Shown here in pieces: positions 1 through 64,000 of a stretch of DNA of 64,000 nt; position 1 is the first letter of the stretch, and each line of letters begins with the position of its first letter. Below the pieces are notes generated by a model, which was not told the DNA's origin, did no database searches, and was given only the letters and a program-made list of their open reading frames with translations. This stretch comes from Clostridia bacterium (GTDB taxonomy: Bacteria; Bacillota; Clostridia; Oscillospirales; Acutalibacteraceae), in NCBI GenBank assembly GCA_017473165.1, contig JAFUNA010000002.1, positions 1 to 64,000 on the forward strand, in the 5' to 3' direction. A program made the translations under genes and the position numbers.

Positions 1-222
1 ATTTGTTTTTCTTCCGGAAATAATTTCTCTGATTTCTTGCAAGGAGAAGCCTGCCTTTTTCAAAGCATTGATTCTATAAAAAACAAGAATTTGCTCAGAG
101 GTATAATACCTGTAACCCGAAAACACATCGGTGTATTGGGGTTCAAGAAGCTTTTCTTTATCGTAATGACGCAGAACAGAAATTTTCGTTCCGCACATTT
201 TCGCAAATTCTCCGATTTTCAT
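1..222 (-). CDS. MerR-family transcriptional regulator, N-terminal part (runs off window start)
   Basis: The 74 visible residues begin MKIGEFAKMCGTKISVLRHY and continue with the wing motif FSGYRYYTSEQ, the classic MerR winged helix-turn-helix DNA-binding domain. The effector-binding C-terminus lies outside the window, so the signal sensed cannot be told. The start is supported by AAAGGAG about 9 bases upstream of the ATG at 222. A promoter with the 19-bp spacer typical of MerR targets lies just upstream on the same strand, so the gene is probably autoregulated and its operon continues to the left. Confidence 0.9.
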   Translation of the reverse strand, partial: MKIGEFAKMCGTKISVLRHYDKEKLLEPQYTDVFSGYRYYTSEQILVFYRINALKKAGFSLQEIREIISGRKTN

Positions 223-265
223 AAGACAGATCTCCTTTGCATAATCTAAGGTACCTTATGTGCAT

Positions 266-296
266 AGTATAAACCTGAAGTTAAGGTGAGAGTCAA
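266..296 (-). promoter_or_regulatory. MerR-type promoter with 19-bp spacer and operator
   Basis: On the minus strand TTGACT (296-291) and TATACT (271-266) are 19 bp apart instead of 17. The spacer holds an imperfect dyad with ACCT and AGGT ends (273-287). MerR-family activators are known to bind such over-long spacers and distort them. A perfect 12-bp palindrome TAAGGTACCTTA (247-258) lies just downstream near the start of transcription. It drives the merR-like gene at 222. Confidence 0.8.
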
Positions 297-321
297 TACT
301 AAATTTCAAAAAATTTAATTA

Positions 322-366
322 TGGCAAAAAGATAGCTGACAACGCCACATCAAATGACGTTATCAG
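322..366 (-). terminator. Possible terminator after the DUF6061 pseudogene
   Basis: The dyad CTGACAACG (336-344) / CGTTATCAG (358-366) has one G-T type mismatch. On the minus strand it is followed within a few bases by a five-T run (324-328). Confidence 0.5.
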
Positions 367-374
367 TTGAATTT

Positions 375-632
375 TTATCTCAAATCAGATAACGGAGTGT
401 AATCCGTGTTGTTTCTCAAATATTCTCCCATCTTACCGCTGAGCAGTAATCTTACATAACTCATCGGTTCGTTATAGATGAGATAATCAAGTTCTGATGT
501 TTCATACATATTGTTTGCATATTCATTTTCAACTGCATCGCAGTCAATTGACACCATTTAACCATCGGCAAGTTTAACTTCAACGCAGGCGGTGTCGATA
601 TTAAATTCACAAGATTTAATATAATTTTTCAT
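375..632 (-). pseudogene. DUF6061-like small protein interrupted by an in-frame stop
   Basis: A good start (AGAAAGGAT then ATG at 632) opens a frame reading MKNYIKSCEFNIDTACVEV. It stops after 24 codons at TAA (558-560), then the same frame resumes at once with an ATG and runs 60 more residues to 375 (MVSIDCDAVENEYANNMYET onward). Joined, the 85 codons resemble the small DUF6061 proteins common in Clostridia, in which the N-terminal strand segment runs straight into the (V/I)SIDC segment. A single nonsense codon therefore splits an otherwise intact gene. Stop-codon readthrough or reinitiation at the adjacent ATG (TAAATG) is possible, because no other damage is seen. The family assignment is from memory of the family's appearance; the function is unknown. 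Confidence 0.65.
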
Positions 633-810
633 AATTATTTTATCCTTTCTGTAATCGTAATTTGATTGATAAGCAGGTTGATTCTACGCAAAACGAAAGC
701 TTGAAATCGTTGAAGTATAGGGCTTTAGTGTATCGACTTTGAGGTTGTAATGATATATCCCTAAAACTCAAAATAAGATTCGTTTTGTGTAGAAGAATAG
801 TAGTTACAGA
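633..810. repeat. Nested imperfect palindrome in intergenic DNA
   Basis: CTACGCAAAACGAA (684-697) and TTCGTTTTGTGTAG (779-792) form a 14-bp inverted repeat with one mismatch enclosing about 80 bp; inside it TAGGG (718-722) can meet CCCTA (about 759-763). No convincing gene lies here. It could be a degenerate small mobile palindrome. Confidence 0.4.
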
Positions 811-822
811 TTCGGATTTGTC

Positions 823-873
823 AGAAAAAAATAACAAATCCGAACCCTTCTCCAATCGGTAAAAGGTTCGGAT
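823..873 (-). terminator. Terminator downstream of tRNA-Leu
   Basis: On the minus strand ATCCGAACC (873-865) pairs with GGTTCGGAT (846-838), followed by a T-rich tract (837-823). The second arm can also pair with a further copy at 811-821 (TTCGGATTTGT / ACAAATCCGAA at 834-844), giving two alternative hairpins. Confidence 0.75.
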
Positions 874-883
874 TATGTTGGTG

Positions 884-970
884 TGGTGCCGATGGCGGGG
901 GTCGAACCCGCACGGTATCGCTACCAACGGATTTTGAGTCCGTCACGTCTGCCAATTCCATCACATCGGC
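884..970 (-). tRNA. tRNA-Leu (anticodon CAA)
   Basis: The acceptor stem GCCGATG / CATCGGC closes perfectly and the encoded 3' end is A-CCA. The anticodon stem ACGGA/TCCGT encloses the loop CTCAAAA, giving anticodon CAA. The long variable arm and the GGTTCGA T-loop fit a class II leucine tRNA. It reads UUG codons. It lies 59 bp downstream of tRNA-Lys on the same strand. Confidence 0.95.
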
Positions 971-999
971 TTATATAATAATTTTTGCTTTCTTATGTT

Positions 1000-1028
1000 A
1001 AAAGCGGCACACTGTTGCATGCCGCCTT
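1000..1028 (-). terminator. Hairpin between tRNA-Lys and tRNA-Leu
   Basis: On the minus strand GCGGCA and TGCCGC form a 6-bp stem extended by A/T pairs and followed by TTTT. It may terminate or process the tRNA-Lys transcript. Confidence 0.6.
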
Positions 1029-1029
1029 T

Positions 1030-1105
1030 TGGTGATCCATCGGAGATTCGAACTCCGGACACCTTGATTAAAAGTCAAGTGCTCTACCGTCTGAGCTAAT
1101 GGATC
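1030..1105 (-). tRNA. tRNA-Lys (anticodon TTT)
   Basis: The cloverleaf starts GATCCAT, with D-arm AGCTCAGACGGTAGAGC, anticodon stem CTTGA/TCAAG, loop CTTTTAA (anticodon TTT), T-arm GGAGTTCGAATCTCC and an encoded CCA end. It reads AAA/AAG codons. Confidence 0.96.
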
Positions 1106-1139
1106 ATATTAAATTCACCTTGTTATTTGACGCTCCAAT

Positions 1140-1168
1140 ATAATATATTATTTATCCGCTCTTGTCAA
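1140..1168 (-). promoter_or_regulatory. Promoter of the tRNA-Lys/tRNA-Leu pair
   Basis: TTGACA (1168-1163), 17-bp spacer, TATTAT (1145-1140) on the minus strand, about 35 bp before tRNA-Lys. Confidence 0.8.
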
Positions 1169-1222
1169 GCCCTTTTTGCAAAAAATTTTAACATTTTTAT
1201 TCTTCTATTTAGATAAAACCGC

Positions 1223-1251
1223 TTGAAATGTTACTATATATGGTATATAAT
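1223..1251 (+). promoter_or_regulatory. Promoter of the inositol operon
   Basis: TTGAAA (1223-1228), 17-bp spacer, TATAAT (1246-1251). The leader to iolB is about 50 nt. No operator was recognised. Confidence 0.75.
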
Positions 1252-1310
1252 ATATTTTATAATGGGTATTTTAATCATTATGAGGTATTATGCCTCGGAA
1301 AGGACAGATT

Positions 1311-2111
1311 ATGAAGCATATAAGAGGTCCGCAGGTTTATGACTACGGATATCACGAAATTACAACTATCGATGACAAAATCCATAACGCTCTCATGGAT
1401 TTCGGCATTCTAAAAATGAAAAACGGAGATGTTTTTTCCGAGGAACAGTCGCTTGAAAGGGCTTATCTTCTCATCAGCGGCGAAATGACTTTTGAATGGG
1501 AAAATAACAGCGTCAGCGTTAACCGTCCCAACTGCTTTGATTACTGCCCCTGGGTGCTTCATGTTCCCAAGGATGTGAAGGTTACCTTCAAGGCAATGGG
1601 CGATGTTGAAATCGTTGTTCACAGAACAGAGAATGAGCGTGTTTTCCCCTCAAAGCTCTACACTCCCGAAGAATGTGCAAGCGAAAACAGAGGTGCGGGA
1701 ACAATGCGTGAGGCTTCGACAAGAATTGTACGCACGGTTTTTGATTATTCAAATGCACCCTACTCAAATCTTGTTGTCGGCGAGGTTATCGGTTTCCCGG
1801 GAAAATGGTCCAGCTACCCTCCCCACTGGCATCCCCAGCCCGAAATTTATTTTTATAAATTCCTTCCCGAAAACGGCTACGGCTTTGCAGAGCTTTCGGA
1901 GGATGTTGTTAAAACGCATCACAACTCAACCGTTTTCATTACCGAAAACGAAACTCATCCCCAGACAACCGCTCCCGGCTATGCAATGTGGTATCTCTGG
2001 GCAATCCGTCACCTTGACGGTAATCCCTACATAACTCCCACATTCGTTGACGAGCATCTCTGGGTCACAAAAGAAGAAAATCAGGCGGATATCTGGCCGC
2101 CCGTTAAGTAA
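1311..2111 (+). CDS. iolB: 5-deoxy-glucuronate isomerase IolB
   Basis: Bicupin isomerase of myo-inositol breakdown: it converts 5-deoxy-glucuronate to 2-deoxy-5-keto-gluconate in the cytoplasm. The 266 residues match the family's usual length of about 270. The cupin metal motif PPHWHPQPEIYFYKF gives H172, H174 and E178, with H216 as the likely fourth ligand. The ATG at 1311 is chosen because AAAGGA sits about 6 bases upstream; an in-frame ATG at 1290 lies before that site. It is first gene of an operon with iolD (11-bp gap) and iolE. The other inositol steps (iolG, iolC, iolJ, iolA) are not in this window. Confidence 0.95.
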   Translation: MKHIRGPQVYDYGYHEITTIDDKIHNALMDFGILKMKNGDVFSEEQSLERAYLLISGEMTFEWENNSVSVNRPNCFDYCPWVLHVPKDVKVTFKAMGDVEIVVHRTENERVFPSKLYTPEECASENRGAGTMREASTRIVRTVFDYSNAPYSNLVVGEVIGFPGKWSSYPPHWHPQPEIYFYKFLPENGYGFAELSEDVVKTHHNSTVFITENETHPQTTAPGYAMWYLWAIRHLDGNPYITPTFVDEHLWVTKEENQADIWPPVK

Positions 2112-2122
2112 GGAGAGAGAAT

Positions 2123-3979
2123 ATGAAGCTTACGATATCACAGGCTCTCGTCAAATTCCTTGATAATCAGTATATCAGCTTTGACGGAGTTGAAACCAAA
2201 TTTGTTGACGGTATCTTCGGCATTTTCGGTCACGGCTGCGTTGTCGGTATCGGTCAGGCTCTTGAGCAGGGCGGTCACAACCTCAAATTCTATCAAGGCA
2301 AAAACGAACAGGGCATGGCTCATGCCGCAATCGCATTTGCAAAGCAGAAAAACCGCCGTCAGATTATCGCCTGCACCTCATCAATCGGCCCCGGTGCTCT
2401 CAACATGGTAACTGCCGCAGGTACGGCAACCGCAAACAGAATTCCCCTTCTTCTTCTTCCGGGCGACACCTTCGCCTGCCGTCAGCCCGACCCCGTGCTT
2501 CAGCAGATTGAGCAGCCCGCAAGCTATTCAACAACCGCAAACGATGCTTTCAAGGCGGTTTGCAGATATTGGGACAGAATTTCAAGACCCGAGCAGCTTA
2601 TGACCGCTTGCCTCAACGCAATGCGTGTGCTCACCGACCCCGCAGAAACAGGTGCGGTTTGTTTGGCAATGCCCCAGGACGTTGAAGGCGAAGCCTTTGA
2701 TTATCCCGAATACTTCCTCAAAAAGAGAGTCTGGTATCTTGACAGACGCTCACCCACTTCACGCGAAATCGATGCAGCCGTTGAAATGATTATGAAAAGC
2801 GAAAAGCCCATTCTTATTGTCGGCGGCGGCGTTACATATTCCGAAGCATGGGAAACAGCAAGATTCTTTGCTGAAAGATTCAACATTCCCATCTGCGAAA
2901 CACAGGCAGGTAAAGGCAACATCCGTTGGGATTTACCCCTCAACATGGGCGGTATCGGCGTTACGGGCGGTCCTGCGGCAAATAACGTTGCAAAGCAGGC
3001 TGACCTTGTTATCGCTGTCGGAACACGTCTTACCGACTTCACAACCGCATCAAAATGGGGCTTCCAGAATCCCAATGTAAAGATGCTTTCCATCAACGTT
3101 TGCTCCTTTGATGCATTCAAAATGGATGCAACCGCTGTTATTGCCGATGCAAAAACAGGACTTCTTGACATAATGGGAGCTCTCTCTGTCAGAGAATACC
3201 GCTCAAATTGGGACAGTCTTGAGCTTGCACAGATTAAAGAGGACTACAACAACGAGGTTGACCGTCAATACAGCGTATATCTCAAGGAAGGTCTTTCGCA
3301 GACAAGAGCTCTCGGTGAAATCAACAAGCTTATCGACAAGGATGCAATCGCAATCGGCTCATCGGGCAGCCTTCCCGGCTGTATGCAAAGACTCTGGAGA
3401 GCATCCGTGCCTAAAACATACCACATGGAATACGGCTTTTCTTGCATGGGCTATGAAATCTGCGGCGCACTCGGCGTAAAGCTTGCAGAGCCCGACAGAG
3501 AGGTTTATACCATGGTCGGTGACGGCAGCTTCCTCATGCTCCACAGTGAGCTTTACACAGCCGTTATGGAAGGAGCAAAGATAAACGTTATGCTCTTTGA
3601 TAATTCCGGCTGGGGCTGCATTGAAAACCTTCAGAATAATCAGGGTACAGACACCTTCGGTACAAGATTCCAGGCAAGAAATCCCCTTTCGGGAATGCTT
3701 GACGGTGCAATTGTTCCCGTTGATTTTGCAAAAATTGCTGAAGGCTACGGCTGCAAGGCTTACAGAGTTTCAAGCGTTTCAGAGCTTCGTGACGCAATCA
3801 TCGACTCAAAAGAACAGACCGTTCCCTGTCTTTTTGACATCAAGGTTGTTCACGGCAGCATGAGCGACGGCTATGATGCTTGGTGGAGAGTCGGCGTTGC
3901 TGAGGTTTCAACAAGCGAAAAGGTTCAGGCTGCATACGAGGATATGCAGGCAAACATAGAAAAAGCAAGACTTTATTAA
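2123..3979 (+). CDS. iolD: 3D-(3,5/4)-trihydroxycyclohexane-1,2-dione hydrolase IolD
   Basis: Thiamine-diphosphate enzyme that opens the trione ring in inositol catabolism, giving 5-deoxy-glucuronate, the IolB substrate. The 618 residues have the acetolactate-synthase-like three-domain fold: an N-terminal pyrimidine-binding domain with catalytic Glu in GKNEQGMAHAA (near residue 62), a central domain, and a C-terminal pyrophosphate domain with the ThDP motif VGDGSFLMLHSE near residue 464. AAGGAGAGAGA precedes the ATG. It lies between iolB and iolE, which supports IolD over acetolactate synthase. Confidence 0.96.
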   Translation: MKLTISQALVKFLDNQYISFDGVETKFVDGIFGIFGHGCVVGIGQALEQGGHNLKFYQGKNEQGMAHAAIAFAKQKNRRQIIACTSSIGPGALNMVTAAGTATANRIPLLLLPGDTFACRQPDPVLQQIEQPASYSTTANDAFKAVCRYWDRISRPEQLMTACLNAMRVLTDPAETGAVCLAMPQDVEGEAFDYPEYFLKKRVWYLDRRSPTSREIDAAVEMIMKSEKPILIVGGGVTYSEAWETARFFAERFNIPICETQAGKGNIRWDLPLNMGGIGVTGGPAANNVAKQADLVIAVGTRLTDFTTASKWGFQNPNVKMLSINVCSFDAFKMDATAVIADAKTGLLDIMGALSVREYRSNWDSLELAQIKEDYNNEVDRQYSVYLKEGLSQTRALGEINKLIDKDAIAIGSSGSLPGCMQRLWRASVPKTYHMEYGFSCMGYEICGALGVKLAEPDREVYTMVGDGSFLMLHSELYTAVMEGAKINVMLFDNSGWGCIENLQNNQGTDTFGTRFQARNPLSGMLDGAIVPVDFAKIAEGYGCKAYRVSSVSELRDAIIDSKEQTVPCLFDIKVVHGSMSDGYDAWWRVGVAEVSTSEKVQAAYEDMQANIEKARLY

Positions 3980-3997
3980 TATACGGAGGAATTCAGA

Positions 3998-4891
3998 ATG
4001 CTTAACAAAGAAAAAGTTAATCTTGCCATAGCACCCATTGCATGGACAAACGACGACCTTCCCGATCTCGGAGCGGAAAATACCTTTGAACAGTGCGTAA
4101 GCGAAATGGCTCTCAGCGGCTTCAAGGGCAGCGAAATCGGCAACAAATATCCCAAGGATGTTGAAACTCTCAAGCACAAGCTTGATGTCAGAGGACTTCG
4201 CATCTGCAACGCATGGTTTTCATCTCTTCTTCTTTCGGAAGGCTATGAGGCTACAATCGAAGCTTTCATAAAGCACAGAGATTTTCTTCACGCTCTCGGT
4301 GCAAAGGTTATCGGTGCTTCGGAGCAGGGCAACTCAATTCAGGGTAAAGCATTAAGCATTTTCGGCGACAAGCCCGTTTACACAGACGAGCAGTGGGAGC
4401 TCATTGCAAAGGGCTTCAACGAAATGGGCAGACTTGCAAAAGAAAAGGGAATGTATTTCACAGTTCATCATCATATGGGCACAGGCGTTCAGACTGAAGC
4501 TGAAATTGATAAGCTTATGGAAATCACAGACCCCGACCTTGTTTATCTTCTTTATGATACAGGTCATCTTTCATTCTCGGGCGAAGATGCAATCGGTGTT
4601 CTCAAAAAGTATGTCAACAGAGTTAAGCACGTTCACCTCAAGAGCATCCGTCAGGATGTTATCAACGAAGGTAAAGAAAAGGGCTGGAGTTTCCTTGACT
4701 GCGTAAGAGCAGGCTCATTTACCGTTCCCGGTGACGGCGATTTTGATTTCACTCCCGTTTTTGATATTCTTGACGAAGCAGGCTATGAAGGCTGGGTTGT
4801 TGTTGAAGCTGAACAGGATCCCGCAAAGGCTAACCCCTATGAATATGCTTGTCTTGCGAGAAAATATATCGCAGAAAAAACAGGTCTTTAA
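3998..4891 (+). CDS. iolE: Inosose dehydratase IolE (TIM barrel)
   Basis: Dehydrates scyllo-inosose to trihydroxycyclohexane-dione, the IolD substrate. The 297-residue TIM barrel has metal-site motifs of the sugar isomerase/epimerase superfamily: [25 protein letters not shown] and a final acidic [22 protein letters not shown] precedes the ATG. It is the last gene of iolB-iolD-iolE and is followed by a strong terminator hairpin shared with the converging alpha-galactosidase. Confidence 0.94.
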
Positions 4892-4903
4892 TCCATGATA
4901 AAT

Positions 4904-4947
4904 TATTAACCTCGACGGTAAATATTACCGCCGAGGTTAATTTATTG
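4904..4947. terminator. Bidirectional terminator between iolE and the GH36 gene
   Basis: ATTAACCTCG-A-CGG and CCG-C-CGAGGTTAAT form a 13-bp stem with one mismatch around the loop TAAATATTA. Confidence 0.8.
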
Positions 4948-4950
4948 TCT

Positions 4951-6606
4951 TTAATTATCTATAACAACATTGCCGGTTTTAAGATTGAATTCGAGAACCT
5001 TTCTTGTTCCGTTGTCATCAATATCAATCTTTATGTCATCCTTGCTGATATATTCTGCGGCAAGGATTTTTTCGTTTGTCTTTGTGAAATAGTGCTTAAG
5101 AAGCTCCATTTGCTTTTTGTTGTAATAACCTGCGTTATCCGAAACAAAAAGAACGTTGCCGCAAAGATTATTGATTCTTGCAAGAAGCTTTTTCTGTTTC
5201 CAAGTAAACTTCAGATTATAATTACGCAGGAAGAATACATCGGGGTCATTCATGAACACTCTGCCGTTGAGATGGCGGCGGAATATCGAATTGTTGATTG
5301 CAGACTGTGCACTGAGCATCTCGTTTGCAACGTGAATGTGGTTATAAATCTTGCCCGTGTAAGTAAGGTCAACATCGCAGCTGATTCTGCAGGCATCGCA
5401 GAATCCGATTGCCGCACTCATGGGAATACCGCAGCCGAGAAGAAGCTTGTCACCTACGCACTCACGGAGGAACTGCATTGCTTCGTACATGATTTCGCCG
5501 CGGCACTTGCCGTTTCTGGGAATTGTGCATTCGCTGTATAGGAAGTCAAGCTTAACCATGTCATAGCCCCATTCGTTGAGTACAACATCAAAAACATGCT
5601 TGATATATTCTCTTGCTTCTTCATTATAAAAGTCAAGAGTATATGCACCGCCCCATGCAATACAGCCGATTGTGGACTTGCCCTTTTCGTCTTTGATAAG
5701 CCAATCGGGATGCTCTTTTGCAATTCTTGAAACCGTCTGACAGCTGAAGGGAGCAATCCAGATGCCCGCCTTGTAGCCCTTTTCGTGAATTTTATCGGCA
5801 ACATATTTCATACCGTTGGGGAACTTTGCACAGGGGTCAAGCCAGTCGCCGACAAAAGGCTCATAGCCGTCATCTATCTGGAAAATGTTAACCTCTTTCT
5901 TTGCGGCGTTAAGACCGTTGAGGTCACGGAGAATAATTTTTTCGTCGATATCCTGAAAATAGTTATACCATGAGGTGTAGCCCGTAAGAAGTCCGTTTCT
6001 TGTTTCGGGCATGGGAATGAGTCCGAAATAGCTGTCGAAAACCTCGTCATATGTTCCCTCAAAATAAACGATATCAAACACACGGTAGGGTTCTGTTACA
6101 ACCTTCTTTTCAACATCTTTACAGAACGCAAAGCTGTTTTCGTTCATCTTTACTTTGAAATATGTGTAGCCTGTATTTTCGCTCAATGAACCCCAGAGCT
6201 TAACATTTTCGCCGTTTCTGACATATGTGTAGCAATGGCTGTGGAATTCGCCGGGCTTTTCAGAATACTTGACAAACCACTGGTCACCCGTAAGCATTGC
6301 CATATGCTTTGTCTTTGCAGACATATTTGCAAGCTTGATATGACCCTTCTGAATGTCCGTGCACTTATATTCACGGGTCTTTGTCCATGACTGATATCCG
6401 CCGGCAAAGAAATTGTCGTTTTCTTTGAATTCATGGTTGAACTCAACACGGAAATCCACAAGCTCAATTTCCTTTTTGGGATTGAGCACAACGGTAAATC
6501 TTTCGGGAGTGTCGGTAACATCAAGGCTGAAAGCCTCATTTTCGAGCGAGCCCGAAATAACGGTTTTTCCGTTGTCGATATAAGTTATAAAATAGTTTCT
6601 GTTCAT
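4951..6606 (-). CDS. Alpha-galactosidase-type glycoside hydrolase, family GH36
   Basis: Hydrolyses terminal alpha-galactosyl (or related) residues from plant oligosaccharides such as raffinose or melibiose. It has 551 residues with no signal peptide, so it probably works on imported sugars. The barrel carries GYTSWYNYF, FQIDDGYE, the nucleophile motif VKLDF (D354) and the acid/base motif RISCDVD (D411). The start at 6606 has GGAG 8 bases upstream; the open frame extends further upstream, but into the upp gene. It is the last gene of tsaE-tsaB-rpiB-upp-GH36, 19 bp after upp. The length is shorter than the 700-plus residues of many GH36 enzymes, fitting the shorter subgroup. Confidence 0.88.
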   Translation of the reverse strand: MNRNYFITYIDNGKTVISGSLENEAFSLDVTDTPERFTVVLNPKKEIELVDFRVEFNHEFKENDNFFAGGYQSWTKTREYKCTDIQKGHIKLANMSAKTKHMAMLTGDQWFVKYSEKPGEFHSHCYTYVRNGENVKLWGSLSENTGYTYFKVKMNENSFAFCKDVEKKVVTEPYRVFDIVYFEGTYDEVFDSYFGLIPMPETRNGLLTGYTSWYNYFQDIDEKIILRDLNGLNAAKKEVNIFQIDDGYEPFVGDWLDPCAKFPNGMKYVADKIHEKGYKAGIWIAPFSCQTVSRIAKEHPDWLIKDEKGKSTIGCIAWGGAYTLDFYNEEAREYIKHVFDVVLNEWGYDMVKLDFLYSECTIPRNGKCRGEIMYEAMQFLRECVGDKLLLGCGIPMSAAIGFCDACRISCDVDLTYTGKIYNHIHVANEMLSAQSAINNSIFRRHLNGRVFMNDPDVFFLRNYNLKFTWKQKKLLARINNLCGNVLFVSDNAGYYNKKQMELLKHYFTKTNEKILAAEYISKDDIKIDIDDNGTRKVLEFNLKTGNVVIDN

Positions 6607-6625
6607 TATTATTTCTCCGTTCCGA

Positions 6626-7255
6626 TTATTTTGTGCCGAAAATTCTGTCGCCTGCATCACCGAGACCCGGCATAATATAGCCGACATCGTTAAGACAATC
6701 GTCAAGAGCACCGACATAGATATCAACATCGGGATGAGCTTTTTGGAGTGCTTCAAGACCTTCGGGAGCGGCAATGATGCACATAAACTTTATACACTGG
6801 GGATTGCGGGTTTTAATCTGGGTTATGGCGTCGATTGCGGAGCCGCCCGTTGCAAGCATCGGGTCAAGAACGATAACTTCTCTTTTTTCGATATCTGCAG
6901 GAAGCTTGCAGTAGTATTCAACGGGCATGAGTGTATCATGATCTCTGTAAAGACCGATATGACCTACCCTTGCGGAAGGTACAAGCGAAAGCACGCCGTC
7001 AACCATTCCGAGACCCGCTCTTAAAATGGGAACAAAAGCAAGCTTTTTGCCCGCAAGCACCTTGGTTTTTGCGGTGCAGAGAGGCGTTTTGGTTTCAACC
7101 TCTTTAAGAGGAAGATCTCTTGTTGCCTCATAGCACATAAGCATTGCAATCTCGCTTACAAGGCTGCGGAATTCTCTTGAGGCGGTTTTTTCGTCTCTGA
7201 GGAAGGTGAGCTTATGCTGAATCAAGGGGTGATCCATAATCATTACTTTAGCCAT
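6626..7255 (-). CDS. upp: Uracil phosphoribosyltransferase
   Basis: Pyrimidine salvage: uracil plus PRPP gives UMP. The 209 residues match the family length exactly. The PRPP-binding loop [14 protein letters not shown] and the N-terminal [11 protein letters not shown] segment are typical. AGGAGG lies 8 bases before the ATG. It lies 17 bp downstream of rpiB, a common clostridial pairing, in a five-gene minus-strand operon. Confidence 0.97.
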
Positions 7256-7272
7256 AAATGAAGCCTCCTGTA

Positions 7273-7716
7273 TTAAAATCTGTTTTCAAGGTCTGTAATC
7301 TGTGCAATTCTTCTGATGTGGCGTTCATCGCCGCTGAATTCCGTATCAAGGAAAACATCAACAAGCTCAATTGCCTGCTCGGGGGTTACAACTCTTCCGC
7401 CAAGGCAGAGCATATTTGCGTTGTTATGAAGTCTTGTCATTTCGGCAGAAAATTTATCGGAGCAGCAGCAGGCACGAATTCCTCTTACCTTATTTGCTGC
7501 AATGGAAATTCCTACGCCTGTTCCGCAGCAGAGAATTCCGAGCTCGCATTCGCCGCCTGTTACGCCCTTTGCGGTTTTTTCGGCATAAACGGCATAGTCA
7601 ACTGATTCCGACGAAAAAGGACCGTAGTCCTTATATTCGATATTTCTTTCTTCAAGATGTTTCTTTATCACCTGCTTAAGCTCGTAGCCTGCATGGTCTG
7701 AACCGAGTGCAATCAT
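7273..7716 (-). CDS. rpiB: Ribose-5-phosphate isomerase B
   Basis: Interconverts ribose-5-phosphate and ribulose-5-phosphate (RpiB/LacAB family). The 147 residues start [18 protein letters not shown], with the catalytic-Cys segment [30 protein letters not shown] and a C-terminal [12 protein letters not shown]. Its ATG overlaps the tsaB stop (7713-7716), suggesting translational coupling. Confidence 0.96.
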
Positions 7717-8411
7717 ATGTTTTCTCCTTTTTTAAGTTTTAATTCACGTTCTGCCTGCGGAAGTCTTAAGTAGACGGGAGCAAGCAGGGCGGAATCTTTA
7801 AATTCATTGTTATTTATTGCCGCAAGAGCCGTGCCGTATGCACGCTGATAGCGGCGGTTTTCACCCGCAAGAACGGCATTCGGAAGCCTGTGTGCAAAAG
7901 CCTTGAAACAGATTTCAGCTCCGTCACCTGCAAGAATGATTTTTTCATCAAATGACGAAAGCTCGTCACATAAGCAGTCAATCGATACTGCCTTGTCATC
8001 ACAAAGCCGTTTAATTTCACCGTTTTCGGCTCTGAACAAAGCCGTATAAACCTGATTGCAGCGTGCATCCATGGAAATGCAGATAACGCAGCTTTCATCG
8101 GTGAAATTATACGCCGCAGATTCGAGTGTTGAAACTCCTGCGGAAGGCTTATTTTCGCACATTGCAAGTCCTTTTACGGCGGCAACACCGATTCTTATGC
8201 CCGTAAATGAACCCGGACCGGCATTTACGCATATGGCGTCAATATCGTTTATTTTCATATCCGCCTGTGAAAGTGCGTTGTCAATCATGGGCATGAGCGT
8301 TCTGCTGTGGGTAAGACCTGCGTTAACAAAGCACTCGCTTTTCAAGCTTCCGTTATCAACAACCGCAACGCTTGCCGTTTTTGCAGACGAGTCAATTGCA
8401 AGGATTTTCAA
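7713..8411 (-). CDS. tsaB: tRNA threonylcarbamoyladenosine biosynthesis protein TsaB
   Basis: ASKHA-fold partner of TsaD in t6A37 tRNA modification. After the start, KILAIDSSAKTASVAV and VNAGPGSFTGIRIGV are TsaB signatures; the length of 232 residues fits. I choose a TTG start at 8411 because GGAG lies 9 bases upstream and it places the KILAIDSS strand right at the N-terminus; another in-frame TTG at 8426 lacks this. The start lies inside the end of tsaE (20-bp overlap), and the gene overlaps rpiB at its 3' end. Confidence 0.93.
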   Translation of the reverse strand: MKILAIDSSAKTASVAVVDNGSLKSECFVNAGLTHSRTLMPMIDNALSQADMKINDIDAICVNAGPGSFTGIRIGVAAVKGLAMCENKPSAGVSTLESAAYNFTDESCVICISMDARCNQVYTALFRAENGEIKRLCDDKAVSIDCLCDELSSFDEKIILAGDGAEICFKAFAHRLPNAVLAGENRRYQRAYGTALAAINNNEFKDSALLAPVYLRLPQAERELKLKKGENI

Positions 8412-8835
8412 GTAATTCAGCTCCAACTATTTCAATATTTCTTTCATCGGTATTTTCTGTTTTTGTTATTGTTACTCTGATGCAGTCATCGGGAAGAATG
8501 GCTTCGATATTTTCGCTCCATTCGATTATAAGACAAGCACCCTCATCAAGATAATCAAAATATCCCGTTGAATAAAGGTCGTCCCAGCCCGAAATACGGT
8601 ACATATCAAAATGATAGAGAGTTTGTTTTTCTCCTCTGTATTCGTTAACAAGAGCAAAGGTCGGGCTGCTGACATCACAGTTTATTCCCATTCCCTTTGC
8701 AAAGCCCCGTGTAAAAGCGGTTTTTCCCGCTCCGAGGTCGCCAAACATTGCAACAACACCGCTTCTGACGGTCTGACCGAGAAGAAAGCCGATTTTTTCG
8801 GTTTCATTGACATTATTTGTTTTATAATTTGCCAT
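8392..8835 (-). CDS. tsaE: tRNA threonylcarbamoyladenosine biosynthesis ATPase TsaE
   Basis: P-loop ATPase that powers the TsaBD complex making t6A. The 147 residues carry Walker A GDLGAGKTAFTRG and the family motifs SSPTFALVNEY and LYHFDMYR, then IIEWSEN. The start at 8835 follows a weak site (GGTGGTGCAGT); its promoter lies so close that the leader is only about 12 nt. It is the first gene of the minus-strand operon that ends with the GH36 gene. Confidence 0.94.
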   Translation of the reverse strand: MANYKTNNVNETEKIGFLLGQTVRSGVVAMFGDLGAGKTAFTRGFAKGMGINCDVSSPTFALVNEYRGEKQTLYHFDMYRISGWDDLYSTGYFDYLDEGACLIIEWSENIEAILPDDCIRVTITKTENTDERNIEIVGAELLENPCN

Positions 8836-8853
8836 ACTGCACCACCATAGCTG

Positions 8854-8882
8854 ATTATAACATATATTAATATTATTTTCAA
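8854..8882 (-). promoter_or_regulatory. Promoter of tsaE-tsaB-rpiB-upp-GH36
   Basis: TTGAAA (8882-8877), 17-bp spacer, TATAAT (8859-8854) on the minus strand. Confidence 0.8.
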
Positions 8883-8885
8883 CTG

Positions 8886-8920
8886 TAAAAATGCCCAAGC
8901 TTCAATCTGAAACTCGGGCA
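8886..8920 (-). terminator. Terminator of the GDPD gene
   Basis: TGCCCGAG / CTTGGGCA (one G-T pair) followed by TTTTT on the minus strand. It sits immediately before the tsaE promoter. Confidence 0.8.
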
Positions 8921-8929
8921 ATAATGATT

Positions 8930-9688
8930 TTAAAATTTTGCAATCAGTTCTTTACAGATTTCGGGGTCGTTTGTTATAAGTCCGTCAACACCGCATTTCA
9001 TCATTCTTGTTATGGTTGAGGGCTTATCAACTGTCCAGACGTTGATGCCTATGCCGTTTTTATGAAGCCTTTTAACATAATGCTTTGTAACGGCACTGAA
9101 ATGAGGATGAAGGAAATCCGCCTTGATTTTCTTTGCAAATTTTACATATCCGAACAGCATTGTTTTATAAAAATGTGACTTGTTGGGGGCATAAAGAAAG
9201 CCTGTTTTGCAATTCGGGTCAACTTTTTTGCATTCAACAAGAACGTTTGCATCAAAGCTTGAAATAAGGAGCTTATCAAAAAGTCCGTGTGCCTTTGCCG
9301 CATTGATTGTTTTTGCAACGATTTCCATATTGCCGTCAAGAGGCGGCTTTATTTCAACGTTCATTATTTCGATATCTGCCGTTTCGCAGAGAGTATAGAA
9401 TTCTTCAAGAGTAGGAGCCTTTGTGCCTGCGAATTTCTCGCTGAAATATGAACCGAAATCATATGAACGAAGTTCTTCAAGAGTCATTTTTGTAACCTCG
9501 CCCGTACCGTTTGAGGTTTCGTCGATTGTATAGTTATGGCAGACAACGGGCACTCCGTCTGAAGTGAGATGAATATCGGTTTCAAATCCGTCAACACCGA
9601 TTTCGATTGATTTTTCAAATGCGGGAATTGTGTTCTGCGGTGCGGCAAGATTTGCTCCTCTGTGGGAAATAACTTTAAAATCAGCCAT
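8930..9688 (-). CDS. Glycerophosphodiester phosphodiesterase
   Basis: Cytoplasmic GDPD-family enzyme that releases glycerol-3-phosphate from glycerophosphodiesters. The 252 residues contain ISHRGANLAAPQNTIPAFE, the metal-site FETDIHLTSDGVPVVCHN, and the C-terminal INVWTVD and GLITNDPE motifs, all canonical except Q in place of the E of PENT. AAAGGTGATTTGA precedes the ATG. It is monocistronic, with its own promoter and terminator. A second, much more divergent GDPD-like protein is at 19666. Confidence 0.93.
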   Translation of the reverse strand: MADFKVISHRGANLAAPQNTIPAFEKSIEIGVDGFETDIHLTSDGVPVVCHNYTIDETSNGTGEVTKMTLEELRSYDFGSYFSEKFAGTKAPTLEEFYTLCETADIEIMNVEIKPPLDGNMEIVAKTINAAKAHGLFDKLLISSFDANVLVECKKVDPNCKTGFLYAPNKSHFYKTMLFGYVKFAKKIKADFLHPHFSAVTKHYVKRLHKNGIGINVWTVDKPSTITRMMKCGVDGLITNDPEICKELIAKF

Positions 9689-9722
9689 TCAAATCACCTT
9701 TCATATTTTAATTTACTATTTG

Positions 9723-9751
9723 ATTTTAACAGAATAAGAACAATTTTTCAA
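9723..9751 (-). promoter_or_regulatory. Promoter of the GDPD gene
   Basis: TTGAAA (9751-9746), 17-bp spacer, TAAAAT (9728-9723). Confidence 0.7.
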
Positions 9752-9769
9752 GAGATAACAACATATTAT

Positions 9770-9798
9770 TTGACATATCCTTTTCCAAATGCTAAAAT
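9770..9798 (+). promoter_or_regulatory. Promoter of araA
   Basis: TTGACA (9770-9775), 17-bp spacer, TAAAAT (9793-9798). It lies back to back with the GDPD promoter. Confidence 0.75.
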
Positions 9799-9831
9799 TA
9801 AAACATATCTTATACAAAAGGGTGATTTGAT

Positions 9832-11307
9832 ATGTATATGGAAAATTATGAATTCTGGTTTGTTGTCGGCAGTCAGTTCCTTTACGGACCCGAGGTGCTT
9901 GACATCGTTGCCGAAAGAGCAGAGGAAATGGCTCAAAAAATGAACGAAAGCGGTCTTCTCCCCTGCAAGATAGTTTATAAAGTTACCGCAAAAACTCCCG
10001 AAGAAATTTCGGATGTTGTAAAAGCCGCAAATTATGACGATAAATGTGCGGGCATCATAACATGGATGCACACCTTTTCGCCTTCGAAAATGTGGCTGAA
10101 CGGTCTTAAAAATCTGCAAAAGCCCTACTGTCATTTTGCAACACAGTATAACAGAGATATACCAAATGAAGAGATTGACATGGATTTCATGAATCTCAAT
10201 CAGGCTGCACACGGCGACAGAGAACACGGCTTCATCGCTGCAAGACTCCGTGCACCCCGCAAGGTTATTATGGGCTACTGGCAGGACGAAAAGGTTCTTT
10301 GTGAGCTCGGTAAATGGATGCGTTCCGCAGTCGGTGCTGCATTTTCAAAGAGCCTCAAGGTTATGCGTTTCGGCGATAACATGAGAAACGTTGCCGTTAC
10401 CGAAGGCGATAAGGTCGGAGTTCAGGAAAAGCTCGGCTGGCAGGTAAACACCTGGCCCGTAGGCACACTCGTTGAATATATCAACGCAGTTACCGATGCC
10501 GAGGTTGATGCTATCATGGCTGAATATGCCGAAAAATATGATTTTGCAACAGACAATATTGATGCCGTTCGCTATCAGGCAAAAGAAGAAATTGCAATGA
10601 AGAAAATGCTTGACGAGCAGGGCTGCAAGGCATTCACAAATACTTTTGAGGATCTCCACGGCATGGAGCAGCTTCCCGGACTTGCAAGCCAGCGTCTTAT
10701 GGAGCAGGGCTACGGCTACGGCGGCGAGGGTGACTGGAAGGTTTCCGCTATGACAGCCGTGCTGAAAGCTATGACCGAAGGAATGAACGGCGGCTCGGCA
10801 TTCATGGAGGATTACACCTATAATCTTGCACCCGGTGCAGAATATTCTCTCGGTGCTCATATGCTTGAGGTTTGCCCCACTCTTGCGGCAGACAAACCCA
10901 GAATTGAGGTTCATCCCCTCGGAATCGGCGGCAAGGGCGACCCTGCAAGACTTGTTTTTGAAGGCAAAGCAGGAAACGCCGTTGTTGTGAGCCTTGTTGA
11001 CATGGGCGGCAGACTCAGAATGATTGTTCAGGATATTGAATGCGTAAAGCCCATTCTTCCCATGCCCAACCTTCCCGTTGCAAGAGTTATGTGGAGAGCG
11101 ATGCCCGACCTTTGCACAGGCGCAAAATGCTGGATTATCGCAGGCGGTGCACACCACACCGTTCTTTCATACGATGCGGATGCCCAAATGCTCCGTGACT
11201 TTGCAAGAATCATGGACATCGAATTTGTTCATATCAATAAAGATACAACTCCCGAAGGTCTTGAAAACGAGCTTTTCCTCAACGACCTTGCATGGAAGCT
11301 TAAATAA
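9832..11307 (+). CDS. araA: L-arabinose isomerase
   Basis: Isomerises L-arabinose to L-ribulose, the first step of arabinose use. It has 491 residues, close to the usual 490-500. The N-terminal FWFVVGSQFLYGPE, the Mn-site segment KEEIAMKKMLDE, and the C-terminal GGAHHTVLSYDADAQMLRDF are characteristic. AAAGGGTGATTTGAT precedes the ATG. It stands alone between a promoter and a perfect terminator: araB and araD are not adjacent, so they must lie elsewhere or the pathway is dispersed. Confidence 0.96.
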   Translation: MYMENYEFWFVVGSQFLYGPEVLDIVAERAEEMAQKMNESGLLPCKIVYKVTAKTPEEISDVVKAANYDDKCAGIITWMHTFSPSKMWLNGLKNLQKPYCHFATQYNRDIPNEEIDMDFMNLNQAAHGDREHGFIAARLRAPRKVIMGYWQDEKVLCELGKWMRSAVGAAFSKSLKVMRFGDNMRNVAVTEGDKVGVQEKLGWQVNTWPVGTLVEYINAVTDAEVDAIMAEYAEKYDFATDNIDAVRYQAKEEIAMKKMLDEQGCKAFTNTFEDLHGMEQLPGLASQRLMEQGYGYGGEGDWKVSAMTAVLKAMTEGMNGGSAFMEDYTYNLAPGAEYSLGAHMLEVCPTLAADKPRIEVHPLGIGGKGDPARLVFEGKAGNAVVVSLVDMGGRLRMIVQDIECVKPILPMPNLPVARVMWRAMPDLCTGAKCWIIAGGAHHTVLSYDADAQMLRDFARIMDIEFVHINKDTTPEGLENELFLNDLAWKLK

Positions 11308-11316
11308 GAATGTAAA

Positions 11317-11360
11317 AATCACCCCTATGTTTTGAAAAAACTCAAAACATAGGGGTGATT
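11317..11360. terminator. Perfect bidirectional terminator between araA and hydF
   Basis: Arms 11317-11335 and 11342-11360 (AATCACCCCTATGTTTTGA and its exact complement) form a 19-bp stem with a 6-nt loop. T-rich flanks lie on both sides. Confidence 0.93.
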
Positions 11361-11364
11361 AAAT

Positions 11365-12567
11365 TTAATCAAGCTCTTTTAAAGCTTCGGGGAATAATTC
11401 TATGCTGCGTTTAAGGATTCCGTTCATCTGTGCAATGGCAATGCCGTAGTTTGTCATCGGCACTCCGCAATCCTCTGCATGCCCTGCCCTGTACTGCATT
11501 TCACGCTTGTTGAGCATACACGCTCCGCAATGAATGACAAGGGAATACGGTGAGAGTTTTTCGGGGAAATCTCCGCCGCTTGTGAAATAAAATTCAGGCA
11601 TTTTTCCTGTATATTTTCTTACAAGACCCGGAATTTTTACCGTTCCGATATCGTTGCACTGTCTGTGGTGAGTGCACCCCTCGGAAATCAGAATTTTATC
11701 TCCGTTCTTAATTTTATCGAGCATGGCAGCACCGCGAACAACCGCAGGCAAATCACCTTTATATCGGGCAAAAAGGATTGAAAAAGAAGTCAGCGGAATA
11801 TCCTCGGGAGTATCGGCGGAAACCTTTGCAAATGCCTGCGAATCGGTTATGACAAGCTTTGGCTTTTTGCCGAGTGACAGGAGCGTTTGTTTCAGCTCCG
11901 TATCACGGCACACAACCGCCGTTGCACCGATTTCAAGCAGTTCACGGATAACCTGCTGCTGCGGAAGAATGAGTCTGCCCTTGGGTGCGGATTCGTCTAT
12001 CGGAACAACAAGCACAACAAGGTCATTCGGCTCAACCAAATCGGAAACAATCTTTTTTTCATCCTCTTTGGTTTTAAGTGTCCGTGCAATCATTTCCTTA
12101 AGCAGATTTATATTCGTACCCTTTTGGGCACTTACATAAATTTCATTTTCCGAGTTTTCGGGAATGCTTTCAAGCAAATCTGACTTATTATAAATAATAA
12201 TATACGGGATTTTTTTGCTGTCAAACAGCTTTTTCAGCTTTTTATCGGCAGGCTGAATTCCTTTTGTCGCATCAACAACAAGCAACGCAATGTCCGTGCG
12301 GTTGAGCATATCTTTTGCTCTTTTTACACGCATTTCGCCAAGCAATCCCTCGTCATCAATACCTGGTGTGTCGATTATAACAACAGGTCCGAGCGGTAAA
12401 AGCTCCATCGCTTTTTTTACGGGGTCGGTTGTTGTTCCTTTTATGTCGGACACAAGAGAAAGCTTTTGTCCTGTCACGGCATTGACAACGCTTGACTTTC
12501 CTGAATTTCTCATGCCGAAAAAGCCTATATGAACTCTTTCGGCGGAAACTGTATTGTTTAAACTCAT
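11365..12567 (-). CDS. hydF: [FeFe]-hydrogenase H-cluster maturation GTPase HydF
   Basis: Scaffold GTPase on which the diiron subcluster is assembled before transfer to HydA. The 400 residues start MSLNNTVSAERVHIGFFG, then Walker A GMRNSGKSSVVNA, DTPGIDDEG, the NKSD box, and the C-terminal iron-sulfur ligands CTH (in SEGCTHHRQC) and HCGAC, the CxH...HCxxC signature of HydF. AGGAGATGTTAAA fixes the start at 12567. It is the last gene of the TM1266-hydE-hydG-hydF group; the 68-bp gap before it holds two small hairpins. Confidence 0.95.
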   Translation of the reverse strand: MSLNNTVSAERVHIGFFGMRNSGKSSVVNAVTGQKLSLVSDIKGTTTDPVKKAMELLPLGPVVIIDTPGIDDEGLLGEMRVKRAKDMLNRTDIALLVVDATKGIQPADKKLKKLFDSKKIPYIIIYNKSDLLESIPENSENEIYVSAQKGTNINLLKEMIARTLKTKEDEKKIVSDLVEPNDLVVLVVPIDESAPKGRLILPQQQVIRELLEIGATAVVCRDTELKQTLLSLGKKPKLVITDSQAFAKVSADTPEDIPLTSFSILFARYKGDLPAVVRGAAMLDKIKNGDKILISEGCTHHRQCNDIGTVKIPGLVRKYTGKMPEFYFTSGGDFPEKLSPYSLVIHCGACMLNKREMQYRAGHAEDCGVPMTNYGIAIAQMNGILKRSIELFPEALKELD

Positions 12568-12582
12568 TTTAACATCTCCTTT

Positions 12583-12632
12583 TAACAATGCGGTTTCACC
12601 GCATACGGGACGTCGTGGTCGCCGTCCCCTAC
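12583..12632 (-). repeat. Small GC-rich palindromic elements between hydG and hydF
   Basis: On the minus strand GGGAC-GGCGACCACGAC-GTCCC is followed by ATGCGGTGAAACCGCAT. The GTAGGGGACGGCG...CGACGTCCCG form resembles short dispersed palindromes I know from Oscillospirales genomes, but copy number cannot be checked here. Confidence 0.45.
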
Positions 12633-12635
12633 AAA

Positions 12636-14084
12636 TCAAAATCTGAAATCGCGGCGGTTTGAGGCTTTTATATCCTCAATATTCTTCTTTGCTATCGCTC
12701 TGACCTTTTCGCCGGGAATTTTCTTAAGCTCGTTTTCGATAAGCTCAAAACCGATTTTCTTTGTTTCTTCACTTGCGTAGTCAACAAGATATTCGGTAAG
12801 AGTCATAAGTGCATTGGGATGGCAGCAATTGAGTATCTGTCCGTTTTTGCAAAGCTGCATAAATCTGTCGCCCGTTCTGCCTTCACGGTAGCAGGCGGTG
12901 CAGAATGAGGGAATATGCTTCAGCTCCATAAGCCAGCGCACAACCTCGTCGAGCGTTCTCTGGTCAGAAACGTCAAACTGCTCGGAATCGTGAGGTCTTT
13001 CTTCCTCGGTATAACCGCCTACGGATGTTCTTGAAGCACCGCTTATCTGGGAAATACCCATATTAAGAGCTCTTCCTCTTACGGCTTCGGATTCTCTTGT
13101 TGAAATAATCATGCCTGTGTAAGGAACGGAAATTCTTATGCAGGCAATAAGCTTTTCAAAAAGCTCGTCTGAAATGCCGTTATCGAATGTATCGGGGTCA
13201 ATATCATCAGCTCTTTTCAGTCTGGGCACGCTGATTGTGTGGGGTCCTACACCGTGCACGGCTTCAAGATGCTCTGCGTGCATGAGAAGTCCGACAAACT
13301 CATATTTATAAAGCTCAAGTCCGAAAAGAACTCCGAGTCCGACATCGTCAATTCCGCCCTCCATTGCTCTGTCCATGGCTTCGGTGTGATAATCATAGTC
13401 ATGCTTGGGTCCGGTTGGGTGAAGCTTGAGGTAGCTTTCCTTATGATATGTTTCCTGGAAAAGAATATATGTGCCTATGCCCGCATCCTTGAGCTTACGG
13501 TAATTATCAACCGTTGTTGCGGCAATATTGACATTAACACGGCGGATTGCACCGTTTTTGTGATTTATGCTGTAGATTGTCTTTATTGATTCAAGAATAT
13601 ATTCAATGGGATTGTTTACGGGGTCCTCGCCTGCTTCGATTGCAAGACGCTTGTGACCCATATCCTGCAAAGCGATAACTTCCCTTGCAATTTCTTCCTG
13701 CGTCAGCTTCTTGCGTGCAATGTGCTTGTTTTTGAGGTGATATGGGCAGTAAACACAGCCGTTAACGCAATAGTTTGAGAGATAAAGAGGTGCAAACATA
13801 ACAATTCTGTTGCCGTAGAATGCAAGCTTGATTTCTTCTGCAAGCTTAAACATTTCCTCAACCTTTTCGGGGATTTCACAGGCAAGCAAAACTGCAGCTT
13901 CACGGTGAGTAAGTCCGCTGCAAACAGTTCCGTCAGCAGTCTTTCGGGGATGTGCCTTTTCGAGAATGCTGTCAATCAATTCAACATTGTTCTTGTTTTG
14001 CTCGGCATATTCGAGCGTTGCAAGGATTTCTTCATTATTGATGAATTCCTCTGCTTTTAATGATTTGGGATTATAATTTGCCAT
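12636..14084 (-). CDS. hydG: [FeFe]-hydrogenase maturase HydG (radical SAM tyrosine lyase)
   Basis: Cleaves tyrosine to give the CO and cyanide ligands of the H-cluster. The 482 residues contain the radical-SAM triad C106/C110/C113 (NYCVNGCVYC) and a C-terminal cluster site with FCTACYREGRTGDRF and NCCHPNALM. The C-terminal cluster separates it from ThiH. It lies 47 bp after hydE, with GAAAGGAAATAAAA before the ATG. Confidence 0.97.
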   Translation of the reverse strand: MANYNPKSLKAEEFINNEEILATLEYAEQNKNNVELIDSILEKAHPRKTADGTVCSGLTHREAAVLLACEIPEKVEEMFKLAEEIKLAFYGNRIVMFAPLYLSNYCVNGCVYCPYHLKNKHIARKKLTQEEIAREVIALQDMGHKRLAIEAGEDPVNNPIEYILESIKTIYSINHKNGAIRRVNVNIAATTVDNYRKLKDAGIGTYILFQETYHKESYLKLHPTGPKHDYDYHTEAMDRAMEGGIDDVGLGVLFGLELYKYEFVGLLMHAEHLEAVHGVGPHTISVPRLKRADDIDPDTFDNGISDELFEKLIACIRISVPYTGMIISTRESEAVRGRALNMGISQISGASRTSVGGYTEEERPHDSEQFDVSDQRTLDEVVRWLMELKHIPSFCTACYREGRTGDRFMQLCKNGQILNCCHPNALMTLTEYLVDYASEETKKIGFELIENELKKIPGEKVRAIAKKNIEDIKASNRRDFRF

Positions 14085-14131
14085 TTTTATTTCCTTTCTT
14101 CGGGTCAGAAAATCTTCCCCTTCAGATAATT

Positions 14132-15172
14132 TTAAACTGTTTTGAAGTCGCCTCTGTCGGTGACAATTTCATAACCGATGGTTTTCATCCTTTCTTCAAG
14201 CATCTTTTTATTCAGCGCCGATTCCGCACCGCCCGTCAGCTTATTGTTATAGAGCTCATATTTTTTCTTTGCTTCCGACGGTGAAAGATTCGGCATAACA
14301 ACATTCGCACCCGAAAGAATTCCTTTTTCTCTGCCCTCGGGGTCGATTGTTCCGAGTGCAGTTGTTGCGGGCAGTAAAACAGACGGAGAAATTAATCGGA
14401 TAATCGAAAGAAGATAACAGGTCAGCTCAACCGTGCCTTGGGGCATATCCTTGAAAACCGTTTCTCTGTGCGGCACAAAGGGACCTATTCCGCACATATG
14501 AGGCTTGAATTGCTCAATAAATTTAAGGTCCTTTGCGATTGTTTCATCGGTCTGAAACGGTGAACCTACCATAAATCCGCAGCCTACCTGAAAGCCGATT
14601 TTCTTAAGGTTTTCAAGGCATTCCATGCGGTTATCGAAAGAAAGCTCCGCAGGGTGAAGTTTCTCATAATGCTCTTTATCCGCCGTTTCATGGCGAAGCA
14701 GATATCTGTCTGCACCCGCATCATAAAGCCTTTTATAGCTTTCAAAGCTTCTTTCACCGAGCGAAAGCGTTACGGCACAGTCGGTATATCTATTTTTGAT
14801 TTCCGAAACAATTCCGCAGATAACTTCATCGCCGAAATAAGCGTCCTCGCCGCCCTGAAGCACGAAGGTTCTGTAGCCGAGCTCATACCCTTCTTCACAG
14901 CAGGATAAAATCTGTTCTGCGGTCAGTCTGTAACGCTCGCATTTTTTGTTTCCTTTGCGGATTCCGCAATAATAACAATCGTTTTTACAGATATTGCTGA
15001 TTTCGATAAGACCTCTGATATAAACGGAGTTTCCGTATATTTTTCTCCTTGCTTCAGTCGCTTTCTCTGAAAGAATTTCTGCATATTCGGGAGTGCGTTC
15101 TGATATAAGAGTTTTGTATTCCTCAAGAGTCAGGCTATGCTCTTTTTCGAGTTTATCTATTAATTCAATCAT
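14132..15172 (-). CDS. hydE: [FeFe]-hydrogenase maturase HydE (radical SAM)
   Basis: Radical-SAM enzyme of H-cluster assembly. The 346 residues have the triad CKNDCYYC (C62, C66, C69) followed by GIRKGNKKCERYRL and FVLQGGEDAYF. The ATG at 15172 lies within the end of the TM1266-like gene (8-bp overlap GATGATTGA); an upstream in-frame TTG is less likely. HydE resembles biotin synthase, but its position beside hydG and hydF makes the assignment firm. Confidence 0.95.
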   Translation of the reverse strand: MIELIDKLEKEHSLTLEEYKTLISERTPEYAEILSEKATEARRKIYGNSVYIRGLIEISNICKNDCYYCGIRKGNKKCERYRLTAEQILSCCEEGYELGYRTFVLQGGEDAYFGDEVICGIVSEIKNRYTDCAVTLSLGERSFESYKRLYDAGADRYLLRHETADKEHYEKLHPAELSFDNRMECLENLKKIGFQVGCGFMVGSPFQTDETIAKDLKFIEQFKPHMCGIGPFVPHRETVFKDMPQGTVELTCYLLSIIRLISPSVLLPATTALGTIDPEGREKGILSGANVVMPNLSPSEAKKKYELYNNKLTGGAESALNKKMLEERMKTIGYEIVTDRGDFKTV

Positions 15173-15422
15173 CAAAAATCTTGTTTGAGTAAGCCGTTTT
15201 GACGCTTATTCCGTCAAGCTTGCCGATTTTCCCCGTAAGCTCTGAAATTACGTTCTGCGGAGCATCAACCGCAAGGCTGACAATGCTCAGATTTCTTTCT
15301 CTGTAAGGCAAGCCCATTCTTCCGATAATAATATCGCTGAAAGCATGAAGCAATGAGTTAAGCTTTTCAACGGATTCGGGATTTTCGACAATCACGCCGA
15401 TTACGGCAATTCTCTTTTCCAT
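15165..15422 (-). CDS. TM1266-type iron-only hydrogenase system regulator
   Basis: An 85-residue ACT-like (NikR C-terminal-like) domain protein: EKRIAVIGVIVENPESV, IGRMGLPYRERNLSIVSL, then VDAPQNVISELTGKIGKL. Proteins of this type are encoded next to hydE/hydG/hydF in many Firmicutes and Thermotoga and are called putative hydrogenase system regulators; they lack an obvious DNA-binding domain. The start is set by GGAGTGATAAAT upstream of 15422. It is the first gene of the maturation operon, directly after a leader with attenuator-like structure. Confidence 0.88.
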   Translation of the reverse strand: MEKRIAVIGVIVENPESVEKLNSLLHAFSDIIIGRMGLPYRERNLSIVSLAVDAPQNVISELTGKIGKLDGISVKTAYSNKIFDD

Positions 15423-15436
15423 ATTTATCACTCCAA

Positions 15437-15534
15437 ACAAAAAACTGCACCCACAAAAAAGGTGCAGTTATGCCATAGATATCACATTATGCACCTTTCC
15501 TTCGGATAGCATAAGCCCGTCCTCGTGTCAGGAT
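15437..15534 (-). ncRNA. Structured leader (attenuator or riboswitch candidate) of the hydrogenase maturation operon
   Basis: The promoter at 15541-15569 makes a leader of about 110 nt. Near its end AACTGCACC (15469-15461) pairs with GGTGCAGTT (15451-15443) and is followed by a T-run: an intrinsic terminator. Upstream AAAGGTGCA (15498-15490) can pair with TGCACCTTT (15466-15458), overlapping the terminator arm: an antiterminator. The 5' part also folds (TCCT/AGGA; TTATGC/GCATAA, with a second GCATAA copy as alternative partner). I do not recognise the aptamer: it lacks T-box, SAM, TPP, FMN and cobalamin core motifs. Confidence 0.7.
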
Positions 15535-15540
15535 ATAAAT

Positions 15541-15569
15541 ATTATAATCAATTTTAGCTCTTATGTCAA
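15541..15569 (-). promoter_or_regulatory. Consensus promoter of TM1266-hydE-hydG-hydF
   Basis: TTGACA (15569-15564), 17-bp spacer, TATAAT (15546-15541). Both boxes are perfect consensus, which suits control by attenuation after initiation. Confidence 0.9.
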
Positions 15570-15588
15570 TTATTTTGATTAAATTCGG

Positions 15589-15617
15589 TTGACCTTATCG
15601 CCGCAAAGTGATAAACT
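15589..15617 (+). promoter_or_regulatory. Promoter of the MFS transporter/aldolase pair
   Basis: TTGACC (15589-15594), 17-bp spacer, TAAACT (15612-15617). Confidence 0.6.
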
Positions 15618-15637
15618 ATCGGTTTGGAGATGATAAA

Positions 15638-16855
15638 ATGGAAACTGTTTCAAAAATTGACAGCCGCAAAGAAAACAAAATAATTTTTATCTGCTGGCTG
15701 GCTTATACAGCCGCATATGTGGGCAGACTGAATTTCAACGCATCAATCGTTGCAATTATTTCGGATCTGGGCGTAACAAAAGCGGATGCGGGATTGGTCA
15801 GCTCGTTTTTCTTTTTTGCATACGGTGCTGGTCAGCTCATAAACGGCATTCTTTCAAAGAAATACAACGCCAAAATCATGATTTTCCTTTCGCTTATCAT
15901 TTCGGCGGTTATGAATGTACTTATGCCAATCTGCGGTGATATTTCGCTGATGAAATTCATCTGGATGGGAAACGGCATTGTTCAGTCGGTTTTGTGGAGC
16001 ACGCTCATAAAAACTCTTTCGGATTTTGTTTCGAACAAAAAGCTGCCGAAAGCCATTCTTGCAATGAGCACAACCGTTGCAATCGGCACTCTCGTTGCAT
16101 ACGGAATTTCTTCCTTATCCGTTCGCTTTGGCACGTGGAAAATTGTTTTTTATGTCGCGAGCATTGTGCTTGTTGTCAGTGCGATAATATGGTTTACGCT
16201 TTTCGGAATCAATCCGAAAAAGGTTATCGAAATCGAAGAACAAAAAAGCGAAAAGGTTAAAATGGGCAGGGTTGTTCTGCTTGCTCTTTTCATTACTGCT
16301 TTTGCAGGAATTGCGAACGGATTTATCAAAGACGGCATCAACACATGGGTGCCTTCCGTACTTTATGAAGAATTCGGCATTTCGCAATCCTTCTCGATTC
16401 TTCTGACACTTCTTCTGCCCATGGTTTCAACGCTAGGTGCGGCAATCGCAAAGAAGGTTCACGAAAAAATCCCCTCGCACGCCGCCATGAACTTTATTTT
16501 CTACATTTTTTCTGCACTTCTCTGCGGCGGAATTCTGCTTTCGCTCAAGCTTCACAGCATTGTTGCAATTATGATTTGCTTCATCTGCGTTGCATGCGGA
16601 ATGTCAATGATTAACAATGTTATAACAAGTATGTTTGCCCTCGATTACCGCCGCTTGCTCAACGCAGGCTTTGCGGCAGGACTGCTCAACACCTTCTGCT
16701 ATATCGGCAGCACGGTAACATCTTATACCCTCGGTGCGGTTTCGCAGGCAAGGGGCTGGAATGCCGTTTTTATTATTATGCTGGCAGTGTGTGTTGTTGC
16801 CGCAGTTATCTGCCTTGCGGGTATAATTTCGGAAAGAAAAATGAAGGAGAAATAA
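15638..16855 (+). CDS. MFS transporter (possibly organophosphate antiporter-like)
   Basis: Twelve-helix membrane transporter of 405 residues. Helix 1 contains ICWLAYTAAYVGRLNFNASI, which with the following short loop resembles GlpT/UhpT-type members of the major facilitator superfamily. A central hydrophilic loop (INPKKVIEIEEQKSEKVKMG) divides two six-helix halves. The start at 15638 follows GGAGATGATAAA. The next gene, an aldolase-type lyase, begins 2 bp after the stop, so the two are co-transcribed. The substrate cannot be read from the sequence; an amino acid or a phosphorylated metabolite is possible. Confidence 0.82.
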   Translation: METVSKIDSRKENKIIFICWLAYTAAYVGRLNFNASIVAIISDLGVTKADAGLVSSFFFFAYGAGQLINGILSKKYNAKIMIFLSLIISAVMNVLMPICGDISLMKFIWMGNGIVQSVLWSTLIKTLSDFVSNKKLPKAILAMSTTVAIGTLVAYGISSLSVRFGTWKIVFYVASIVLVVSAIIWFTLFGINPKKVIEIEEQKSEKVKMGRVVLLALFITAFAGIANGFIKDGINTWVPSVLYEEFGISQSFSILLTLLLPMVSTLGAAIAKKVHEKIPSHAAMNFIFYIFSALLCGGILLSLKLHSIVAIMICFICVACGMSMINNVITSMFALDYRRLLNAGFAAGLLNTFCYIGSTVTSYTLGAVSQARGWNAVFIIMLAVCVVAAVICLAGIISERKMKEK

Positions 16856-16857
16856 AA

Positions 16858-17892
16858 ATGTTTCGTTTTGACTGCGATTATCTTGAAGGAGCACATCCTT
16901 TGATATTACAAAGGCTTTCGGAAACAAATTTTGAACAGACAATCGGCTACGGCTGTGACCCTCATTGCGAAAACGCTGCAAAACTCATAAAAAAAGCCTG
17001 TAACAAAGACGATTGCGACGTACATTTTCTTGTCGGCGGAACGCAGACCAACACAACGGTTATCTGTGCCGCACTTCGTCCGCATCAGGGGGTTATAAGT
17101 GCCGATTCGGGACACATCAACGTTCACGAAAGCGGTGCAATTGAATCAACGGGGCACAAGGTGATCGCTCTCCCCTCCGATGACGGAAAAATATCCGCAG
17201 ATGCCGTTAAAAATTGCTTTGAAGCTCATTGGAATGACGAGGCACACGAGCACATTGTTCAGCCCGGCATGGTTTATATTTCACAGCCTACCGAAAAAGG
17301 CACGCTTTATTCAAAAGCCGAGCTTGAAGAAATATTCACCGTCTGCAAAAAATGCGGACTACTTCTTTACATTGACGGTGCAAGACTCGGCTATGCTCTT
17401 GCATCCAACGTCTGCGACATGACTCTTGCCGATGTTGCTGCAAGCTGCGATGCGTTTTATATAGGCGGCACAAAGGTCGGTGCACTTTTCGGAGAGGCAC
17501 TTATAATCAACAACGAAAATCTGAAAAAAGATTTCCGTTACCTTATAAAGCAAAAGGGCGGACTTCTTGCAAAGGGCAGGCTTCTCGGAATTCAGTTTGA
17601 AGTTCTTTTTGAAAACGGACTTTATTTTGAAATTTCCGCTCATGCAATCAAAGCCGCGAAAAGACTTCGCCAAATCTTTGAAAACCACGGCTGCAGATTC
17701 CTTGCGGATTCCGAAACAAACCAGCAGTTTCCCATTATGAAAAACGAAGAAATAGCAAAGCTTTCAGAAGAGTTTTCTTTTGAAAAATGGTGTTCGGTTA
17801 ATGAAAATGAAACCGCAGTACGTTTTTGTTCAAGCTGGGCAACAACCGACAAAAACCTTGATGCTCTTGAAAAAGCAGTTAAAAATATATAA
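16858..17892 (+). CDS. Threonine aldolase / beta-eliminating lyase family protein
   Basis: PLP enzyme of fold type I, 344 residues, of the low-specificity L-threonine aldolase type: cleaves L-threonine or L-allo-threonine to glycine and acetaldehyde. Signatures are FLVGGTQTNTTVICAAL, the PLP-aspartate LLYIDGARLGYAL and the Schiff-base lysine in FYIGGTKVGALFGE. AAGGAGAAATAAAA precedes the ATG. It follows the MFS gene by 2 bp and is closed by a terminator. Confidence 0.88.
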   Translation: MFRFDCDYLEGAHPLILQRLSETNFEQTIGYGCDPHCENAAKLIKKACNKDDCDVHFLVGGTQTNTTVICAALRPHQGVISADSGHINVHESGAIESTGHKVIALPSDDGKISADAVKNCFEAHWNDEAHEHIVQPGMVYISQPTEKGTLYSKAELEEIFTVCKKCGLLLYIDGARLGYALASNVCDMTLADVAASCDAFYIGGTKVGALFGEALIINNENLKKDFRYLIKQKGGLLAKGRLLGIQFEVLFENGLYFEISAHAIKAAKRLRQIFENHGCRFLADSETNQQFPIMKNEEIAKLSEEFSFEKWCSVNENETAVRFCSSWATTDKNLDALEKAVKNI

Positions 17893-17926
17893 AAAATAAG
17901 GTGTCACCTGCGACACCTTATTTTTA
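17893..17926. terminator. Bidirectional terminator
   Basis: AAAATAAGGTGTC and GACACCTTATTTT around the loop ACCTGC, with T-runs on both strands. It separates the aldolase gene from the converging GPH transporter gene. Confidence 0.92.
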
Positions 17927-17932
17927 TTTATA

Positions 17933-19513
17933 TCAGTTTTCCTGTATATATTCTGCGTTCATCTGTGCTTTGGCGATTCTGTCCACTTCTTCGGCGCTCT
18001 TTGCAAGCTCAACAGCCTTTCTTGTTGCCTCACGTCTTGCAAAAAGTTCACGGTACATTCTGTCACGCTTTTCACCGTTAAGGTCATGGAAGAATTTGGG
18101 GATAATTCCGAGAGCACCCGTGATTACGGGAACGCCCGTTCCCATTGCGAAAATCCACCATTTTGTGGAGTCCGCCTGTGTGCCGATGGTAAGACCCTGA
18201 ACATAGCCGATTCTCTTCATGATAAAGTTCTGAATCGAACCCATTACCATGCCCTGAAGCTTTGTTACAAGTCCTCTTGCAACACCTGTCATAGCCTCTG
18301 CTCTGTAGCCGTTTTTCCATTCGCAGTAGTCCATTGCTTCGTTAAGGATTTCTGTGGGAATAACGTGTCTTATACCGTAAACACACATTTCAAAAACTTC
18401 TTCAACCGCCATCAGCGGAAGCATTACCCATTTGTTCTTATAAAGACCCTTTTCAGCTCCGCCGATTGAACCGACACCGAAAACAACAAGCCAGCAGACA
18501 TCGGTCCAGATATCCTCGAGAATCCAGATTGCCTTTGTTGAGAGCTTCTTTCGAAGCGGTGCAATGAAAGCATAGCTTAATGTTGAAACGGGTGAAGCGG
18601 GAATGCCGACGATGGTCTGATATGTTGCAGAACCGAGAACGTCAATATAGTAGTTTATTCTGCTCTTACCAACTGCAAAGCCCGCAAGGAACTCTGAAAG
18701 TGTATAAAGCAGAATCGGTCTGTTGTTAACAATAGCCTTAAGACCTTGAATGATGCTCGGTTTTTCAATCGTCTGGGAAACTCTTTCTTTTGTTACGCAA
18801 ATAAAATAGAAAGAAAGTGCACAGCCGAGAATTGCTGTTCCGACGCCGAAGCTGATGAAAAGAGATGTTCTGTTCCAGGTTACAACCTGATTGTTAACAA
18901 GGTCAAGAAGAACACCGAAAAGAAGCTCGGGAAGCTTTTCGCCGACAAGACCCGAAATAAGGTTTGCCATTGTTATAAGACCCGTTCGTTCAAGCGGGTC
19001 AGGCGTTATGGTTGACATAAAGCCGGTGCTTGCAATTGCAGTAAATGTTCCCGCAGTTTCGCAAATAATTGAAAAAATTGCATAGAACAGCAGTTTCGGT
19101 GCATAGGTTGCACTTGTATCGGCAAATACCAACGGCATAAACCAATACCAAAGACCGATAAGCATCAAGGGAATTTTACCGAGCAGAATGTATGGCTTGA
19201 ACTTTCCCCATCTTGTTCTTGTGCGGTCAACGATAACACCGATAAATGTATCGTTTATTGTATCCCATAAGCCGGCAAACAAGCCGAAAACCGCAAGGAA
19301 ATCGAAATCAAGCTTAACAATATCATAAATAAATCTTTCTTTATATTTGTCGATATTGAAGCTGCCCGAAACATCGTTTAGAAGATAACCTATACGTTCT
19401 TTCTGACCGACGTAGCGTCTGTTGTTCAAAAGCGGATTTTTGACACCTTTTTCATAGTCTATGACTATACCATGGTTTTCTTCTTCATATGCCAAATTAG
19501 TATTTTCTGCCAC
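17933..19513 (-). CDS. GPH-family (MelB-like) sugar:cation symporter
   Basis: Glycoside-pentoside-hexuronide:cation symporter, about 526 residues. The N-terminal half carries the family motif in FAGLWDTINDTFIGVIVDRT followed by RTRWGKFKPYIL. The C-terminal half has MDYCEWKNGYRAEAMTGV, and the protein ends in a long charged cytoplasmic tail (RMYRELFARREATRKAVELA). It is longer than typical MelB (about 470) because of the N-terminal lead and this tail. The start is GTG at 19513 (GGGGG with 7-base spacing); a TTG at 19516 is the alternative. The substrate is unknown. Confidence 0.88.
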   Translation of the reverse strand: MAENTNLAYEEENHGIVIDYEKGVKNPLLNNRRYVGQKERIGYLLNDVSGSFNIDKYKERFIYDIVKLDFDFLAVFGLFAGLWDTINDTFIGVIVDRTRTRWGKFKPYILLGKIPLMLIGLWYWFMPLVFADTSATYAPKLLFYAIFSIICETAGTFTAIASTGFMSTITPDPLERTGLITMANLISGLVGEKLPELLFGVLLDLVNNQVVTWNRTSLFISFGVGTAILGCALSFYFICVTKERVSQTIEKPSIIQGLKAIVNNRPILLYTLSEFLAGFAVGKSRINYYIDVLGSATYQTIVGIPASPVSTLSYAFIAPLRKKLSTKAIWILEDIWTDVCWLVVFGVGSIGGAEKGLYKNKWVMLPLMAVEEVFEMCVYGIRHVIPTEILNEAMDYCEWKNGYRAEAMTGVARGLVTKLQGMVMGSIQNFIMKRIGYVQGLTIGTQADSTKWWIFAMGTGVPVITGALGIIPKFFHDLNGEKRDRMYRELFARREATRKAVELAKSAEEVDRIAKAQMNAEYIQEN

Positions 19514-19544
19514 CAAAGCGCCCCCTTTTTTGAATTCTTGTAAG

Positions 19545-19573
19545 ATTATAACATAAATTTATGGGAAATTCAA
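19545..19573 (-). promoter_or_regulatory. Promoter of the GPH transporter
   Basis: TTGAAT (19573-19568), 17-bp spacer, TATAAT (19550-19545). Confidence 0.75.
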
Positions 19574-19614
19574 CAAGTTTTATAACTTTTGTTAATTTTT
19601 TTTGCATATTCTAT

Positions 19615-19643
19615 TTGACTTTGTTGCAAAAATATGGTTAAAT
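19615..19643 (+). promoter_or_regulatory. Promoter of the divergent GDPD-like gene
   Basis: TTGACT (19615-19620), 17-bp spacer, TTAAAT (19638-19643). Confidence 0.6.
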
Positions 19644-19665
19644 TCTTCTGCAGGAGGTTGATTTT

Positions 19666-20436
19666 ATGAGTAAGTTTCGTAATAAAATCTACGATATTTA
19701 TGCCGATTTGGTTTTTAATCTGAACAAAAAGTCATTCAAAAAAATAATCAAGGATAAATCAACATTACCCGAGGGGTTTACGGTAACTTACCATTCCGGT
19801 GCATTGAACACAAAGCCGAACACGGTAAAATCAATCGATGCCGCAATTGCTCACGGAGCAAAAATTGTTGAGATTGACGTAAGCTTCAGACCCGACGGAA
19901 CTCCGGTTATAATTCACGATTCCGCCCCTGAAATCAATCAAGGTGTATTGCTTGAAAATGCACTTGAAGCCGTTGCACAAAGCAAAACCTGCATGATAAA
20001 TCTTGACATAAAGTCAACCGCAAACCTCGGTGCGGTCGATGAGCTTGTTAAGCAACACGGACTTACGGAAAGAGTATTTTACACCGGTGTTTTTGACGAT
20101 TGGGTTGAAAAGGTTAAGTCAAGCTCATCAATCCCCTATTATCTCAACCATTCAATTACAAATCAGGAAGCTACGGATATTTCCTTTGCACAAACAGTTG
20201 CGGATAAAGCGAAAAAACTCGGTGCAATAGGCATAAATTCAAACTATACTCCGGCAACAGAACTGTTTGTTGAAACAATGAGAAAAAACGGACTTCTTGT
20301 TTCACTCTGGACAGTCAACAATATGCAGGATATGATTAAAGTTTTAAATCTCAAACCCGATAATATTACAACAAAAAAACCGCATTATCTGAAAAGAATT
20401 TTAGCAGAATATCGGGAATACATTTTTAATGAATAA
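19666..20436 (+). CDS. Divergent GDPD-family protein with altered active-site motifs
   Basis: A 256-residue protein with the GDPD TIM-barrel pattern: GAKIVEIDVSFRPDGTPVII with HD at 84-85, CMINLDIKS, and LVSLWTVNN. The first signature HRG is HSG (H43, S44, G45) and the PENT motif reads KPNT. The metal-site acids E69 and D71 and the H84-D85 pair remain. A basic N-terminal 35-residue lead (KIYDIYADLVFNLNKKSFKK) precedes the domain. Loss of the conserved arginine suggests changed substrate or weak activity. GCAGGAGGTTGATTTT precedes the ATG. It is monocistronic. Confidence 0.75.
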   Translation: MSKFRNKIYDIYADLVFNLNKKSFKKIIKDKSTLPEGFTVTYHSGALNTKPNTVKSIDAAIAHGAKIVEIDVSFRPDGTPVIIHDSAPEINQGVLLENALEAVAQSKTCMINLDIKSTANLGAVDELVKQHGLTERVFYTGVFDDWVEKVKSSSSIPYYLNHSITNQEATDISFAQTVADKAKKLGAIGINSNYTPATELFVETMRKNGLLVSLWTVNNMQDMIKVLNLKPDNITTKKPHYLKRILAEYREYIFNE

Positions 20437-20442
20437 AAAATC

Positions 20443-20475
20443 AACCGCCATGATTTCAATGAAATCACGGCGGTT
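20443..20475. terminator. Bidirectional terminator
   Basis: AACCGCC-A-TGATTTC and GAAATCA-C-GGCGGTT around a 3-nt loop, with T/A-rich flanks. It lies between the converging GDPD-like and ArsC-like genes. Confidence 0.88.
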
Positions 20476-20826
20476 TTATTTCAGCTTTTCCCATTCCTGC
20501 GGCTTAAAACCGACAAAAACAGTGTTTTCGCTAACGATAATCGGTCTTTTCACGAGCATTCCGTCGGTTGAAAGAAGCTTCAGCTGCTCATCCTCGCTCA
20601 TTGACGGAAGCTTATCTTTCAGCTCCATGGATTTATAAAGCAGACCGCTTGTATTAAAGAATTTTTTGAGTTCAAGTCCGCTTTTTTCATACCATTCTTT
20701 GAGCTCATCATAGGTGGGATTTTGTTCTTTTATGTGGCGGTCAACATATTCGATTCCGTTATCGTCAAGCCATTTTTTCGCCTTTTGGCAGGTAGTGCAT
20801 TTCGGATATTCAACAAACAGAAGCAT
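20476..20826 (-). CDS. ArsC/Spx-family thioredoxin-fold protein
   Basis: A 116-residue protein starting MLLFVEYPKCTTCQKAKKWL, with a redox CxxC (C10, C13), then LKKFFNTSGLLYKS and the substrate-loop VKRPIIV. This is the ArsC/YffB/Spx fold. It may be an arsenate-reductase-like thiol enzyme or a Spx/MgsR-type regulator; the family name alone does not decide it. It overlaps the Nudix stop (TGATG) with GGAGGAATTCTG upstream. No arsenic genes are nearby. Confidence 0.85.
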   Translation of the reverse strand: MLLFVEYPKCTTCQKAKKWLDDNGIEYVDRHIKEQNPTYDELKEWYEKSGLELKKFFNTSGLLYKSMELKDKLPSMSEDEQLKLLSTDGMLVKRPIIVSENTVFVGFKPQEWEKLK

Positions 20827-21209
20827 CAGAATTCCTCCTTGATTTTCTTTAAAATTTCATCATCTGCAGGGCAGAAATTATATTGCGGAATTTCATCGGG
20901 AGTTATGGATTTTATGTCATTATGCTCAAGCTTTTGAGGTGTTCCGTCTGCAATTTCGGCATTAAAAAGCGTGAGATGTATATTTATGTCGGGATATTCA
21001 TGGTCAACCTCCATGAAAACATCGCCGACTTTAACGGTTACGCCGATTTCCTCGCGGCACTCACGAATCAACGCTTCTTCAAGCGTTTCTCCGTTCTCAA
21101 CCTTTCCGCCGACAAACTCCCATTGATATGCTCTTGTTTTTGATGCGGGACGCTGAAAAATCATGAATTTTTCTCCGTCACGGATAAGAGCAGCAACAAC
21201 CTGTACCAT
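20826..21209 (-). CDS. Nudix hydrolase (MutT-like, 8-oxo-dGTP diphosphatase type)
   Basis: Sanitises oxidised nucleotides. The 127 residues have a complete Nudix box, GGKVENGETLEEAL then IRECREEIGV, plus the MutT-type RPASKTRAYQWEF before it. The start at 21209 has GGGTG 7 bases upstream. It is co-transcribed with the ArsC/Spx-like gene. Confidence 0.93.
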   Translation of the reverse strand: MVQVVAALIRDGEKFMIFQRPASKTRAYQWEFVGGKVENGETLEEALIRECREEIGVTVKVGDVFMEVDHEYPDINIHLTLFNAEIADGTPQKLEHNDIKSITPDEIPQYNFCPADDEILKKIKEEF

Positions 21210-21243
21210 AATTTTCACCCGAATTTCAATTAATTATATTCAT

Positions 21244-21272
21244 AATTTATATTATTTTCATGCAATTGTCAA
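21244..21272 (-). promoter_or_regulatory. Promoter of the Nudix/ArsC-like pair
   Basis: TTGACA (21272-21267), 17-bp spacer, TAAATT (21249-21244). Confidence 0.65.
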
Positions 21273-21399
21273 CCGTAATTTTTAAAGATTTTTCCGCTTT
21301 CGCCGTTGTGCATTTTTAACACTTTTATCCACATTAATATGTGCATTTTGTAGTTTTAGACAATTTTATAACATACATATTTATATTGCGTTTTTTCGG

Positions 21400-21428
21400 T
21401 TGACATCGGACAAGCTTTTTAATATAAT
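21400..21428 (+). promoter_or_regulatory. Perfect consensus promoter of the ten-gene acyl-CoA/oxidoreductase operon
   Basis: TTGACA (21400-21405), 17-bp spacer, TATAAT (21423-21428): full consensus. No comparably good promoter lies inside the following 10.6 kb of tightly spaced genes. Confidence 0.92.
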
Positions 21429-21517
21429 ATAAGGAAACTTATAGTGCATAAGTATTTATTCATTTGCAAAACTTGCATATTCCGTCAGGAAATGCTGTTC
21501 AAAAAGGAGAGATTAGC

Positions 21518-22933
21518 ATGAAAAAAATCACAATCACAGACGCAACCCTCAGAGAGTGCGCACGCAGGGGTGACATTGCCCTCAGCTTCAAAGAAAAGCT
21601 TGAGATTGCAAAGCTCCTCGACAAGCTCAATATCGACGTTATCGAGGCGGCTCCCATTACCGACGAAAAAATCGATACCCTTGTTTTACGCACTATAAGT
21701 CCCCTCCTAAAGAACAGCATCCTATCCTGCCCCGTCGGCATCTCGGTTGAAGAAGCAAACAGAGCAATGAATTCCATTGCAGGTGCAAAAAAGCCCCGTC
21801 TTCTTGTTTCACTTCCCGTGTCGGCAGTTCAGATGGAATATTTTTATCACAAAAAGCCCGCAAAGATGCTTGAGCTCATTCAGAGCCTTACCGCTCACTG
21901 TGCAACGCTCTGCAATGACGTTGAGTTTGCTGCGGTTGATGCAACAAGAGCTGACAAGGCATATCTTTTTGAGGCTGTTAAAATCGCCATAGAAAACGGT
22001 GCAAAAACCGTGACGCTCTGCGACACCGCAGGTGCACTTCTTCCCGATGAATTCACCGCTCTTATCAATGAACTTTACGAAGCCGTTCCCGCTGCAAAGA
22101 ACGTTGTTTTGAGTGCTGAATGCAGCGATGCTCTCGACATGGCAAACGCCTGTGTATTTTCCTGCATTTCAGCAGGTGCGGCACAGATAAAAACCTGCAT
22201 CGGCAGCGAAGCACTTCCCGACCTTGAGCACGTTATGAAGGCTCTTCAGGTCAAAGGTCACACTCTTGACGTTACATACGGCGTTAACTCAATGGCAATC
22301 AACCATTCCGCAAATCTTATTCTCGGAATGACAAGCGACAGCCACAAGGGTGCTGCTTCTTTCGGCAATTCCGCCGCAGCATCCGCAAGCGGCGTTCTGC
22401 TTGACAACACAGCTGACATTGCAAAGGTCAGCAAGGCAATCGTTTCGCTCGGCTATGAGCTTTCAGAAGACGATACCGCAAAGGTGTTTGATGCTTTCAA
22501 AGAAATTGCAGGCAAAAAGCAGGTCGGTGCAAAAGAGCTTGATGCAATCATTGCAAACGTTGCCCATCAGGTTCCTCCCACCTACAGACTTCAGAGCTAC
22601 GTTATAAATTCCGGAAATCTTATTTCCTCAACCGCAAACATTGTTCTTGAAAAAGGCAGCAGAACCCTCAAGGATGTCTGCATGGGCGACGGTCCGATTG
22701 ATGCCGCATTCAGAACGGTTGAGCATATCATCGGTCACCACTATGAGCTTGACGATTTCCAGATTCAGTCCGTTACCGAAGGTCATGAGGCAATGGGCGA
22801 GGCTCTTGTAAAGCTCCGCTCAAACGGCAAGCTTTATTCAGGCAAAGGAATTTCAACCGATATCATCGGTGCAAGCATCATTGCTTATGTTAACGCACTT
22901 AACAAAATCGTTTATGAGGAGAAAGCTGAATGA
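21518..22933 (+). CDS. LeuA-like HMGL-domain protein lacking the metal-binding HxH motif
   Basis: A 471-residue protein with the layout of isopropylmalate/homocitrate synthases: an N-terminal HMGL barrel (TDATLRECARRGDIALSF, D8/R12/E13; CDTAGALLPDE at 168-178) and a C-terminal LeuA regulatory-type domain from about 355 (GDGPIDAAFRTVEHII, SVTEGHEAMGEALVKL, TDIIGASIIAYVNALNKI). In true family members a HxHND motif supplies two metal histidines; here the site reads AECSD (200-204). The metal Asn of the next motif appears to be D235, and the GEQ after TLRD is missing. Ordinary Claisen condensation is thus doubtful. AAAAGGAGAGATTAGC precedes the ATG. It is the first gene of the operon; its stop overlaps the next start (ATGA). 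Confidence 0.8.
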   Translation: MKKITITDATLRECARRGDIALSFKEKLEIAKLLDKLNIDVIEAAPITDEKIDTLVLRTISPLLKNSILSCPVGISVEEANRAMNSIAGAKKPRLLVSLPVSAVQMEYFYHKKPAKMLELIQSLTAHCATLCNDVEFAAVDATRADKAYLFEAVKIAIENGAKTVTLCDTAGALLPDEFTALINELYEAVPAAKNVVLSAECSDALDMANACVFSCISAGAAQIKTCIGSEALPDLEHVMKALQVKGHTLDVTYGVNSMAINHSANLILGMTSDSHKGAASFGNSAAASASGVLLDNTADIAKVSKAIVSLGYELSEDDTAKVFDAFKEIAGKKQVGAKELDAIIANVAHQVPPTYRLQSYVINSGNLISSTANIVLEKGSRTLKDVCMGDGPIDAAFRTVEHIIGHHYELDDFQIQSVTEGHEAMGEALVKLRSNGKLYSGKGISTDIIGASIIAYVNALNKIVYEEKAE

Positions 22934-25437
22934 AACTGTCATTTTCAACAAACGGGTGGCAGGAGCTTTCATGGGCTGAATTTGTAAACACCGCAAACGA
23001 CCTCGGCTTCAGCGGTATTGAAATCCACAACATAACAGATTCCAGATTCACAGGCTCGGATGCCCCCTTCAATAAAAACAATTCCGCAGCAACGGTACAC
23101 AAGCTGCTTGAAAATTCACTTTCAATCCCCTGCATCGATACCTTCTGCAATGTTGCAGACGAAAAAATTGCAGACGAAGGATTTGAAGAAATCGCAACCG
23201 CTATCGAAATTGCATCAAGAATAAGATGCCCCTATGTCAGAATTCATGCTTATGCAACGGGTGCAGAAAAGAAGGCTGAAGATTCAACCGTAATTTCTCT
23301 TATCGGCAGACTCATTGACAAGGCGGAGCAGGACAACGTTACACTCCTTGTTGAAACCGTCGGTATTTATGCCGACACATCAAGACTCCGTGACTTGCTC
23401 AATGTTTTCGCCTGCGACGCACTCGCAGCTCTCTGGGATATCAACCATCCCTACAGAGATTTTGGTGAAGAGCCCGACACAACAATCACAAACCTCGGTG
23501 CTTATATCAAGCACGTTCACGTCAAGGACTCGGTTATTGAAGACAGCAAGGTAAAATACAGACTCATCGGCGAAGGCGACCTTCCGCTCGGAACGATGAT
23601 AAGAGCTCTTGAATCGGTCAACTATGACGGCTTCCTTTCATATGAATGTCAGCCCGAAACAATCGAGGATTTCGGCATTGCGGAAATTGTTTTCCCCCAT
23701 TTCGTCAATGCTATCAGCAATTATGACACGGCAAAGAAAAGCGAAGAGCTTCTCTACACAAACCGTGACGGAAGCGGCAAATTCGTTTGGGAAAAATACA
23801 AGCTTGTCAATAAAACCTTCTCGCAGGTTCTTGACACAATGGTTGAAAAGTTCCCCGACCAGATTGCATATAAGTACACAACTCTCGACTACACAAGAAC
23901 ATATTCACAGTTCAGAGATGACGTTGACAACTGTGCCAGAGCACTCATTGCTCTGGGCGTAAAGCCCGGCGACAAGGTTGCGGTCTGGCTCACAAACCTT
24001 CCCCAGTGGTTTATCACCTTCTGGGCTGCAACAAAAATCGGCGCGGTTCTCGTTACCGTCAACACGGCGTATAAAATCCACGAGATTGAGTATCTTCTCC
24101 GTCAGTCCGATACTCACACACTTATCACAATTGAATCCTGCCTTGACTCAAACTATGCAGAGTCAATCGCAACGCTCTGCCCCGAGCTTGAGGTTGCCGT
24201 TCCCGGCAAGCCTCTCCACTGCCGCAGACTTCCCTTCCTTCGCAACGTTATAACCGTAGGCTACCGCCAGAAGGGCTGCCTTACCTGGGAAGAGGCAATG
24301 GATATGGCGGTCAGAGTTCCCATTGAAGAAGTTTACCGCAGAGCAGCCGCAGTTGACTGCCACGATGTAGCAAATATGCAGTACACCTCGGGAACAACAG
24401 GCTTCCCCAAGGGCGTTATGCTCACCCACTACAATATCGTTAACAACGGCAAAATCATCGGCGACAGAATGGATTTATCCACAGCCGACAGAATGATGAT
24501 TCAGGTGCCCATGTTCCATTGCTTCGGCATGGTGCTTTCCATGACATCCATGATGACCCACGGCGGAACAATGTCACCGCTCCCCTATTTCTCGGCTAAA
24601 TCATCGCTTGCCTGCGTTAATCAGGAGCATATCACCTGCTTCAACGGTGTTCCCACCATGTTCATTGCAATGTTCCAGCATGAGGACTTTGCAAAGACAG
24701 ATTTCTCATATATGAGAACAGGCATCATGGCGGGTGCGAATTGTCCGCCCGAACTGATGAAGCGTGCCGCCGCCGAAATGAACATGAGAGAAATCATCAG
24801 CGTTTACGGTCAGACGGAAGCTTCTCCCGGCTGCACTATGGGCGAGGTTAACGAATCGCTCGAGGACAGAACAGAAACAGTCGGCAGCGCATTCCCCCAC
24901 ATCGAATGTAAGATTATTGACCCCGAAACCGGCGAAGATTTGCCCGACGGCGAGAACGGCGAATTCGTTGCAAGGGGCTACAATATAATGAAGGGCTATT
25001 ACAAAATGCCCAAAGCCACCGAAGCCGCAATCGACAAAGACGGCTGGCTTCACAGCGGTGACATTGCCTGCAGAAGACCTGACGGCTATTATCTCATAAC
25101 AGGTCGACTTAAAGACATGATTATCCGCGGCGGCGAAAACATCTATCCCCGTGAAATTGAAGAATTCATCTTCACTCATGAAAAAGTTCAGGACGTTCAG
25201 GTTATCGGTGTTCCCGATAAGCGTTACGGCGAAGAAATCATGGCTTGCATAATCCTTAAAGAGGGCGAATCGATGACAGAAAAAGAAATGAGCGACTACA
25301 TCATGTCGCACATGGCTCGTCACAAAGTTCCCCGCTATATCGAATTTGTAAGCGATTTCCCCAAAAACGCTGCTGGCAAGATTCTCAAATACAAAATGAG
25401 AGAAGAAGCCACTAAAAAATACGGACTTGAAAAATAA
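22930..25437 (+). CDS. Fusion of sugar isomerase/epimerase TIM barrel and acyl-CoA ligase
   Basis: An 835-residue two-domain protein. Residues 1-265 form an AP-endonuclease-2/IolE-type TIM barrel with likely metal ligands E142 (LLVETVG), D170 (LWDINHPY), H197 (HVHVKD) and E239 (SYECQPE). Residues 290-835 are a complete adenylate-forming ligase: YTSGTTGFPKGVMLTH (485-500), VYGQTEASPG, GWLHSGD, GRLKDMIIRGGENIYPREIE and the catalytic lysine in NAAGKILKY (K817). The ligase resembles fatty-acyl or aryl-acid CoA ligases. The ATG overlaps the stop of the LeuA-like gene, so the two are translationally coupled. The frame is continuous with no internal start of note, so the fusion looks real. Confidence 0.85.
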   Translation: MKLSFSTNGWQELSWAEFVNTANDLGFSGIEIHNITDSRFTGSDAPFNKNNSAATVHKLLENSLSIPCIDTFCNVADEKIADEGFEEIATAIEIASRIRCPYVRIHAYATGAEKKAEDSTVISLIGRLIDKAEQDNVTLLVETVGIYADTSRLRDLLNVFACDALAALWDINHPYRDFGEEPDTTITNLGAYIKHVHVKDSVIEDSKVKYRLIGEGDLPLGTMIRALESVNYDGFLSYECQPETIEDFGIAEIVFPHFVNAISNYDTAKKSEELLYTNRDGSGKFVWEKYKLVNKTFSQVLDTMVEKFPDQIAYKYTTLDYTRTYSQFRDDVDNCARALIALGVKPGDKVAVWLTNLPQWFITFWAATKIGAVLVTVNTAYKIHEIEYLLRQSDTHTLITIESCLDSNYAESIATLCPELEVAVPGKPLHCRRLPFLRNVITVGYRQKGCLTWEEAMDMAVRVPIEEVYRRAAAVDCHDVANMQYTSGTTGFPKGVMLTHYNIVNNGKIIGDRMDLSTADRMMIQVPMFHCFGMVLSMTSMMTHGGTMSPLPYFSAKSSLACVNQEHITCFNGVPTMFIAMFQHEDFAKTDFSYMRTGIMAGANCPPELMKRAAAEMNMREIISVYGQTEASPGCTMGEVNESLEDRTETVGSAFPHIECKIIDPETGEDLPDGENGEFVARGYNIMKGYYKMPKATEAAIDKDGWLHSGDIACRRPDGYYLITGRLKDMIIRGGENIYPREIEEFIFTHEKVQDVQVIGVPDKRYGEEIMACIILKEGESMTEKEMSDYIMSHMARHKVPRYIEFVSDFPKNAAGKILKYKMREEATKKYGLEK

Positions 25438-25465
25438 TGACTATATTACCGAAAGGGTGTTTTAA

Positions 25466-26530
25466 ATGTTAAATATCAAAATTGAGAGAACAACTGCTCC
25501 CAAACAGAAGCCTGATGAAAGCAATCTCGGCTTCGGCAAAATTTTCACCGACCACATGTTTATCATGAATTACACCGAAGGTCAGGGCTGGCATGATCCC
25601 CGTATAGTTCCTTACGGCAATCTTTCCCTCTCCCCCGCTTGCATGGTTTTCCACTATGGCCAGGAAATGTTCGAAGGTCTTAAGGCTTATAAGGGAGCTG
25701 ACGGCGAAGTTCGTCTTTTCCGTCCCGAAATGAACGCAAAGAGAACGAACGACACAAACAAGCGTCTTTGCATTCCCGAGCTTCCCGTTGAGGATTTTGT
25801 TCAGGCTGTAAGCGAAGTTGTAAGAGTTGACAGAGATTGGATTCCCTCCGCTCCCGGCACATCTCTCTACATCCGCCCCTTTATCATTGCAACCGATGAT
25901 TTCCTTGGCGTTGCTCCTTCAAAAACATATCTCTTTATCGTTATCCTCTCCCCCTCGGGTGCTTACTATTCAAGCGGTCTTGCTCCCGTAGGCATCTGGA
26001 TTGAAGACGATTATGTCAGAGCTGTTAAGGGCGGCATGGGCTTTGCAAAAACAGGCGGCAACTACGCAGCAAGCCTTGCAGCACAGGTTAAGGCTCACGA
26101 TGACGGCTATTCACAGGTACTCTGGCTTGACGGCGTTGAGAGAAAATACATTGAAGAAGTCGGTGCAATGAACATCTTCTTCAAAATTAACGGAACAATC
26201 GTTACTCCCATGCTTAACGGCAGCATTCTTCCCGGTATTACAAGAAACTCCGTAATCGAGCTTTGCAAGAGCTGGGGTCTTCCCGTTGAGGAAAGAAAGA
26301 TTTCCGTTGACGAGCTTATTGAAGCACAGAAGAGCGGTGCTCTTGAAGAATGCTTCGGCACAGGCACTGCAGCCGTTATCTCACCCGTAGGCAAGCTTCG
26401 CTATAAAGACGACGTTATGACAATCAACGGCGGCGAAATCGGCGAAATCAGCCAGAAGCTCTATGACACCGTTACAGGTATTCAGGGCGGCACCTGCGAA
26501 GACAAATTCGGCTGGGTAACAGTTCTTTAA
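25466..26530 (+). CDS. ilvE: Branched-chain amino acid aminotransferase
   Basis: Fold type IV PLP aminotransferase, 354 residues, which interconverts valine, leucine and isoleucine with their 2-oxoacids. Family signatures are HYGQEMFEGLKAY, TSLYIRPFI, the Schiff-base lysine in GFAKTGGNYAASL, YIEEVGAMNIFF, and GSILPGITRNSVIEL. GAAAGGGTGTTTTAA precedes the ATG. Its position between an acyl-CoA ligase and a 2-oxoacid:ferredoxin oxidoreductase suggests it feeds or drains that enzyme. Confidence 0.95.
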   Translation: MLNIKIERTTAPKQKPDESNLGFGKIFTDHMFIMNYTEGQGWHDPRIVPYGNLSLSPACMVFHYGQEMFEGLKAYKGADGEVRLFRPEMNAKRTNDTNKRLCIPELPVEDFVQAVSEVVRVDRDWIPSAPGTSLYIRPFIIATDDFLGVAPSKTYLFIVILSPSGAYYSSGLAPVGIWIEDDYVRAVKGGMGFAKTGGNYAASLAAQVKAHDDGYSQVLWLDGVERKYIEEVGAMNIFFKINGTIVTPMLNGSILPGITRNSVIELCKSWGLPVEERKISVDELIEAQKSGALEECFGTGTAAVISPVGKLRYKDDVMTINGGEIGEISQKLYDTVTGIQGGTCEDKFGWVTVL

Positions 26531-26533
26531 TCT

Positions 26534-27229
26534 ATGGAAAGCAAAAGAATCACGGTTTTTGCAGGTCACTACGGCAGCGGCAAAACAAACATTGCCGTTA
26601 ACTACGCTTTGAAGCTGCGTGAGAAGTTTGACAAGGTTAACATTGCCGACCTCGACATTGTTAACCCCTACTTCCGCTCAAAGGACAGCGAAAAATATCT
26701 TGAAGAAAAAGGAATTCATCTTATTTCTTCGGAATATGCAAATTCAAACGTTGATGTTCCCGCAATACCTGCAGAAGCCTATGCAATAATCGACGATTTG
26801 TCACTGAGAGCGGTTATTGACGTCGGCGGTGATGACAGAGGTGCTCTTGCTCTCGGAAGATACGTTCCCGCCATTCTTGAGCAGAACGATTACGAATTTC
26901 TGCTTGTTGTCAATAAATACAGACCTCTTACTCCAAACTGTGCCGCAACGCTTGAGGTTATGAGAGAAATCGAAACCGCCTGCGGAATGAAATTTACAGG
27001 CATTGTCAACAACTCCAACCTCGGAGATGAAACAGACGAAGAAACCGTTCTTGCTTCCGTTGACTACGCAAACGAAATTTCATCGGCAACGGGTCTGCCG
27101 ATAAGAATGACAACCGTCAAAGAAGAACTTTACGATAAACTTAAAGATAAAGTTAACAACTGCACCCCGATTAAACTTTACGTTAAACAATCGTGGGCAA
27201 AACAGGAGGAAGATTTATGGCAAAAGTAA
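26534..27229 (+). CDS. ParA/MinD-like P-loop ATPase linked to the oxidoreductase
   Basis: A 231-residue SIMIBI-class ATPase: ITVFAGHYGSGKTNIAVNYA holds a variant Walker A (GHYGSGKT, residues 11-18), then DLDIVNPYFRSKD (switch), VIDVGGDDRGA (Walker B region) and the base-recognition-like VVNKYRP. No membrane or partner domain is visible. It starts 3 bp after ilvE and overlaps the ferredoxin gene by 13 bp. The context suggests a maturation, metal-insertion or activation role for the oxidoreductase; this is inference. Confidence 0.8.
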   Translation: MESKRITVFAGHYGSGKTNIAVNYALKLREKFDKVNIADLDIVNPYFRSKDSEKYLEEKGIHLISSEYANSNVDVPAIPAEAYAIIDDLSLRAVIDVGGDDRGALALGRYVPAILEQNDYEFLLVVNKYRPLTPNCAATLEVMREIETACGMKFTGIVNNSNLGDETDEETVLASVDYANEISSATGLPIRMTTVKEELYDKLKDKVNNCTPIKLYVKQSWAKQEEDLWQK

Positions 27230-27423
27230 CCTTTAATATTGACCGCTGCAAAGGCTGCGGTCTTTGCGTGGGAGCTTGCCCCAAAAAGATTGTGGCACTC
27301 CTCAAGGATCAAATCAATGCCAAGGGCTATCATCCCGCAGGCATCACCGACCAGTCAGCTTGCATCGGCTGTGCATTCTGTGCAACCATGTGCCCCGACT
27401 GTGTAATTACTGTTGAGAAATAA
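27217..27423 (+). CDS. 2-oxoacid:ferredoxin oxidoreductase, ferredoxin (delta) subunit
   Basis: A 68-residue 2[4Fe-4S] ferredoxin with CKGCGLCVGACP and CIGCAFCATMCP. It carries electrons between the oxidoreductase and the ferredoxin pool. The ATG at 27217 follows AGGAGGAAGATTT, and lies inside the end of the ATPase gene. It is the first of four subunit genes in delta-alpha-beta-gamma order. Confidence 0.93.
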   Translation: MAKVTFNIDRCKGCGLCVGACPKKIVALLKDQINAKGYHPAGITDQSACIGCAFCATMCPDCVITVEK

Positions 27424-27434
27424 GGAGAAAGAAC

Positions 27435-28505
27435 ATGGCTGAAAAAGTTTTGATGAAGGGTAACGAAGCTCTTGCAGAAGCTGCCATCATGGCAGGCTGC
27501 CGCCATTACTTCGGTTATCCCATTACACCTCAAACAGAAATCGCTGCATATATGGCAAAAAGAATGCCTCTTATCGGCGGAACATTTTTACAGGCTGAAA
27601 GCGAAATTGCCGCAATCAACATGATTTACGGTGCTGCCGCAACAGGCAAAAGAGCAATGACTTCAAGCTCAAGCCCCGGAATCGCACTCAAGAGCGAAGG
27701 TATTTCTTACCTTGCAGGCTCCGACCTTCCCGCTCTTATCATCAACGTACAGAGAGGCGGCCCCGGTCTCGGCGGTATTCAGCCCTCACAGTCAGACTAT
27801 TTCCAGGCAACAAAGAGTGCAGGTCACGGTGACTTCCATCTTATCGTTCTTGCTCCCGCTTCCGTACAGGAAATGGTTAACCTCACATTCAAAGGCTTTG
27901 ACCTTGCTGAAAAATACAGAATGCCCGCAATGCTTCTTTCGGACGGCACAATGGGTCAGATGATGGAGCCTGTTTCACTTGACATGGGCGAAATCACCGA
28001 ATATGACAAGTCGGGCTGGGCTGCCTGCGGCACAAACTGCGAGCGTCCTCACAACGTTGTAAACTCACTCTTCATCGATCCCGAAGAGCTTGAAAAATAC
28101 AACATCGAACGCTATGAGCGTTATGCAAAAATTGAAGAAACAGAAGTTATGTATGACGAATACCGCATGGACGATGCTGAAATCTGCATTGTTGCCTACG
28201 GCGTTGCTGCAAGAGTTTCGCAGAATGCAATCGATAAGGCTCGCGAAAAGGGCATCAAGGTCGGCATGATTCGTCCCATCACCCTCTGGCCCTTCCCCAA
28301 GGCTGTTCTCAATGCTGCTGCCGACAAGGTTAAGGCATTCATCAGCGTTGAGCTTTCAATGGGTCAGATGATTGAGGACATCGAGCTTGCAACCCGTTGC
28401 AAGAAACCCGTTCTTCTCTGCAACCGTGTTGGCGGTATGATTCCCACAACAGAAGACGTTCTTAATTCTATCGATAAAGCAAATTCCGTCGGAGGTGACA
28501 AATAA
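27435..28505 (+). CDS. 2-oxoacid:ferredoxin oxidoreductase alpha subunit (VorB/KorA type)
   Basis: A 356-residue subunit beginning with LMKGNEALAEAAIMAGC and the signature FGYPITPQTEIAAYMA, then TSSSSPGIALKSEGISYLA and QRGGPGLGGIQPSQSDY. With the beta subunit it forms the thiamine-diphosphate site for oxidative decarboxylation of 2-oxoacids to acyl-CoA, or the reverse carboxylation. Substrate (2-oxoisovalerate versus 2-oxoglutarate) cannot be settled from sequence; the adjoining ilvE favours branched-chain 2-oxoacids. AAGGAGAAAGAAC precedes the ATG. Confidence 0.93.
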   Translation: MAEKVLMKGNEALAEAAIMAGCRHYFGYPITPQTEIAAYMAKRMPLIGGTFLQAESEIAAINMIYGAAATGKRAMTSSSSPGIALKSEGISYLAGSDLPALIINVQRGGPGLGGIQPSQSDYFQATKSAGHGDFHLIVLAPASVQEMVNLTFKGFDLAEKYRMPAMLLSDGTMGQMMEPVSLDMGEITEYDKSGWAACGTNCERPHNVVNSLFIDPEELEKYNIERYERYAKIEETEVMYDEYRMDDAEICIVAYGVAARVSQNAIDKAREKGIKVGMIRPITLWPFPKAVLNAAADKVKAFISVELSMGQMIEDIELATRCKKPVLLCNRVGGMIPTTEDVLNSIDKANSVGGDK

Positions 28506-29257
28506 TGATAGTTTTTGAAAAACCCAAGGCACTTGCCGATGTACCTCTTCATTATTGCCCCGGCTGCACACACGGTATCATTCACCGTCTTGTTGCCGAA
28601 GTTATTGACGAACTCGGCATCGAAGGCAAAACCGTTGGCGTTGCACCCGTTGGCTGCTCCGTTTTCGCATACAATTATTTTAACTGCGACATGATTGAGG
28701 CTGCTCACGGCAGAGCTCCCGCAGTTGCAACAGGCGTTAAGCGTTCATATCCCGAAAACATTGTTTTCACATATCAGGGTGACGGCGACCTTGCCGCTAT
28801 CGGTACCGCAGAAACCGTTCACTCCGCTGCAAGAGGCGAAAATATCACAATTATTTTCGTTAATAACGCAATCTACGGCATGACAGGCGGTCAGATGGCT
28901 CCCACCACTCTCCCCGGTCAGGTTACACAGACTTCACCCTACGGCAGAAACCCCGAGCAGGTTGGTCTTCCCGTTAAGGTTTGCGAGCTTCTTTCAAACG
29001 TTGACGGTGCAACATACCTTGAAAGAGTTGCCGTTAACAACGTTAAAAACGTTAAAAATGCAAAGAAGGCTATCAAAAAAGCTTTCCAGAATCAGCTTGA
29101 AGGCAAAGGCTTCTCTCTTGTTGAAGTTCTTTCCACCTGCCCCACAAACTGGGGTCTTAAGCCCGACAAGGCTCTTGAATGGCTTGAGGAAAACATGATT
29201 CCTTATTATCCCCTTGGCGTATACAAGGACAAGACAGCTGAAAAGGAGGCAGAATAA
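28505..29257 (+). CDS. 2-oxoacid:ferredoxin oxidoreductase beta subunit (VorA/KorB type)
   Basis: A 250-residue ThDP-binding subunit: YCPGCTHGIIHRL near the N-terminus, VGCSVFAYNYFNCD, the ThDP motif YQGDGDLAAIGTAE and NNAIYGMTGGQMAPTT. The cysteines C19, C22 and one further on probably hold the [4Fe-4S] cluster of this subunit type. Its ATG shares one base with the alpha-subunit stop (TAATG). Confidence 0.94.
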   Translation: MIVFEKPKALADVPLHYCPGCTHGIIHRLVAEVIDELGIEGKTVGVAPVGCSVFAYNYFNCDMIEAAHGRAPAVATGVKRSYPENIVFTYQGDGDLAAIGTAETVHSAARGENITIIFVNNAIYGMTGGQMAPTTLPGQVTQTSPYGRNPEQVGLPVKVCELLSNVDGATYLERVAVNNVKNVKNAKKAIKKAFQNQLEGKGFSLVEVLSTCPTNWGLKPDKALEWLEENMIPYYPLGVYKDKTAEKEAE

Positions 29258-29259
29258 TT

Positions 29260-29790
29260 ATGACACATGAAATTCTTCTTGCCGGTTTCGGCGGTCAGGG
29301 AATCCTTTTCTCGGGTAAATTCCTTGCATATGACGGTCTTCTTGAAGACAGAGAAGTAAGCTGGCTCCCCTCCTACGGTCCCGAAATGAGAGGCGGCACC
29401 TGCAACTGCTCAATTATCCTCAGCGACACAAAAATCGGTTCACCCATCGTTTCAAACCCCAACGTTCTTGTTGCAATGAACCTGCCCTCACTTGATAAGT
29501 TTGAGAAATCGGCTGTTCCCGGTGCAAAAATCTTTGTTGACAGCTCACTCATCGACCGCAAGGTTGAAAGAGATGATGTTGAGGTTTATTATATTCCCGC
29601 AACAAAGCTTGCATCCGACGAAAACCTTCCCGGACTTGCAAACATGATCATGATTGGTCACGTTATCGCAAAGGCAGGCGTTATGCCCTACGAAAACGTT
29701 GAAACAACAATGAAAAAGCTTGTTCCTGCAAAGAAGCAGAACCTTATCGAACTCAACATCAAGGCTGTTGAGCTTGGATATAACTATTAA
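29260..29790 (+). CDS. 2-oxoacid:ferredoxin oxidoreductase gamma subunit
   Basis: A 176-residue gamma domain: EILLAGFGGQGILFSGKFLA, SWLPSYGPEMRGGTCNCSI and VAMNLPSLDKFE are the family signature, binding CoA in the full enzyme. AAAAGGAGGCAGAATAATT precedes the ATG. It completes the four-subunit oxidoreductase. Confidence 0.95.
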   Translation: MTHEILLAGFGGQGILFSGKFLAYDGLLEDREVSWLPSYGPEMRGGTCNCSIILSDTKIGSPIVSNPNVLVAMNLPSLDKFEKSAVPGAKIFVDSSLIDRKVERDDVEVYYIPATKLASDENLPGLANMIMIGHVIAKAGVMPYENVETTMKKLVPAKKQNLIELNIKAVELGYNY

Positions 29791-29811
29791 TTATTTTCAG
29801 GAGGAACCCAC

Positions 29812-30360
29812 ATGCTTGAATTAAAAGAAATAGGCCTGCGAGTTGCTTCCCTTCGCGAAACCTGCGGCATCAGTTCTGCAGAAATGGCTGAAAAACTTGA
29901 AATTTCAGAAGAAAACTACATATTATTTGAGCACGGCGAATACGATTTCGCAATCAGCACACTCAACAACATTGCTCTCATTCTCGGCGTTGATATTCTT
30001 GACATAATCAGCGGCGAATCCCCCCGCCTTTCCAACTGCACGGTTGTTAAAAACGGCAAGGGCTTTGTTGTTAACAGAAACCCCGGATATGTTTTCTCAC
30101 ACCTTGCATATACTTTCAGAAACAAAAAAGCCGAACCCTTCCTTGTTACAATCGACCCTACGGGAAATCCCCCTGTAATGGACGAACACGAAGGACAGGA
30201 ATTCGACTATGTTCTTTCCGGCAAGCTCCATCTTTATATCGGTGATATCTGCTATGAATTAAATGAAGGCGACAGTGCATATTTTGATTCCACAATCCCC
30301 CACGCACACAAAAACGTGGGCGATACCCAGGCGCAGTTCATCGCACTTGTGTTAAAATAA
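29812..30360 (+). CDS. XRE-family regulator with C-terminal cupin domain
   Basis: A 182-residue protein. Residues 1-60 form a lambda-repressor-type helix-turn-helix (VASLRETCGISSAEMAEKL, then NYILFEHGEYDFAISTLNNI). Residues 95-182 form a cupin with HEGQEFDYVLSGKLHLYIG and DSTIPHAHKNVGD, a small-molecule sensor. This is the layout of the PuuR/SutR group. It lies inside the operon, 21 bp after the gamma subunit and 18 bp before the second ligase, so it probably autoregulates the operon or senses its acid or amino acid product. Confidence 0.9.
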   Translation: MLELKEIGLRVASLRETCGISSAEMAEKLEISEENYILFEHGEYDFAISTLNNIALILGVDILDIISGESPRLSNCTVVKNGKGFVVNRNPGYVFSHLAYTFRNKKAEPFLVTIDPTGNPPVMDEHEGQEFDYVLSGKLHLYIGDICYELNEGDSAYFDSTIPHAHKNVGDTQAQFIALVLK

Positions 30361-30378
30361 AATTCAGGAGTCGAAATA

Positions 30379-32058
30379 ATGGCTATTTACGAAAAATTCA
30401 TAGGCAGAAGCAGAGAATCGTTCATTTCTCTCAAAGACTGCCGTGAAAACTTTAAAATTACTTACGAAAACGACTTTAACTTCGCTTATGATGTTATTGA
30501 CGTTCTCGGAACAGAAAAACCCGATAAGCTTGCTCTTCTCTATGTTTCAAACATCGGTGAAGAAAAAAGATTTACCTTCGGTGACATGAAACGTCTTTCA
30601 GACAAAGCGGCTAACTACTTTGTTTCAGAAGGTGTCAAGAAGGGCGATCCAGTTCTTCTCATTCTTAAGAGAAGCTATCTTTTCTGGATAATCACACTTG
30701 CACTCAACAAAATCGGTGCAATCATGGTTCCCGCATCAAATATGCTTAAGGGTAAAGACTATGTTTACCGCTGCAACAAAGCAAAAATCAAGTATGCGGT
30801 TATTACAGGCGACGATGAATGCACAGAGGATTTTGACTCCGTTTTTGACCAGTACGAAACAATTGAAAAGCGTTTTGTAACAAAGCATAAGCCCGTCAAA
30901 GGCTGGATTGACTTTGAAGAAGGCTTTGAAAAAGCAAGTGAAGAATGGACAAGACCCACAGGCGATGCAGCCACAACCGTTGATGACACAATGATTATCA
31001 ACTTCTCATCGGGCACAACAGGCTATCCCAAAATCATTACCCACGATTTCAGATATCCCCTCGGTCACATTATGACCGGAGTTTTCTGGCACCACGTTGT
31101 TGACGGCGGAATTCATTTCACTGTTTCCGACTCAGGCTGGGCAAAATCACTCTGGGGTAAGTATTACGGTCAATGGATGGGCGAAACTGCAAACTTTGTT
31201 TACGATTTCGATAAATTTGACGGTGCTGACATACTTTCAAAGCTTGAAAAGTACAGAATCACAACCTTCTGCGTTCCTCCCACCATGTACCGCCTTATGC
31301 TTCAGAACGATGTAAGCAAATATGACCTTTCGTCAATCACCCATTGCTGCACCGCAGGCGAAGCACTCAATGCGGATATCTTCAATAAGTGGAAGGAAGC
31401 AACGGGTCTTGAAATTCACGAAGGCTTCGGCATGAGTGAAACTCCGGTAAGCATCTGCACTATTTACCCCTGGACAAAGCCCATTCCGGGTGCAATCGGA
31501 TTCCCAGCTCCCGGTCTTGATGTTCATATTCTTGACGAGAACGGCAATCACTGCCAAAGAGGTACAATCGGCGAAATCTGCATTAAATCTCCCTCACCCG
31601 AAGAACATCCCTGCGGCGTTCTTTCAGGCTATAACTTCAGCAAGGAAGAAACTGCTGAAGCCTACAGAGGCGGATTCTTCCACACAGGCGACCTTGCCTA
31701 CCGTGATGAACAGGGTAGATTTGTTTATTTCGGCAGAAACGATGACGTTATCAAATCATCGGGCTACAGAATCGGACCCTTTGAAATTGAAAGCGTTATG
31801 CTTGAGCATCCTGCCGTTCTTGAGGTTGCGGTAACAGGCGTTCCCGACCCCGTAAGAGGCTTTGTTGTTAAGGCAACGGTTGTTCTCCGCCCCGGCTATG
31901 AAGGCTCTGATGAACTTGTTAAAGAGCTTCAGAACTATGTTAAGACCAACACTGCACCCTATAAATATCCCAGAATTGTTGAATTCGTTGACGAGCTGCC
32001 CAAAACCTTCAGCGGCAAGGTAAGACGAGTTGCAATCAGACAAGCGGATAATAAATAA
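30379..32058 (+). CDS. Acyl-CoA synthetase (AMP-forming, acetyl/medium-chain type)
   Basis: A 559-residue adenylate-forming enzyme that activates a carboxylic acid with ATP and CoA. It has INFSSGTTGYPKIITHDF, GFGMSETPVS, GFFHTGDLAYRDEQGRF, GRNDDVIKSSGYRIGPFEIE and the lysine in PKTFSGKVRR. The overall pattern (WAKSLWGKYYGQWMGE, CVPPTMYRLML) is that of acetyl-CoA synthetase-like medium-chain/branched-acid ligases. It is the last gene of the operon and is followed by a terminator. Confidence 0.9.
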   Translation: MAIYEKFIGRSRESFISLKDCRENFKITYENDFNFAYDVIDVLGTEKPDKLALLYVSNIGEEKRFTFGDMKRLSDKAANYFVSEGVKKGDPVLLILKRSYLFWIITLALNKIGAIMVPASNMLKGKDYVYRCNKAKIKYAVITGDDECTEDFDSVFDQYETIEKRFVTKHKPVKGWIDFEEGFEKASEEWTRPTGDAATTVDDTMIINFSSGTTGYPKIITHDFRYPLGHIMTGVFWHHVVDGGIHFTVSDSGWAKSLWGKYYGQWMGETANFVYDFDKFDGADILSKLEKYRITTFCVPPTMYRLMLQNDVSKYDLSSITHCCTAGEALNADIFNKWKEATGLEIHEGFGMSETPVSICTIYPWTKPIPGAIGFPAPGLDVHILDENGNHCQRGTIGEICIKSPSPEEHPCGVLSGYNFSKEETAEAYRGGFFHTGDLAYRDEQGRFVYFGRNDDVIKSSGYRIGPFEIESVMLEHPAVLEVAVTGVPDPVRGFVVKATVVLRPGYEGSDELVKELQNYVKTNTAPYKYPRIVEFVDELPKTFSGKVRRVAIRQADNK

Positions 32059-32062
32059 AAAG

Positions 32063-32110
32063 AAAAAAACGGAGGCACTTCAAATAAAGAAGTCGCTTCC
32101 GTTTTTCACT
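32063..32110 (+). terminator. Terminator of the ten-gene operon
   Basis: AAAAACGGAGGC-ACTTC and GAAGT-C-GCTTCCGTTTTT form a long stem around AAATAAA, followed by a T-run. Confidence 0.88.
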
Positions 32111-32149
32111 TTTAAAAAACACTTTCAATATCCGAAAATGTTGGTTACG

Positions 32150-32223
32150 GTTATATTTTCCCTACAGTATCACTCGCCAAACGGCGAATATAACTGCAGC
32201 ACCTTTCATAAGAAAGGTGCTGC
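32150..32223. repeat. Multi-hairpin element downstream of glnN
   Basis: Outer arms GTTATATT (32150-32157) and AATATAAC (32187-32194) enclose TCGCC-AAAC-GGCGA (32174-32187). Next comes a perfect 12-bp stem GCAGCACCTTTC-ATAA-GAAAGGTGCTGC (32196-32223). No T-run follows on either strand, so it is not a typical terminator. It lies between converging genes. Confidence 0.55.
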
Positions 32224-32241
32224 AACAGCATGGCTGATTTT

Positions 32242-34329
32242 TTATATTCCGAAAAGGAGCTCACCATATGAGGGATAAGGCCAGAAGTCTGCGGAAGTAA
32301 TTTTTTCCGCCGCATCAACATCTGCACGCAGGCTTTCCATTACTGGAATTATATCGGTTTTGAATTCGTCTGCCTGAACGGCAGCGTTTTCTTTTTTAAG
32401 GGATTTTATCTTCTTTTCAAGTTCGTTAACCTTTTCATAAATCGAAACAGAAAGTGCTGAAAGTTTTTTGGTTGTTTTTTCTTCATAGGTGCAGTCAGCG
32501 GACGCAAAAACTGATTTCTTTGCCGCCGCATTTGTGCAGATTTCGCCCGAATAGCTGCTGATTGCAGGAAGGATATCCTTATTTACCATGTCAATCATCG
32601 TGCGGGCCTCAATATTGAGAGTCTTGCAGTAGTTTTCAAGGTAAATTTCCTGACGTGCTTCAAGCTCTGCTTTGGTGAAAACCTTGTGCTCTTCAAAAAG
32701 TCTGACATTCTTTTCGTCTGTCATATGTGCAAGAGCATCGGGTGTTGTTTTGAGATTTGAAAGTCCCCTTCTCTCCGCCTCTTTTGTCCATTCGTCACCG
32801 TAGCCGTTTCCGTTGAAGATGATTCTCTTGTGGTCTTTTATTGTCTTGCGGATAAGGTTATGAAGTGCATCCTCAAAGTTATCAACGTTTTCAAGTCTGT
32901 CAGCGTAGGATTTGAGCGACTCCGCAACGGCTGTGTTGAGAACGATGTTTGAGCTTGAAATAGAGCTTGCAGAGCCAAGCATTCTGAATTCAAACTTGTT
33001 ACCTGTAAAAGCAAAGGGAGAAGTTCTGTTTCTGTCTGTTGTGTCCTTGGGGAATCTGGGAAGAACGTGAACACCGACCTTCATCTGTACGGTTTCGTTG
33101 GCTTCATATGCCGTTTCATTTTCGATTGACTCGAGAATTGCGTTCAGTTCATCACCGAGGAACATTGAAACAATTGCAGGAGGAGCTTCCGCAGCACCCA
33201 GACGGTGGTCATTGCCCGCACTTGCAACGGAAATGCGAAGCAAATCCTGATAGTTGTCAACTGCCTTGATAACCGCACAAAGGAAAAGAAGAAACTGTGC
33301 GTTGTCATAGGGTGTTTCGCCGGGCTCAAGGAGATTCATTCCGTCTTTTGTAGAGATTGACCAGTTATTGTGCTTACCGCTGCCGCTGACACCCTTGAAG
33401 GGTTTTTCGTGAAGAAGGCAAACCATGTCGTGCTTCTTTGCAACCTTCTGCATAATTTCCATTATGAGCTGATTATGGTCGGTAGCGATATTTGTTGTTG
33501 AGAAAATCGGAGCAAGCTCATGCTGTGCGGGAGCGGCTTCGTTATGCTCTGTTTTGGCAAGCACACCGAGCTTCCAGAGCTCCTCGTTAAGGTCCTTCAT
33601 ATAAGCCGCAACACGGGGCTTGATTGAGCCGAAATAGTGGTCGTCAAGCTCCTGCCCCTTGGGAGGTCTTGCACCGAAAAGTGTTCTGCCCGTAAAAATA
33701 AGATCTTTTCTTTTATTGTAAAGCTCTTTGTCAACGAGGAAATATTCCTGCTCCGCACCAACGGTTGTTTTGACGCTTTTGAGGTCATCCTGTCCGAAAA
33801 GCTTAAGAATTCTTACAGCCTGCTTGCTGATTGCTTCCATTGAACGAAGGAGAGGTGTTTTCATGTCAAGAGCTTCGCCGCCGTAGGAGCAGAAAGCGGT
33901 GGGAATGCAGAGCACGCCCTCTTTGATGAACGCATATGAGGTAGGGTCCCATGCGGTATAGCCTCTTGCTTCAAAGGTTGCACGAAGTCCGCCCGAGGGA
34001 AAGCTTGATGCGTCGGATTCACCCTTAACAAGCTCCTTGCCCGAGAATTCCATGATAACCGAACCGTCCTGACAGGGTGAAATAAAGCTGTCGTGCTTTT
34101 CGGCGGTTATGCCTGTCATGGGCTGAAACCAATGGGTATAGTGCGTTGCACCGTTTTCGATTGCCCAATCCTTCATTGCATTGGCAACAACATTGGCAAT
34201 GGCTATATCAAGACGCTTACCGTCCTGAATAGTCTTTTTCATCGCCTTATATGTATCCTTGGGCAGTCTTGACCTCATGGCTTTGTCATCAAAAACCATA
34301 CAGCTGAAATAATCGGGAACGCTTTTCAT
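32242..34329 (-). CDS. glnN: Glutamine synthetase type III
   Basis: A 695-residue GSIII making glutamine from glutamate, ammonia and ATP; this family is typical of Bacteroides, cyanobacteria and Clostridia. It has [45 protein letters not shown] and [13 protein letters not shown]. The length matches the family (about 700) and exceeds type I (about 470). AGGAGAGTAGATT precedes the ATG. It is monocistronic with its own promoter. GSIII suggests nitrogen assimilation from ammonia, common in rumen and gut Clostridia. Confidence 0.97.
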
Positions 34330-34399
34330 AATCTACTCTCCTGTTCATGAAAAAAAGCAAAAATACCGTGGCACAGATACCTTTGCCATAACAGAATAA

Positions 34400-34428
34400 A
34401 GTATATATAATTGATATTTTAAAGTCAA
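34400..34428 (-). promoter_or_regulatory. Promoter of glnN
   Basis: TTGACT (34428-34423), 17-bp spacer, TATACT (34405-34400). The leader of about 65 nt holds a short stem TGGCA/TGCCA followed by T-runs, a possible weak attenuator. Confidence 0.75.
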
Positions 34429-34498
34429 GAATTTTGCAGCAAAAACCGCATATTCTTACAATGTGTCGGTTTTTATGCGCAAATCAAAATCGATTTTT

Positions 34499-34533
34499 GT
34501 AAAAAATTATCCCCCGATTTTCACCGAGGGATT
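34499..34533 (-). terminator. Terminator of the teichoic acid polymerase gene
   Basis: ATCCCTCG / CGGGGGAT on the minus strand (one G-T pair), then a T-run. Confidence 0.8.
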
Positions 34534-34538
34534 TAATC

Positions 34539-37178
34539 TTATTTAATATCTTCGTAAAGTCTGTCACGGCAATTGTTATCCTTATAAAGGAAAAAGCCGT
34601 TCATTCTGTCGCTGTAGGGCGGCTGGGGCTTAAAGCCGTTTCTGATATATTCCTCAAGCCTGTCAAGCAGCTCGTCAGCGGTTTGCGTGAAAGGTCCGAA
34701 GCCTTCTTCCATCGGCAAATCAAGCCTTCTGTAGCCGTGTGAAACGCCCGCAAGGAATTTGTCATAGTCGGGCACAAAATAGATTACGGGGCAATTCATA
34801 TAAACCGAATCAAAAACAATTGAGGAATAATCGGTTATCATAAGCCTGTATTCATCCATGTTCGTGTCAAATCCGTCAAGGCAGATTCTGTTGCTCTTAA
34901 CCTCAAAAAGATTGTTATAGCACTTGAAAATGGGATGATTTTTGAAATCGAGATAAAGGTCGTTTTCCTCAAGCATTTTATGAAGTCTGTCGGAATTGAG
35001 GACTGCATTAACCTGCTTATAGAAATCCGATGCCATAAATGCTTCGGGCATTTCCTTGCGGCTGTTGTTGACAAGAGGCCCTATCAGATTGCTTCGCCAT
35101 GAGGGTGAGAAAACAATCCTGTTTTTCTTTATGCCCTCCGCTTCGATGAAGTCATAGCGTGGCATACAGCTCTTTATGAGATCCCTGTCATCATAGCCGT
35201 AATTCTCCTTGAAATTCTCAACCTCAAAATTGCTTGAAACAACAACTCTGTCAACCACGCAGCGTTCCTTTGCATACATATTTTTAAGGCTTGCATGAAG
35301 AATTCCGTGCTGAAGATAAATAAGCTCAAACTGTGCAAGGTCGGCATACCAACGCATTGCAGCCGCACCGAAGGGGCAGATGTTTGAAAGATTGGAGAAA
35401 GAGGTTATCATCTTCTCGCAGGTAAAATAAAGCATTTTATGCTTTTTTGACTGGAATTTTACAACAAAATCTCTTTCATCGGGCTCAAATTTTTCTTCAA
35501 GCCTGTCCCAATCGCACTCATTGAGAATATAGTAACGTTTGATGCCGTCTTTGATTTTTATATCGTGCTTGAACTGGTCATATGCGTTATCAAAAACTCC
35601 GTAGCGGTCAAGATAAATCCAGATACGTTCGTTTTTGCGTTTTTCTTTATCCGCACAAAGCCTGTGGTAAACTATTCTCGGATTGACCTTGAAGTAATAT
35701 ACAAAGTTTATCAGGAAGGTATAAAATCTGTAGGTCAGGCTGTCATGCCATTTGTCGGAATAAATGTTGAATACACCGTTATCCTCACGGTAGCATCTGC
35801 CGCCGTTGAAGAATACTCTGCGTTTCTTGCCTCTCTGCAACGGACAGTTGTTTCCGTAATAATAAGAAAGCTTGTATGTATGACCGTTTATCTCAACCTC
35901 AAACTCAAAACTCTTTGTTTCGGAGGCATCAATATCAACCGTAAATCTCCAGAATACAGAGGTTTTTATTCCTGCATGATAGCGTTCGTGGTCGGAATGA
36001 GTAAGCTCAATTTTTTCTCTTTTACCGTCTTTTGTAAGATAAAGCACAGGCTTGTCGCAATACATGAAAACGGGTGATTTGAGAAAAGCATCAATATGAA
36101 GAACATCGTTTTTGACCTTGAGCTTATTGACAACCGCAGTGATTTTTTTTGCGGAATGAATTTTTTCGCCGTCAAACATCAGCTGAATCTCATCATCGTC
36201 AAATTCAAGAGAAACTCCCTTGCTGCCTTTGAGATTCAGAAGATAATGCTTATGGTAAACATCCATTGCAGGGCGGTTGATGATTACGCTGTCATCAATT
36301 CTTCTGATGAGTGCGAGAAGTCTTTCAACGGATTTATCGAATTTTTCTTTTTCGTAGTGATAAGGAAGAAGAACATCTGCCGTGCTTTTCCATGTGAGGT
36401 CATGGAGATAAAACGCCTGAAGATATGCGGGAACTTCGTTTTCGGGGTAAAGGTTAAAAAAGCTTTCCCACATATTCATCGTATCTTCAAAGATATAATA
36501 TGCGTTGCTTATCGAGCCCGTTGCACTGTCGGAACGGCGAAGATAAAGATATTCGGGACCGTCACAATAGCCGATTGTCATTTTTTCCTTGAGGGTTGTG
36601 AAAATAAATTTCTGGTCCTCGTGGAATTTAAGGCTTGTGTCAAAAAGAATATTGTCCTTTCCCCTGTTTTTGACGCAGATATTCATCGTTGACTGGGCAA
36701 TATAGCAGTTTTTGCCTTCGTTCAAATCATAGATGCCCGTTTCGGTAAGAATTCGGTATCTGTAATGAAGATTGAGCCTTTTTCCGTCACGGTGAGGAAC
36801 GATTTTATATGTTACAAGGTCGGTTTCGTCATAATGCTCTTCAAAAAACGCATAAATTGTTTCAAGAGTATCGTTTGAAAGAGTATCGTCTGCATCAAGG
36901 AAAAGAATATATTTTCCCTGCGAAAGCTCCATTCCCTTATTTCTTGCGGAAGATACACCGCCGTTTTCTTTGTCGAAATAAGTAATGTTTGAATGCTCTT
37001 TTGCAGCCTTTTCGCAAATCATTCCGCCGTTGTCGGATGAGCCGTCATTAACGAAAACAATCTGAAATTCATCCTGTGACATTGTTTGTTCAAAAAGGCT
37101 TTTAACACAGCCTTCAAGATATTCTTCACAGTTATAAACAGGTATAACTACAGACACCTTGTATTTAAAATTCGACAT
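34539..37178 (-). CDS. Glycosyltransferase GT2 fused to CDP-glycerol glycerophosphotransferase (TagF-like)
   Basis: An 879-residue protein acting at the inner face of the membrane in teichoic acid or similar polymer synthesis. Residues 1-230 are a GT-A family 2 glycosyltransferase (VSVVIPVYNCEEYLEGCVKS, NDGSSDNGG, the metal motif LDADDT). The middle (about 310-450) is a beta-rich linker. Residues 510-870 are a TagF-type glycerophosphotransferase with the catalytic His in YLQHGILH, FSPSWRSN, and LMITDYSSIVFDSVY. This two-domain layout is known from Firmicutes cell-wall loci. It stands alone here with no other wall genes beside it. Confidence 0.92.
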   Translation of the reverse strand: MSNFKYKVSVVIPVYNCEEYLEGCVKSLFEQTMSQDEFQIVFVNDGSSDNGGMICEKAAKEHSNITYFDKENGGVSSARNKGMELSQGKYILFLDADDTLSNDTLETIYAFFEEHYDETDLVTYKIVPHRDGKRLNLHYRYRILTETGIYDLNEGKNCYIAQSTMNICVKNRGKDNILFDTSLKFHEDQKFIFTTLKEKMTIGYCDGPEYLYLRRSDSATGSISNAYYIFEDTMNMWESFFNLYPENEVPAYLQAFYLHDLTWKSTADVLLPYHYEKEKFDKSVERLLALIRRIDDSVIINRPAMDVYHKHYLLNLKGSKGVSLEFDDDEIQLMFDGEKIHSAKKITAVVNKLKVKNDVLHIDAFLKSPVFMYCDKPVLYLTKDGKREKIELTHSDHERYHAGIKTSVFWRFTVDIDASETKSFEFEVEINGHTYKLSYYYGNNCPLQRGKKRRVFFNGGRCYREDNGVFNIYSDKWHDSLTYRFYTFLINFVYYFKVNPRIVYHRLCADKEKRKNERIWIYLDRYGVFDNAYDQFKHDIKIKDGIKRYYILNECDWDRLEEKFEPDERDFVVKFQSKKHKMLYFTCEKMITSFSNLSNICPFGAAAMRWYADLAQFELIYLQHGILHASLKNMYAKERCVVDRVVVSSNFEVENFKENYGYDDRDLIKSCMPRYDFIEAEGIKKNRIVFSPSWRSNLIGPLVNNSRKEMPEAFMASDFYKQVNAVLNSDRLHKMLEENDLYLDFKNHPIFKCYNNLFEVKSNRICLDGFDTNMDEYRLMITDYSSIVFDSVYMNCPVIYFVPDYDKFLAGVSHGYRRLDLPMEEGFGPFTQTADELLDRLEEYIRNGFKPQPPYSDRMNGFFLYKDNNCRDRLYEDIK

Positions 37179-37274
37179 TCTCGCAAATCCTTTACTGATA
37201 TTCTACCTTATATATTACAATGTACCGACAAAAAAATCAATAGTAAATTAATTGTTGAACGGGCTTGTTTTTGG

Positions 37275-37303
37275 TTGACATTTATTTTTGACTATTATAT
37301 ACT
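37275..37303 (+). promoter_or_regulatory. Promoter of the rhamnose operon
   Basis: TTGACA (37275-37280), 17-bp spacer, TATACT (37298-37303). Confidence 0.85.
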
Positions 37304-37344
37304 ATATATATGCGTGTAAAATATTCAAAACACGGAGGTAAAAT

Positions 37345-38583
37345 ATGGAAAGATACGAAAGTGCAAAAGAGCTTTATGCAAAATTCGGCATCGACACCGA
37401 GGATGCACTCAAAAAGCTTGGCGATATAACGGTTTCAATCCATTGCTGGCAGGGCGACGACGTTGGCGGATTTGACAGCGACGATGCACTCTCCGGCGGA
37501 ATTCAGACAACCGGCAACTATCCCGGCAAGGCAAGAAATCCCGAAGAGCTTATGGCGGATATCGACAAGGCATTCAGCCTCATCCCCGGCAAAAAGAAGC
37601 TCAATCTTCACGCAAGCTATGCGATTTTTGACGGTAACAGAGCAGACAGAGATGCCCTTAAACCCGAACATTTCACAAAATGGGTAGAATTTGCAAAGGC
37701 AAGAAATATCGGCATTGACTTCAATCCCACATTCTTCTCGCATCCCATGGTAAAAGACGGTCTTACCCTTTCATCGCCCGATGAAAATGTCCGCAAATTC
37801 TGGGTTGAACACGGCAAACGCTGCGTTGAGCTTTCCGATTATTTCGCAAAAGAAACAGGCTATCCCTGTGTTATGAATATCTGGATTCCCGACGGCTACA
37901 AGGATATTCCCGCTGACCGTCTTTCTCCCAGACTCCGTTTCAAAAAATCGCTTGACGAAATTCTCGAAACTCCCTATGACAAGAACAATGTTTACATAAC
38001 TCTTGAGTCAAAAGTATTCGGAATCGGTCTTGAAAGCTATACTGTCGGCTCGGCTGAATTCTGCTTGAGCTACTCCGTTCAGAAGGGAATTGTTCCCCTC
38101 ATGGATAACGGTCATTATCATCCCACAGAGCTTGTTTCCGATAAAATCCCCTCAATGCTCGCATTCAGCGACAAAATCGCTCTCCACATAACAAGAGGCG
38201 TTCGCTGGGACAGCGACCACGTTGTTCTTCTTGACGACGAAACAAAGGAAATCGCAAAGGAAATCGTAAGAAACGATGCTCTTGACAGAGTTTTCATTGC
38301 TACAGACTATTTTGATGCTTCAATCAACCGCATCAGTGCTTGGGTAACAGGCGTCAGAAACGTTCAAAAGGCTCTGCTTTTCGCTCTGCTTCAGCCTTCA
38401 AAGAAAATGCAGGAATTGCAGGACAAAGCAAATTTCACCGAGCTTATGATTCTCGGCGAAGAAATGAAAACCATGCCCATGGGTGATATCTGGGCGGAAT
38501 TTCTTAACAGACAAGGCATTGAAAGCTGCTATTTAAACAGCATTAAAGAATATGAAGAAAAGGTATTGGTGAACAGAAAATGA
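37345..38583 (+). CDS. rhaA: L-rhamnose isomerase
   Basis: Converts L-rhamnose to L-rhamnulose. The 412 residues match the family (about 420). Signatures include ISIHCWQGDD-like (VSIHCWQGDDVGGF), NLHASYAIFDG, DFNPTFFSHPM, WIPDGYKD and LMDNGHYHPTE. CGGAGGTAAAAT precedes the ATG. The 3' end overlaps rhaD (ATGA). It is the first gene of rhaA-rhaD-fucO. Confidence 0.97.
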   Translation: MERYESAKELYAKFGIDTEDALKKLGDITVSIHCWQGDDVGGFDSDDALSGGIQTTGNYPGKARNPEELMADIDKAFSLIPGKKKLNLHASYAIFDGNRADRDALKPEHFTKWVEFAKARNIGIDFNPTFFSHPMVKDGLTLSSPDENVRKFWVEHGKRCVELSDYFAKETGYPCVMNIWIPDGYKDIPADRLSPRLRFKKSLDEILETPYDKNNVYITLESKVFGIGLESYTVGSAEFCLSYSVQKGIVPLMDNGHYHPTELVSDKIPSMLAFSDKIALHITRGVRWDSDHVVLLDDETKEIAKEIVRNDALDRVFIATDYFDASINRISAWVTGVRNVQKALLFALLQPSKKMQELQDKANFTELMILGEEMKTMPMGDIWAEFLNRQGIESCYLNSIKEYEEKVLVNRK

Positions 38584-39401
38584 AAAACATTTTAGAAGCA
38601 CCCTTTGTAGTAGGAATGTGCAAGGCAACAGCGAACATGTATCGCATGGGCTGGGACGAAAGAAACGGCGGCAACATCAGCGTTATGCTTGAAAATGACG
38701 AAGTTGCGGAATATCTTGACATCAACTCCCCCATCAGATCATTCGACATGGGCTTTGATGCAAGCGTTCTTGCAGGCAAAATTTTCATCGTTACAGGCAC
38801 AGGCAAATACTTCAAGAACGTTGAGGACGACCCCGAAAACAACCTCGGCATCATCAAAATCGCTGCTGACGGCACAACCGCAGAGGTTCTCTGGGGCTAC
38901 AGCGACGGCGGCAGACCCACATCAGAGCTTCCCGCTCACCTTATGAGCCACATTTCAAGACTCTCAAAAAATCCCGAAAACAGAGTTATCATGCACAGCC
39001 ATCCCACAAACACTCTTGCAATGACCTATGTTCATGAGCTTTCCGAAAAGAAGTTCACACATTCGCTTTGGGAAATGTGCACCGAGTGCATGGTTGTTTT
39101 CCCCGACGGCATCGGCGTTCTTCCCTGGATGGTTTGCGGCACCAACGAAATCGGTATCGCAACCGCAGAAAAGATGAAGGAATTCCGCCTTGTAATTTGG
39201 GGTCAGCACGGCATCTACGGCTGCGGCAAGGACCTTGACGAAGCCTTCGGTCTTATCGAAACAGTTGAAAAGGCTGCACAGCTTTACATGATGACTGCTC
39301 ACCTTCCCAGAGTTAACACAATCACAGACCCCGACCTTGTTGAAATCGTTAAAGCATTCAAGCTTGAAGACGTTTACAGAAGAGATTTCCTTAATCTTTA
39401 A
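38580..39401 (+). CDS. rhaD: Rhamnulose-1-phosphate aldolase
   Basis: Class II aldolase splitting rhamnulose-1-phosphate into DHAP and L-lactaldehyde. The 273 residues carry WDERNGGNISVML, the zinc-site HSHPTNTLAMTYV, and IWGQHGIYGCGKDLDEAF. The ATG overlaps the rhaA stop. The kinase RhaB that supplies its substrate is not encoded in this operon. Confidence 0.96.
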   Translation: MKNILEAPFVVGMCKATANMYRMGWDERNGGNISVMLENDEVAEYLDINSPIRSFDMGFDASVLAGKIFIVTGTGKYFKNVEDDPENNLGIIKIAADGTTAEVLWGYSDGGRPTSELPAHLMSHISRLSKNPENRVIMHSHPTNTLAMTYVHELSEKKFTHSLWEMCTECMVVFPDGIGVLPWMVCGTNEIGIATAEKMKEFRLVIWGQHGIYGCGKDLDEAFGLIETVEKAAQLYMMTAHLPRVNTITDPDLVEIVKAFKLEDVYRRDFLNL

Positions 39402-39418
39402 TATTGGAGGATTTTATA

Positions 39419-40567
39419 ATGGCTAACAGATTTGTACTTAACGAAACATCATACCACGGCAAGGGCGCAATTGCAGAAATTGCCAATGAATTCAAGGCAA
39501 GAAGCTTCACAAAGGCTCTTGTTTGCTGTGACCCCGATCTCATCAAATTCGGTGTTGCAGACAAGGTTTTCAACGTTCTTAAGGGTGCTGACATCGCTTA
39601 CGACGTATTCAGCACAATTCAGGCTAATCCCACAATCGAAAACGTTCAGGCAGGCGTTGAAGCTTTCAAGGCAAGCGGTGCTGACTGCATCATCGCTATA
39701 GGCGGCGGCTCATCAATGGACACCGCAAAGGCTGTAGGTATCATCATTGCTAACCCCGAATTTGCAGACGTACGTTCACTTGAGGGCGTTGCTCCCACAA
39801 AGAACAAGTGCGTTCCCATCATCGCTGTTCCCACAACCGCAGGCACAGCTGCTGAAGTTACAATCAACTACGTTATCACAGACGCACAGAACAACAGAAA
39901 AATGGTTTGCGTTGACGTTCATGACATTCCTGTTGTTGCGGTTGTTGACCCCGACATGATGTCAACAATGCCCGCAGGTCTTACCGCTGCAACAGGCATG
40001 GATGCTCTTACACACGCAATCGAAGGCTACATCACCAAGGGTGCTTGGGAACTGAGCGATATGTTCCACATCAAGGCTATTGAAATAATTGCAAAGAGCC
40101 TTCGCGGCGCTGTTGCAAACACAGACGAAGGCAGAGAAGGCATGGCTCTCGGTCAGTATGTTGCAGGCATGGGCTTCTCAAACGTTGGTCTTGGTATCGT
40201 TCACTCAATGGCTCATCCTCTCGGTGCTCTTTATGACACACCTCACGGCGTTGCAAACGCTATCATCCTTCCCACCGTTATGGAATACAACGCACCTGCA
40301 ACAGGCGACAAGTACAGAGATATCGCAAAGGCTATGGGCGTTGAAGGCACAGACGCAATGAGCATTGAGGATGCAAGAAAGGCTGCTATCGACGCAGTTA
40401 AGCAGCTTTCAATCGATGTCGGCATTCCTGCTGACCTCAAGGAAATCGTTAAGGCAGAGGATATCCCCTTCCTTGCACAGTCTGCATTTGACGATGCCTG
40501 CCGTCCCGGCAATCCCAGAGATACAAGCGTTGAAGAAATCACCGCTCTCTATAATTCACTTATCTGA
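39419..40567 (+). CDS. fucO: Lactaldehyde reductase (iron-dependent alcohol dehydrogenase)
   Basis: Group III, Fe-dependent alcohol dehydrogenase of 382 residues. It reduces the L-lactaldehyde made by RhaD to 1,2-propanediol. It has the NAD loop GGGSSMDTAKAVG, PTTAGTAAEVT, GMDALTHAIEGY and the iron site HSMAHPLGALYDTPHG. The start at 39419 follows TTGGAGGATTTTATA. It is last in the rha operon, before a perfect terminator. Confidence 0.95.
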   Translation: MANRFVLNETSYHGKGAIAEIANEFKARSFTKALVCCDPDLIKFGVADKVFNVLKGADIAYDVFSTIQANPTIENVQAGVEAFKASGADCIIAIGGGSSMDTAKAVGIIIANPEFADVRSLEGVAPTKNKCVPIIAVPTTAGTAAEVTINYVITDAQNNRKMVCVDVHDIPVVAVVDPDMMSTMPAGLTAATGMDALTHAIEGYITKGAWELSDMFHIKAIEIIAKSLRGAVANTDEGREGMALGQYVAGMGFSNVGLGIVHSMAHPLGALYDTPHGVANAIILPTVMEYNAPATGDKYRDIAKAMGVEGTDAMSIEDARKAAIDAVKQLSIDVGIPADLKEIVKAEDIPFLAQSAFDDACRPGNPRDTSVEEITALYNSLI

Positions 40568-40582
40568 TAAAAACATATATAA

Positions 40583-40618
40583 CAAGCCCCGAAATTCATT
40601 TCAGAATTTCGGGGCTTG
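40583..40618. terminator. Perfect bidirectional terminator
   Basis: CAAGCCCCGAAATTC (40583-40597) and its exact complement (40604-40618) around a 6-nt loop. It separates fucO from the converging oad genes. Confidence 0.9.
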
Positions 40619-40632
40619 CTGCATATCAATAA

Positions 40633-40830
40633 TTATTTCTTATCTTTTTTGGGCTTTGTTCCCAAACGGTTAAGACCTGAAACGCAGAGAATGATAATAC
40701 CCATAACGATGAATATGCCGAGCATACCCTTGCCCATAATGGGAACGGTTTCTGCAAGGTTATTAGGAGTAAAGCCAATACCGGCTGCAGCGCTTGTTGC
40801 CTCTGCGATTGTTGTTGTAATTGTATCCAT
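40633..40830 (-). CDS. Small OadG-like membrane subunit
   Basis: A 65-residue protein with one membrane helix (MGKGMLGIFIVMGIIILCVS) and a basic tail GTKPKKDKK. Small proteins of this build are the gamma subunits (OadG) of Na+-pumping decarboxylases. It lies 15 bp downstream of oadB on the same strand, which supports this call. GGAGGGAATAATA lies before the ATG at 40830. Confidence 0.8.
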   Translation of the reverse strand: MDTITTTIAEATSAAAGIGFTPNNLAETVPIMGKGMLGIFIVMGIIILCVSGLNRLGTKPKKDKK

Positions 40831-40845
40831 TATTATTCCCTCCTG

Positions 40846-41991
40846 TTACTTAATAAGTGCGTTGCCTACAAGTGTAAGGATAAGACCGCCGGCGATAACC
40901 GAAGCAACCTGACCCGAAACGTTAACGCCGATTGAATGCATGAGAAGGAAGTTCTGGTTATCCTCTGCAAGACCCATCTTATGAACAACTCTTGCAGACA
41001 TGGGGAATGCAGAAATACCTGCAGCACCGATCATGGGGTTAATCTTATTCTTTGTGAAGAGGTTCATAATCTTTGCAATCATGATGCCGCCGAAGGTGTC
41101 AACAACGAATGCAACAAGACCGAGACCCATAATGAGAAGTGTTTCGAGCTTGAGGAAATCCTCTGCAACCATTTTTGAAGCAATTGTGAAGCCGAGGAAG
41201 ATTGTGATAAGGTTTGCAAGAACGTTCTGTGCAGTTTCGGAAAGTGAATTAAGAACGCCGCATTCTCTGATAAGGTTACCGAACATAAGGAAACCGATAA
41301 GAGCAGTTGCATCGGGAGCAACCATACCGACGATGATTGTTACAACAATGGGGAAGAGAATCTTTGTGAGCTTTGAAACCTTTTTACCTGTATAATTCAT
41401 ACGGATAAGGCGTTCCTTCTTTGTTGTGCAAAGCTTGATGATGGGAGGCTGAACAATGGGAACGAGAGCCATGTATGAATAAGCTGCAACCATGATAGCC
41501 GCCGTGTAGTTGGAGTTAAGCATATTTGCAACAAAGATTGATGTGGGGCCGTCAGCAGCACCGATAATAGCGATTGAGGCGGCATCCTTAAGCTCAAAGC
41601 CGAACATTGATGAAAGACAAAGGGTGAAGAAAATACCGAACTGTGCCGCAGCACCGAAAATCATGAGCTTGGGGTTAGTGAGCACCGGTTCAAAGTCAAT
41701 CATGGCACCGATACCGATAAACAGAATGAGCGGGAAAAGCTCGTGACTGTCAATACCGATTTCAAACAAGAAATCAATAACTGCTCTGACACCCGAAACT
41801 TCGCCTGTTACTGCAGGGTCGGGAATGGGCAGGTTAACAAGGATTGCACCGAAGCCCATGGGAAGAAGAAGTGTGGGTTCCATTTCCTTTTTGATAGCAA
41901 GGAAAATCAGCACTCCGCCGATAATCCACATGATGACCTGTTTAGGGTCAATGTTAGCTAAATTTCCAAAAATGTCTGTTAAAATATCCAT
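40846..41991 (-). CDS. Sodium-translocating decarboxylase beta subunit (OadB/GcdB)
   Basis: A 381-residue polytopic protein that couples decarboxylation of carboxybiotin to Na+ export. Family signatures are LLLPMGFGAILVNLP, FIGIGAMIDFEPVLTNPK (with the Na+ site Asp), IGAADGPTSIFVA, MIGAAGISAFPMSARVVHKM and SIGVNVSGQVASVIAGG. It is followed by the OadG-like gene. No carboxyltransferase alpha subunit or biotin carrier lies in the window, so whether it belongs to oxaloacetate, methylmalonyl-CoA or glutaconyl-CoA decarboxylase is open. Confidence 0.94.
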   Translation of the reverse strand: MDILTDIFGNLANIDPKQVIMWIIGGVLIFLAIKKEMEPTLLLPMGFGAILVNLPIPDPAVTGEVSGVRAVIDFLFEIGIDSHELFPLILFIGIGAMIDFEPVLTNPKLMIFGAAAQFGIFFTLCLSSMFGFELKDAASIAIIGAADGPTSIFVANMLNSNYTAAIMVAAYSYMALVPIVQPPIIKLCTTKKERLIRMNYTGKKVSKLTKILFPIVVTIIVGMVAPDATALIGFLMFGNLIRECGVLNSLSETAQNVLANLITIFLGFTIASKMVAEDFLKLETLLIMGLGLVAFVVDTFGGIMIAKIMNLFTKNKINPMIGAAGISAFPMSARVVHKMGLAEDNQNFLLMHSIGVNVSGQVASVIAGGLILTLVGNALIK

Positions 41992-42029
41992 TTTGAAAAC
42001 CCTTCCTTTCTTAAACGCAAATCGGATTT

Positions 42030-42058
42030 ATTTTATCATTATATTTAAAATAATTCAA
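42030..42058 (-). promoter_or_regulatory. Promoter of the oad genes
   Basis: TTGAAT (42058-42053), 17-bp spacer, TAAAAT (42035-42030). Confidence 0.7.
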
Positions 42059-42099
42059 GTGTAAAAGCAAAAAATATTAATTATTTTTTAACAAAATGA

Positions 42100-42140
42100 A
42101 AGCGACCTGCATTGAAAAAATTTCGATGCAAGCCGCATAA
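42100..42140 (-). terminator. Terminator-like hairpin after the esterase gene
   Basis: CTTGCATCGAAA and TTTCAATGCAGG form a stem with one internal mismatch, followed by a T-rich tract on the minus strand. Confidence 0.6.
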
Positions 42141-42146
42141 CCTCAC

Positions 42147-43202
42147 TTATCTTTTTTCAAGTGACTGATCAAACATCCAATCAACCCATTTTTCTTTTCT
42201 GTAAAACGGTCGGTAAATTGAATGTCCGTATTTATCCCAACGTGTATATCTTACATTACCACCGATTTTTCTTAACTGTTCAACACAGTAATCATCAAGC
42301 TTAACATCTACCGCTTTATCGTTTGATGCGTGAACAACCCAAAGCGGTACATCTTTTATCCTGCTGAAGTCCTCACCGTTCATTTCTGAAGCGTAAAGAT
42401 TTTCTCCCTCAAGAGGCATTGCACAGGCAATATAATCGGGAAAATTCCAGGCAAATGACCATGTACTTCTTCCTCCTGCAGAGCCGCCGAAAACATAAAT
42501 TCTGTTTTTATCCGACTTTGCCTTTTCCGCTAAAAAATCAATAATCTCTTTTGCGGAACAAATATATTCTTTTTCCTCTGTGAAACTGTTCGGAGCCTGA
42601 GGCACAATCACAGTGCAGTCTTTTTTTCTCAATCTTATCCTTGCAAGACCGAATTCATAGAGTGCTTTTCTATTATCGTTGCCGCCGTTTCCTCCGCCAT
42701 GAAAATAATATATAATCGGCTGATTATCTTTCTTTGCCCATTTTATTCGGCAGGAAATATTATGTATGCCATATATATAAGTGTATTTTTTGAAGTTTGA
42801 TAACGTAAAATCCTCAATCAGTTTTATATCGGAATTTTTCTTGCGGGCCTTTTCAACACGTTTGTGCACTTTAAGGCTGTATTTTTCCGCTTTGCAATAG
42901 TTTCTGAACATTTTATTAATCAGACTGAAGCTTGTTGATGCGGTAAAGTCTGCCTTTTTTATGCCGTTTGCATCAATTATATAAAACTGCTTGTCTTTAC
43001 CCGCAACACCGACTTTATCATCCTTAAGTGAAGATTTATATTCATCTTTTATTGAGTTGAGACAGATTCTTCTTATTTCCAAAGCATCCTTTTCCTCAAA
43101 CTCAATCATAATAATACCGTACTTTTTGTTTGATTTTATTACATAAGGCAAAAAACCGGCTTCCTCATGATATTTTAAACCTATATTCATTCTGAATTTC
43201 AT
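42147..43202 (-). CDS. Alpha/beta-hydrolase (esterase-like), cytoplasmic
   Basis: A 351-residue protein. Residues 1-150 are unrecognised and lysine-rich. The rest is an alpha/beta-hydrolase: YYFHGGGNGG (oxyanion strand), the nucleophile elbow FGGSAGGRSTW, the acid VVHASNDKAVD and the histidine KYGHSIYRP. It resembles PHB-depolymerase/feruloyl-esterase-like hydrolases, but has no signal peptide. The start at 43202 follows GGAAGGAAG; a GTG at 43235 is upstream of that site. Codon use is more AT-rich than the neighbours, hinting at different ancestry. Substrate unknown. Confidence 0.75.
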   Translation of the reverse strand: MKFRMNIGLKYHEEAGFLPYVIKSNKKYGIIMIEFEEKDALEIRRICLNSIKDEYKSSLKDDKVGVAGKDKQFYIIDANGIKKADFTASTSFSLINKMFRNYCKAEKYSLKVHKRVEKARKKNSDIKLIEDFTLSNFKKYTYIYGIHNISCRIKWAKKDNQPIIYYFHGGGNGGNDNRKALYEFGLARIRLRKKDCTVIVPQAPNSFTEEKEYICSAKEIIDFLAEKAKSDKNRIYVFGGSAGGRSTWSFAWNFPDYIACAMPLEGENLYASEMNGEDFSRIKDVPLWVVHASNDKAVDVKLDDYCVEQLRKIGGNVRYTRWDKYGHSIYRPFYRKEKWVDWMFDQSLEKR

Positions 43203-43393
43203 ATAATTTTTCTTCCTTCCTTTTATCACTTTCACTTATAAGATGCTTTGTCATAAAATTCGGTCTAAAATTATATTAATTTATTTTTTATAAAAATTCA
43301 AGAATTTTGCATATAAATATATCACAAAAATGCAGAAAAACCTATGTTTAATAGTGCAAAACTACGAATTTTTGCAAGATTGTAAAATAACAC

Positions 43394-43422
43394 TTGCAAA
43401 ATTTGTTCATATATTATAGAAT
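43394..43422 (+). promoter_or_regulatory. Promoter of the aspartate aminotransferase gene
   Basis: TTGCAA (43394-43399), 17-bp spacer, TAGAAT (43417-43422). The region 43203-43393 holds nothing else but AT-rich sequence and a weak reverse promoter for the esterase. Confidence 0.6.
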
Positions 43423-43460
43423 ATACAGGATTTAGCATTAAATTTCGGAGGTTTGCAAAA

Positions 43461-44726
43461 ATGAACATTCAGAATTTATCCCGTGAGCAGCTTTGCGAAA
43501 GACTTGCAGCTCTTACGGAAAAATATAACTCCTACAAAGCTCTCGGACTCAAGCTTGATATGTCCAGAGGCAAGCCCGGCACAGACCAGCTTGAAATCAC
43601 AAACGGTATGCTTGACCCCGCCCTTCTCGGAAATTATAAAGCATCCAATGGCTTTGACGTTCGCAACTACGGAATTCTTGACGGTATTCCCGAATGCAAA
43701 AGCCTTTTTGCCGAGATTTTCGGTGTAAACGAAGATAACGTTATAGTTTTCGGTAATGCAAGCCTCACTATTATGTACGATTACATTGCACAGTGCATGA
43801 TTTTCGGTGCAGGTGCAGAGCCCTGGGCTGCACAGAGCGGAATTAAATTCCTTTGCCCCGTTCCCGGCTACGACAGACATTTCGGAATTCTTGAACATTT
43901 CGGCATCGAAATGATTAACGTTCCCACCGATTCAAACGGCCCCGATATGGATATGATTGACGAGCTTATCAAGGATGAAAAGGTTAAGGGCATTATTTGT
44001 GTTCCCATGTATTCAAATCCCACAGGAATTACCTATTCAGACGAAACAGTACGCCGCTTTGCCGCTCTTAAGCCCGCCGCAAAGGATTTCAGAGTTATCT
44101 GGGATAACGCCTACTGCGTGCATCACGTTACCGATAACCACGATAAGCTTGTTAATATTTTTGAAGCCGCAAAGGAATTCGGTTCGGAGGATATATTCAT
44201 TGAGGTTACTTCAACATCAAAGATTTCATTCCCCGGTGCAGGCGTTTCGGCTCTTGCCGCATCCGATGCAAACATTGCCGCAATAAAAAAGAGAATGACA
44301 ATCCAGACTATCGGCTACGATAAAATCAATATGCTCCGCCATGCAAATTATTTTAAGAATCTTGACGGAATCAAAAAGCATATGCTCCGCCATGCGGAAA
44401 TTCTTAAGCCCAAGTTTGATGCAGTGCTTTCAGCTTTCGAAAACAACCTTGCAGGCAAGGGCATTGCCGAGTGGACCAATCCCAACGGCGGCTACTTTAT
44501 CAGCCTTGATGTTTATGAAGGCTGTGCAAAAAGAACGGTTGCTCTCTGCAAGGAAGCCGGCGTAACTCTTACGGGTGCAGGCGCAACCTATCCCTACGGC
44601 AAAGACCCCGAAGACAAAAATATCCGCATTGCCCCCACCTTCCCGTCAAGGGACGAACTCTGCAAGGCGGTTGAGATTCTTTGCCTTTGCGTCGAAATTG
44701 CCGCAATTGAAAAGATTCTCGGTTAA
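43461..44726 (+). CDS. Aspartate aminotransferase, subgroup Ic type
   Basis: Fold type I PLP aminotransferase of 421 residues. Signatures are MSRGKPGTDQLEI, VFGNASLTIMYD, CPVPGYDRHF, CVPMYSNPTGITYSDE, VIWDNAYCVHH and the Schiff-base lysine in TSTSKISFPGAGVSAL. The MSRGKP motif and the length fit the AspT group rather than classic AspC. It interconverts aspartate and oxaloacetate. CGGAGGTTTGCAAAA precedes the ATG. Its stop overlaps the stop of the converging deacetylase gene. Confidence 0.9.
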   Translation: MNIQNLSREQLCERLAALTEKYNSYKALGLKLDMSRGKPGTDQLEITNGMLDPALLGNYKASNGFDVRNYGILDGIPECKSLFAEIFGVNEDNVIVFGNASLTIMYDYIAQCMIFGAGAEPWAAQSGIKFLCPVPGYDRHFGILEHFGIEMINVPTDSNGPDMDMIDELIKDEKVKGIICVPMYSNPTGITYSDETVRRFAALKPAAKDFRVIWDNAYCVHHVTDNHDKLVNIFEAAKEFGSEDIFIEVTSTSKISFPGAGVSALAASDANIAAIKKRMTIQTIGYDKINMLRHANYFKNLDGIKKHMLRHAEILKPKFDAVLSAFENNLAGKGIAEWTNPNGGYFISLDVYEGCAKRTVALCKEAGVTLTGAGATYPYGKDPEDKNIRIAPTFPSRDELCKAVEILCLCVEIAAIEKILG

Positions 44727-45583
44727 ATTCCCATTTTTTCAAAGAAGCTCTCGGAGCTTATACCGCTTGGTCTGTTATATCTGCCGAGCCCGAAAAGACA
44801 TTCGGGTTCGGCTTTTTTTATTATGTTTATTCGTTCCTCACAGGTAAAGGTTGCTTTTATTCCGCAGGATTTCAGAATATCCCCGCTTTCGGAGCTGAAG
44901 CTGCCGAAGGGATAAGCAAAAGCAACAGGCTCCGTTCCCGTGTGCTCACGCATCTTCATTTTCATTTTTGCCGCATCTGCACTCAAAAATTCACGGTAAT
45001 GCTCAATAGATTCGCTTTTTTTCTTTTTAACTCCCGAACGCTCCGCAGTATTCTTGTGCAAATCATATGAGTGGCTTTGGATTTCGATTATATTTCCCTC
45101 GCAAAGCTCTTTTATTTCCCGCCAGTTCAGGTTAGAATAATTAAGGTTATGGTCATCAAGCTCCGTATATCTGTCCGCAAGAGCACCGACCGCAAACCCG
45201 ACCGCTGTAAATTCGTATTGCTCCAGAAGCGGCTTTGCATATTCATATAGAGTTTCGTTGCCGTCATCGAAGGTTATAAGAATTGCATTTTCGGGTAAAT
45301 CTGTTCTGCCTTCCGAAAAATCAACAAGCTGCTTAATTGTTACGGTTTCATATCCGTTGTTTTTCAGATACCTCAAATCCTTTTCAAACTGTTCAAGAGT
45401 CAGAACATATTTGCCCGCTTTTGAATCGGATTTTGTAAGCTGATGATACATCACAACAGGCAGACGCACTCCCTCAACACGGCTTGATGCTTCAATAAAG
45501 CTGACGCTTGCAGAAAAAAGCAGCAATACACACACCGCACCGAATGCAATCCATGCAGCCGCTTTCTTATATTTTATTACCAT
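44723..45583 (-). CDS. Membrane-anchored polysaccharide deacetylase
   Basis: A 286-residue NodB-domain protein. A single N-terminal membrane segment (AAAWIAFGAVCVLLLFSASV) anchors it outside the membrane. The catalytic domain has VVMYHQLT, the NodB motif ILITFDDGNET, and the metal motif IQSHSYDLHKN. Such enzymes remove acetyl groups from peptidoglycan or surface glycans. The start at 45583 follows AGAGAGTGTATATT. It shares 3 bp with the converging aminotransferase stop, with no terminator between. Confidence 0.87.
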   Translation of the reverse strand: MVIKYKKAAAWIAFGAVCVLLLFSASVSFIEASSRVEGVRLPVVMYHQLTKSDSKAGKYVLTLEQFEKDLRYLKNNGYETVTIKQLVDFSEGRTDLPENAILITFDDGNETLYEYAKPLLEQYEFTAVGFAVGALADRYTELDDHNLNYSNLNWREIKELCEGNIIEIQSHSYDLHKNTAERSGVKKKKSESIEHYREFLSADAAKMKMKMREHTGTEPVAFAYPFGSFSSESGDILKSCGIKATFTCEERINIIKKAEPECLFGLGRYNRPSGISSESFFEKMGI

Positions 45584-45662
45584 AATATACACTCTCTTTC
45601 GGTACATCATATTCCCGAAGGAATTGTTTTAGAATAGTTCACATAAAAATTATATTTTTCTG

Positions 45663-45691
45663 TTGATTTTATGTGAAGAATAAATTATAGT
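45663..45691 (+). promoter_or_regulatory. Promoter of the Na/Pi cotransporter gene
   Basis: TTGATT (45663-45668), 17-bp spacer, TATAGT (45686-45691). Confidence 0.6.
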
Positions 45692-45720
45692 AAAATTACG
45701 GAATAATCGGAGGTTATAAC

Positions 45721-47466
45721 ATGAGCATTCTTAATATATTCACTCTTCTCGGAGGACTTGCCCTGTTCCTTTTCGGAATGAGTACCATGTCAAACGGACT
45801 TGAAAAAACTGCGGGCGGAAAGCTTGAAAAAATTCTTCGCAAAATGACGGACAAGCCCATAAAAGCATTGATACTCGGTGCAGGAATAACGGCAACGATT
45901 CAGTCATCCTCCGCCGTAACGGTTATGCTTGTCGGTCTTGTCAACTCGGGCATAATGCAGCTCGGTCAGGCAATCGGCGTTATTATGGGTTCAAACATCG
46001 GTACAACCGTAACGGCATGGCTTTTGAGCCTTGCGGGAATTGAAAGCGACAACATATTTGTCAGCCTTCTCAAGCCTTCATCATTTTCACCGATTGTTGC
46101 ATTTATCGGAATTCTGCTCATCATGGTTGCCAAAAAGCAGAAGCTCAAGGATATCGGCAGCATATGCATGGGCTTTGCGGTTCTGATGTTCGGCATGGAA
46201 TTCATGAGCGACTCCATGTCACCGCTTGCCGAAATGGAAGAATTCCGCAATCTTATGGTTATGTTCAACAATCCCCTGCTCGGTCTTGCCGTGGGAGTAA
46301 TCATGACCGCAATCATTCAGAGTTCCTCTGCAACCGTCGGTATTTTGCAGGCTCTTTCGCTCACGGGAGCACTTTCATATAACATGGCGATTCCCATAAT
46401 CATGGGTCAGAATATCGGAACGTGTATTACTGCGGTTATTTCGAGCATCGGTGTAAGCAAAAACGCAAAGCGTGTTTCGGTTGTTCACGTTTATTTCAAT
46501 CTGATTGGTACGGCAATCCTGCTCTCTGCGTTTTACGGTGCAAACGCTGTCTTTGATTTCGCCTTTGCGGATTCCTCGATTGACCCCGCAGGAATTGCGG
46601 TTGTTCACAGCATTTTCAACATCGTAACAACGGTTATTCTTTTCCCCTTCTCAAAGCAGCTTGAAAAGCTTGCGGTCAAAACCGTTAAAGACAAAAACGA
46701 AAAAACAAAGGAAACCTTCATCGACGACAGACTGCTCGGCACACCCGCTCTTGCAGTTTCGGAGTGCCGCAACTATACGGTTGAAATGGGCAAAAAGGCA
46801 ATCGAAACCCTGCTTGATTCCGTTTCGCTTGTGTCTGAATTCGACCCAAAGCTTGCTGAATCGGTTGTTGAAAATGAAGGTATTCTCGATAACTATGAGG
46901 ACAAACTCGGAACATTCCTTGTTAAGGTTTCAGCACAGGAACTCACAAACGAGGACAGCAACACAGTTTCAACACTGCTCCATGCCATCGGCGATTTTGA
47001 AAGAATCGGTGACCATGCAGTCAACATCATGAAAACAGCAAAGGAAATCAACGAAAAGGGCATCAGCTTTTCCGATGAAGCAAAAAAAGAGCTTGCCGTT
47101 GCAGAAAATGCAATCAGAGAAATTCTTGAAATAACCCGCATTGCCTTTTCTGAAAACAAGCCCGAAATTGCTCTTGAGGTTGAGCCTCTTGAGCAGGTTA
47201 TTGACGGCTTGCTCAAGAAAATCAAGTCAAGACACATTTCACGTCTTACCGACGGCAACTGCACAATTGAGCTCGGCTTCATTCTTTCGGATTTGATTAC
47301 AAATTACGAAAGAGTTTCCGACCATTGCTCAAACATTGCGGTTTGTGTTATCAGAATTTCCGACTCAATGTTTGACATTCACCAGTATCTTAATGATTAT
47401 AAAACAACGGACAATCCCGAATTCAGAGAAAAATATAAGAGCTATAAAGTGAAATACAGTATATAA
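45721..47466 (+). CDS. Na/Pi cotransporter family protein with PhoU-like domain
   Basis: A 581-residue membrane protein. The transport domain has the two inverted QSSSA repeats typical of NptA-type carriers (TATIQSSSAVTVML near 60; TAIIQSSSATVGIL near 200) with MGSNIGTTVTAW and MGQNIGTCITAV. Residues 350-560 form a cytoplasmic PhoU-like helical domain (GDFERIGDHAVNIM; NYERVSDHCSNIAV). It imports phosphate with sodium, perhaps gated by the PhoU domain. CGGAGGTTATAAC precedes the ATG. Confidence 0.94.
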   Translation: MSILNIFTLLGGLALFLFGMSTMSNGLEKTAGGKLEKILRKMTDKPIKALILGAGITATIQSSSAVTVMLVGLVNSGIMQLGQAIGVIMGSNIGTTVTAWLLSLAGIESDNIFVSLLKPSSFSPIVAFIGILLIMVAKKQKLKDIGSICMGFAVLMFGMEFMSDSMSPLAEMEEFRNLMVMFNNPLLGLAVGVIMTAIIQSSSATVGILQALSLTGALSYNMAIPIIMGQNIGTCITAVISSIGVSKNAKRVSVVHVYFNLIGTAILLSAFYGANAVFDFAFADSSIDPAGIAVVHSIFNIVTTVILFPFSKQLEKLAVKTVKDKNEKTKETFIDDRLLGTPALAVSECRNYTVEMGKKAIETLLDSVSLVSEFDPKLAESVVENEGILDNYEDKLGTFLVKVSAQELTNEDSNTVSTLLHAIGDFERIGDHAVNIMKTAKEINEKGISFSDEAKKELAVAENAIREILEITRIAFSENKPEIALEVEPLEQVIDGLLKKIKSRHISRLTDGNCTIELGFILSDLITNYERVSDHCSNIAVCVIRISDSMFDIHQYLNDYKTTDNPEFREKYKSYKVKYSI

Positions 47467-47485
47467 ATCAGACCTGGCAATAAAA

Positions 47486-47525
47486 AATCCCGATGTTTTG
47501 CGTTTGCAGAACATCGGGTAACTTT
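47486..47525. terminator. Bidirectional terminator
   Basis: CCCGATGTT / AACATCGGG around a 12-nt loop, flanked by A- and T-runs. Confidence 0.85.
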
Positions 47526-48110
47526 TTATTTGGTTGTCTTTGCTTTCTGAAGTCCGTCATTAATGATATTCCAGATTTCATTATTGGTTTCTTCAAGATT
47601 ATCGGAAACGGTTACGGGGTCAAAAAACTGAATTGTAATGCTCTTTCTGAAAAATTTATATCTTCCCGTTATGACAAACGGAACAATTCTCGAATTTGTT
47701 TCGTGTGCCATTTTTACCGCTCCGAATTTAAACGGAAGAAGCGTTCCTCTTGCATTGTTGACCTTTCCCTCGGGGAAAAGACCGATAACCTTGTCGTCCT
47801 CAAGAACTTCAATTGCACTTTCAAGTGCTTCCTTATCCTTACGTTCCCTGTGAACGGGTATAATTCCGAACGGAACAAAAAATCTTCTCAAAGGCGGCTC
47901 GGCAAGCTCGCTCTTTGCAAGAAAATGAACAACTCTTTCAGTTGAAGCGGCAACGGTTATGCAGTCCATAAAATGAGTGTGGTTGCCTGCAATAACAACT
48001 CTTCCTTCTTCGGGAATCTTTTCGTTGCCTATTATTGTTGGCTTAAATAAAAAATTAAACAAAAAACAAAGAGTACCTCTGTGTTTCAGATATGCTTTGG
48101 GCTCTTCCAT
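47526..48110 (-). CDS. plsC: 1-acyl-sn-glycerol-3-phosphate acyltransferase
   Basis: A 194-residue membrane-associated acyltransferase making phosphatidic acid. It has the HX4D motif (GNHTHFMD), FGIIPVHRERKD, the FPEG motif (IGLFPEGKVN) and VPFVITGRY. The start at 48110 follows GGAGGAAAAACCG. It is monocistronic. Confidence 0.92.
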   Translation of the reverse strand: MEEPKAYLKHRGTLCFLFNFLFKPTIIGNEKIPEEGRVVIAGNHTHFMDCITVAASTERVVHFLAKSELAEPPLRRFFVPFGIIPVHRERKDKEALESAIEVLEDDKVIGLFPEGKVNNARGTLLPFKFGAVKMAHETNSRIVPFVITGRYKFFRKSITIQFFDPVTVSDNLEETNNEIWNIINDGLQKAKTTK

Positions 48111-48184
48111 CGGTTTTTCCTCCAAATATCTTCATGTTCGGTTAATTTTAACATATAAAAACAAAATAAACAAGTGCCAAAGTA

Positions 48185-48213
48185 TTGAAAACCGTCACTT
48201 TTTGTGATATAAT
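48185..48213 (+). promoter_or_regulatory. Promoter of nanE, abutting its start codon
   Basis: TTGAAA (48185-48190), 17-bp spacer, TATAAT (48208-48213). The ATG follows only 7 bases after the -10 box, so transcription should start at or within 2 bases of the start codon. Confidence 0.75.
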
Positions 48214-48220
48214 TTCAAGC

Positions 48221-48925
48221 ATGAAAAAATTAACCAACACACAAATTCTTGAACAAATCAAAGGCGGACTCATAGTTTCCTGTCAAGCCTTGTCAACAGA
48301 GCCATTATATGACAGCTACATAATGAGCAAAATGGCTTATGCCGCACTCCTCGGCGGTGCCGTGGGAATAAGAGCAAATACTGTTGTTGACATTCTGGCT
48401 ATCAGGGAAAGAGTTGACCTGCCGATTATCGGCATCATCAAAGAAGAATACCCCGACAGCGATGTTTACATCACGCCCACCATGAAGGAAGTTGATGCTC
48501 TTGTTGAAATCGGCTGCGAAATCATTGCACTCGATGCAACAAACAGAGTAAGACCCGGCGGAGTTACTTTTGAGGAATTCTTCAAAGAAGTAAGGGCAAA
48601 ATATCCTGACCAGCTCTTTATGGCAGATACAAGCTGCTTTGAAGAGGGCAAGCTTGCTCTTGAGCTTGGTTTTGACCTTCTCGGCACAACCATGAGCGGC
48701 TATACGCCTTATACCAAAGGCACTCCCCTGCCCGATTTTAACCTTATGAGAAGATATAAGGAAGAACTCGGTGCAACGGTTATTGCAGAGGGCGGAATCT
48801 GGGTTCCCGAACAGCTTGTTGAAGCATTCAGAAACGGTGCTCATGCAGCTGTTGTAGGCACGGCAATCACAAGACCCATGGACATCACAAAGCGTTTTGT
48901 TAAGGCTATAGCAACCGCCGATTGA
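48221..48925 (+). CDS. nanE: N-acetylmannosamine-6-phosphate 2-epimerase
   Basis: Converts ManNAc-6-P to GlcNAc-6-P in sialic acid use. The 234-residue TIM barrel carries GGLIVSCQALSTEPL, LGGAVGIRAN, IIGIIKEEYPDSDVYITPT, IIALDATNR and VIAEGGIWVPEQL. No ribosome site precedes the ATG at 48221 and the -10 box ends 8 bases before it, so the message is probably leaderless. The stop codon lies within an arm of a large inverted repeat that reaches the nanK ribosome site. The lyase NanA is not in the window. Confidence 0.94.
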   Translation: MKKLTNTQILEQIKGGLIVSCQALSTEPLYDSYIMSKMAYAALLGGAVGIRANTVVDILAIRERVDLPIIGIIKEEYPDSDVYITPTMKEVDALVEIGCEIIALDATNRVRPGGVTFEEFFKEVRAKYPDQLFMADTSCFEEGKLALELGFDLLGTTMSGYTPYTKGTPLPDFNLMRRYKEELGATVIAEGGIWVPEQLVEAFRNGAHAAVVGTAITRPMDITKRFVKAIATAD

Positions 48926-49069
48926 ATCGTAAGCATAATTCTCAGCGGTTCATTTTCCGTCATAAACGCCATAAATACTCGTTAATACACAAAGTATTGC
49001 CTGCGTTTCATGACGTTTCTGACAAAAAATCATCTCGCCGATAATCACACTCCGATTCAATCGGCGGTT
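48913..49069. repeat. Nested 17-bp inverted repeat spanning the nanE-nanK gap
   Basis: AACCGCCGATTGAATCG (48913-48929, containing the nanE stop) is exactly complementary to 49053-49069. Inside it CGTCATAAACGC (48958-48969) pairs with GCGTTTCATGACG (49003-49015, one bulge) and AATACT (48974-48979) with AGTATT (48993-48998). The whole gap can fold into one long hairpin ending 3 bases before the nanK GGAGG. Confidence 0.85.
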
Positions 49070-49084
49070 ACCGGAGGAAAGCAA

Positions 49085-49960
49085 ATGAAAATCCTTGCCT
49101 TTGACATCGGCGGAACAGAAATAAAATATGCCTTTTGTGATGAAAACTTCAATCTTTCCGAAAGTAAATCCGTTCCCACAAACGCACACGAAGGCGGCAA
49201 AAGGATAATCGAGCGAGTTGTTGAGATTATCAAAAGCTGCGAGGGCGTTGACAGAATCGGGATTTCAACCGCAGGACAGGTTGACAGCGTTAAGGGCGAA
49301 ATTATTTTTGCAACCGACAGTATTCCCGGCTACACGGGAACAAAAATCAAGGAAATTATTGAGGCAGAAACAGGCATTCCGACGGCGGTTGAAAACGATG
49401 TTAATTCCGCTGCAATCGGTGAAGCGGTTTTCGGTGCGGCAAAGGGCTGCTCCGACTTTATATGCCTCACATACGGCACGGGCATCGGCGGTGCAATTTT
49501 CCTTGGCGGCAAGCTTTTCACGGGCAGCTCATTCTCTGCAGGCGAATTCGGTCACATGATAACCCATGCAGACGGCAAAAGCTGCACCTGCGGCGGAAGC
49601 GGATGCTACGAAGCATATGCATCATCAACAGCACTCGTTAAATCCGTCAGCGAATTTCTCGGCAGACCCGTCAACGGCAGAGAGGTTTTTGAAAACTTCG
49701 GCAATCCCGAAATCAAAAAGCTGATTAACAATTGGATTGATGAAATCGTTATCGGTCTTAAGAGCCTTGTTTATATTTTCAACCCCAAGCTCATTGTTGC
49801 GGGCGGCGGAATAATGAACGAGGCATATATAACCGATGAAATCAACGTCAGACTACAAAAAACTCTGATGAACAGCTTCAGAAACGTCAAAGTTGTCAAG
49901 GCACAAATGGGCAACGACGCCAACAAACTCGGCGCAGCATATCTTGCCTCAAAATTATAA
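49085..49960 (+). CDS. ROK-family sugar kinase, probably N-acetylmannosamine kinase
   Basis: A 291-residue ROK kinase: phosphate-1 motif AFDIGGTEIKYA, GISTAGQVDS, VENDVNSAAIGE, YGTGIGGAI, and the zinc motif CTCGGSGCYEAYAS near residue 167. It lies directly downstream of nanE, so ManNAc kinase (NanK) is likely, although glucokinase is possible for this family. ACCGGAGGAAAGCAA precedes the ATG. Confidence 0.88.
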   Translation: MKILAFDIGGTEIKYAFCDENFNLSESKSVPTNAHEGGKRIIERVVEIIKSCEGVDRIGISTAGQVDSVKGEIIFATDSIPGYTGTKIKEIIEAETGIPTAVENDVNSAAIGEAVFGAAKGCSDFICLTYGTGIGGAIFLGGKLFTGSSFSAGEFGHMITHADGKSCTCGGSGCYEAYASSTALVKSVSEFLGRPVNGREVFENFGNPEIKKLINNWIDEIVIGLKSLVYIFNPKLIVAGGGIMNEAYITDEINVRLQKTLMNSFRNVKVVKAQMGNDANKLGAAYLASKL

Positions 49961-49967
49961 AAAATCA

Positions 49968-49995
49968 GGAACGGTTTTTGCCGTTCCTTTTTTCT
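49968..49995 (+). terminator. Terminator of nanE-nanK
   Basis: AGGAACGG-TTTTTG-CCGTTCCT followed by TTTTT. Confidence 0.92.
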
Positions 49996-50022
49996 TGATA
50001 TTTTATATTCTTGTGTTATAAT
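49995..50022 (+). promoter_or_regulatory. Promoter of the polytopic membrane protein gene
   Basis: TTGATA (49995-50000), 16-bp spacer, TATAAT (50017-50022). Confidence 0.65.
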
Positions 50023-50048
50023 TAAACAGATAATAACGGAGGGGTTTT

Positions 50049-51296
50049 ATGAAAGAAAAATTATATACGTTGACTAATCAATATAAAATATACATTGTTT
50101 TCTTTATAATTGCCTTGTTTATACATATGTTTTTACCTTTGAGCTGGGCGGATGATGCCGTTTTTATGAAAAAGGTTGCCGAAGCAGATATTCTATCCTT
50201 TTTAAACGGCAGTGCAAGACCTTTTACCGACGGCATGACATATATATTAATCAAAAACCAATGGCTTTGGCGTATTTTAAATCCGCTTATTCTTACGTTT
50301 CTGTCCTTGTCAATAATCAAAACCGCACCTATTATGCCCGATAAAAAAAGCATCATTTTAGTTTGTGCTTCAATCACCTTCCCGACAATGATTATGGTTG
50401 ATGCAGGATTTGTTGCAACAACGGTAAACTATCTCTGGGCAGTAACCTTCGGTTTACTCAATCTTCTGCCCTTGGTTAACTCATACTATGGCAGAAAAAA
50501 CAACATGGTTATTCTTGCTTTGCTTATTCCTTTGCTTATATATTCAACAAATATGCAGCAGATGTGTGCTGTTTTGCTTGCCGTATTTCTTTTCGCAAAC
50601 ATTTATTTTATAGCCAAGAAAACTTTCAAACCGTATCTCATTCTTCAGTTTGCAATCACCCTTTTGGGTACATTATCTTCCCTTTCACTTAATTTCACGG
50701 GTGATAATTCACGGTTCGTAAGAGAATCGGGCAGATATTTTCCCGATTTTGATAAGCTGAATATCTTTGAAAAAACCGAACTCGGTTTTTCATCAACTTT
50801 CTATTGCATGACAATGGAAACACGGTTTGCGTTTGCGGGATTCATAGTTTTCGCTTCATTTTTGGCTGTAATGTGTTTCAAAAAGAAAAAATCAATACTC
50901 ATAAAAGCTCTCTCTTGCGTTCCTGTTGTTTATTCACTTGTTTTCGGCGTTGCCTCATTATTCACCGAAAGCAGTATCGCAGGCGATTTGAAACACTTCA
51001 GAATGACCAAGGCTTTTTATTCCTTTGAGCCTGTTGTTGACATCATTTTTATAATTATATTAGTTGTTCTGATGTTCTGCATATGGAATCTTCTTGAAGA
51101 TATGGGACAAAAACTTTTTGCGGAAAGTGCATTTCTGCTGGGACTCGGTTCAAGAATGCTTATGGGATTTTCTCCTACCGTCTGGGCATCGGGATACCGA
51201 ACATTCTGCATAATGTTCATTTCATTTATTTATATCGCTTTAATTGTACTCAATCAAAACAAGAAAACAAAATCATTAATGATAAAATTTAAATAA
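50049..51296 (+). CDS. Polytopic membrane protein, possibly DUF6056 / GT-C-like
   Basis: A 415-residue protein with about ten hydrophobic helices, starting with a helix YIVFFIIALFIHMFLPLSW followed at once by an exposed DD (WADDAVFMKKV). A loop with conserved-looking WRILNP and TDGMTYIL follows. An acidic pair just after the first helix is the hallmark of GT-C glycosyltransferases that use lipid-linked sugars, and of DUF6056 proteins; I infer a role in modifying surface glycans. It is AT-rich compared with neighbours. CGGAGGGGTTTT precedes the ATG. Confidence 0.6.
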   Translation: MKEKLYTLTNQYKIYIVFFIIALFIHMFLPLSWADDAVFMKKVAEADILSFLNGSARPFTDGMTYILIKNQWLWRILNPLILTFLSLSIIKTAPIMPDKKSIILVCASITFPTMIMVDAGFVATTVNYLWAVTFGLLNLLPLVNSYYGRKNNMVILALLIPLLIYSTNMQQMCAVLLAVFLFANIYFIAKKTFKPYLILQFAITLLGTLSSLSLNFTGDNSRFVRESGRYFPDFDKLNIFEKTELGFSSTFYCMTMETRFAFAGFIVFASFLAVMCFKKKKSILIKALSCVPVVYSLVFGVASLFTESSIAGDLKHFRMTKAFYSFEPVVDIIFIIILVVLMFCIWNLLEDMGQKLFAESAFLLGLGSRMLMGFSPTVWASGYRTFCIMFISFIYIALIVLNQNKKTKSLMIKFK

Positions 51297-51320
51297 TAAA
51301 ATATTTATTTCGGTGATATT

Positions 51321-52538
51321 ATGAGATATTTTGAAAAATCGAAAAAGCTTGATAACGTCTGCTATGACATAAGAGGTCCTGTTATGGACGAGGCAAACCG
51401 CATGGAGGCTAACGGAATTGAGATTTTAAAGCTCAATATCGGTAACCCTGCCCCCTTCGGCTTAACCGCTCCCGACGAAATCATAGTTGATATGATTTAT
51501 AACCTCAAATCAACAGAGGGCTATTCCGAATCAAAGGGTCTTTTCTCCGCACGAAAAGCAATCATGCAGTATTGCCAGCTCAAAGGTATTCCCGATGTGG
51601 GCGTTAACGATATCTACACGGGAAACGGTGTCAGCGAGCTGATAACCATGTCCATGCAAGGTCTGCTTGATTCGGGCGATGAAATCCTTGTTCCCATGCC
51701 CGACTATCCCCTCTGGACTGCATCCGTTACCCTTGCGGGCGGTAAAGCCGTTCATTATATCTGCGACGAAAAAGCAGACTGGAATCCCGATATTGATGAC
51801 ATCAAAAAGAAAATAACACCCAACACAAAGGGTATTGTTGTTATTAATCCCAACAACCCGACAGGTGCACTTTATTCAAAGGATATCCTTGAACAGATTG
51901 TTCAGATTGCCCGTGAAAACGAGCTTATACTCTTTGCCGATGAAATCTATGACCGCCTTGTGCTTGACGGAGAGGAGCACGTTGCACTTGCATCCCTTGC
52001 TCCCGATTTGCCGACAGTCTGCTTTAACGGACTTTCGAAGTCACATAAGGTTGCAGGATTCCGCTGCGGATGGATGTGTCTTGCAGGCGATAAATCGAAA
52101 GCAAAGGGATATATCGAAGGTCTCAATCTGCTTTCTTCCATGCGTCTTTGCTCAAACGTGCCCGCACAAAGCATAATTCAGACGGCATTGGGCGGAATTC
52201 AGTCGGGCGACAAGCTTTTGCAGCCCGGCGGCAGAATTTACGAACAGAGAAACTACATTTATGAGGCGTTGAACAACATTCCCGGCATTTCGGCAACCAA
52301 GCCCAAGGGTGCATTCTATATTTTCCCGAAGCTCGACACCAAAAAGTTCAACATCACAAACGATGAACAGTTTGCTCTCGATTTGCTCCATGAAAAGAAA
52401 ATTCTTGTTACCTGCGGAACGGGCTTCAACTGGAAAGCTCCCGACCATTTCAGAATTGTTTTCCTGCCCGACATAATAATGCTTGAGTCTGCCATAGAAA
52501 AATTAGGCGACTTCCTTGACGGATACAAACAGAAATAA
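51321..52538 (+). CDS. Alanine aminotransferase AlaA-type
   Basis: Fold type I PLP aminotransferase of 405 residues, the same length as E. coli AlaA. It has the N-terminal YDIRGPVMDEANRM, LKLNIGNPAPFG, PMPDYPLWTASVT, INPNNPTGALYS, ADEIYDRLV and the lysine in FNGLSKSHKVAGFRCGW. It makes alanine from pyruvate with glutamate. The start follows CGGTGATATT. It ends at a terminator. Confidence 0.92.
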   Translation: MRYFEKSKKLDNVCYDIRGPVMDEANRMEANGIEILKLNIGNPAPFGLTAPDEIIVDMIYNLKSTEGYSESKGLFSARKAIMQYCQLKGIPDVGVNDIYTGNGVSELITMSMQGLLDSGDEILVPMPDYPLWTASVTLAGGKAVHYICDEKADWNPDIDDIKKKITPNTKGIVVINPNNPTGALYSKDILEQIVQIARENELILFADEIYDRLVLDGEEHVALASLAPDLPTVCFNGLSKSHKVAGFRCGWMCLAGDKSKAKGYIEGLNLLSSMRLCSNVPAQSIIQTALGGIQSGDKLLQPGGRIYEQRNYIYEALNNIPGISATKPKGAFYIFPKLDTKKFNITNDEQFALDLLHEKKILVTCGTGFNWKAPDHFRIVFLPDIIMLESAIEKLGDFLDGYKQK

Positions 52539-52542
52539 AAAC

Positions 52543-52570
52543 GGGGCTGCATAGTACAGCCCCTTTATTT
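52543..52570. terminator. Terminator between the aminotransferase and phosphoesterase genes
   Basis: GGGGCTG-CATAGTA-CAGCCCC followed by TTTATTTTT. Confidence 0.88.
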
Positions 52571-52575
52571 TTCGA

Positions 52576-53766
52576 TTATGCAAAAATCAATGAGATGATT
52601 GATGAAAAACCTTTTGTGAGATTGTTGAGTGCAAGAAGGATATCGCCGAGAGCAAGCATAAGACCTGCTGTGAAGGTATCGATTCCGGCATCTTCTGCAA
52701 AATCCTTGTTATCAAGTGCAAACTGGCTGATTGTTACAACCTCTGTTTCAAAATCCCATGTGTTGTCTTCCTTAACGGTAATCATTCTTACACCTCTTAC
52801 GATATCGTTACCGTAGGAGTTATATGTTGCACCGGGAGTGTTGATAATCTTAACGCCGTCAAGCTCTGTTGTGTAGCTGTTAAGGTGGTCATGACCCGAG
52901 AAAACTGCAAGAACATCGCCGCCATTAACCATTGCGTCAAACTGACCGTGGTTCTTTTCGCTGGGGCAAGGGAATTCAAAAAGGAAGCCGTCCTGAATGT
53001 TTTCTGTCTTGGGGAAGAATGAATAAATCTTGCCGTTTGCTTTGGGAGTAACCACATCGAGATCAACGAGTGATTCATGGAAAAGTGCCTCATAAACTTC
53101 GCCTACAACGATGTGCTGGAATGCAAGTGAGGGAACTTTGCCGCCCGCAAGAGTTTCAAGAGCCTTGCTCTTTGCCTGATACCATTCAATCTGGTCTTCT
53201 CTTACGCAGTCATAGATGCCGAGGTCATTGCCGTTTTCGTCAATATAATGTGAACCGCTGTCAAACATCCAGAGGTTAAACTTAATCTTCTTTCCGTCAG
53301 AGCTCATAACGGGAAGGTTGTGGGTTGCAGTACCGTGAAGCGAAGGAACTTCGTCATATGCAAGGCAGTAGCCCTTGCCGTAAATCTGATACATGGGAAG
53401 AAGCTGATCGTTTTCAACGCCCTGCTCACGGTCATGGTTACCGAAAACAAGAGTGAAATATGTTTTGTTATCAACAAAAACCTTGCAGAGCTCTTCAATT
53501 GCCTTTGCCTTTGTGTCCTCGGGACCTACAGTGTTGTCACCGCCGAGAACAACGATATCGGGCTGATATTCTTTGAGAGCAGCGTCGATAAACTTAAGCA
53601 TTGTGTCAATTGCGGGGAATCCGTCCTGACAATCACAAATGTGCATAATCTTGAATTCGCCGTTTTTGAACTTAAGGGGATTTTCAATCTCAACAGCCGA
53701 TGAAGCAATTGAGAATGCACTGAAAATCAAAACCAGTGCAAGCATGATTGAAAGAATTTTTTTCAT
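52576..53766 (-). CDS. Secreted metallophosphoesterase
   Basis: A 396-residue exported protein with signal peptide MKKILSIMLALVLIFSAFS. The calcineurin-like metal motifs are GGDN (75-78), GNHD (109-112), AFQHIV and FSGHDH. The first motif, normally DxH, reads D45-C-Q47 so one metal histidine is a glutamine. The C-terminus is hydrophobic (LALGDILLALNNLTKGFSSI) and may anchor it. Fur-like and zinc-uptake genes are divergent from it. CGGAGGTATTGAA precedes the ATG. Confidence 0.87.
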   Translation of the reverse strand: MKKILSIMLALVLIFSAFSIASSAVEIENPLKFKNGEFKIMHICDCQDGFPAIDTMLKFIDAALKEYQPDIVVLGGDNTVGPEDTKAKAIEELCKVFVDNKTYFTLVFGNHDREQGVENDQLLPMYQIYGKGYCLAYDEVPSLHGTATHNLPVMSSDGKKIKFNLWMFDSGSHYIDENGNDLGIYDCVREDQIEWYQAKSKALETLAGGKVPSLAFQHIVVGEVYEALFHESLVDLDVVTPKANGKIYSFFPKTENIQDGFLFEFPCPSEKNHGQFDAMVNGGDVLAVFSGHDHLNSYTTELDGVKIINTPGATYNSYGNDIVRGVRMITVKEDNTWDFETEVVTISQFALDNKDFAEDAGIDTFTAGLMLALGDILLALNNLTKGFSSIISLIFA

Positions 53767-53797
53767 TTCAATACCTCCGTATAATTATAATGTATTT

Positions 53798-53826
53798 ATT
53801 TTATATTATTTTACAATTAATGTCAA
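53798..53826 (-). promoter_or_regulatory. Promoter of the metallophosphoesterase gene
   Basis: TTGACA (53826-53821), 17-bp spacer, TAAAAT (53803-53798). Confidence 0.75.
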
Positions 53827-53834
53827 CCAAAATA

Positions 53835-53862
53835 TTGACTTTGAATTATAAATGTGTATAAT
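53835..53862 (+). promoter_or_regulatory. Zinc-operon promoter with a candidate Zur operator
   Basis: TTGACT (53835-53840), 16-bp spacer, TATAAT (53857-53862). The 18-bp dyad ATTATA-AATGTG-TATAAT (53845-53862) covers the -10 box; it is placed where a Fur-family repressor would block initiation. Confidence 0.65.
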
Positions 53863-53901
53863 AATTTAGGAGTTATTCTCAAATTTGAAGGAGATTTGAA
53901 A

Positions 53902-54288
53902 ATGAGAGTTTATAACACTCATCAGCGTAAAAGTCTGATTGACTTTCTTAAATCAAACAGCAACAGAAGCTTTACAATTGAAGAAATCATAATCGAAATG
54001 GGCGAAGAAATCAGTCAGAGCACCGCCTACAGACTCATGACAAAGCTTGTTGAGGACGGGCTTGTTCACCGCTCCGTCAAAGGAAACAGCAGAAGCTTTG
54101 TTTATCAGTTTATCAATAACGAAAAATGTGAGGGTCACCTTCACATGAAGTGTACGGACTGCGGCAAGGTTTATCACCTTGACCACTCAACAACCGTTCA
54201 TATGCAGAACGACATAAAAAATAACACAGGCTTTGAAATTGACAGCCACACGGTTTTGCTTGGAAGATGCAATACCTGTAAGAAATAA
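53902..54288 (+). CDS. zur: Fur-family regulator, probably zinc-responsive Zur
   Basis: A 128-residue Fur-family repressor: N-terminal winged helix (TIEEIIIEMGEEISQSTAYR), the metal-binding CEGHLHMKCTDCG (C84, C87) and the C-terminal structural pair CNTC (C123, C126). AAGGAGATTTGAAA precedes the ATG at 53902. Directly upstream of znuA-znuC-znuB, hence probably a zinc sensor rather than an iron or peroxide sensor. Likely autoregulated through the dyad at 53845. Confidence 0.9.
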   Translation: MRVYNTHQRKSLIDFLKSNSNRSFTIEEIIIEMGEEISQSTAYRLMTKLVEDGLVHRSVKGNSRSFVYQFINNEKCEGHLHMKCTDCGKVYHLDHSTTVHMQNDIKNNTGFEIDSHTVLLGRCNTCKK

Positions 54289-54305
54289 TATCACGGAGAA
54301 TAAAA

Positions 54306-55262
54306 ATGAAAAAATTCGTTTCAATAATTTTGATTTTACTTTTTGTTGCAATCCCCTTTTCCGCCTGCAGAAAGCAAAAAGACGGCAGCGGTGATTTAAG
54401 CATCGTCTGCACAACCTTTCCGCAGTATGACTATCTGAAAAACATTCTCGGAAGCGATGACGCACTCACCCTGCTCCTTGATGACGGTGCAGACCTTCAC
54501 AGCTATGAGCCGACAGCACAGGATATTATAAAAATCGGCTCTTCGGATTTGTTTGTTTATGTTGGCGGAAGCTCCGACAAATGGGTTGAGGGTGCACTCA
54601 AATCCGCAAACAATCCCGAGCTGAAAACAATTGCTCTTATGGATTTGGTTAACACTTATGAAGAAGAATACGTTGCGGGTATGGAGCATAACCACAGCCA
54701 TGAGCACAACGAAGCTCACGGCGGCGACCACAGCGGCGAAGACGAGCACATATGGCTTTCGTTAAAGAATGCTGCGGCGATAACTCAAAAGCTCTGCGAT
54801 GCCGTTTGTGAAATCGATTTTGAAAACGCAGAAAAATATAAATCTAATGCCAAAAATTACATTACGAAGCTCAACGCACTTGACAAGGAATATCAGTCTG
54901 TTGTTGATAATGCAAAAAGAAATGTGCTTCTCTTTGCAGACAGATTCCCCTTCCGTTATCTCATTGAGGACTACAGGCTGACATATCACGCCGCATTTGC
55001 GGGCTGCTCATCAGAAAGCGAAGCAAGCTTTGAAACCCTTGCATACCTCATTGACAAAACAAAAGAGCTTTCGCTGCCCGTTGTGCTGATTATCGACAAT
55101 TCCGAAGGCTCGCTTGCAGAAACCGTAAGTGCTGAAAGCGGTGCCGGAATACTCTCGCTAAATTCCTGTCAGTCTGTTTCGATTGCAGACATCAATCAAG
55201 GCATCAACTACCTTGATATCATGAAATCCAATCTTGAAATACTCACGGAGGCACTTAACTGA
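54306..55262 (+). CDS. znuA: Zinc ABC transporter substrate-binding lipoprotein
   Basis: A 318-residue cluster A-I metal-binding lipoprotein. The signal ends in the lipobox IPFSAC (Cys21). It has VCTTFPQYDYLKNILG, the site GADLHSYEPTAQD and a histidine-rich loop EHNHSHEHNEAHGGDHSGE typical of zinc (not manganese) binding proteins, then HIWLSLKNA. A metal histidine in the second lobe appears in RLTYHAAFAG. The ATG of znuC follows at once (stop TGATGG overlap). Confidence 0.92.
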   Translation: MKKFVSIILILLFVAIPFSACRKQKDGSGDLSIVCTTFPQYDYLKNILGSDDALTLLLDDGADLHSYEPTAQDIIKIGSSDLFVYVGGSSDKWVEGALKSANNPELKTIALMDLVNTYEEEYVAGMEHNHSHEHNEAHGGDHSGEDEHIWLSLKNAAAITQKLCDAVCEIDFENAEKYKSNAKNYITKLNALDKEYQSVVDNAKRNVLLFADRFPFRYLIEDYRLTYHAAFAGCSSESEASFETLAYLIDKTKELSLPVVLIIDNSEGSLAETVSAESGAGILSLNSCQSVSIADINQGINYLDIMKSNLEILTEALN

Positions 55263-55972
55263 TGGCTCTTATAAATGTCAGCGGCGTTTCTCTCGGCTAT
55301 GAGGGAAATCCGATTGTAACCGACCTTGATTTTAAGGTTGAAAAGGGAGATTATCTTTGTATTGTCGGCGAAAACGGCTCGGGTAAAAGCACACTGATGA
55401 AAACCCTGCTCGGTCAAAAGCACGTTATCAAAGGCAAAATCGAGTTTTCATACGGTTTGCATCAGAACGAAATCGGATATCTCCCCCAGCAAACAGAGGT
55501 ACAGAAAGATTTTCCCGCGTCGGTCAGGGAAATCGTTCTTTCGGGCTGCATCAACAGCTGCGGATTAAGACCGTTTTATTCAAAAACTCAAAAAAATCTT
55601 GCTGCCGAAAACATGAAAAAGCTCGGCATCGATGATATTGCAAAGAATTGTTACCGTGAACTTTCGGGCGGTCAGCAGCAGCGTGTTCTTCTTGCAAGAG
55701 CGTTGTGTGCAACAAAAAAGCTGCTTGTGCTCGACGAGCCTGTTGCAGGTCTTGACCCGATTGTCACTCAAAATCTTTATCGGCTTATAAGCGAAATCAA
55801 CCGTGAAGGAATTACGGTTATAATGGTTTCACACGACATAAACGCAGCTGCGGAATATGCCTCACACATTCTTCACATAAGCCACAAACCCCTGTTTTTC
55901 GGCACAAAGGAAGAATATATAAAAAGTGACGTTTATCTTTCCTTTGCATCGAAGGGAGGTAACGAAGAATGA
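55262..55972 (+). CDS. znuC: Zinc ABC transporter ATP-binding protein
   Basis: A 236-residue ABC ATPase: Walker A GENGSGKSTLMKT, Q-loop YLPQQTEV, signature LSGGQQQRVLLARAL, Walker B LLVLDEP and the switch MVSHD. It is translationally coupled to znuA and overlaps znuB by 4 bp. Confidence 0.95.
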   Translation: MALINVSGVSLGYEGNPIVTDLDFKVEKGDYLCIVGENGSGKSTLMKTLLGQKHVIKGKIEFSYGLHQNEIGYLPQQTEVQKDFPASVREIVLSGCINSCGLRPFYSKTQKNLAAENMKKLGIDDIAKNCYRELSGGQQQRVLLARALCATKKLLVLDEPVAGLDPIVTQNLYRLISEINREGITVIMVSHDINAAAEYASHILHISHKPLFFGTKEEYIKSDVYLSFASKGGNEE

Positions 55973-56802
55973 ACGAATTGCTCTCGTATTTTAATTATCC
56001 CTTTGTCCGCTACGCACTCATTGCAGGCGTTCTGATTGCACTTTGTGCCGCATTGCTCGGCGTTACCCTTGTTTTGAAAAGATATTCAATGATTGGCGAC
56101 GGGCTTTCGCACGTTGCCTTCGGAGCAATGGCAATTGCAACGGTTTGCAGCATGGCTCCCATGACGGTTGCGTTGCCGATAACAATTGCTGCAGCAATTA
56201 TCCTTCTCGGAATCAATTCAAACTCAAAAATCAAGGGAGATGCGGCAATTGCAATGATTTCCGTCGGTGCACTTGCACTCGGATATCTTCTCCTTAACAT
56301 TTTCTCCGCATCATCAAACGTCAGCGGCGACGTTTGCACAACACTTTTCGGCTCAACGTCAATTCTGACTCTTTCAGAATCCGATGTATGGCTCTGTGCG
56401 GCACTTGCGGTTGTTGTTCTTCTTGTTTTCGTCATTTTCTACCACAAAATTTTTGCGGTAACCTTTGATGAAAGCTTTGCATCGGCAACAGGCACAAAAA
56501 CCAAGGCATACAACATACTGATTGCGGTTGTTACGGCGGTTGTAATTGTTCTTGCAATGAATCTCGTCGGAGCACTTCTCATTTCCGCTTTGATTATATT
56601 CCCCGCTCTTTCGGCAATGAGGATTTTCAAAAGCTTTTTATCGGTTATAATCAGCTCCGCAGTAATTTCGGTTTTGTGTGCCGTTTCGGGAATTTTTGTT
56701 TCGATTATTTACAGCACTCCCGTAGGCTCAACAATTGTTGCGGCAAACATTGTTTTCTTTATCCTTTGTACGGTTATCGGTAAAATCACAAAAAAATCAT
56801 AA
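55969..56802 (+). CDS. znuB: Zinc ABC transporter permease
   Basis: A 277-residue ABC-3 family permease with about eight membrane helices: RYALIAGVLIALCAALLGVT, YSMIGDGLSHVAFGAMAIA, and GALLISALIIFPALSAM. It starts within the end of znuC. Last gene of zur-znuA-znuC-znuB, ending at a bidirectional terminator. Confidence 0.94.
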   Translation: MNELLSYFNYPFVRYALIAGVLIALCAALLGVTLVLKRYSMIGDGLSHVAFGAMAIATVCSMAPMTVALPITIAAAIILLGINSNSKIKGDAAIAMISVGALALGYLLLNIFSASSNVSGDVCTTLFGSTSILTLSESDVWLCAALAVVVLLVFVIFYHKIFAVTFDESFASATGTKTKAYNILIAVVTAVVIVLAMNLVGALLISALIIFPALSAMRIFKSFLSVIISSAVISVLCAVSGIFVSIIYSTPVGSTIVAANIVFFILCTVIGKITKKS

Positions 56803-56805
56803 AGC

Positions 56806-56841
56806 AAAAGCCAAGGTGATTTGAGTTTCACCTTGGCTTTT
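56806..56841. terminator. Bidirectional terminator
   Basis: AAAAGCCAAGGTGA and TCACCTTGGCTTTT around an 8-nt loop. It lies between znuB and the converging lipase gene. Confidence 0.93.
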
Positions 56842-56844
56842 ATT

Positions 56845-58125
56845 TTATGCTGCGTTAATTGTTTCAACAAGTGTATAATAGAAATCCTCGAAGCTGGTAA
56901 CATAATCGATTGTTCCGCAGAAATCGAAGTGGTCAAAGCCCTCCATAATAGGCATATAATACCACACGCCCGGCTTGATTTCTTCGTTTGATTTCACGGC
57001 TTCCTCATAGCTCTTTGCGGTGTCTGCATCCGTTGAAGGATAGAGTGCACTTGCAAGAGGTACAATTCCGTCGTTCTTTGCCCATGTTTCATCCATGTAA
57101 ATTCCGTCAATGGTCTTACCTTCCGTAGCGCCTATATAAAGAGATGTGGGGAAAAACATTACAAAATTGGACATGATGGGGACATATGTTCCAAGAGCGG
57201 TTTTGGTGCTGGAATTGCATGAATAGGAATAATAGTATACGCTGTCAACGGTTTTGATTTTTTCGTTAAGCTCTGCAGCGCCGCGAAGTGTCATATCGTA
57301 TCCACAGTTATCTTGAGCTTTAACAACATTATTTATCGTTGACAGGCTGAATTTTGCTCTTTCTTCCCCCTGCTTGGGAGTAAGACCGAGATGACCCATC
57401 TGAAGATCCCACATAAGAACATTACGACCAAAAACTGCACCTGCAAAGTTAAGAACACCTATGACAAGATTCATAAGGAATGAATCATGGATAAGATTTG
57501 CAATAGGTGAGCCGTTGTGAACACCCGAAAAAGTAACTACCGAATGAACGGCATCTTTATATCCGCCCTTGAAAAGAGGCGAAGTTTTTTCACCTGTTGC
57601 GGCAATTTCGTCAGCATCGCCGTAAGCCAGAAGCGAGGTGAAAAGTCTGACAGTCGGTCCGCCGAAGCTGTGACCGACAAGATTAATTGCACTCTCGCAG
57701 TCCCAGGGCTTGTCCATGAGGTAATTATCTGTGTAGTCATAACCGTAGCGATCGTGATTATGAGCCTTTGAATGAGCCTCACCGTAATCAACAACCGTAC
57801 CTGTAAGCTGGGCAAAAAGCTCACACGCTCTGTCCCATGCACTGCTGAACGGACCTACAACTGCGGCATATGCCTCAACTCCGTGGCTGTTATAAAGAGC
57901 AATAACGTCACCCTCGGAAGCAGCCCAGCCGCCCCAATATGCTTCACCGTTAAAATCAGACCAGCCGCCCATGCCGTGAACAAACACCCACGGGTTTTTA
58001 TTGGTCAGATTGTATGTTTTGCCTTCATGCTCAACAATGTTATCGGCATTGCCCGCAAATGCAGCCGTACCGCACATTGTAAAAATCAAAGCAAAGCTCA
58101 AAAATATGCTAATAATTTTTTTCAT
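56845..58125 (-). CDS. Secreted lipase, family I.5-like
   Basis: A 426-residue exported lipase with signal peptide MKKIISIFLSFALIFTMCG, cleaved near AAFA. The oxyanion segment is FVHGMGG (48-54), the nucleophile elbow LVGHSFGG (S153), the acid lies in NDGIVPLAS and the histidine in GFDHFDF. AHSKAHNHDRYGYDY matches the zinc-site segment of Geobacillus/Staphylococcus-type lipases. The start follows CGGAGGTATAAAGA. It is monocistronic. Confidence 0.88.
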   Translation of the reverse strand: MKKIISIFLSFALIFTMCGTAAFAGNADNIVEHEGKTYNLTNKNPWVFVHGMGGWSDFNGEAYWGGWAASEGDVIALYNSHGVEAYAAVVGPFSSAWDRACELFAQLTGTVVDYGEAHSKAHNHDRYGYDYTDNYLMDKPWDCESAINLVGHSFGGPTVRLFTSLLAYGDADEIAATGEKTSPLFKGGYKDAVHSVVTFSGVHNGSPIANLIHDSFLMNLVIGVLNFAGAVFGRNVLMWDLQMGHLGLTPKQGEERAKFSLSTINNVVKAQDNCGYDMTLRGAAELNEKIKTVDSVYYYSYSCNSSTKTALGTYVPIMSNFVMFFPTSLYIGATEGKTIDGIYMDETWAKNDGIVPLASALYPSTDADTAKSYEEAVKSNEEIKPGVWYYMPIMEGFDHFDFCGTIDYVTSFEDFYYTLVETINAA

Positions 58126-58161
58126 TCTTTATACCTCCGTTTTGGTATCATCTGTAATTAT

Positions 58162-58190
58162 ATTTTAACAGACAGAAAATTCATTGTCAA
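58162..58190 (-). promoter_or_regulatory. Promoter of the lipase gene
   Basis: TTGACA (58190-58185), 17-bp spacer, TAAAAT (58167-58162). Confidence 0.75.
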
Positions 58191-58286
58191 CGTAAACAAA
58201 GTATGACAAAACGGACAAATTGTGTATTTTAATTAGTTTTAACATTGAACAAACTTTAATTTACAGAGATATTTAAACAGAAACAT

Positions 58287-58315
58287 TTGACACCGACAGG
58301 TTATATGGCTACAAT
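58287..58315 (+). promoter_or_regulatory. Promoter of the RNA methyltransferase gene
   Basis: TTGACA (58287-58292), 17-bp spacer, TACAAT (58310-58315). Confidence 0.75.
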
Positions 58316-58342
58316 AGATATATCAACATAACGGAGAATACT

Positions 58343-59161
58343 ATGGATAATATTATTGAAATAACAGATTTTCTTGCAACCGAACTGGATGTTTATGCAC
58401 GGTTAAGCGAAGTTCAGCTGTTAAACAGAGAGTTTCCCGAAAAAGGCTTGTTTATTGCAGAAAGCCCGAAGGTTATAGAGCGGGCTCTTGATGCGGGATA
58501 TGAACCGGTTTCATGTCTTATGGAGAAAAGGCATATCGATGGTGAGGGCAAGGAAATTCTTGACAGAATCAAAGGTGTTCCTGTTTTTTGTGCGGAATTT
58601 GATGTTCTGACGCAGCTGACAGGCTTCAAGCTCACAAGAGGTATGCTGTGTGCCATGAAGCGAAAACCTCTGCCCGATATAAGAGAGCTTTGCAAAAATA
58701 AAAAAAGAATAGTTGTGCTGGACAAGGTTATGAATCCGACCAATGTGGGTGCAATAATCCGCTCTGCAGCAGCACTCGGAATGGATGCCGTTATTCTGAC
58801 CCCAGGATGCTCCGACCCTCTCTACAGACGTGCCGCAAGAGTCAGCATGGGCACAGTGTTTCAGATTGAATGGACCTTTTCGGGCGACAACTGCCTTGAC
58901 GAAATAAAAGCTCTCGGATTTAAAACCGTTGCCATGGCACTTAAAGACAATTCTCTTTCCGTCAACGACCCCGTGCTGATAAACGAAAATAAGCTCGCCG
59001 TTATTATGGGAACAGAGGGCGACGGACTTTCCGAGCAAACCATAACCGAATGCGATTTTACCGTGAAAATACCAATGTATCACGGCGTTGATTCGCTGAA
59101 CGTTGCAGCCGCTTCCGCAGTAGCATTTTATCAGCTTGGCAATAAGCAGAATGAAAACTGA
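58343..59161 (+). CDS. TrmH/SpoU-family RNA methyltransferase
   Basis: A 272-residue SPOUT methyltransferase that 2'-O-methylates rRNA or tRNA. An N-terminal substrate-binding domain (FIAESPKVIERAL) is followed by the three SPOUT motifs: MNPTNVGAIIRSAAALGMDA, IMGTEGDGLSE and IPMYHGVDSLNVAAASAVA. CGGAGAATACT precedes the ATG. The target is not evident. Confidence 0.92.
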   Translation: MDNIIEITDFLATELDVYARLSEVQLLNREFPEKGLFIAESPKVIERALDAGYEPVSCLMEKRHIDGEGKEILDRIKGVPVFCAEFDVLTQLTGFKLTRGMLCAMKRKPLPDIRELCKNKKRIVVLDKVMNPTNVGAIIRSAAALGMDAVILTPGCSDPLYRRAARVSMGTVFQIEWTFSGDNCLDEIKALGFKTVAMALKDNSLSVNDPVLINENKLAVIMGTEGDGLSEQTITECDFTVKIPMYHGVDSLNVAAASAVAFYQLGNKQNEN

Positions 59162-59219
59162 ATTGAGATGTAATAAATTCCATTCTGAAAGTTTTATAAT
59201 ATCCAAAAGAGGAAATGTA

Positions 59220-60116
59220 ATGAACAGCAGTATTAAATATTTGCTTGGTATTGACGGCGGAGGAACAAAAACCGAATTTCTGCTTACGGATTTAAACGGA
59301 AAAGAAATCTGTAGATTGTTTTTCGGAGCATTGAATCCCGTCAGCACAGGTATTGAAAACACTTATAACATACTTAACGAGGGAATCAAAGAGATATGTA
59401 AAGGATTAAATCCTTCGGAAATATCCGTTTACGCAGGCATTGCGGGTGCAAAAAGCGGAGATAATCAAACACTCATCAATGCTTTTTTGTCGGAGCTCGG
59501 CTTTGCATCTTACAACTGCGGAAGTGATGTTGACCTTGCACTTGAGGTTGCATTAAAGGGTGAAAACGGCACGGCTGTTATTATGGGAACAGGAATTGTC
59601 GCATATGCACGCTGCGGCGAAAAGCTTTACCGTGCGGGCGGTCGTGGTTATATGATTGACAAGGGCGGAAGCGGATTTCATTTCGGCTCTGATGCACTCA
59701 ATTCCGCTTTTGAGTTTATCGACGGCAGAGGCGGAAGTGAAATGATTCTGAAGCTTGTCGAGAAAAAGCTCGGAAAAAGCCTTGAAGCATCCGTTGGTGA
59801 AATATACGGCGGAGGCACAGCGTTTGTTGCATCGTTTGCACCTGCGGTTTTTGAAGCGTTCGGGCTCGGAGATGCTACCGCTTCACTAATCATAGACCGT
59901 AACGCTTTTGAGGCGGCAAAAATCATCAACGGTGCACGAAAATTCTTAAACAACAACGACAATAAAATAGTTGTTTGCGGCGGACTTTGCAAACAAAAAG
60001 AAATATTATATCCGTATCTCACAAAGTATATTGAGGGAGATTTTTCTCTTGAGTTTCTTGAAGAGCCTATGGTTAACGGTGCAGTTTCACTCGCAGGGAG
60101 AATGTTTATATGTTAA
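59220..60116 (+). CDS. BadF/BadG/BcrA-family ATPase, probably N-acetylglucosamine kinase
   Basis: A 298-residue ASKHA protein: LGIDGGGTKTEFLL (phosphate 1), YAGIAGAKSGDNQ, VIMGTGIVAYAR (phosphate 2), the family motif DKGGSGFHFGSDAL and VVCGGLCKQKE. Proteins of this form next to MurQ phosphorylate amino sugars (GlcNAc or MurNAc). The start at 59220 follows AGAGGAAATGTA. Its stop overlaps murQ. Confidence 0.88.
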   Translation: MNSSIKYLLGIDGGGTKTEFLLTDLNGKEICRLFFGALNPVSTGIENTYNILNEGIKEICKGLNPSEISVYAGIAGAKSGDNQTLINAFLSELGFASYNCGSDVDLALEVALKGENGTAVIMGTGIVAYARCGEKLYRAGGRGYMIDKGGSGFHFGSDALNSAFEFIDGRGGSEMILKLVEKKLGKSLEASVGEIYGGGTAFVASFAPAVFEAFGLGDATASLIIDRNAFEAAKIINGARKFLNNNDNKIVVCGGLCKQKEILYPYLTKYIEGDFSLEFLEEPMVNGAVSLAGRMFIC

Positions 60117-60907
60117 AAACCGAAATGAGAAATCAGAATACATATGATATTGACAAAATGTCAACATATGAAATGCTGAAAATTATCAACGAAGAAAACG
60201 CAAAGGTGACAACTGCCGTTGAAGCAGCTTTGCCGCAAATTACGATTGTTTGCGATGCGGTTGCCGATGCCATAAAATCAGGCGGAAGAATCTTTTATAT
60301 CGGCAGCGGAACATCGGGCAGGCTCGGCGTTTGCGACGCAGCTGAATGTCCGCCCACTTTCGGTGTGCCCTATGACCTTTTCAACGGAATCATTGCAGGC
60401 GGCGAAAAATGTATGTTCAAAGCAGCAGAAAATGCGGAAGATAATCCCGAAGCAGGCATTGAAGACTTAAAAAGCCGTAACTTCTGCAATAAAGATATTT
60501 TAATCGGAATCTCCGCTTCGGGTTCGGCTGCTTACGTTATATCGGCAGTAAATTATGCAAAAAGCATCGGTGCAAAAGCCTTTTCAATTACAAACAATCC
60601 CGACACCGAACTTGGCAGGGCGGCAGATGCAGATATCTGTGCAGATACAGGCTCCGAGGTGATTACGGGCTCAACACGAATGAAAGCCGGAACAGCACAG
60701 AAAATAATTCTTAATATGATTTCAACTGCATCAATGGTTAAATGCGGCTGTGTTTATGAAAATATGATGATAAATCTGAAGCCCACCAACAAAAAGCTCC
60801 GCAGAAGAATGATTGGAATTGTTACCGAAATTCTCGGTTGTTCATTTAAAAAAGCGGAAAAACTTCTTGAAGAAAACGGCTGGAGCATCCGCTCCGCAGT
60901 TGAATAA
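60110..60907 (+). CDS. murQ: N-acetylmuramic acid 6-phosphate etherase
   Basis: Removes the lactyl ether from MurNAc-6-P to give GlcNAc-6-P in peptidoglycan recycling. The 265 residues contain TEMRNQNTYDIDKMSTYEML, the SIS-domain signature YIGSGTSGRLGVCDAAECPP (E79 probably catalytic), ISASGSAAYVISA and VITGSTRMKAGTAQK. It is about 30 residues shorter at the C-terminus than the usual MurQ of about 300, ending at NGWSIRSAVE. The ATG overlaps the previous stop, with AGGGAG upstream. A perfect-stem terminator follows. Confidence 0.93.
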   Translation: MLKTEMRNQNTYDIDKMSTYEMLKIINEENAKVTTAVEAALPQITIVCDAVADAIKSGGRIFYIGSGTSGRLGVCDAAECPPTFGVPYDLFNGIIAGGEKCMFKAAENAEDNPEAGIEDLKSRNFCNKDILIGISASGSAAYVISAVNYAKSIGAKAFSITNNPDTELGRAADADICADTGSEVITGSTRMKAGTAQKIILNMISTASMVKCGCVYENMMINLKPTNKKLRRRMIGIVTEILGCSFKKAEKLLEENGWSIRSAVE

Positions 60908-60913
60908 CACAAA

Positions 60914-60950
60914 AACCGACAAACCTCTCAAATGAGATTTGTCGGTAATT
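60914..60950. terminator. Bidirectional terminator
   Basis: ACCGACAAA and TTTGTCGGT around a loop that itself pairs (CTCTCAAATGAGA), followed by AATTTTTATTT. Confidence 0.88.
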
Positions 60951-60951
60951 T

Positions 60952-61509
60952 TTATTTGAGTTTCAATCCGTAAACCGCACAGTTTTTCATTTCTTCAAGC
61001 AATGTAAAGCCGTATTTATCATAAAAGCCTCTGCCCTTTTCGTTCTTTATCCATGTTGTGAGCATGATTCCCTTAACGCCTTTATTTTTAAGGTGTTCAA
61101 GCAAAGCATCAGTCATTTGGTGACCCAGACCCATTCGCTGATATTCGGGCAGCACGTCAATATGAAGATGTGCGGGATATTCATCTTTATATTTTTCGTG
61201 CGGAATAATCGAGCGGAGAGCAGATTTTCTGCGGCGGAATTCCCATTTCTGAATTCTGGGGTAATATTCGTTTATAAATCTCTCTTTGAACACGTCAAAA
61301 TCTTCCGCACAGATAACATAGCCTATGGCTTTATCGTTTTCATCGGCGGCAACAAAGCAGTTTTCGGGCTCTTTTTCAATGTAATAGTCACAGTAAACAG
61401 CAAGTCCGAAATTTATTCCTCTTTTTGAGCTTTTACAGGGTCCCTCGCTGTTGAGGCATACAAAACGCACATTTTCTTTGTCCTTCGACTCATAAGGTCT
61501 TATTTTCAT
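60952..61509 (-). CDS. GNAT-family N-acetyltransferase
   Basis: A 185-residue acetyltransferase: IRPYESKDKENVRFVCL at the N-terminus, then CFVAADENDKAIGYVIC, LHIDVLPEYQRMGLGHQM (acetyl-CoA loop) and GFYDKYGFTLLEEM. The substrate is unknown. The start at 61509 follows AAGGAGCGGTAAC. It points away from the GH84 gene, sharing the intergenic region. Confidence 0.87.
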   Translation of the reverse strand: MKIRPYESKDKENVRFVCLNSEGPCKSSKRGINFGLAVYCDYYIEKEPENCFVAADENDKAIGYVICAEDFDVFKERFINEYYPRIQKWEFRRRKSALRSIIPHEKYKDEYPAHLHIDVLPEYQRMGLGHQMTDALLEHLKNKGVKGIMLTTWIKNEKGRGFYDKYGFTLLEEMKNCAVYGLKLK

Positions 61510-61584
61510 GTTACCGCTCCTTATCTTTTTTAAGATTTTAGCATTTGCGGCAGTGAAAATCAATAGATTTTTGAAGCTATATTA

Positions 61585-61613
61585 TTGTATTATTGTTAAA
61601 ATTGGTGTATTAT
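61585..61613 (+). promoter_or_regulatory. Possible promoter of the GH84 gene
   Basis: TTGTAT (61585-61590), 17-bp spacer, TATTAT (61608-61613). Confidence 0.5.
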
Positions 61614-61633
61614 TTAAATCAGAGGTGGTGCTT

Positions 61634-63196
61634 ATGCTTAATATTCCTGCATTTGATGAGCTTTTCGGAGATGCTCTGAAGCCATACAGTATAAACATAA
61701 CATATCCGAATGCAAGGCGTACCGTTTATTGCGAAAAAACTCACAGACTCACCGACGAAAAATACATTCTGAACATAGCCGATAAAAATATCAGCATTGA
61801 ATGCTCGTGCGAAAAAAGTGCATTTTACGCACTTTGTGACCTTGCAAAGCGTATTGACGAAAAAACGGTTGCAGACGGCGAATATATATGCTCTCCTTCA
61901 TTTGCCGTGAGAGGATATATTGAGGGCTTTTACGGTACTCCGTGGAGCCACGAAAGCCGCAAATCCGTTATGGCACTTATGGCAAAGAACCGCATGAACA
62001 CCATATATTATGCTCCCAAAGATGATATTTTTCACCGTGAAAAATGGCGTGAAAAATATCCCGAAGAGGAGCTTGCAAGGCTTAAGGAGCTTGTTGACAC
62101 TTCAAAGAAATACCACATGAATTTTTACTGGTGCGTTGCTCCCGGTCTTTCGATGAAATATTCCGACAACGCCGAATTTGAAGCTTTGCTTGAAAAAACA
62201 AAGCAGCTTTATTCAATCGGAGTTACGGATTTCGGGCTGCTGCTTGATGACATAGACGAGGAGCTCGAGTTTGAGGAGGACAGAGCCCTTTACGGCGAAA
62301 CGGTTAACGCCCATATTGAGCTGATCAACAGCTATTATTCGGCATTGCATGAAATCGATTCTTCAATCCGTCTTACCGTTTGTCCTACTCTTTACCACGG
62401 TAAGGGCAATGAATACTATATTTCAAAGCTCGGACAAAACATTCCGCCGCTTGTTTCGCTTTTCTGGACGGGCAAAGACATATGCTCACGGGAGCTTACA
62501 AGTCCCGAAGCCGTAAGATTCGTTGAGAATACATATCATAAGCCGCTTTATTGGGATAACTATCCCGTCAACGATTGCTCGATGTTCAACGAAATGCACA
62601 TTTCACCGATTATCGGCCGTGACCCCGATTTATATAAGTATTCCGAGGGCATAATTGCAAACTGCATGGAGTATGCCGAATGCTCAAAAATTCCGCTCAT
62701 AACCATTGCGGATTACCTTTGGGACAGCGAAAACTATGACCCGCAGAAATCCTGGGAGAATGCAATAAAGCAGGTTGTCGGAAAAGAAAATGCAGACAGT
62801 TTTATTATATTTGCTGACCATCTTTATACTTCCTGCCTCAAGGATGCCAATTCAAGGCGGATGTATGCGGCTTTTGATGAAATTGAAACAGCTTTCAAAT
62901 CAGGCAAAAAAGAAACAGCCTTTGCTCTTGCAACGGATTATCTCGGCAAAATGAATGCCTGCAGAGAATATTTAAAACAGGATTTGCCCATTTGCAATGA
63001 GCTTTCAAAATGGTCGGAAAAATATTTTGTTTCGTGCGATATCATGAACAAGATATTTGAATATTTAAAATCAAATGATGAAGGTCTGATTGCAGAGCTG
63101 CTTTTGCTTGTTGAAAAATACGAGGCAATGCCTGCAAAGCTTTCAAACGACATCAATATCCGTGAAGAACTTAAAAATCTGCAAAAAATAAAATAA
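61634..63196 (+). CDS. Beta-N-acetylglucosaminidase, family GH84
   Basis: A 520-residue enzyme that removes beta-GlcNAc from glycans or glycoproteins. An N-terminal GH20b-like alpha/beta domain (1-95) is followed by the catalytic barrel VRGYIEGFYGTPWSHESR, the double aspartate LLLDDIDEEL (D205, D206), CPTLYHGKGNEYY, LFWTGKDICS and WDNYPVND. A helical C-terminal region follows. No signal peptide, so it acts inside the cell or is released on lysis. The start at 61634 follows AGAGGTGGTGCTT. It is 13 bp from the next gene. Confidence 0.92.
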   Translation: MLNIPAFDELFGDALKPYSINITYPNARRTVYCEKTHRLTDEKYILNIADKNISIECSCEKSAFYALCDLAKRIDEKTVADGEYICSPSFAVRGYIEGFYGTPWSHESRKSVMALMAKNRMNTIYYAPKDDIFHREKWREKYPEEELARLKELVDTSKKYHMNFYWCVAPGLSMKYSDNAEFEALLEKTKQLYSIGVTDFGLLLDDIDEELEFEEDRALYGETVNAHIELINSYYSALHEIDSSIRLTVCPTLYHGKGNEYYISKLGQNIPPLVSLFWTGKDICSRELTSPEAVRFVENTYHKPLYWDNYPVNDCSMFNEMHISPIIGRDPDLYKYSEGIIANCMEYAECSKIPLITIADYLWDSENYDPQKSWENAIKQVVGKENADSFIIFADHLYTSCLKDANSRRMYAAFDEIETAFKSGKKETAFALATDYLGKMNACREYLKQDLPICNELSKWSEKYFVSCDIMNKIFEYLKSNDEGLIAELLLLVEKYEAMPAKLSNDINIREELKNLQKIK

Positions 63197-63209
63197 AAGG
63201 AGAATTAAA

Positions 63210-64000
63210 ATGGCAGTTGTTATCAGATGGATTTCAGCGATTATGGCGGTGCTTCTCGGATTACCCACTCTTTTAGGTGCGGTTTTCCAGAGCCTTACCA
63301 AACTTGGCTACGATGAAAGACCCGTTGCCGCAATTTCGGAAAATTTTCTTGAAGGAAATGCGGAATTTATTGATGAGGCAAAATCGGAATACTGGTCGGC
63401 AGGCTATGCACGAAGAGTTCTGACTCCCGATGATATTGACGAAACAAGATATTTTCTTGGCGGTTTCCTCAAATTTCCCGCACAGGAAGCAACAGGCGTT
63501 GTTGACGACTTATGCGTAAGAGCGGTTGTGCTTGACGATAATTCGGGCAGAGGTGCGGCAGCGTTTGCATGGATTGACGGCGTAGGCTTTATGAATGCTG
63601 ATATCAAGGAAATCCGTGAAAAACTTGCCGATATAACAGGCAAAGGCAAGCTTATAAGCATTGACGTAGGCTCAACTCATAGCCATTCCGCAATTGACAC
63701 ACAGGGTCTTTGGGGCAACATTCCCAAAAGCGGCAGAAATCAGGATTACATTGATTCCATTATCTCAAAAACCGCTGATGCGATAAGAGAAGCTTATAAC
63801 AGCCGTGAGAAGGGTATGCTTTACTATTCCTCAAAAGCCTGCCCCGAATTGTTCCACGACGGCAGAGCACCTTATTCGCTTGACGAAAAAATTCACCTTT
63901 TCCGTTTTGTTCCCGATGCAAGCGGCAAAAAGGAAATTTATATTGCTAATTTCGGCGGTCATCCCATTAATCTCGGTTGGAGCAACACCGAACTTTCGGG
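63210..64000 (+). CDS. Neutral/alkaline ceramidase-like hydrolase, N-terminal part (cut by window end)
   Basis: The 263 visible residues start MAVVIRWISAIMAVLLG, one membrane anchor or signal. They continue with VLDDNSGRGAAAFAWIDG, IDVGSTHSHSAIDTQGLWG and IANFGGHPINLGWSN, which resemble the metal-site STHTHSG pattern of neutral ceramidases. The gene runs out of the window. AAGGAGAATTAAA precedes the ATG at 63210, 13 bp after GH84, so the two are one operon. It may deacylate host or bacterial lipids; substrate unproven. Confidence 0.75.
   Translation, partial: MAVVIRWISAIMAVLLGLPTLLGAVFQSLTKLGYDERPVAAISENFLEGNAEFIDEAKSEYWSAGYARRVLTPDDIDETRYFLGGFLKFPAQEATGVVDDLCVRAVVLDDNSGRGAAAFAWIDGVGFMNADIKEIREKLADITGKGKLISIDVGSTHSHSAIDTQGLWGNIPKSGRNQDYIDSIISKTADAIREAYNSREKGMLYYSSKACPELFHDGRAPYSLDEKIHLFRFVPDASGKKEIYIANFGGHPINLGWSNTELS

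Follow-up and report, generated by a model that had tools for sequence, protein, structure and literature searches.

The window analysed here is a stretch of 64,000 nucleotides from a Clostridia genome, and it carries ten genes between positions 21518 and 32058 whose close spacing predicts, from the sequence, a single operon; all features described below lie on the forward strand. No gap exceeds 28 bp, and the junctions from gene 1 to gene 10 are a 4-bp overlap, 28 bp, 3 bp, a 13-bp overlap, 11 bp, a 1-bp overlap, 2 bp, 21 bp and 18 bp. The preliminary description of this DNA had proposed such a set, with several overlaps, one perfect consensus promoter and one terminator, and we recovered all ten genes in one direction together with both signals. 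The σ70 promoter (TTGACA, a 17-nt spacer and TATAAT; 21400..21428) matches the consensus at 12 of 12 positions and is the only such site in the 13 kb scanned, where weaker promoter-like sites occur near chance (19 observed, shuffled mean 16.3). Its −35 and −10 regions are kept across the aligned upstream regions of seven close-relative loci, two of which (L129 and L210) are one contig. Just 3′ of the −10 region, a perfect palindrome (ACTTAT and ATAAGT around AGTGC; 21437..21453) forms a candidate operator. The window and six of the seven relatives in the alignment share its core, CTTATAGTGCATAAG, without a mismatch (L129 and L210 again being one contig), and no other fetched locus contains it. 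As a guess, the XRE-cupin regulator encoded by gene 9 might be the protein that binds it. The intrinsic terminator (32065..32106) has a T run on its 3′ side and folds at −23.4 kcal/mol, whereas shuffled sequences average −6.2 (z = −7.8); a simple scan does not list it.

Eight further distinct loci (L032, L127, L128, L129, L144, L196, L209 and L213, with L129 and its contig-mate L210 counted once) have the identical ten genes in the same order; a search for this order in other Clostridia had been suggested in the preliminary description. The operon is a member of a widespread gut Clostridia module. Some contigs are duplicated across the two genome collections used (L129/L210, L033/L155, L039/L181), only exact copies having been removed, and one locus set comprises the best 80 of at least 588 confirmed matches and is biased toward close relatives. 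A plasmid search with gene 2 returned no match above 60% identity.

The centre of the operon encodes an aminotransferase and an oxidoreductase. Gene 3 (25466..26530) is a branched-chain amino acid aminotransferase (BCAT) of IlvE type II (NF009897, 509.7 bits, cut-off 307). Gene 4 (26534..27229) encodes a MinD/ParA-like P-loop ATPase, with weak ParA and CbiA matches under the Pfam cut-offs. The remaining genes of this group encode the subunits of a 2-oxoacid:ferredoxin oxidoreductase (VOR): a two-cluster ferredoxin as delta subunit (gene 5, 27217..27423; Fer4, with weak PorD/OorD similarity under cut-offs), the alpha subunit VorB (gene 6, 27435..28505; NF005507, 541.5 bits, cut-off 399), the TPP-binding beta subunit (gene 7, 28505..29257; TPP_enzyme_C, with a GDG...NN stretch in the translation) and the gamma subunit (gene 8, 29260..29790; POR). 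All four components are present, and the alpha subunit passes the VorB model, whereas beta, gamma and ferredoxin score under the cut-offs of the NCBIfam models that they match. The T-boxes and gene neighbours described below point to a branched-chain substrate and a reductive direction for this enzyme.

In most VOR loci, whether or not they have the LeuA-like gene, the ATPase gene precedes the ferredoxin and VOR genes. In genomes picked outside the LeuA-like set, this arrangement occurs in 17 of 20 VOR loci, and two of the remaining three are truncated at the edge of a contig. We assign the ATPase to the oxidoreductase core, and because it travels with that core we ruled out that it is a foreign gene. 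Of 119 unique loci, many of which are truncated, 51 have genes 1 and 2 together with the oxidoreductase; conserved neighbourhoods in which the two never travel with it had been named beforehand as evidence against the operon, and this refuting pattern was not seen. Neither VOR nor the single-chain oxidoreductase PFOR lies nearby in 12 of the 44 unique loci with wide flanks. Proteins matching VOR subunits at 25–33% beside the first two genes were considered as another oxidoreductase, and proved by Pfam and length to be single-chain PFOR; in one locus (L170) genes 1 to 3 are kept and PFOR occupies the usual place of VOR. Orthologues of VOR are also present in 81 of 154 genomes without the LeuA-like gene, 31 of them with ilvC (among the matches listed), so VOR alone is not diagnostic. 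Its beta subunit has orthologues in 120 of 197 genomes of the order (a hand-made list, among the matches listed), a frequency that would suit an enzyme acting mainly as a 2-oxoglutarate or pyruvate synthase, with the ligases as accidental neighbours. However, VOR adjoins BCAT and ligases with Ile or Val T-boxes in many loci, and the alpha subunit exceeds the VorB cut-off, making this explanation extremely improbable.

Gene 1 (21518..22933) encodes an HMGL-like barrel followed by a LeuA_dimer domain, both above their Pfam cut-offs (PF00682, 104.7 bits; PF08502, 104.3 bits). Its ATG at 21518, preceded by AAGGAG, is preferred over a TTG at 21464. The best LeuA equivalog model gives 304.4 bits, under the cut-off of 532. 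The protein lacks the RDGEQ and HxH sites, the metal site of LeuA and a catalytic segment of about 28 residues. An HxH motif or R-D pair is kept in none of 57 LeuA-like sequences, whereas both are kept in nine of nine true LeuA sequences. A separate comparison with LeuA covered 9 of 15 fetched LeuA loci, 31 of 36 LeuA-like loci and the window, the remainder having failed an open-frame filter. Conservation is inverted between the domains, with the leucine-sensing LeuA_dimer domain as the best conserved part. From its sequence, then, the LeuA-like protein is a pseudoenzyme; the preliminary description had called it degenerate. A role as a working synthase was ruled out because the catalytic site is gone in every sequence checked.

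Gene 2 (22930..25437) follows the LeuA-like gene directly in 119 of 119 unique loci and fuses a xylose-isomerase-like TIM barrel (PF01261, AP_endonuc_2, 91.4 bits, within the family by its model) to an AMP-forming acyl-CoA ligase. Residues E142, D170, H197 and E239, which we take to be the metal ligands of the barrel, are all present in the window. Key ligase motif residues are kept in all 114 fusion rows, counted before exact duplicates were dropped. Profile searches against solved structures, run for the LeuA-like protein and the TIM barrel, returned only superfamily-level kin for the latter (Art22, AsbF, IolI and D-tagatose 3-epimerase). In 24 loci with the fusion but without the LeuA-like gene, no further neighbour family was common to four or more. 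An Amidohydro_2 protein is encoded downstream of the fusion in several loci. It is conceivable that this amidohydrolase of some relatives, the TIM barrel and the LeuA-like protein catalyse an extra step, for example one yielding the acid from another precursor. The presence of the amidohydrolase would be consistent with this, as would the intact E-D-H-E site, which the window shares with 35 of 94 unique fusions coupled to a LeuA-like gene and with 19 of 19 fusions without one. Against it, 21 of the 94 coupled fusions are down to one or none of the four metal residues with their ligase motifs still kept, and the LeuA-like protein has lost both metal site and catalytic segment. On balance we regard such a step as unlikely.

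The last two genes encode an XRE helix-turn-helix and cupin regulator (gene 9, 29812..30360; Pfam) and a short/medium branched-chain acyl-CoA ligase (gene 10, 30379..32058). In relatives, the XRE-cupin gene is paired with a ligase of the gene 10 type just 3′ of it. The best match of gene 10 among solved structures is 3etc, MacsMa (623.8 bits, residues 11–557), for which a section of PMC10455477 gives 2-methylbutyrate as the preferred substrate. The NCBIfam MbcS model scores gene 10 at 421.7 bits, under its cut-off of 850 and hence outside that family. In the ligase tree, gene 10 falls into a clade of 14 rows with support of 100/100, with a long-branch warning where this clade joins two outermost rows; in none of the 14 is the XRE gene immediately preceded by a T-box. 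Judged by its sequence relationships, gene 10 would activate isobutyrate and 2-methylbutyrate.

T-boxes turn genes on when the cognate amino acid is scarce. The strongest evidence is supplied by relatives, in which the parts of the module are often divided into units, each with its own T-box leader. A T-box at the Rfam gathering score lies just before the LeuA-like gene in 9 of 14 loci scanned. Among the 116 unique LeuA-like genes for which 250 nt or more of upstream sequence was available, 78 are preceded by the motif and 38 are not. Specifiers were read with a parser that requires basal-helix pairing, and counts are without exact duplicates. Before the LeuA-like gene and the fusion, all 67 parsed specifiers are Leu (CUC 55, CUG 12), and 11 unparsed leaders read CTC or CTG by eye; a Leu T-box of this kind precedes gene 1 in L144 and L032, two of the loci with the ten-gene order of the window. 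Fusions without the LeuA-like gene likewise have Leu specifiers (9 of 9 parsed, 2 unparsed), and CUC also stands before true LeuA genes from the same order (5 of 5 parsed, 1 unparsed). For the XRE-ligase pair, 52 of 54 parsed specifiers are Ile (28) or Val (24). The two that do not fit, TAA and CGA (L160, L166), were both ATC in a looser earlier parse, and of three unparsed leaders one (L139) is ATC by eye and two are cut off. Mapping the Ile and Val labels onto the ligase tree takes four changes, counted over only the 42 rows that carry one of them. Stray readings comprise a GCG in a poor motif before the ligase of L043, and one VorA gene and one VorC gene are each preceded by a single motif that could not be parsed. 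No Rfam T-box lies in the window, and none appears upstream of gene 1 even at E 10; the near relatives L127–L130 likewise have no Rfam T-box, so that for all of these the amino-acid assignment is by homology. Because Leu T-boxes precede the fusion in relatives, its ligase half can be placed in a leucine arm, as a putative isovalerate-CoA ligase, and because T-boxes switch genes on at amino acid shortage, the module appears biosynthetic.

The genomes that carry the LeuA-like gene have mostly lost the classical pathway. No genome has leuC over the cut-off, first-look matches including aconitase-sized frames, and leuB was therefore used as the marker. Among the matches listed, leuB over the cut-off is found in 2 of 43 LeuA-like genomes compared to 111 of 154 others (Fisher, 2e-16), and ilvC in 5 of 43 compared to 87 of 154 (8e-8). 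The fusion without the LeuA-like gene shows no link to leuB loss (leuB in 26 of 41, p = 0.48, among the matches listed). These sets were hand-typed from match tables; three of the 43 genomes (G142, G160 and G171) rest on fragments, and G016, G025, G061 and G087 have second weak matches outside the listed matches that were counted. Seven LeuA-like genomes (G011, G016, G080, G093, G106, G153 and G171) have a leuB-family protein that scores 252–268 bits, short of the 353-bit cut-off, and may represent a divergent LeuB. In the genome of the window (G000) the order is ilvA-ridA-ilvB-ilvN-ilvC-ilvD, and a sister species (G206) has leuA-leuC-leuD-leuB between ridA and ilvB, so that the ilv operon of G000 is without exactly this leuACDB block. 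The sister has the full classical operon together with the operon described here, and G089 and G192 do likewise for leuB. Since G000 keeps ilvBNCD and should make valine and isoleucine, gene 10 is not obviously needed there.

Taken together, these data very probably identify the operon as one for the synthesis of leucine, valine and isoleucine from branched acids, with the LeuA pseudoenzyme as a likely leucine sensor. In this scheme, for which we infer the substrate of each ligase and the in vivo direction, the ligase half of gene 2 would activate isovalerate, and gene 10 would activate 2-methylbutyrate and isobutyrate. The oxidoreductase (genes 5–8), with its partner ATPase (gene 4), would use reduced ferredoxin to carboxylate the acyl-CoA, and BCAT (gene 3) would aminate the resulting 2-oxoacid to Leu, Ile or Val. 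The TIM barrel has no stated role in it. The preliminary description had arrived at the same sequence of conversions, and had left the choice between synthesis and amino acid fermentation in reverse; the T-boxes of relatives and the loss of the classical pathway favour synthesis. Its view that such a pathway leaves no place for the LeuA-like protein, the fusion or the ATPase, and that the operon might therefore follow an extended route, finds no support here, as the first lacks a catalytic site, the second forms the leucine arm and the third goes with VOR.

The same enzymes could run oxidatively, and a section of PMC11300592 describes BCAT and VOR as oxidative in a Bacteroidales screen. Fermentation of branched-chain amino acids, with the ligases recycling or releasing acids, is nevertheless very unlikely given the shortage-induced Leu, Ile and Val T-boxes of relatives and the absence of leuB or ilvC from most carriers. 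Moreover, the ligases are AMP-forming, a type that favours activation of the acid. The resemblance of gene 10 to MacsMa and MbcS could also suggest acid salvage for branched-chain membrane lipids, with amino acids secondary; in Staphylococcus aureus, MbcS supplies lipid synthesis with 2-methylbutyryl- and isobutyryl-CoA, according to a section of PMC10026030. Lipid priming, however, requires neither an oxidoreductase nor BCAT, and would not account for one specifier per amino acid or for the missing leuB over cut-off in most carriers, and we consider salvage of this kind extremely unlikely.

In the preferred scheme of amino acid synthesis, gene 1 would most likely sense leucine and exert feedback control on the gene 2 ligase, an old feedback domain guarding the first step of a replacement route. 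Leucine binding and contact between the two proteins are both predicted from the sequences. It is quite possible, if just short of probable, that LeuA was killed as an enzyme and its leucine-sensing half kept as a separate inhibitor of the isovalerate-CoA ligase, probably docking on the decaying TIM barrel, so that feedback control was moved to an unrelated pathway. If true, the LeuA pseudoenzyme would clearly exemplify how an enzyme can be retained solely for its sensor domain. A literature search, which reached a minority of subscription journals, found no paper on a LeuA pseudoenzyme or on the genes of this pathway. The locus and its relatives offer a candidate gene set for the rumen pathway and, through the T-box specifiers, a predicted arm per amino acid, which makes the question of that pathway directly testable. 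They suggest that many gut and rumen Clostridia annotated as branched-chain amino acid auxotrophs are prototrophs fed by branched acids, likely short-chain acids from neighbouring bacteria, a possibility with consequences for isoacid feeding and for how cross-feeding in the gut is modelled.

The closest known counterpart is physiological. Carboxylation of isovalerate, isobutyrate and 2-methylbutyrate to amino acids by rumen bacteria was described by Allison, Robinson, Bryant and others between 1962 and 1971, as cited in a section of PMC7356843, whereas a passage of a 2020 paper (PMC7709123) regards a reverse reaction, by which branched acids would yield amino acids through a ferredoxin oxidoreductase, as unproven and possible in theory alone. 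The predicted conversion, from branched acid via the 2-oxoacid to Leu, Val or Ile, is the same; what was known as physiology would gain here a gene set that, as far as genes tell, is complete, together with T-box control in relatives and the LeuA pseudoenzyme. The oxidoreductase resembles 2-ketoisovalerate:ferredoxin oxidoreductase in its four components and VorB score, but is predicted to run reductively and has a partner ATPase gene. Gene 10 shares with MacsMa and MbcS the AMP-forming ligase type, and differs in adjoining an oxidoreductase and BCAT. The leaders of relatives resemble those of T-box leu/ilv operons in using CUC for Leu, a specifier also found before true LeuA genes, but the genes they control include acid ligases, and the window has no such leader. 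Finally, gene 1 shares its barrel fold and LeuA_dimer domain with 2-isopropylmalate synthase, and differs from it in its lost catalytic elements and in the shift of conservation to the sensor domain.

The operon comprises ten co-directional genes (window 21518-32058), which encode in order a LeuA-like protein, a fusion of a TIM barrel with an AMP-forming ligase (TIM-ligase), BCAT, a P-loop ATPase, a two-cluster ferredoxin, the alpha, beta and gamma subunits of the oxidoreductase, an XRE-cupin regulator and a second ligase. Gaps do not exceed 28 bp, three gene pairs overlap, and the set lies between a promoter with a 12/12 consensus match (21400-21428) and a strong terminator (32065-32106, fold z -7.8). 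The scores of BCAT and the alpha subunit lie above the cut-offs of curated NCBIfam models. The preliminary description had treated the ten genes as one unit, and a search for the same order in relatives did find it, identical, in eight other distinct loci. A perfect palindrome (21437-21453) stands just behind the -10 element and overlaps the expected transcription start; its core is found unchanged in the window and in six of the seven relatives aligned with it (two of these being the same contig). Exact copies of the core were seen nowhere but upstream of this operon in close relatives, and the palindrome is a candidate repressor operator. Elsewhere in the window, the minus strand carries a gene convergent with the operon for a 695-aa protein, type III glutamine synthetase-like by eye (32242-34329), and genes for tRNA-Leu (CAA) and tRNA-Lys (TTT) (884-1105).

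In the route we propose, the gene 2 ligase would convert isovalerate, ATP and CoA to isovaleryl-CoA, from which the four-subunit oxidoreductase of genes 5-8 (VOR), with the ATPase as helper, would form 2-oxoisocaproate using CO2 and reduced ferredoxin, and gene 3 would turn this into leucine. Gene 10 would admit 2-methylbutyrate and isobutyrate to the same route, and gene 1 would signal leucine to gene 2. The TIM barrel, and the amidohydrolase of some relatives, remain unexplained by this reading and count against it. A protein of about 270 residues, Amidohydro_2 by Pfam, directly follows the TIM-ligase in the relative's stretch L201 (10197-11009); similar proteins do so in L047, L171, L176, L183, L189 and L191, and one follows BCAT in L131.

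The first two genes are inseparable. LeuA-like proteins occur in 43 of the 197 genomes of the order (match list judged by a reader), and the TIM-ligase lies directly behind in all 36 loci read, from 35 of the 43 carriers (20/20 and 16/16). The same holds for 80/80 loci of named genomes, the best 80 of at least 588 confirmed matches, and, these included, for 119/119 loci once exact duplicates are dropped. Nearly all of those best 80 are metagenome-assembled, mostly rumen or gut Clostridia by label; a few are labelled Eggerthellaceae, Lentisphaeria/Lentisphaerae, Abditibacteriota or Salinivirgaceae, where binning errors are possible. Among 44 unique wide-flank loci, VOR is nearby in 23, a single-chain pyruvate:ferredoxin oxidoreductase (PFOR) in 9 and either in 32; the 12 with neither count against the proposed route. 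PFOR, found directly after the pair in L148, L155, L163, L184, L185, L190, L205 and others, may take the place of VOR. The TIM-ligase is also encoded, without a LeuA-like gene, in about 41 other genomes of the order, and no conserved neighbours were found in 24 such loci. Individual loci also vary: the TIM barrel and ligase are two adjacent genes in L069 (8066-10631), O-acetylhomoserine sulfhydrylase- and MetA-like genes (by eye, from first residues) lie downstream of the pair in L047 and L145, and the LeuA-like gene near 10001 in L206 has an in-frame stop codon.

Gene 1 itself scores 304 bits with the best LeuA equivalog model, against a cut-off of 532. Compared with nine true (catalytic) LeuA of the order, its clade has lost three motifs (R-D-G-E-Q, H-x-H and N-G-x-G-E-R-A-G-N) and is missing a stretch of some 28 residues; in a second sample, the window included, 0/57 keep both histidines or the R-D pair. 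Mean pairwise identity among 32 LeuA-like rows is 42% in the barrel and 66% in the LeuA_dimer domain, which is leucine-binding in LeuA according to PMC10464499 and PMC1919377; the nine true LeuA show the reverse (66% and 46%). By its sequence, gene 1 is thus best described as a pseudoenzyme with a retained sensor domain. For gene 2, 114/114 rows have the key residues of the ligase motifs. Of the fusions paired with LeuA-like, 35 of 94 unique sequences retain the complete TIM metal site, compared with 19/19 of those that occur without it. These patterns suggest that selection has been relaxed on both barrels and maintained on the sensor domain and the ligase.

Rfam T-box leaders directly precede LeuA-like genes at 9 of 14 loci, with CUC at the specifier position in all seven covariance alignments shown. 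A parser that demands pairing of the stem I basal helix read CUC 55 times and CUG 12 times, all Leu; 11 further leaders were unparsed, and visual inspection of these gives CTC or CTG. The parser has no Leu bias, since it returned Ile (28) and Val (24) for pairs of the gene 9/10 type (XRE-ligase; two misreads, three unparsed). Leu specifiers were also parsed for TIM-ligases without LeuA-like (9/9, two unparsed) and true LeuA (5/5, one unparsed). In L193 an Ile T-box with an XRE-ligase pair, a Val T-box with another and a Leu T-box with the LeuA-like/TIM-ligase pair precede BCAT, ATPase and VOR, the first and third T-boxes being reported by Rfam itself. In L144 and L032, which share the window's ten-gene order, gene 1 is preceded by a Leu T-box. 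Against the reading, the motif is absent from 38 of 116 LeuA-like genes, and no T-box was found in the window and its close relatives. Gene 1 is most likely the leucine sensor of gene 2, a role supported by their invariable pairing, the Leu T-box and the retained sensor domain.

Where this system occurs, the classical pathway is mostly gone. LeuB exceeds the cut-off in 2/43 LeuA-like genomes versus 111/154 others (1/25 among carriers at least 90% complete; in seven further carriers a leuB-family protein scores 252-268 bits, below the cut-off of 353), and ilvC is found in 5/43 versus 87/154. TIM-ligase without LeuA-like shows no link to leuB (26/41 genomes, p 0.48). The occurrence of VOR in 81 of the 154 genomes that have no LeuA-like gene, ilvC being present in 31 of these, counts against the reading. 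Across 13 near-complete genomes of the window's genus, ilvD is found in 1 and a LeuA-family match in all 13. The window's genome (G000) is intermediate: the ilv operon (L207, 4449-11033) runs ilvA-ridA-ilvB-ilvN-ilvC-ilvD and lacks the leuA-leuC-leuD-leuB block that the sister species (G206; L208, 3623-14658) has between ridA and ilvB; ilvC, ilvD, leuB and leuA are model-backed names, the others come from reading the proteins. The strain therefore appears able to make valine and isoleucine and not leucine, in a genome 88% complete where a leu operon elsewhere is possible. It still carries the ten-gene operon, the first module of which serves leucine in other genomes, and G206 has both systems. 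A T-box-like motif (pattern search, under the Rfam threshold) precedes ilvA in L207 and L208.

In the ligase tree, the Ile and Val labels of 42 rows require four changes. Gene 10 belongs to a third clade (14 rows, support 100/100), 0/14 having a T-box directly before the XRE gene. Since fetched stretches with the gene 10 type hold only one such ligase, gene 10 may serve both the Ile and Val routes. This dual use resembles that of MbcS, which, according to PMC10026030, takes 2-methylbutyrate and isobutyrate, and isovalerate poorly; gene 10 is under the MbcS cut-off, which counts against the reading. Its best solved-structure match is MacsMa, whose preferred substrate is 2-methylbutyrate according to PMC10455477. 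Conversion of branched acids to amino acids is old physiology (Allison and co-workers, as cited in PMC7356843). Because this conversion is known and no paper assigning these genes, the T-box arms or the LeuA pseudoenzyme was found in the open-licence literature, seen in part, it is the gene set, the T-box arms and the pseudoenzyme that are apparently new, and the regulatory part is striking.
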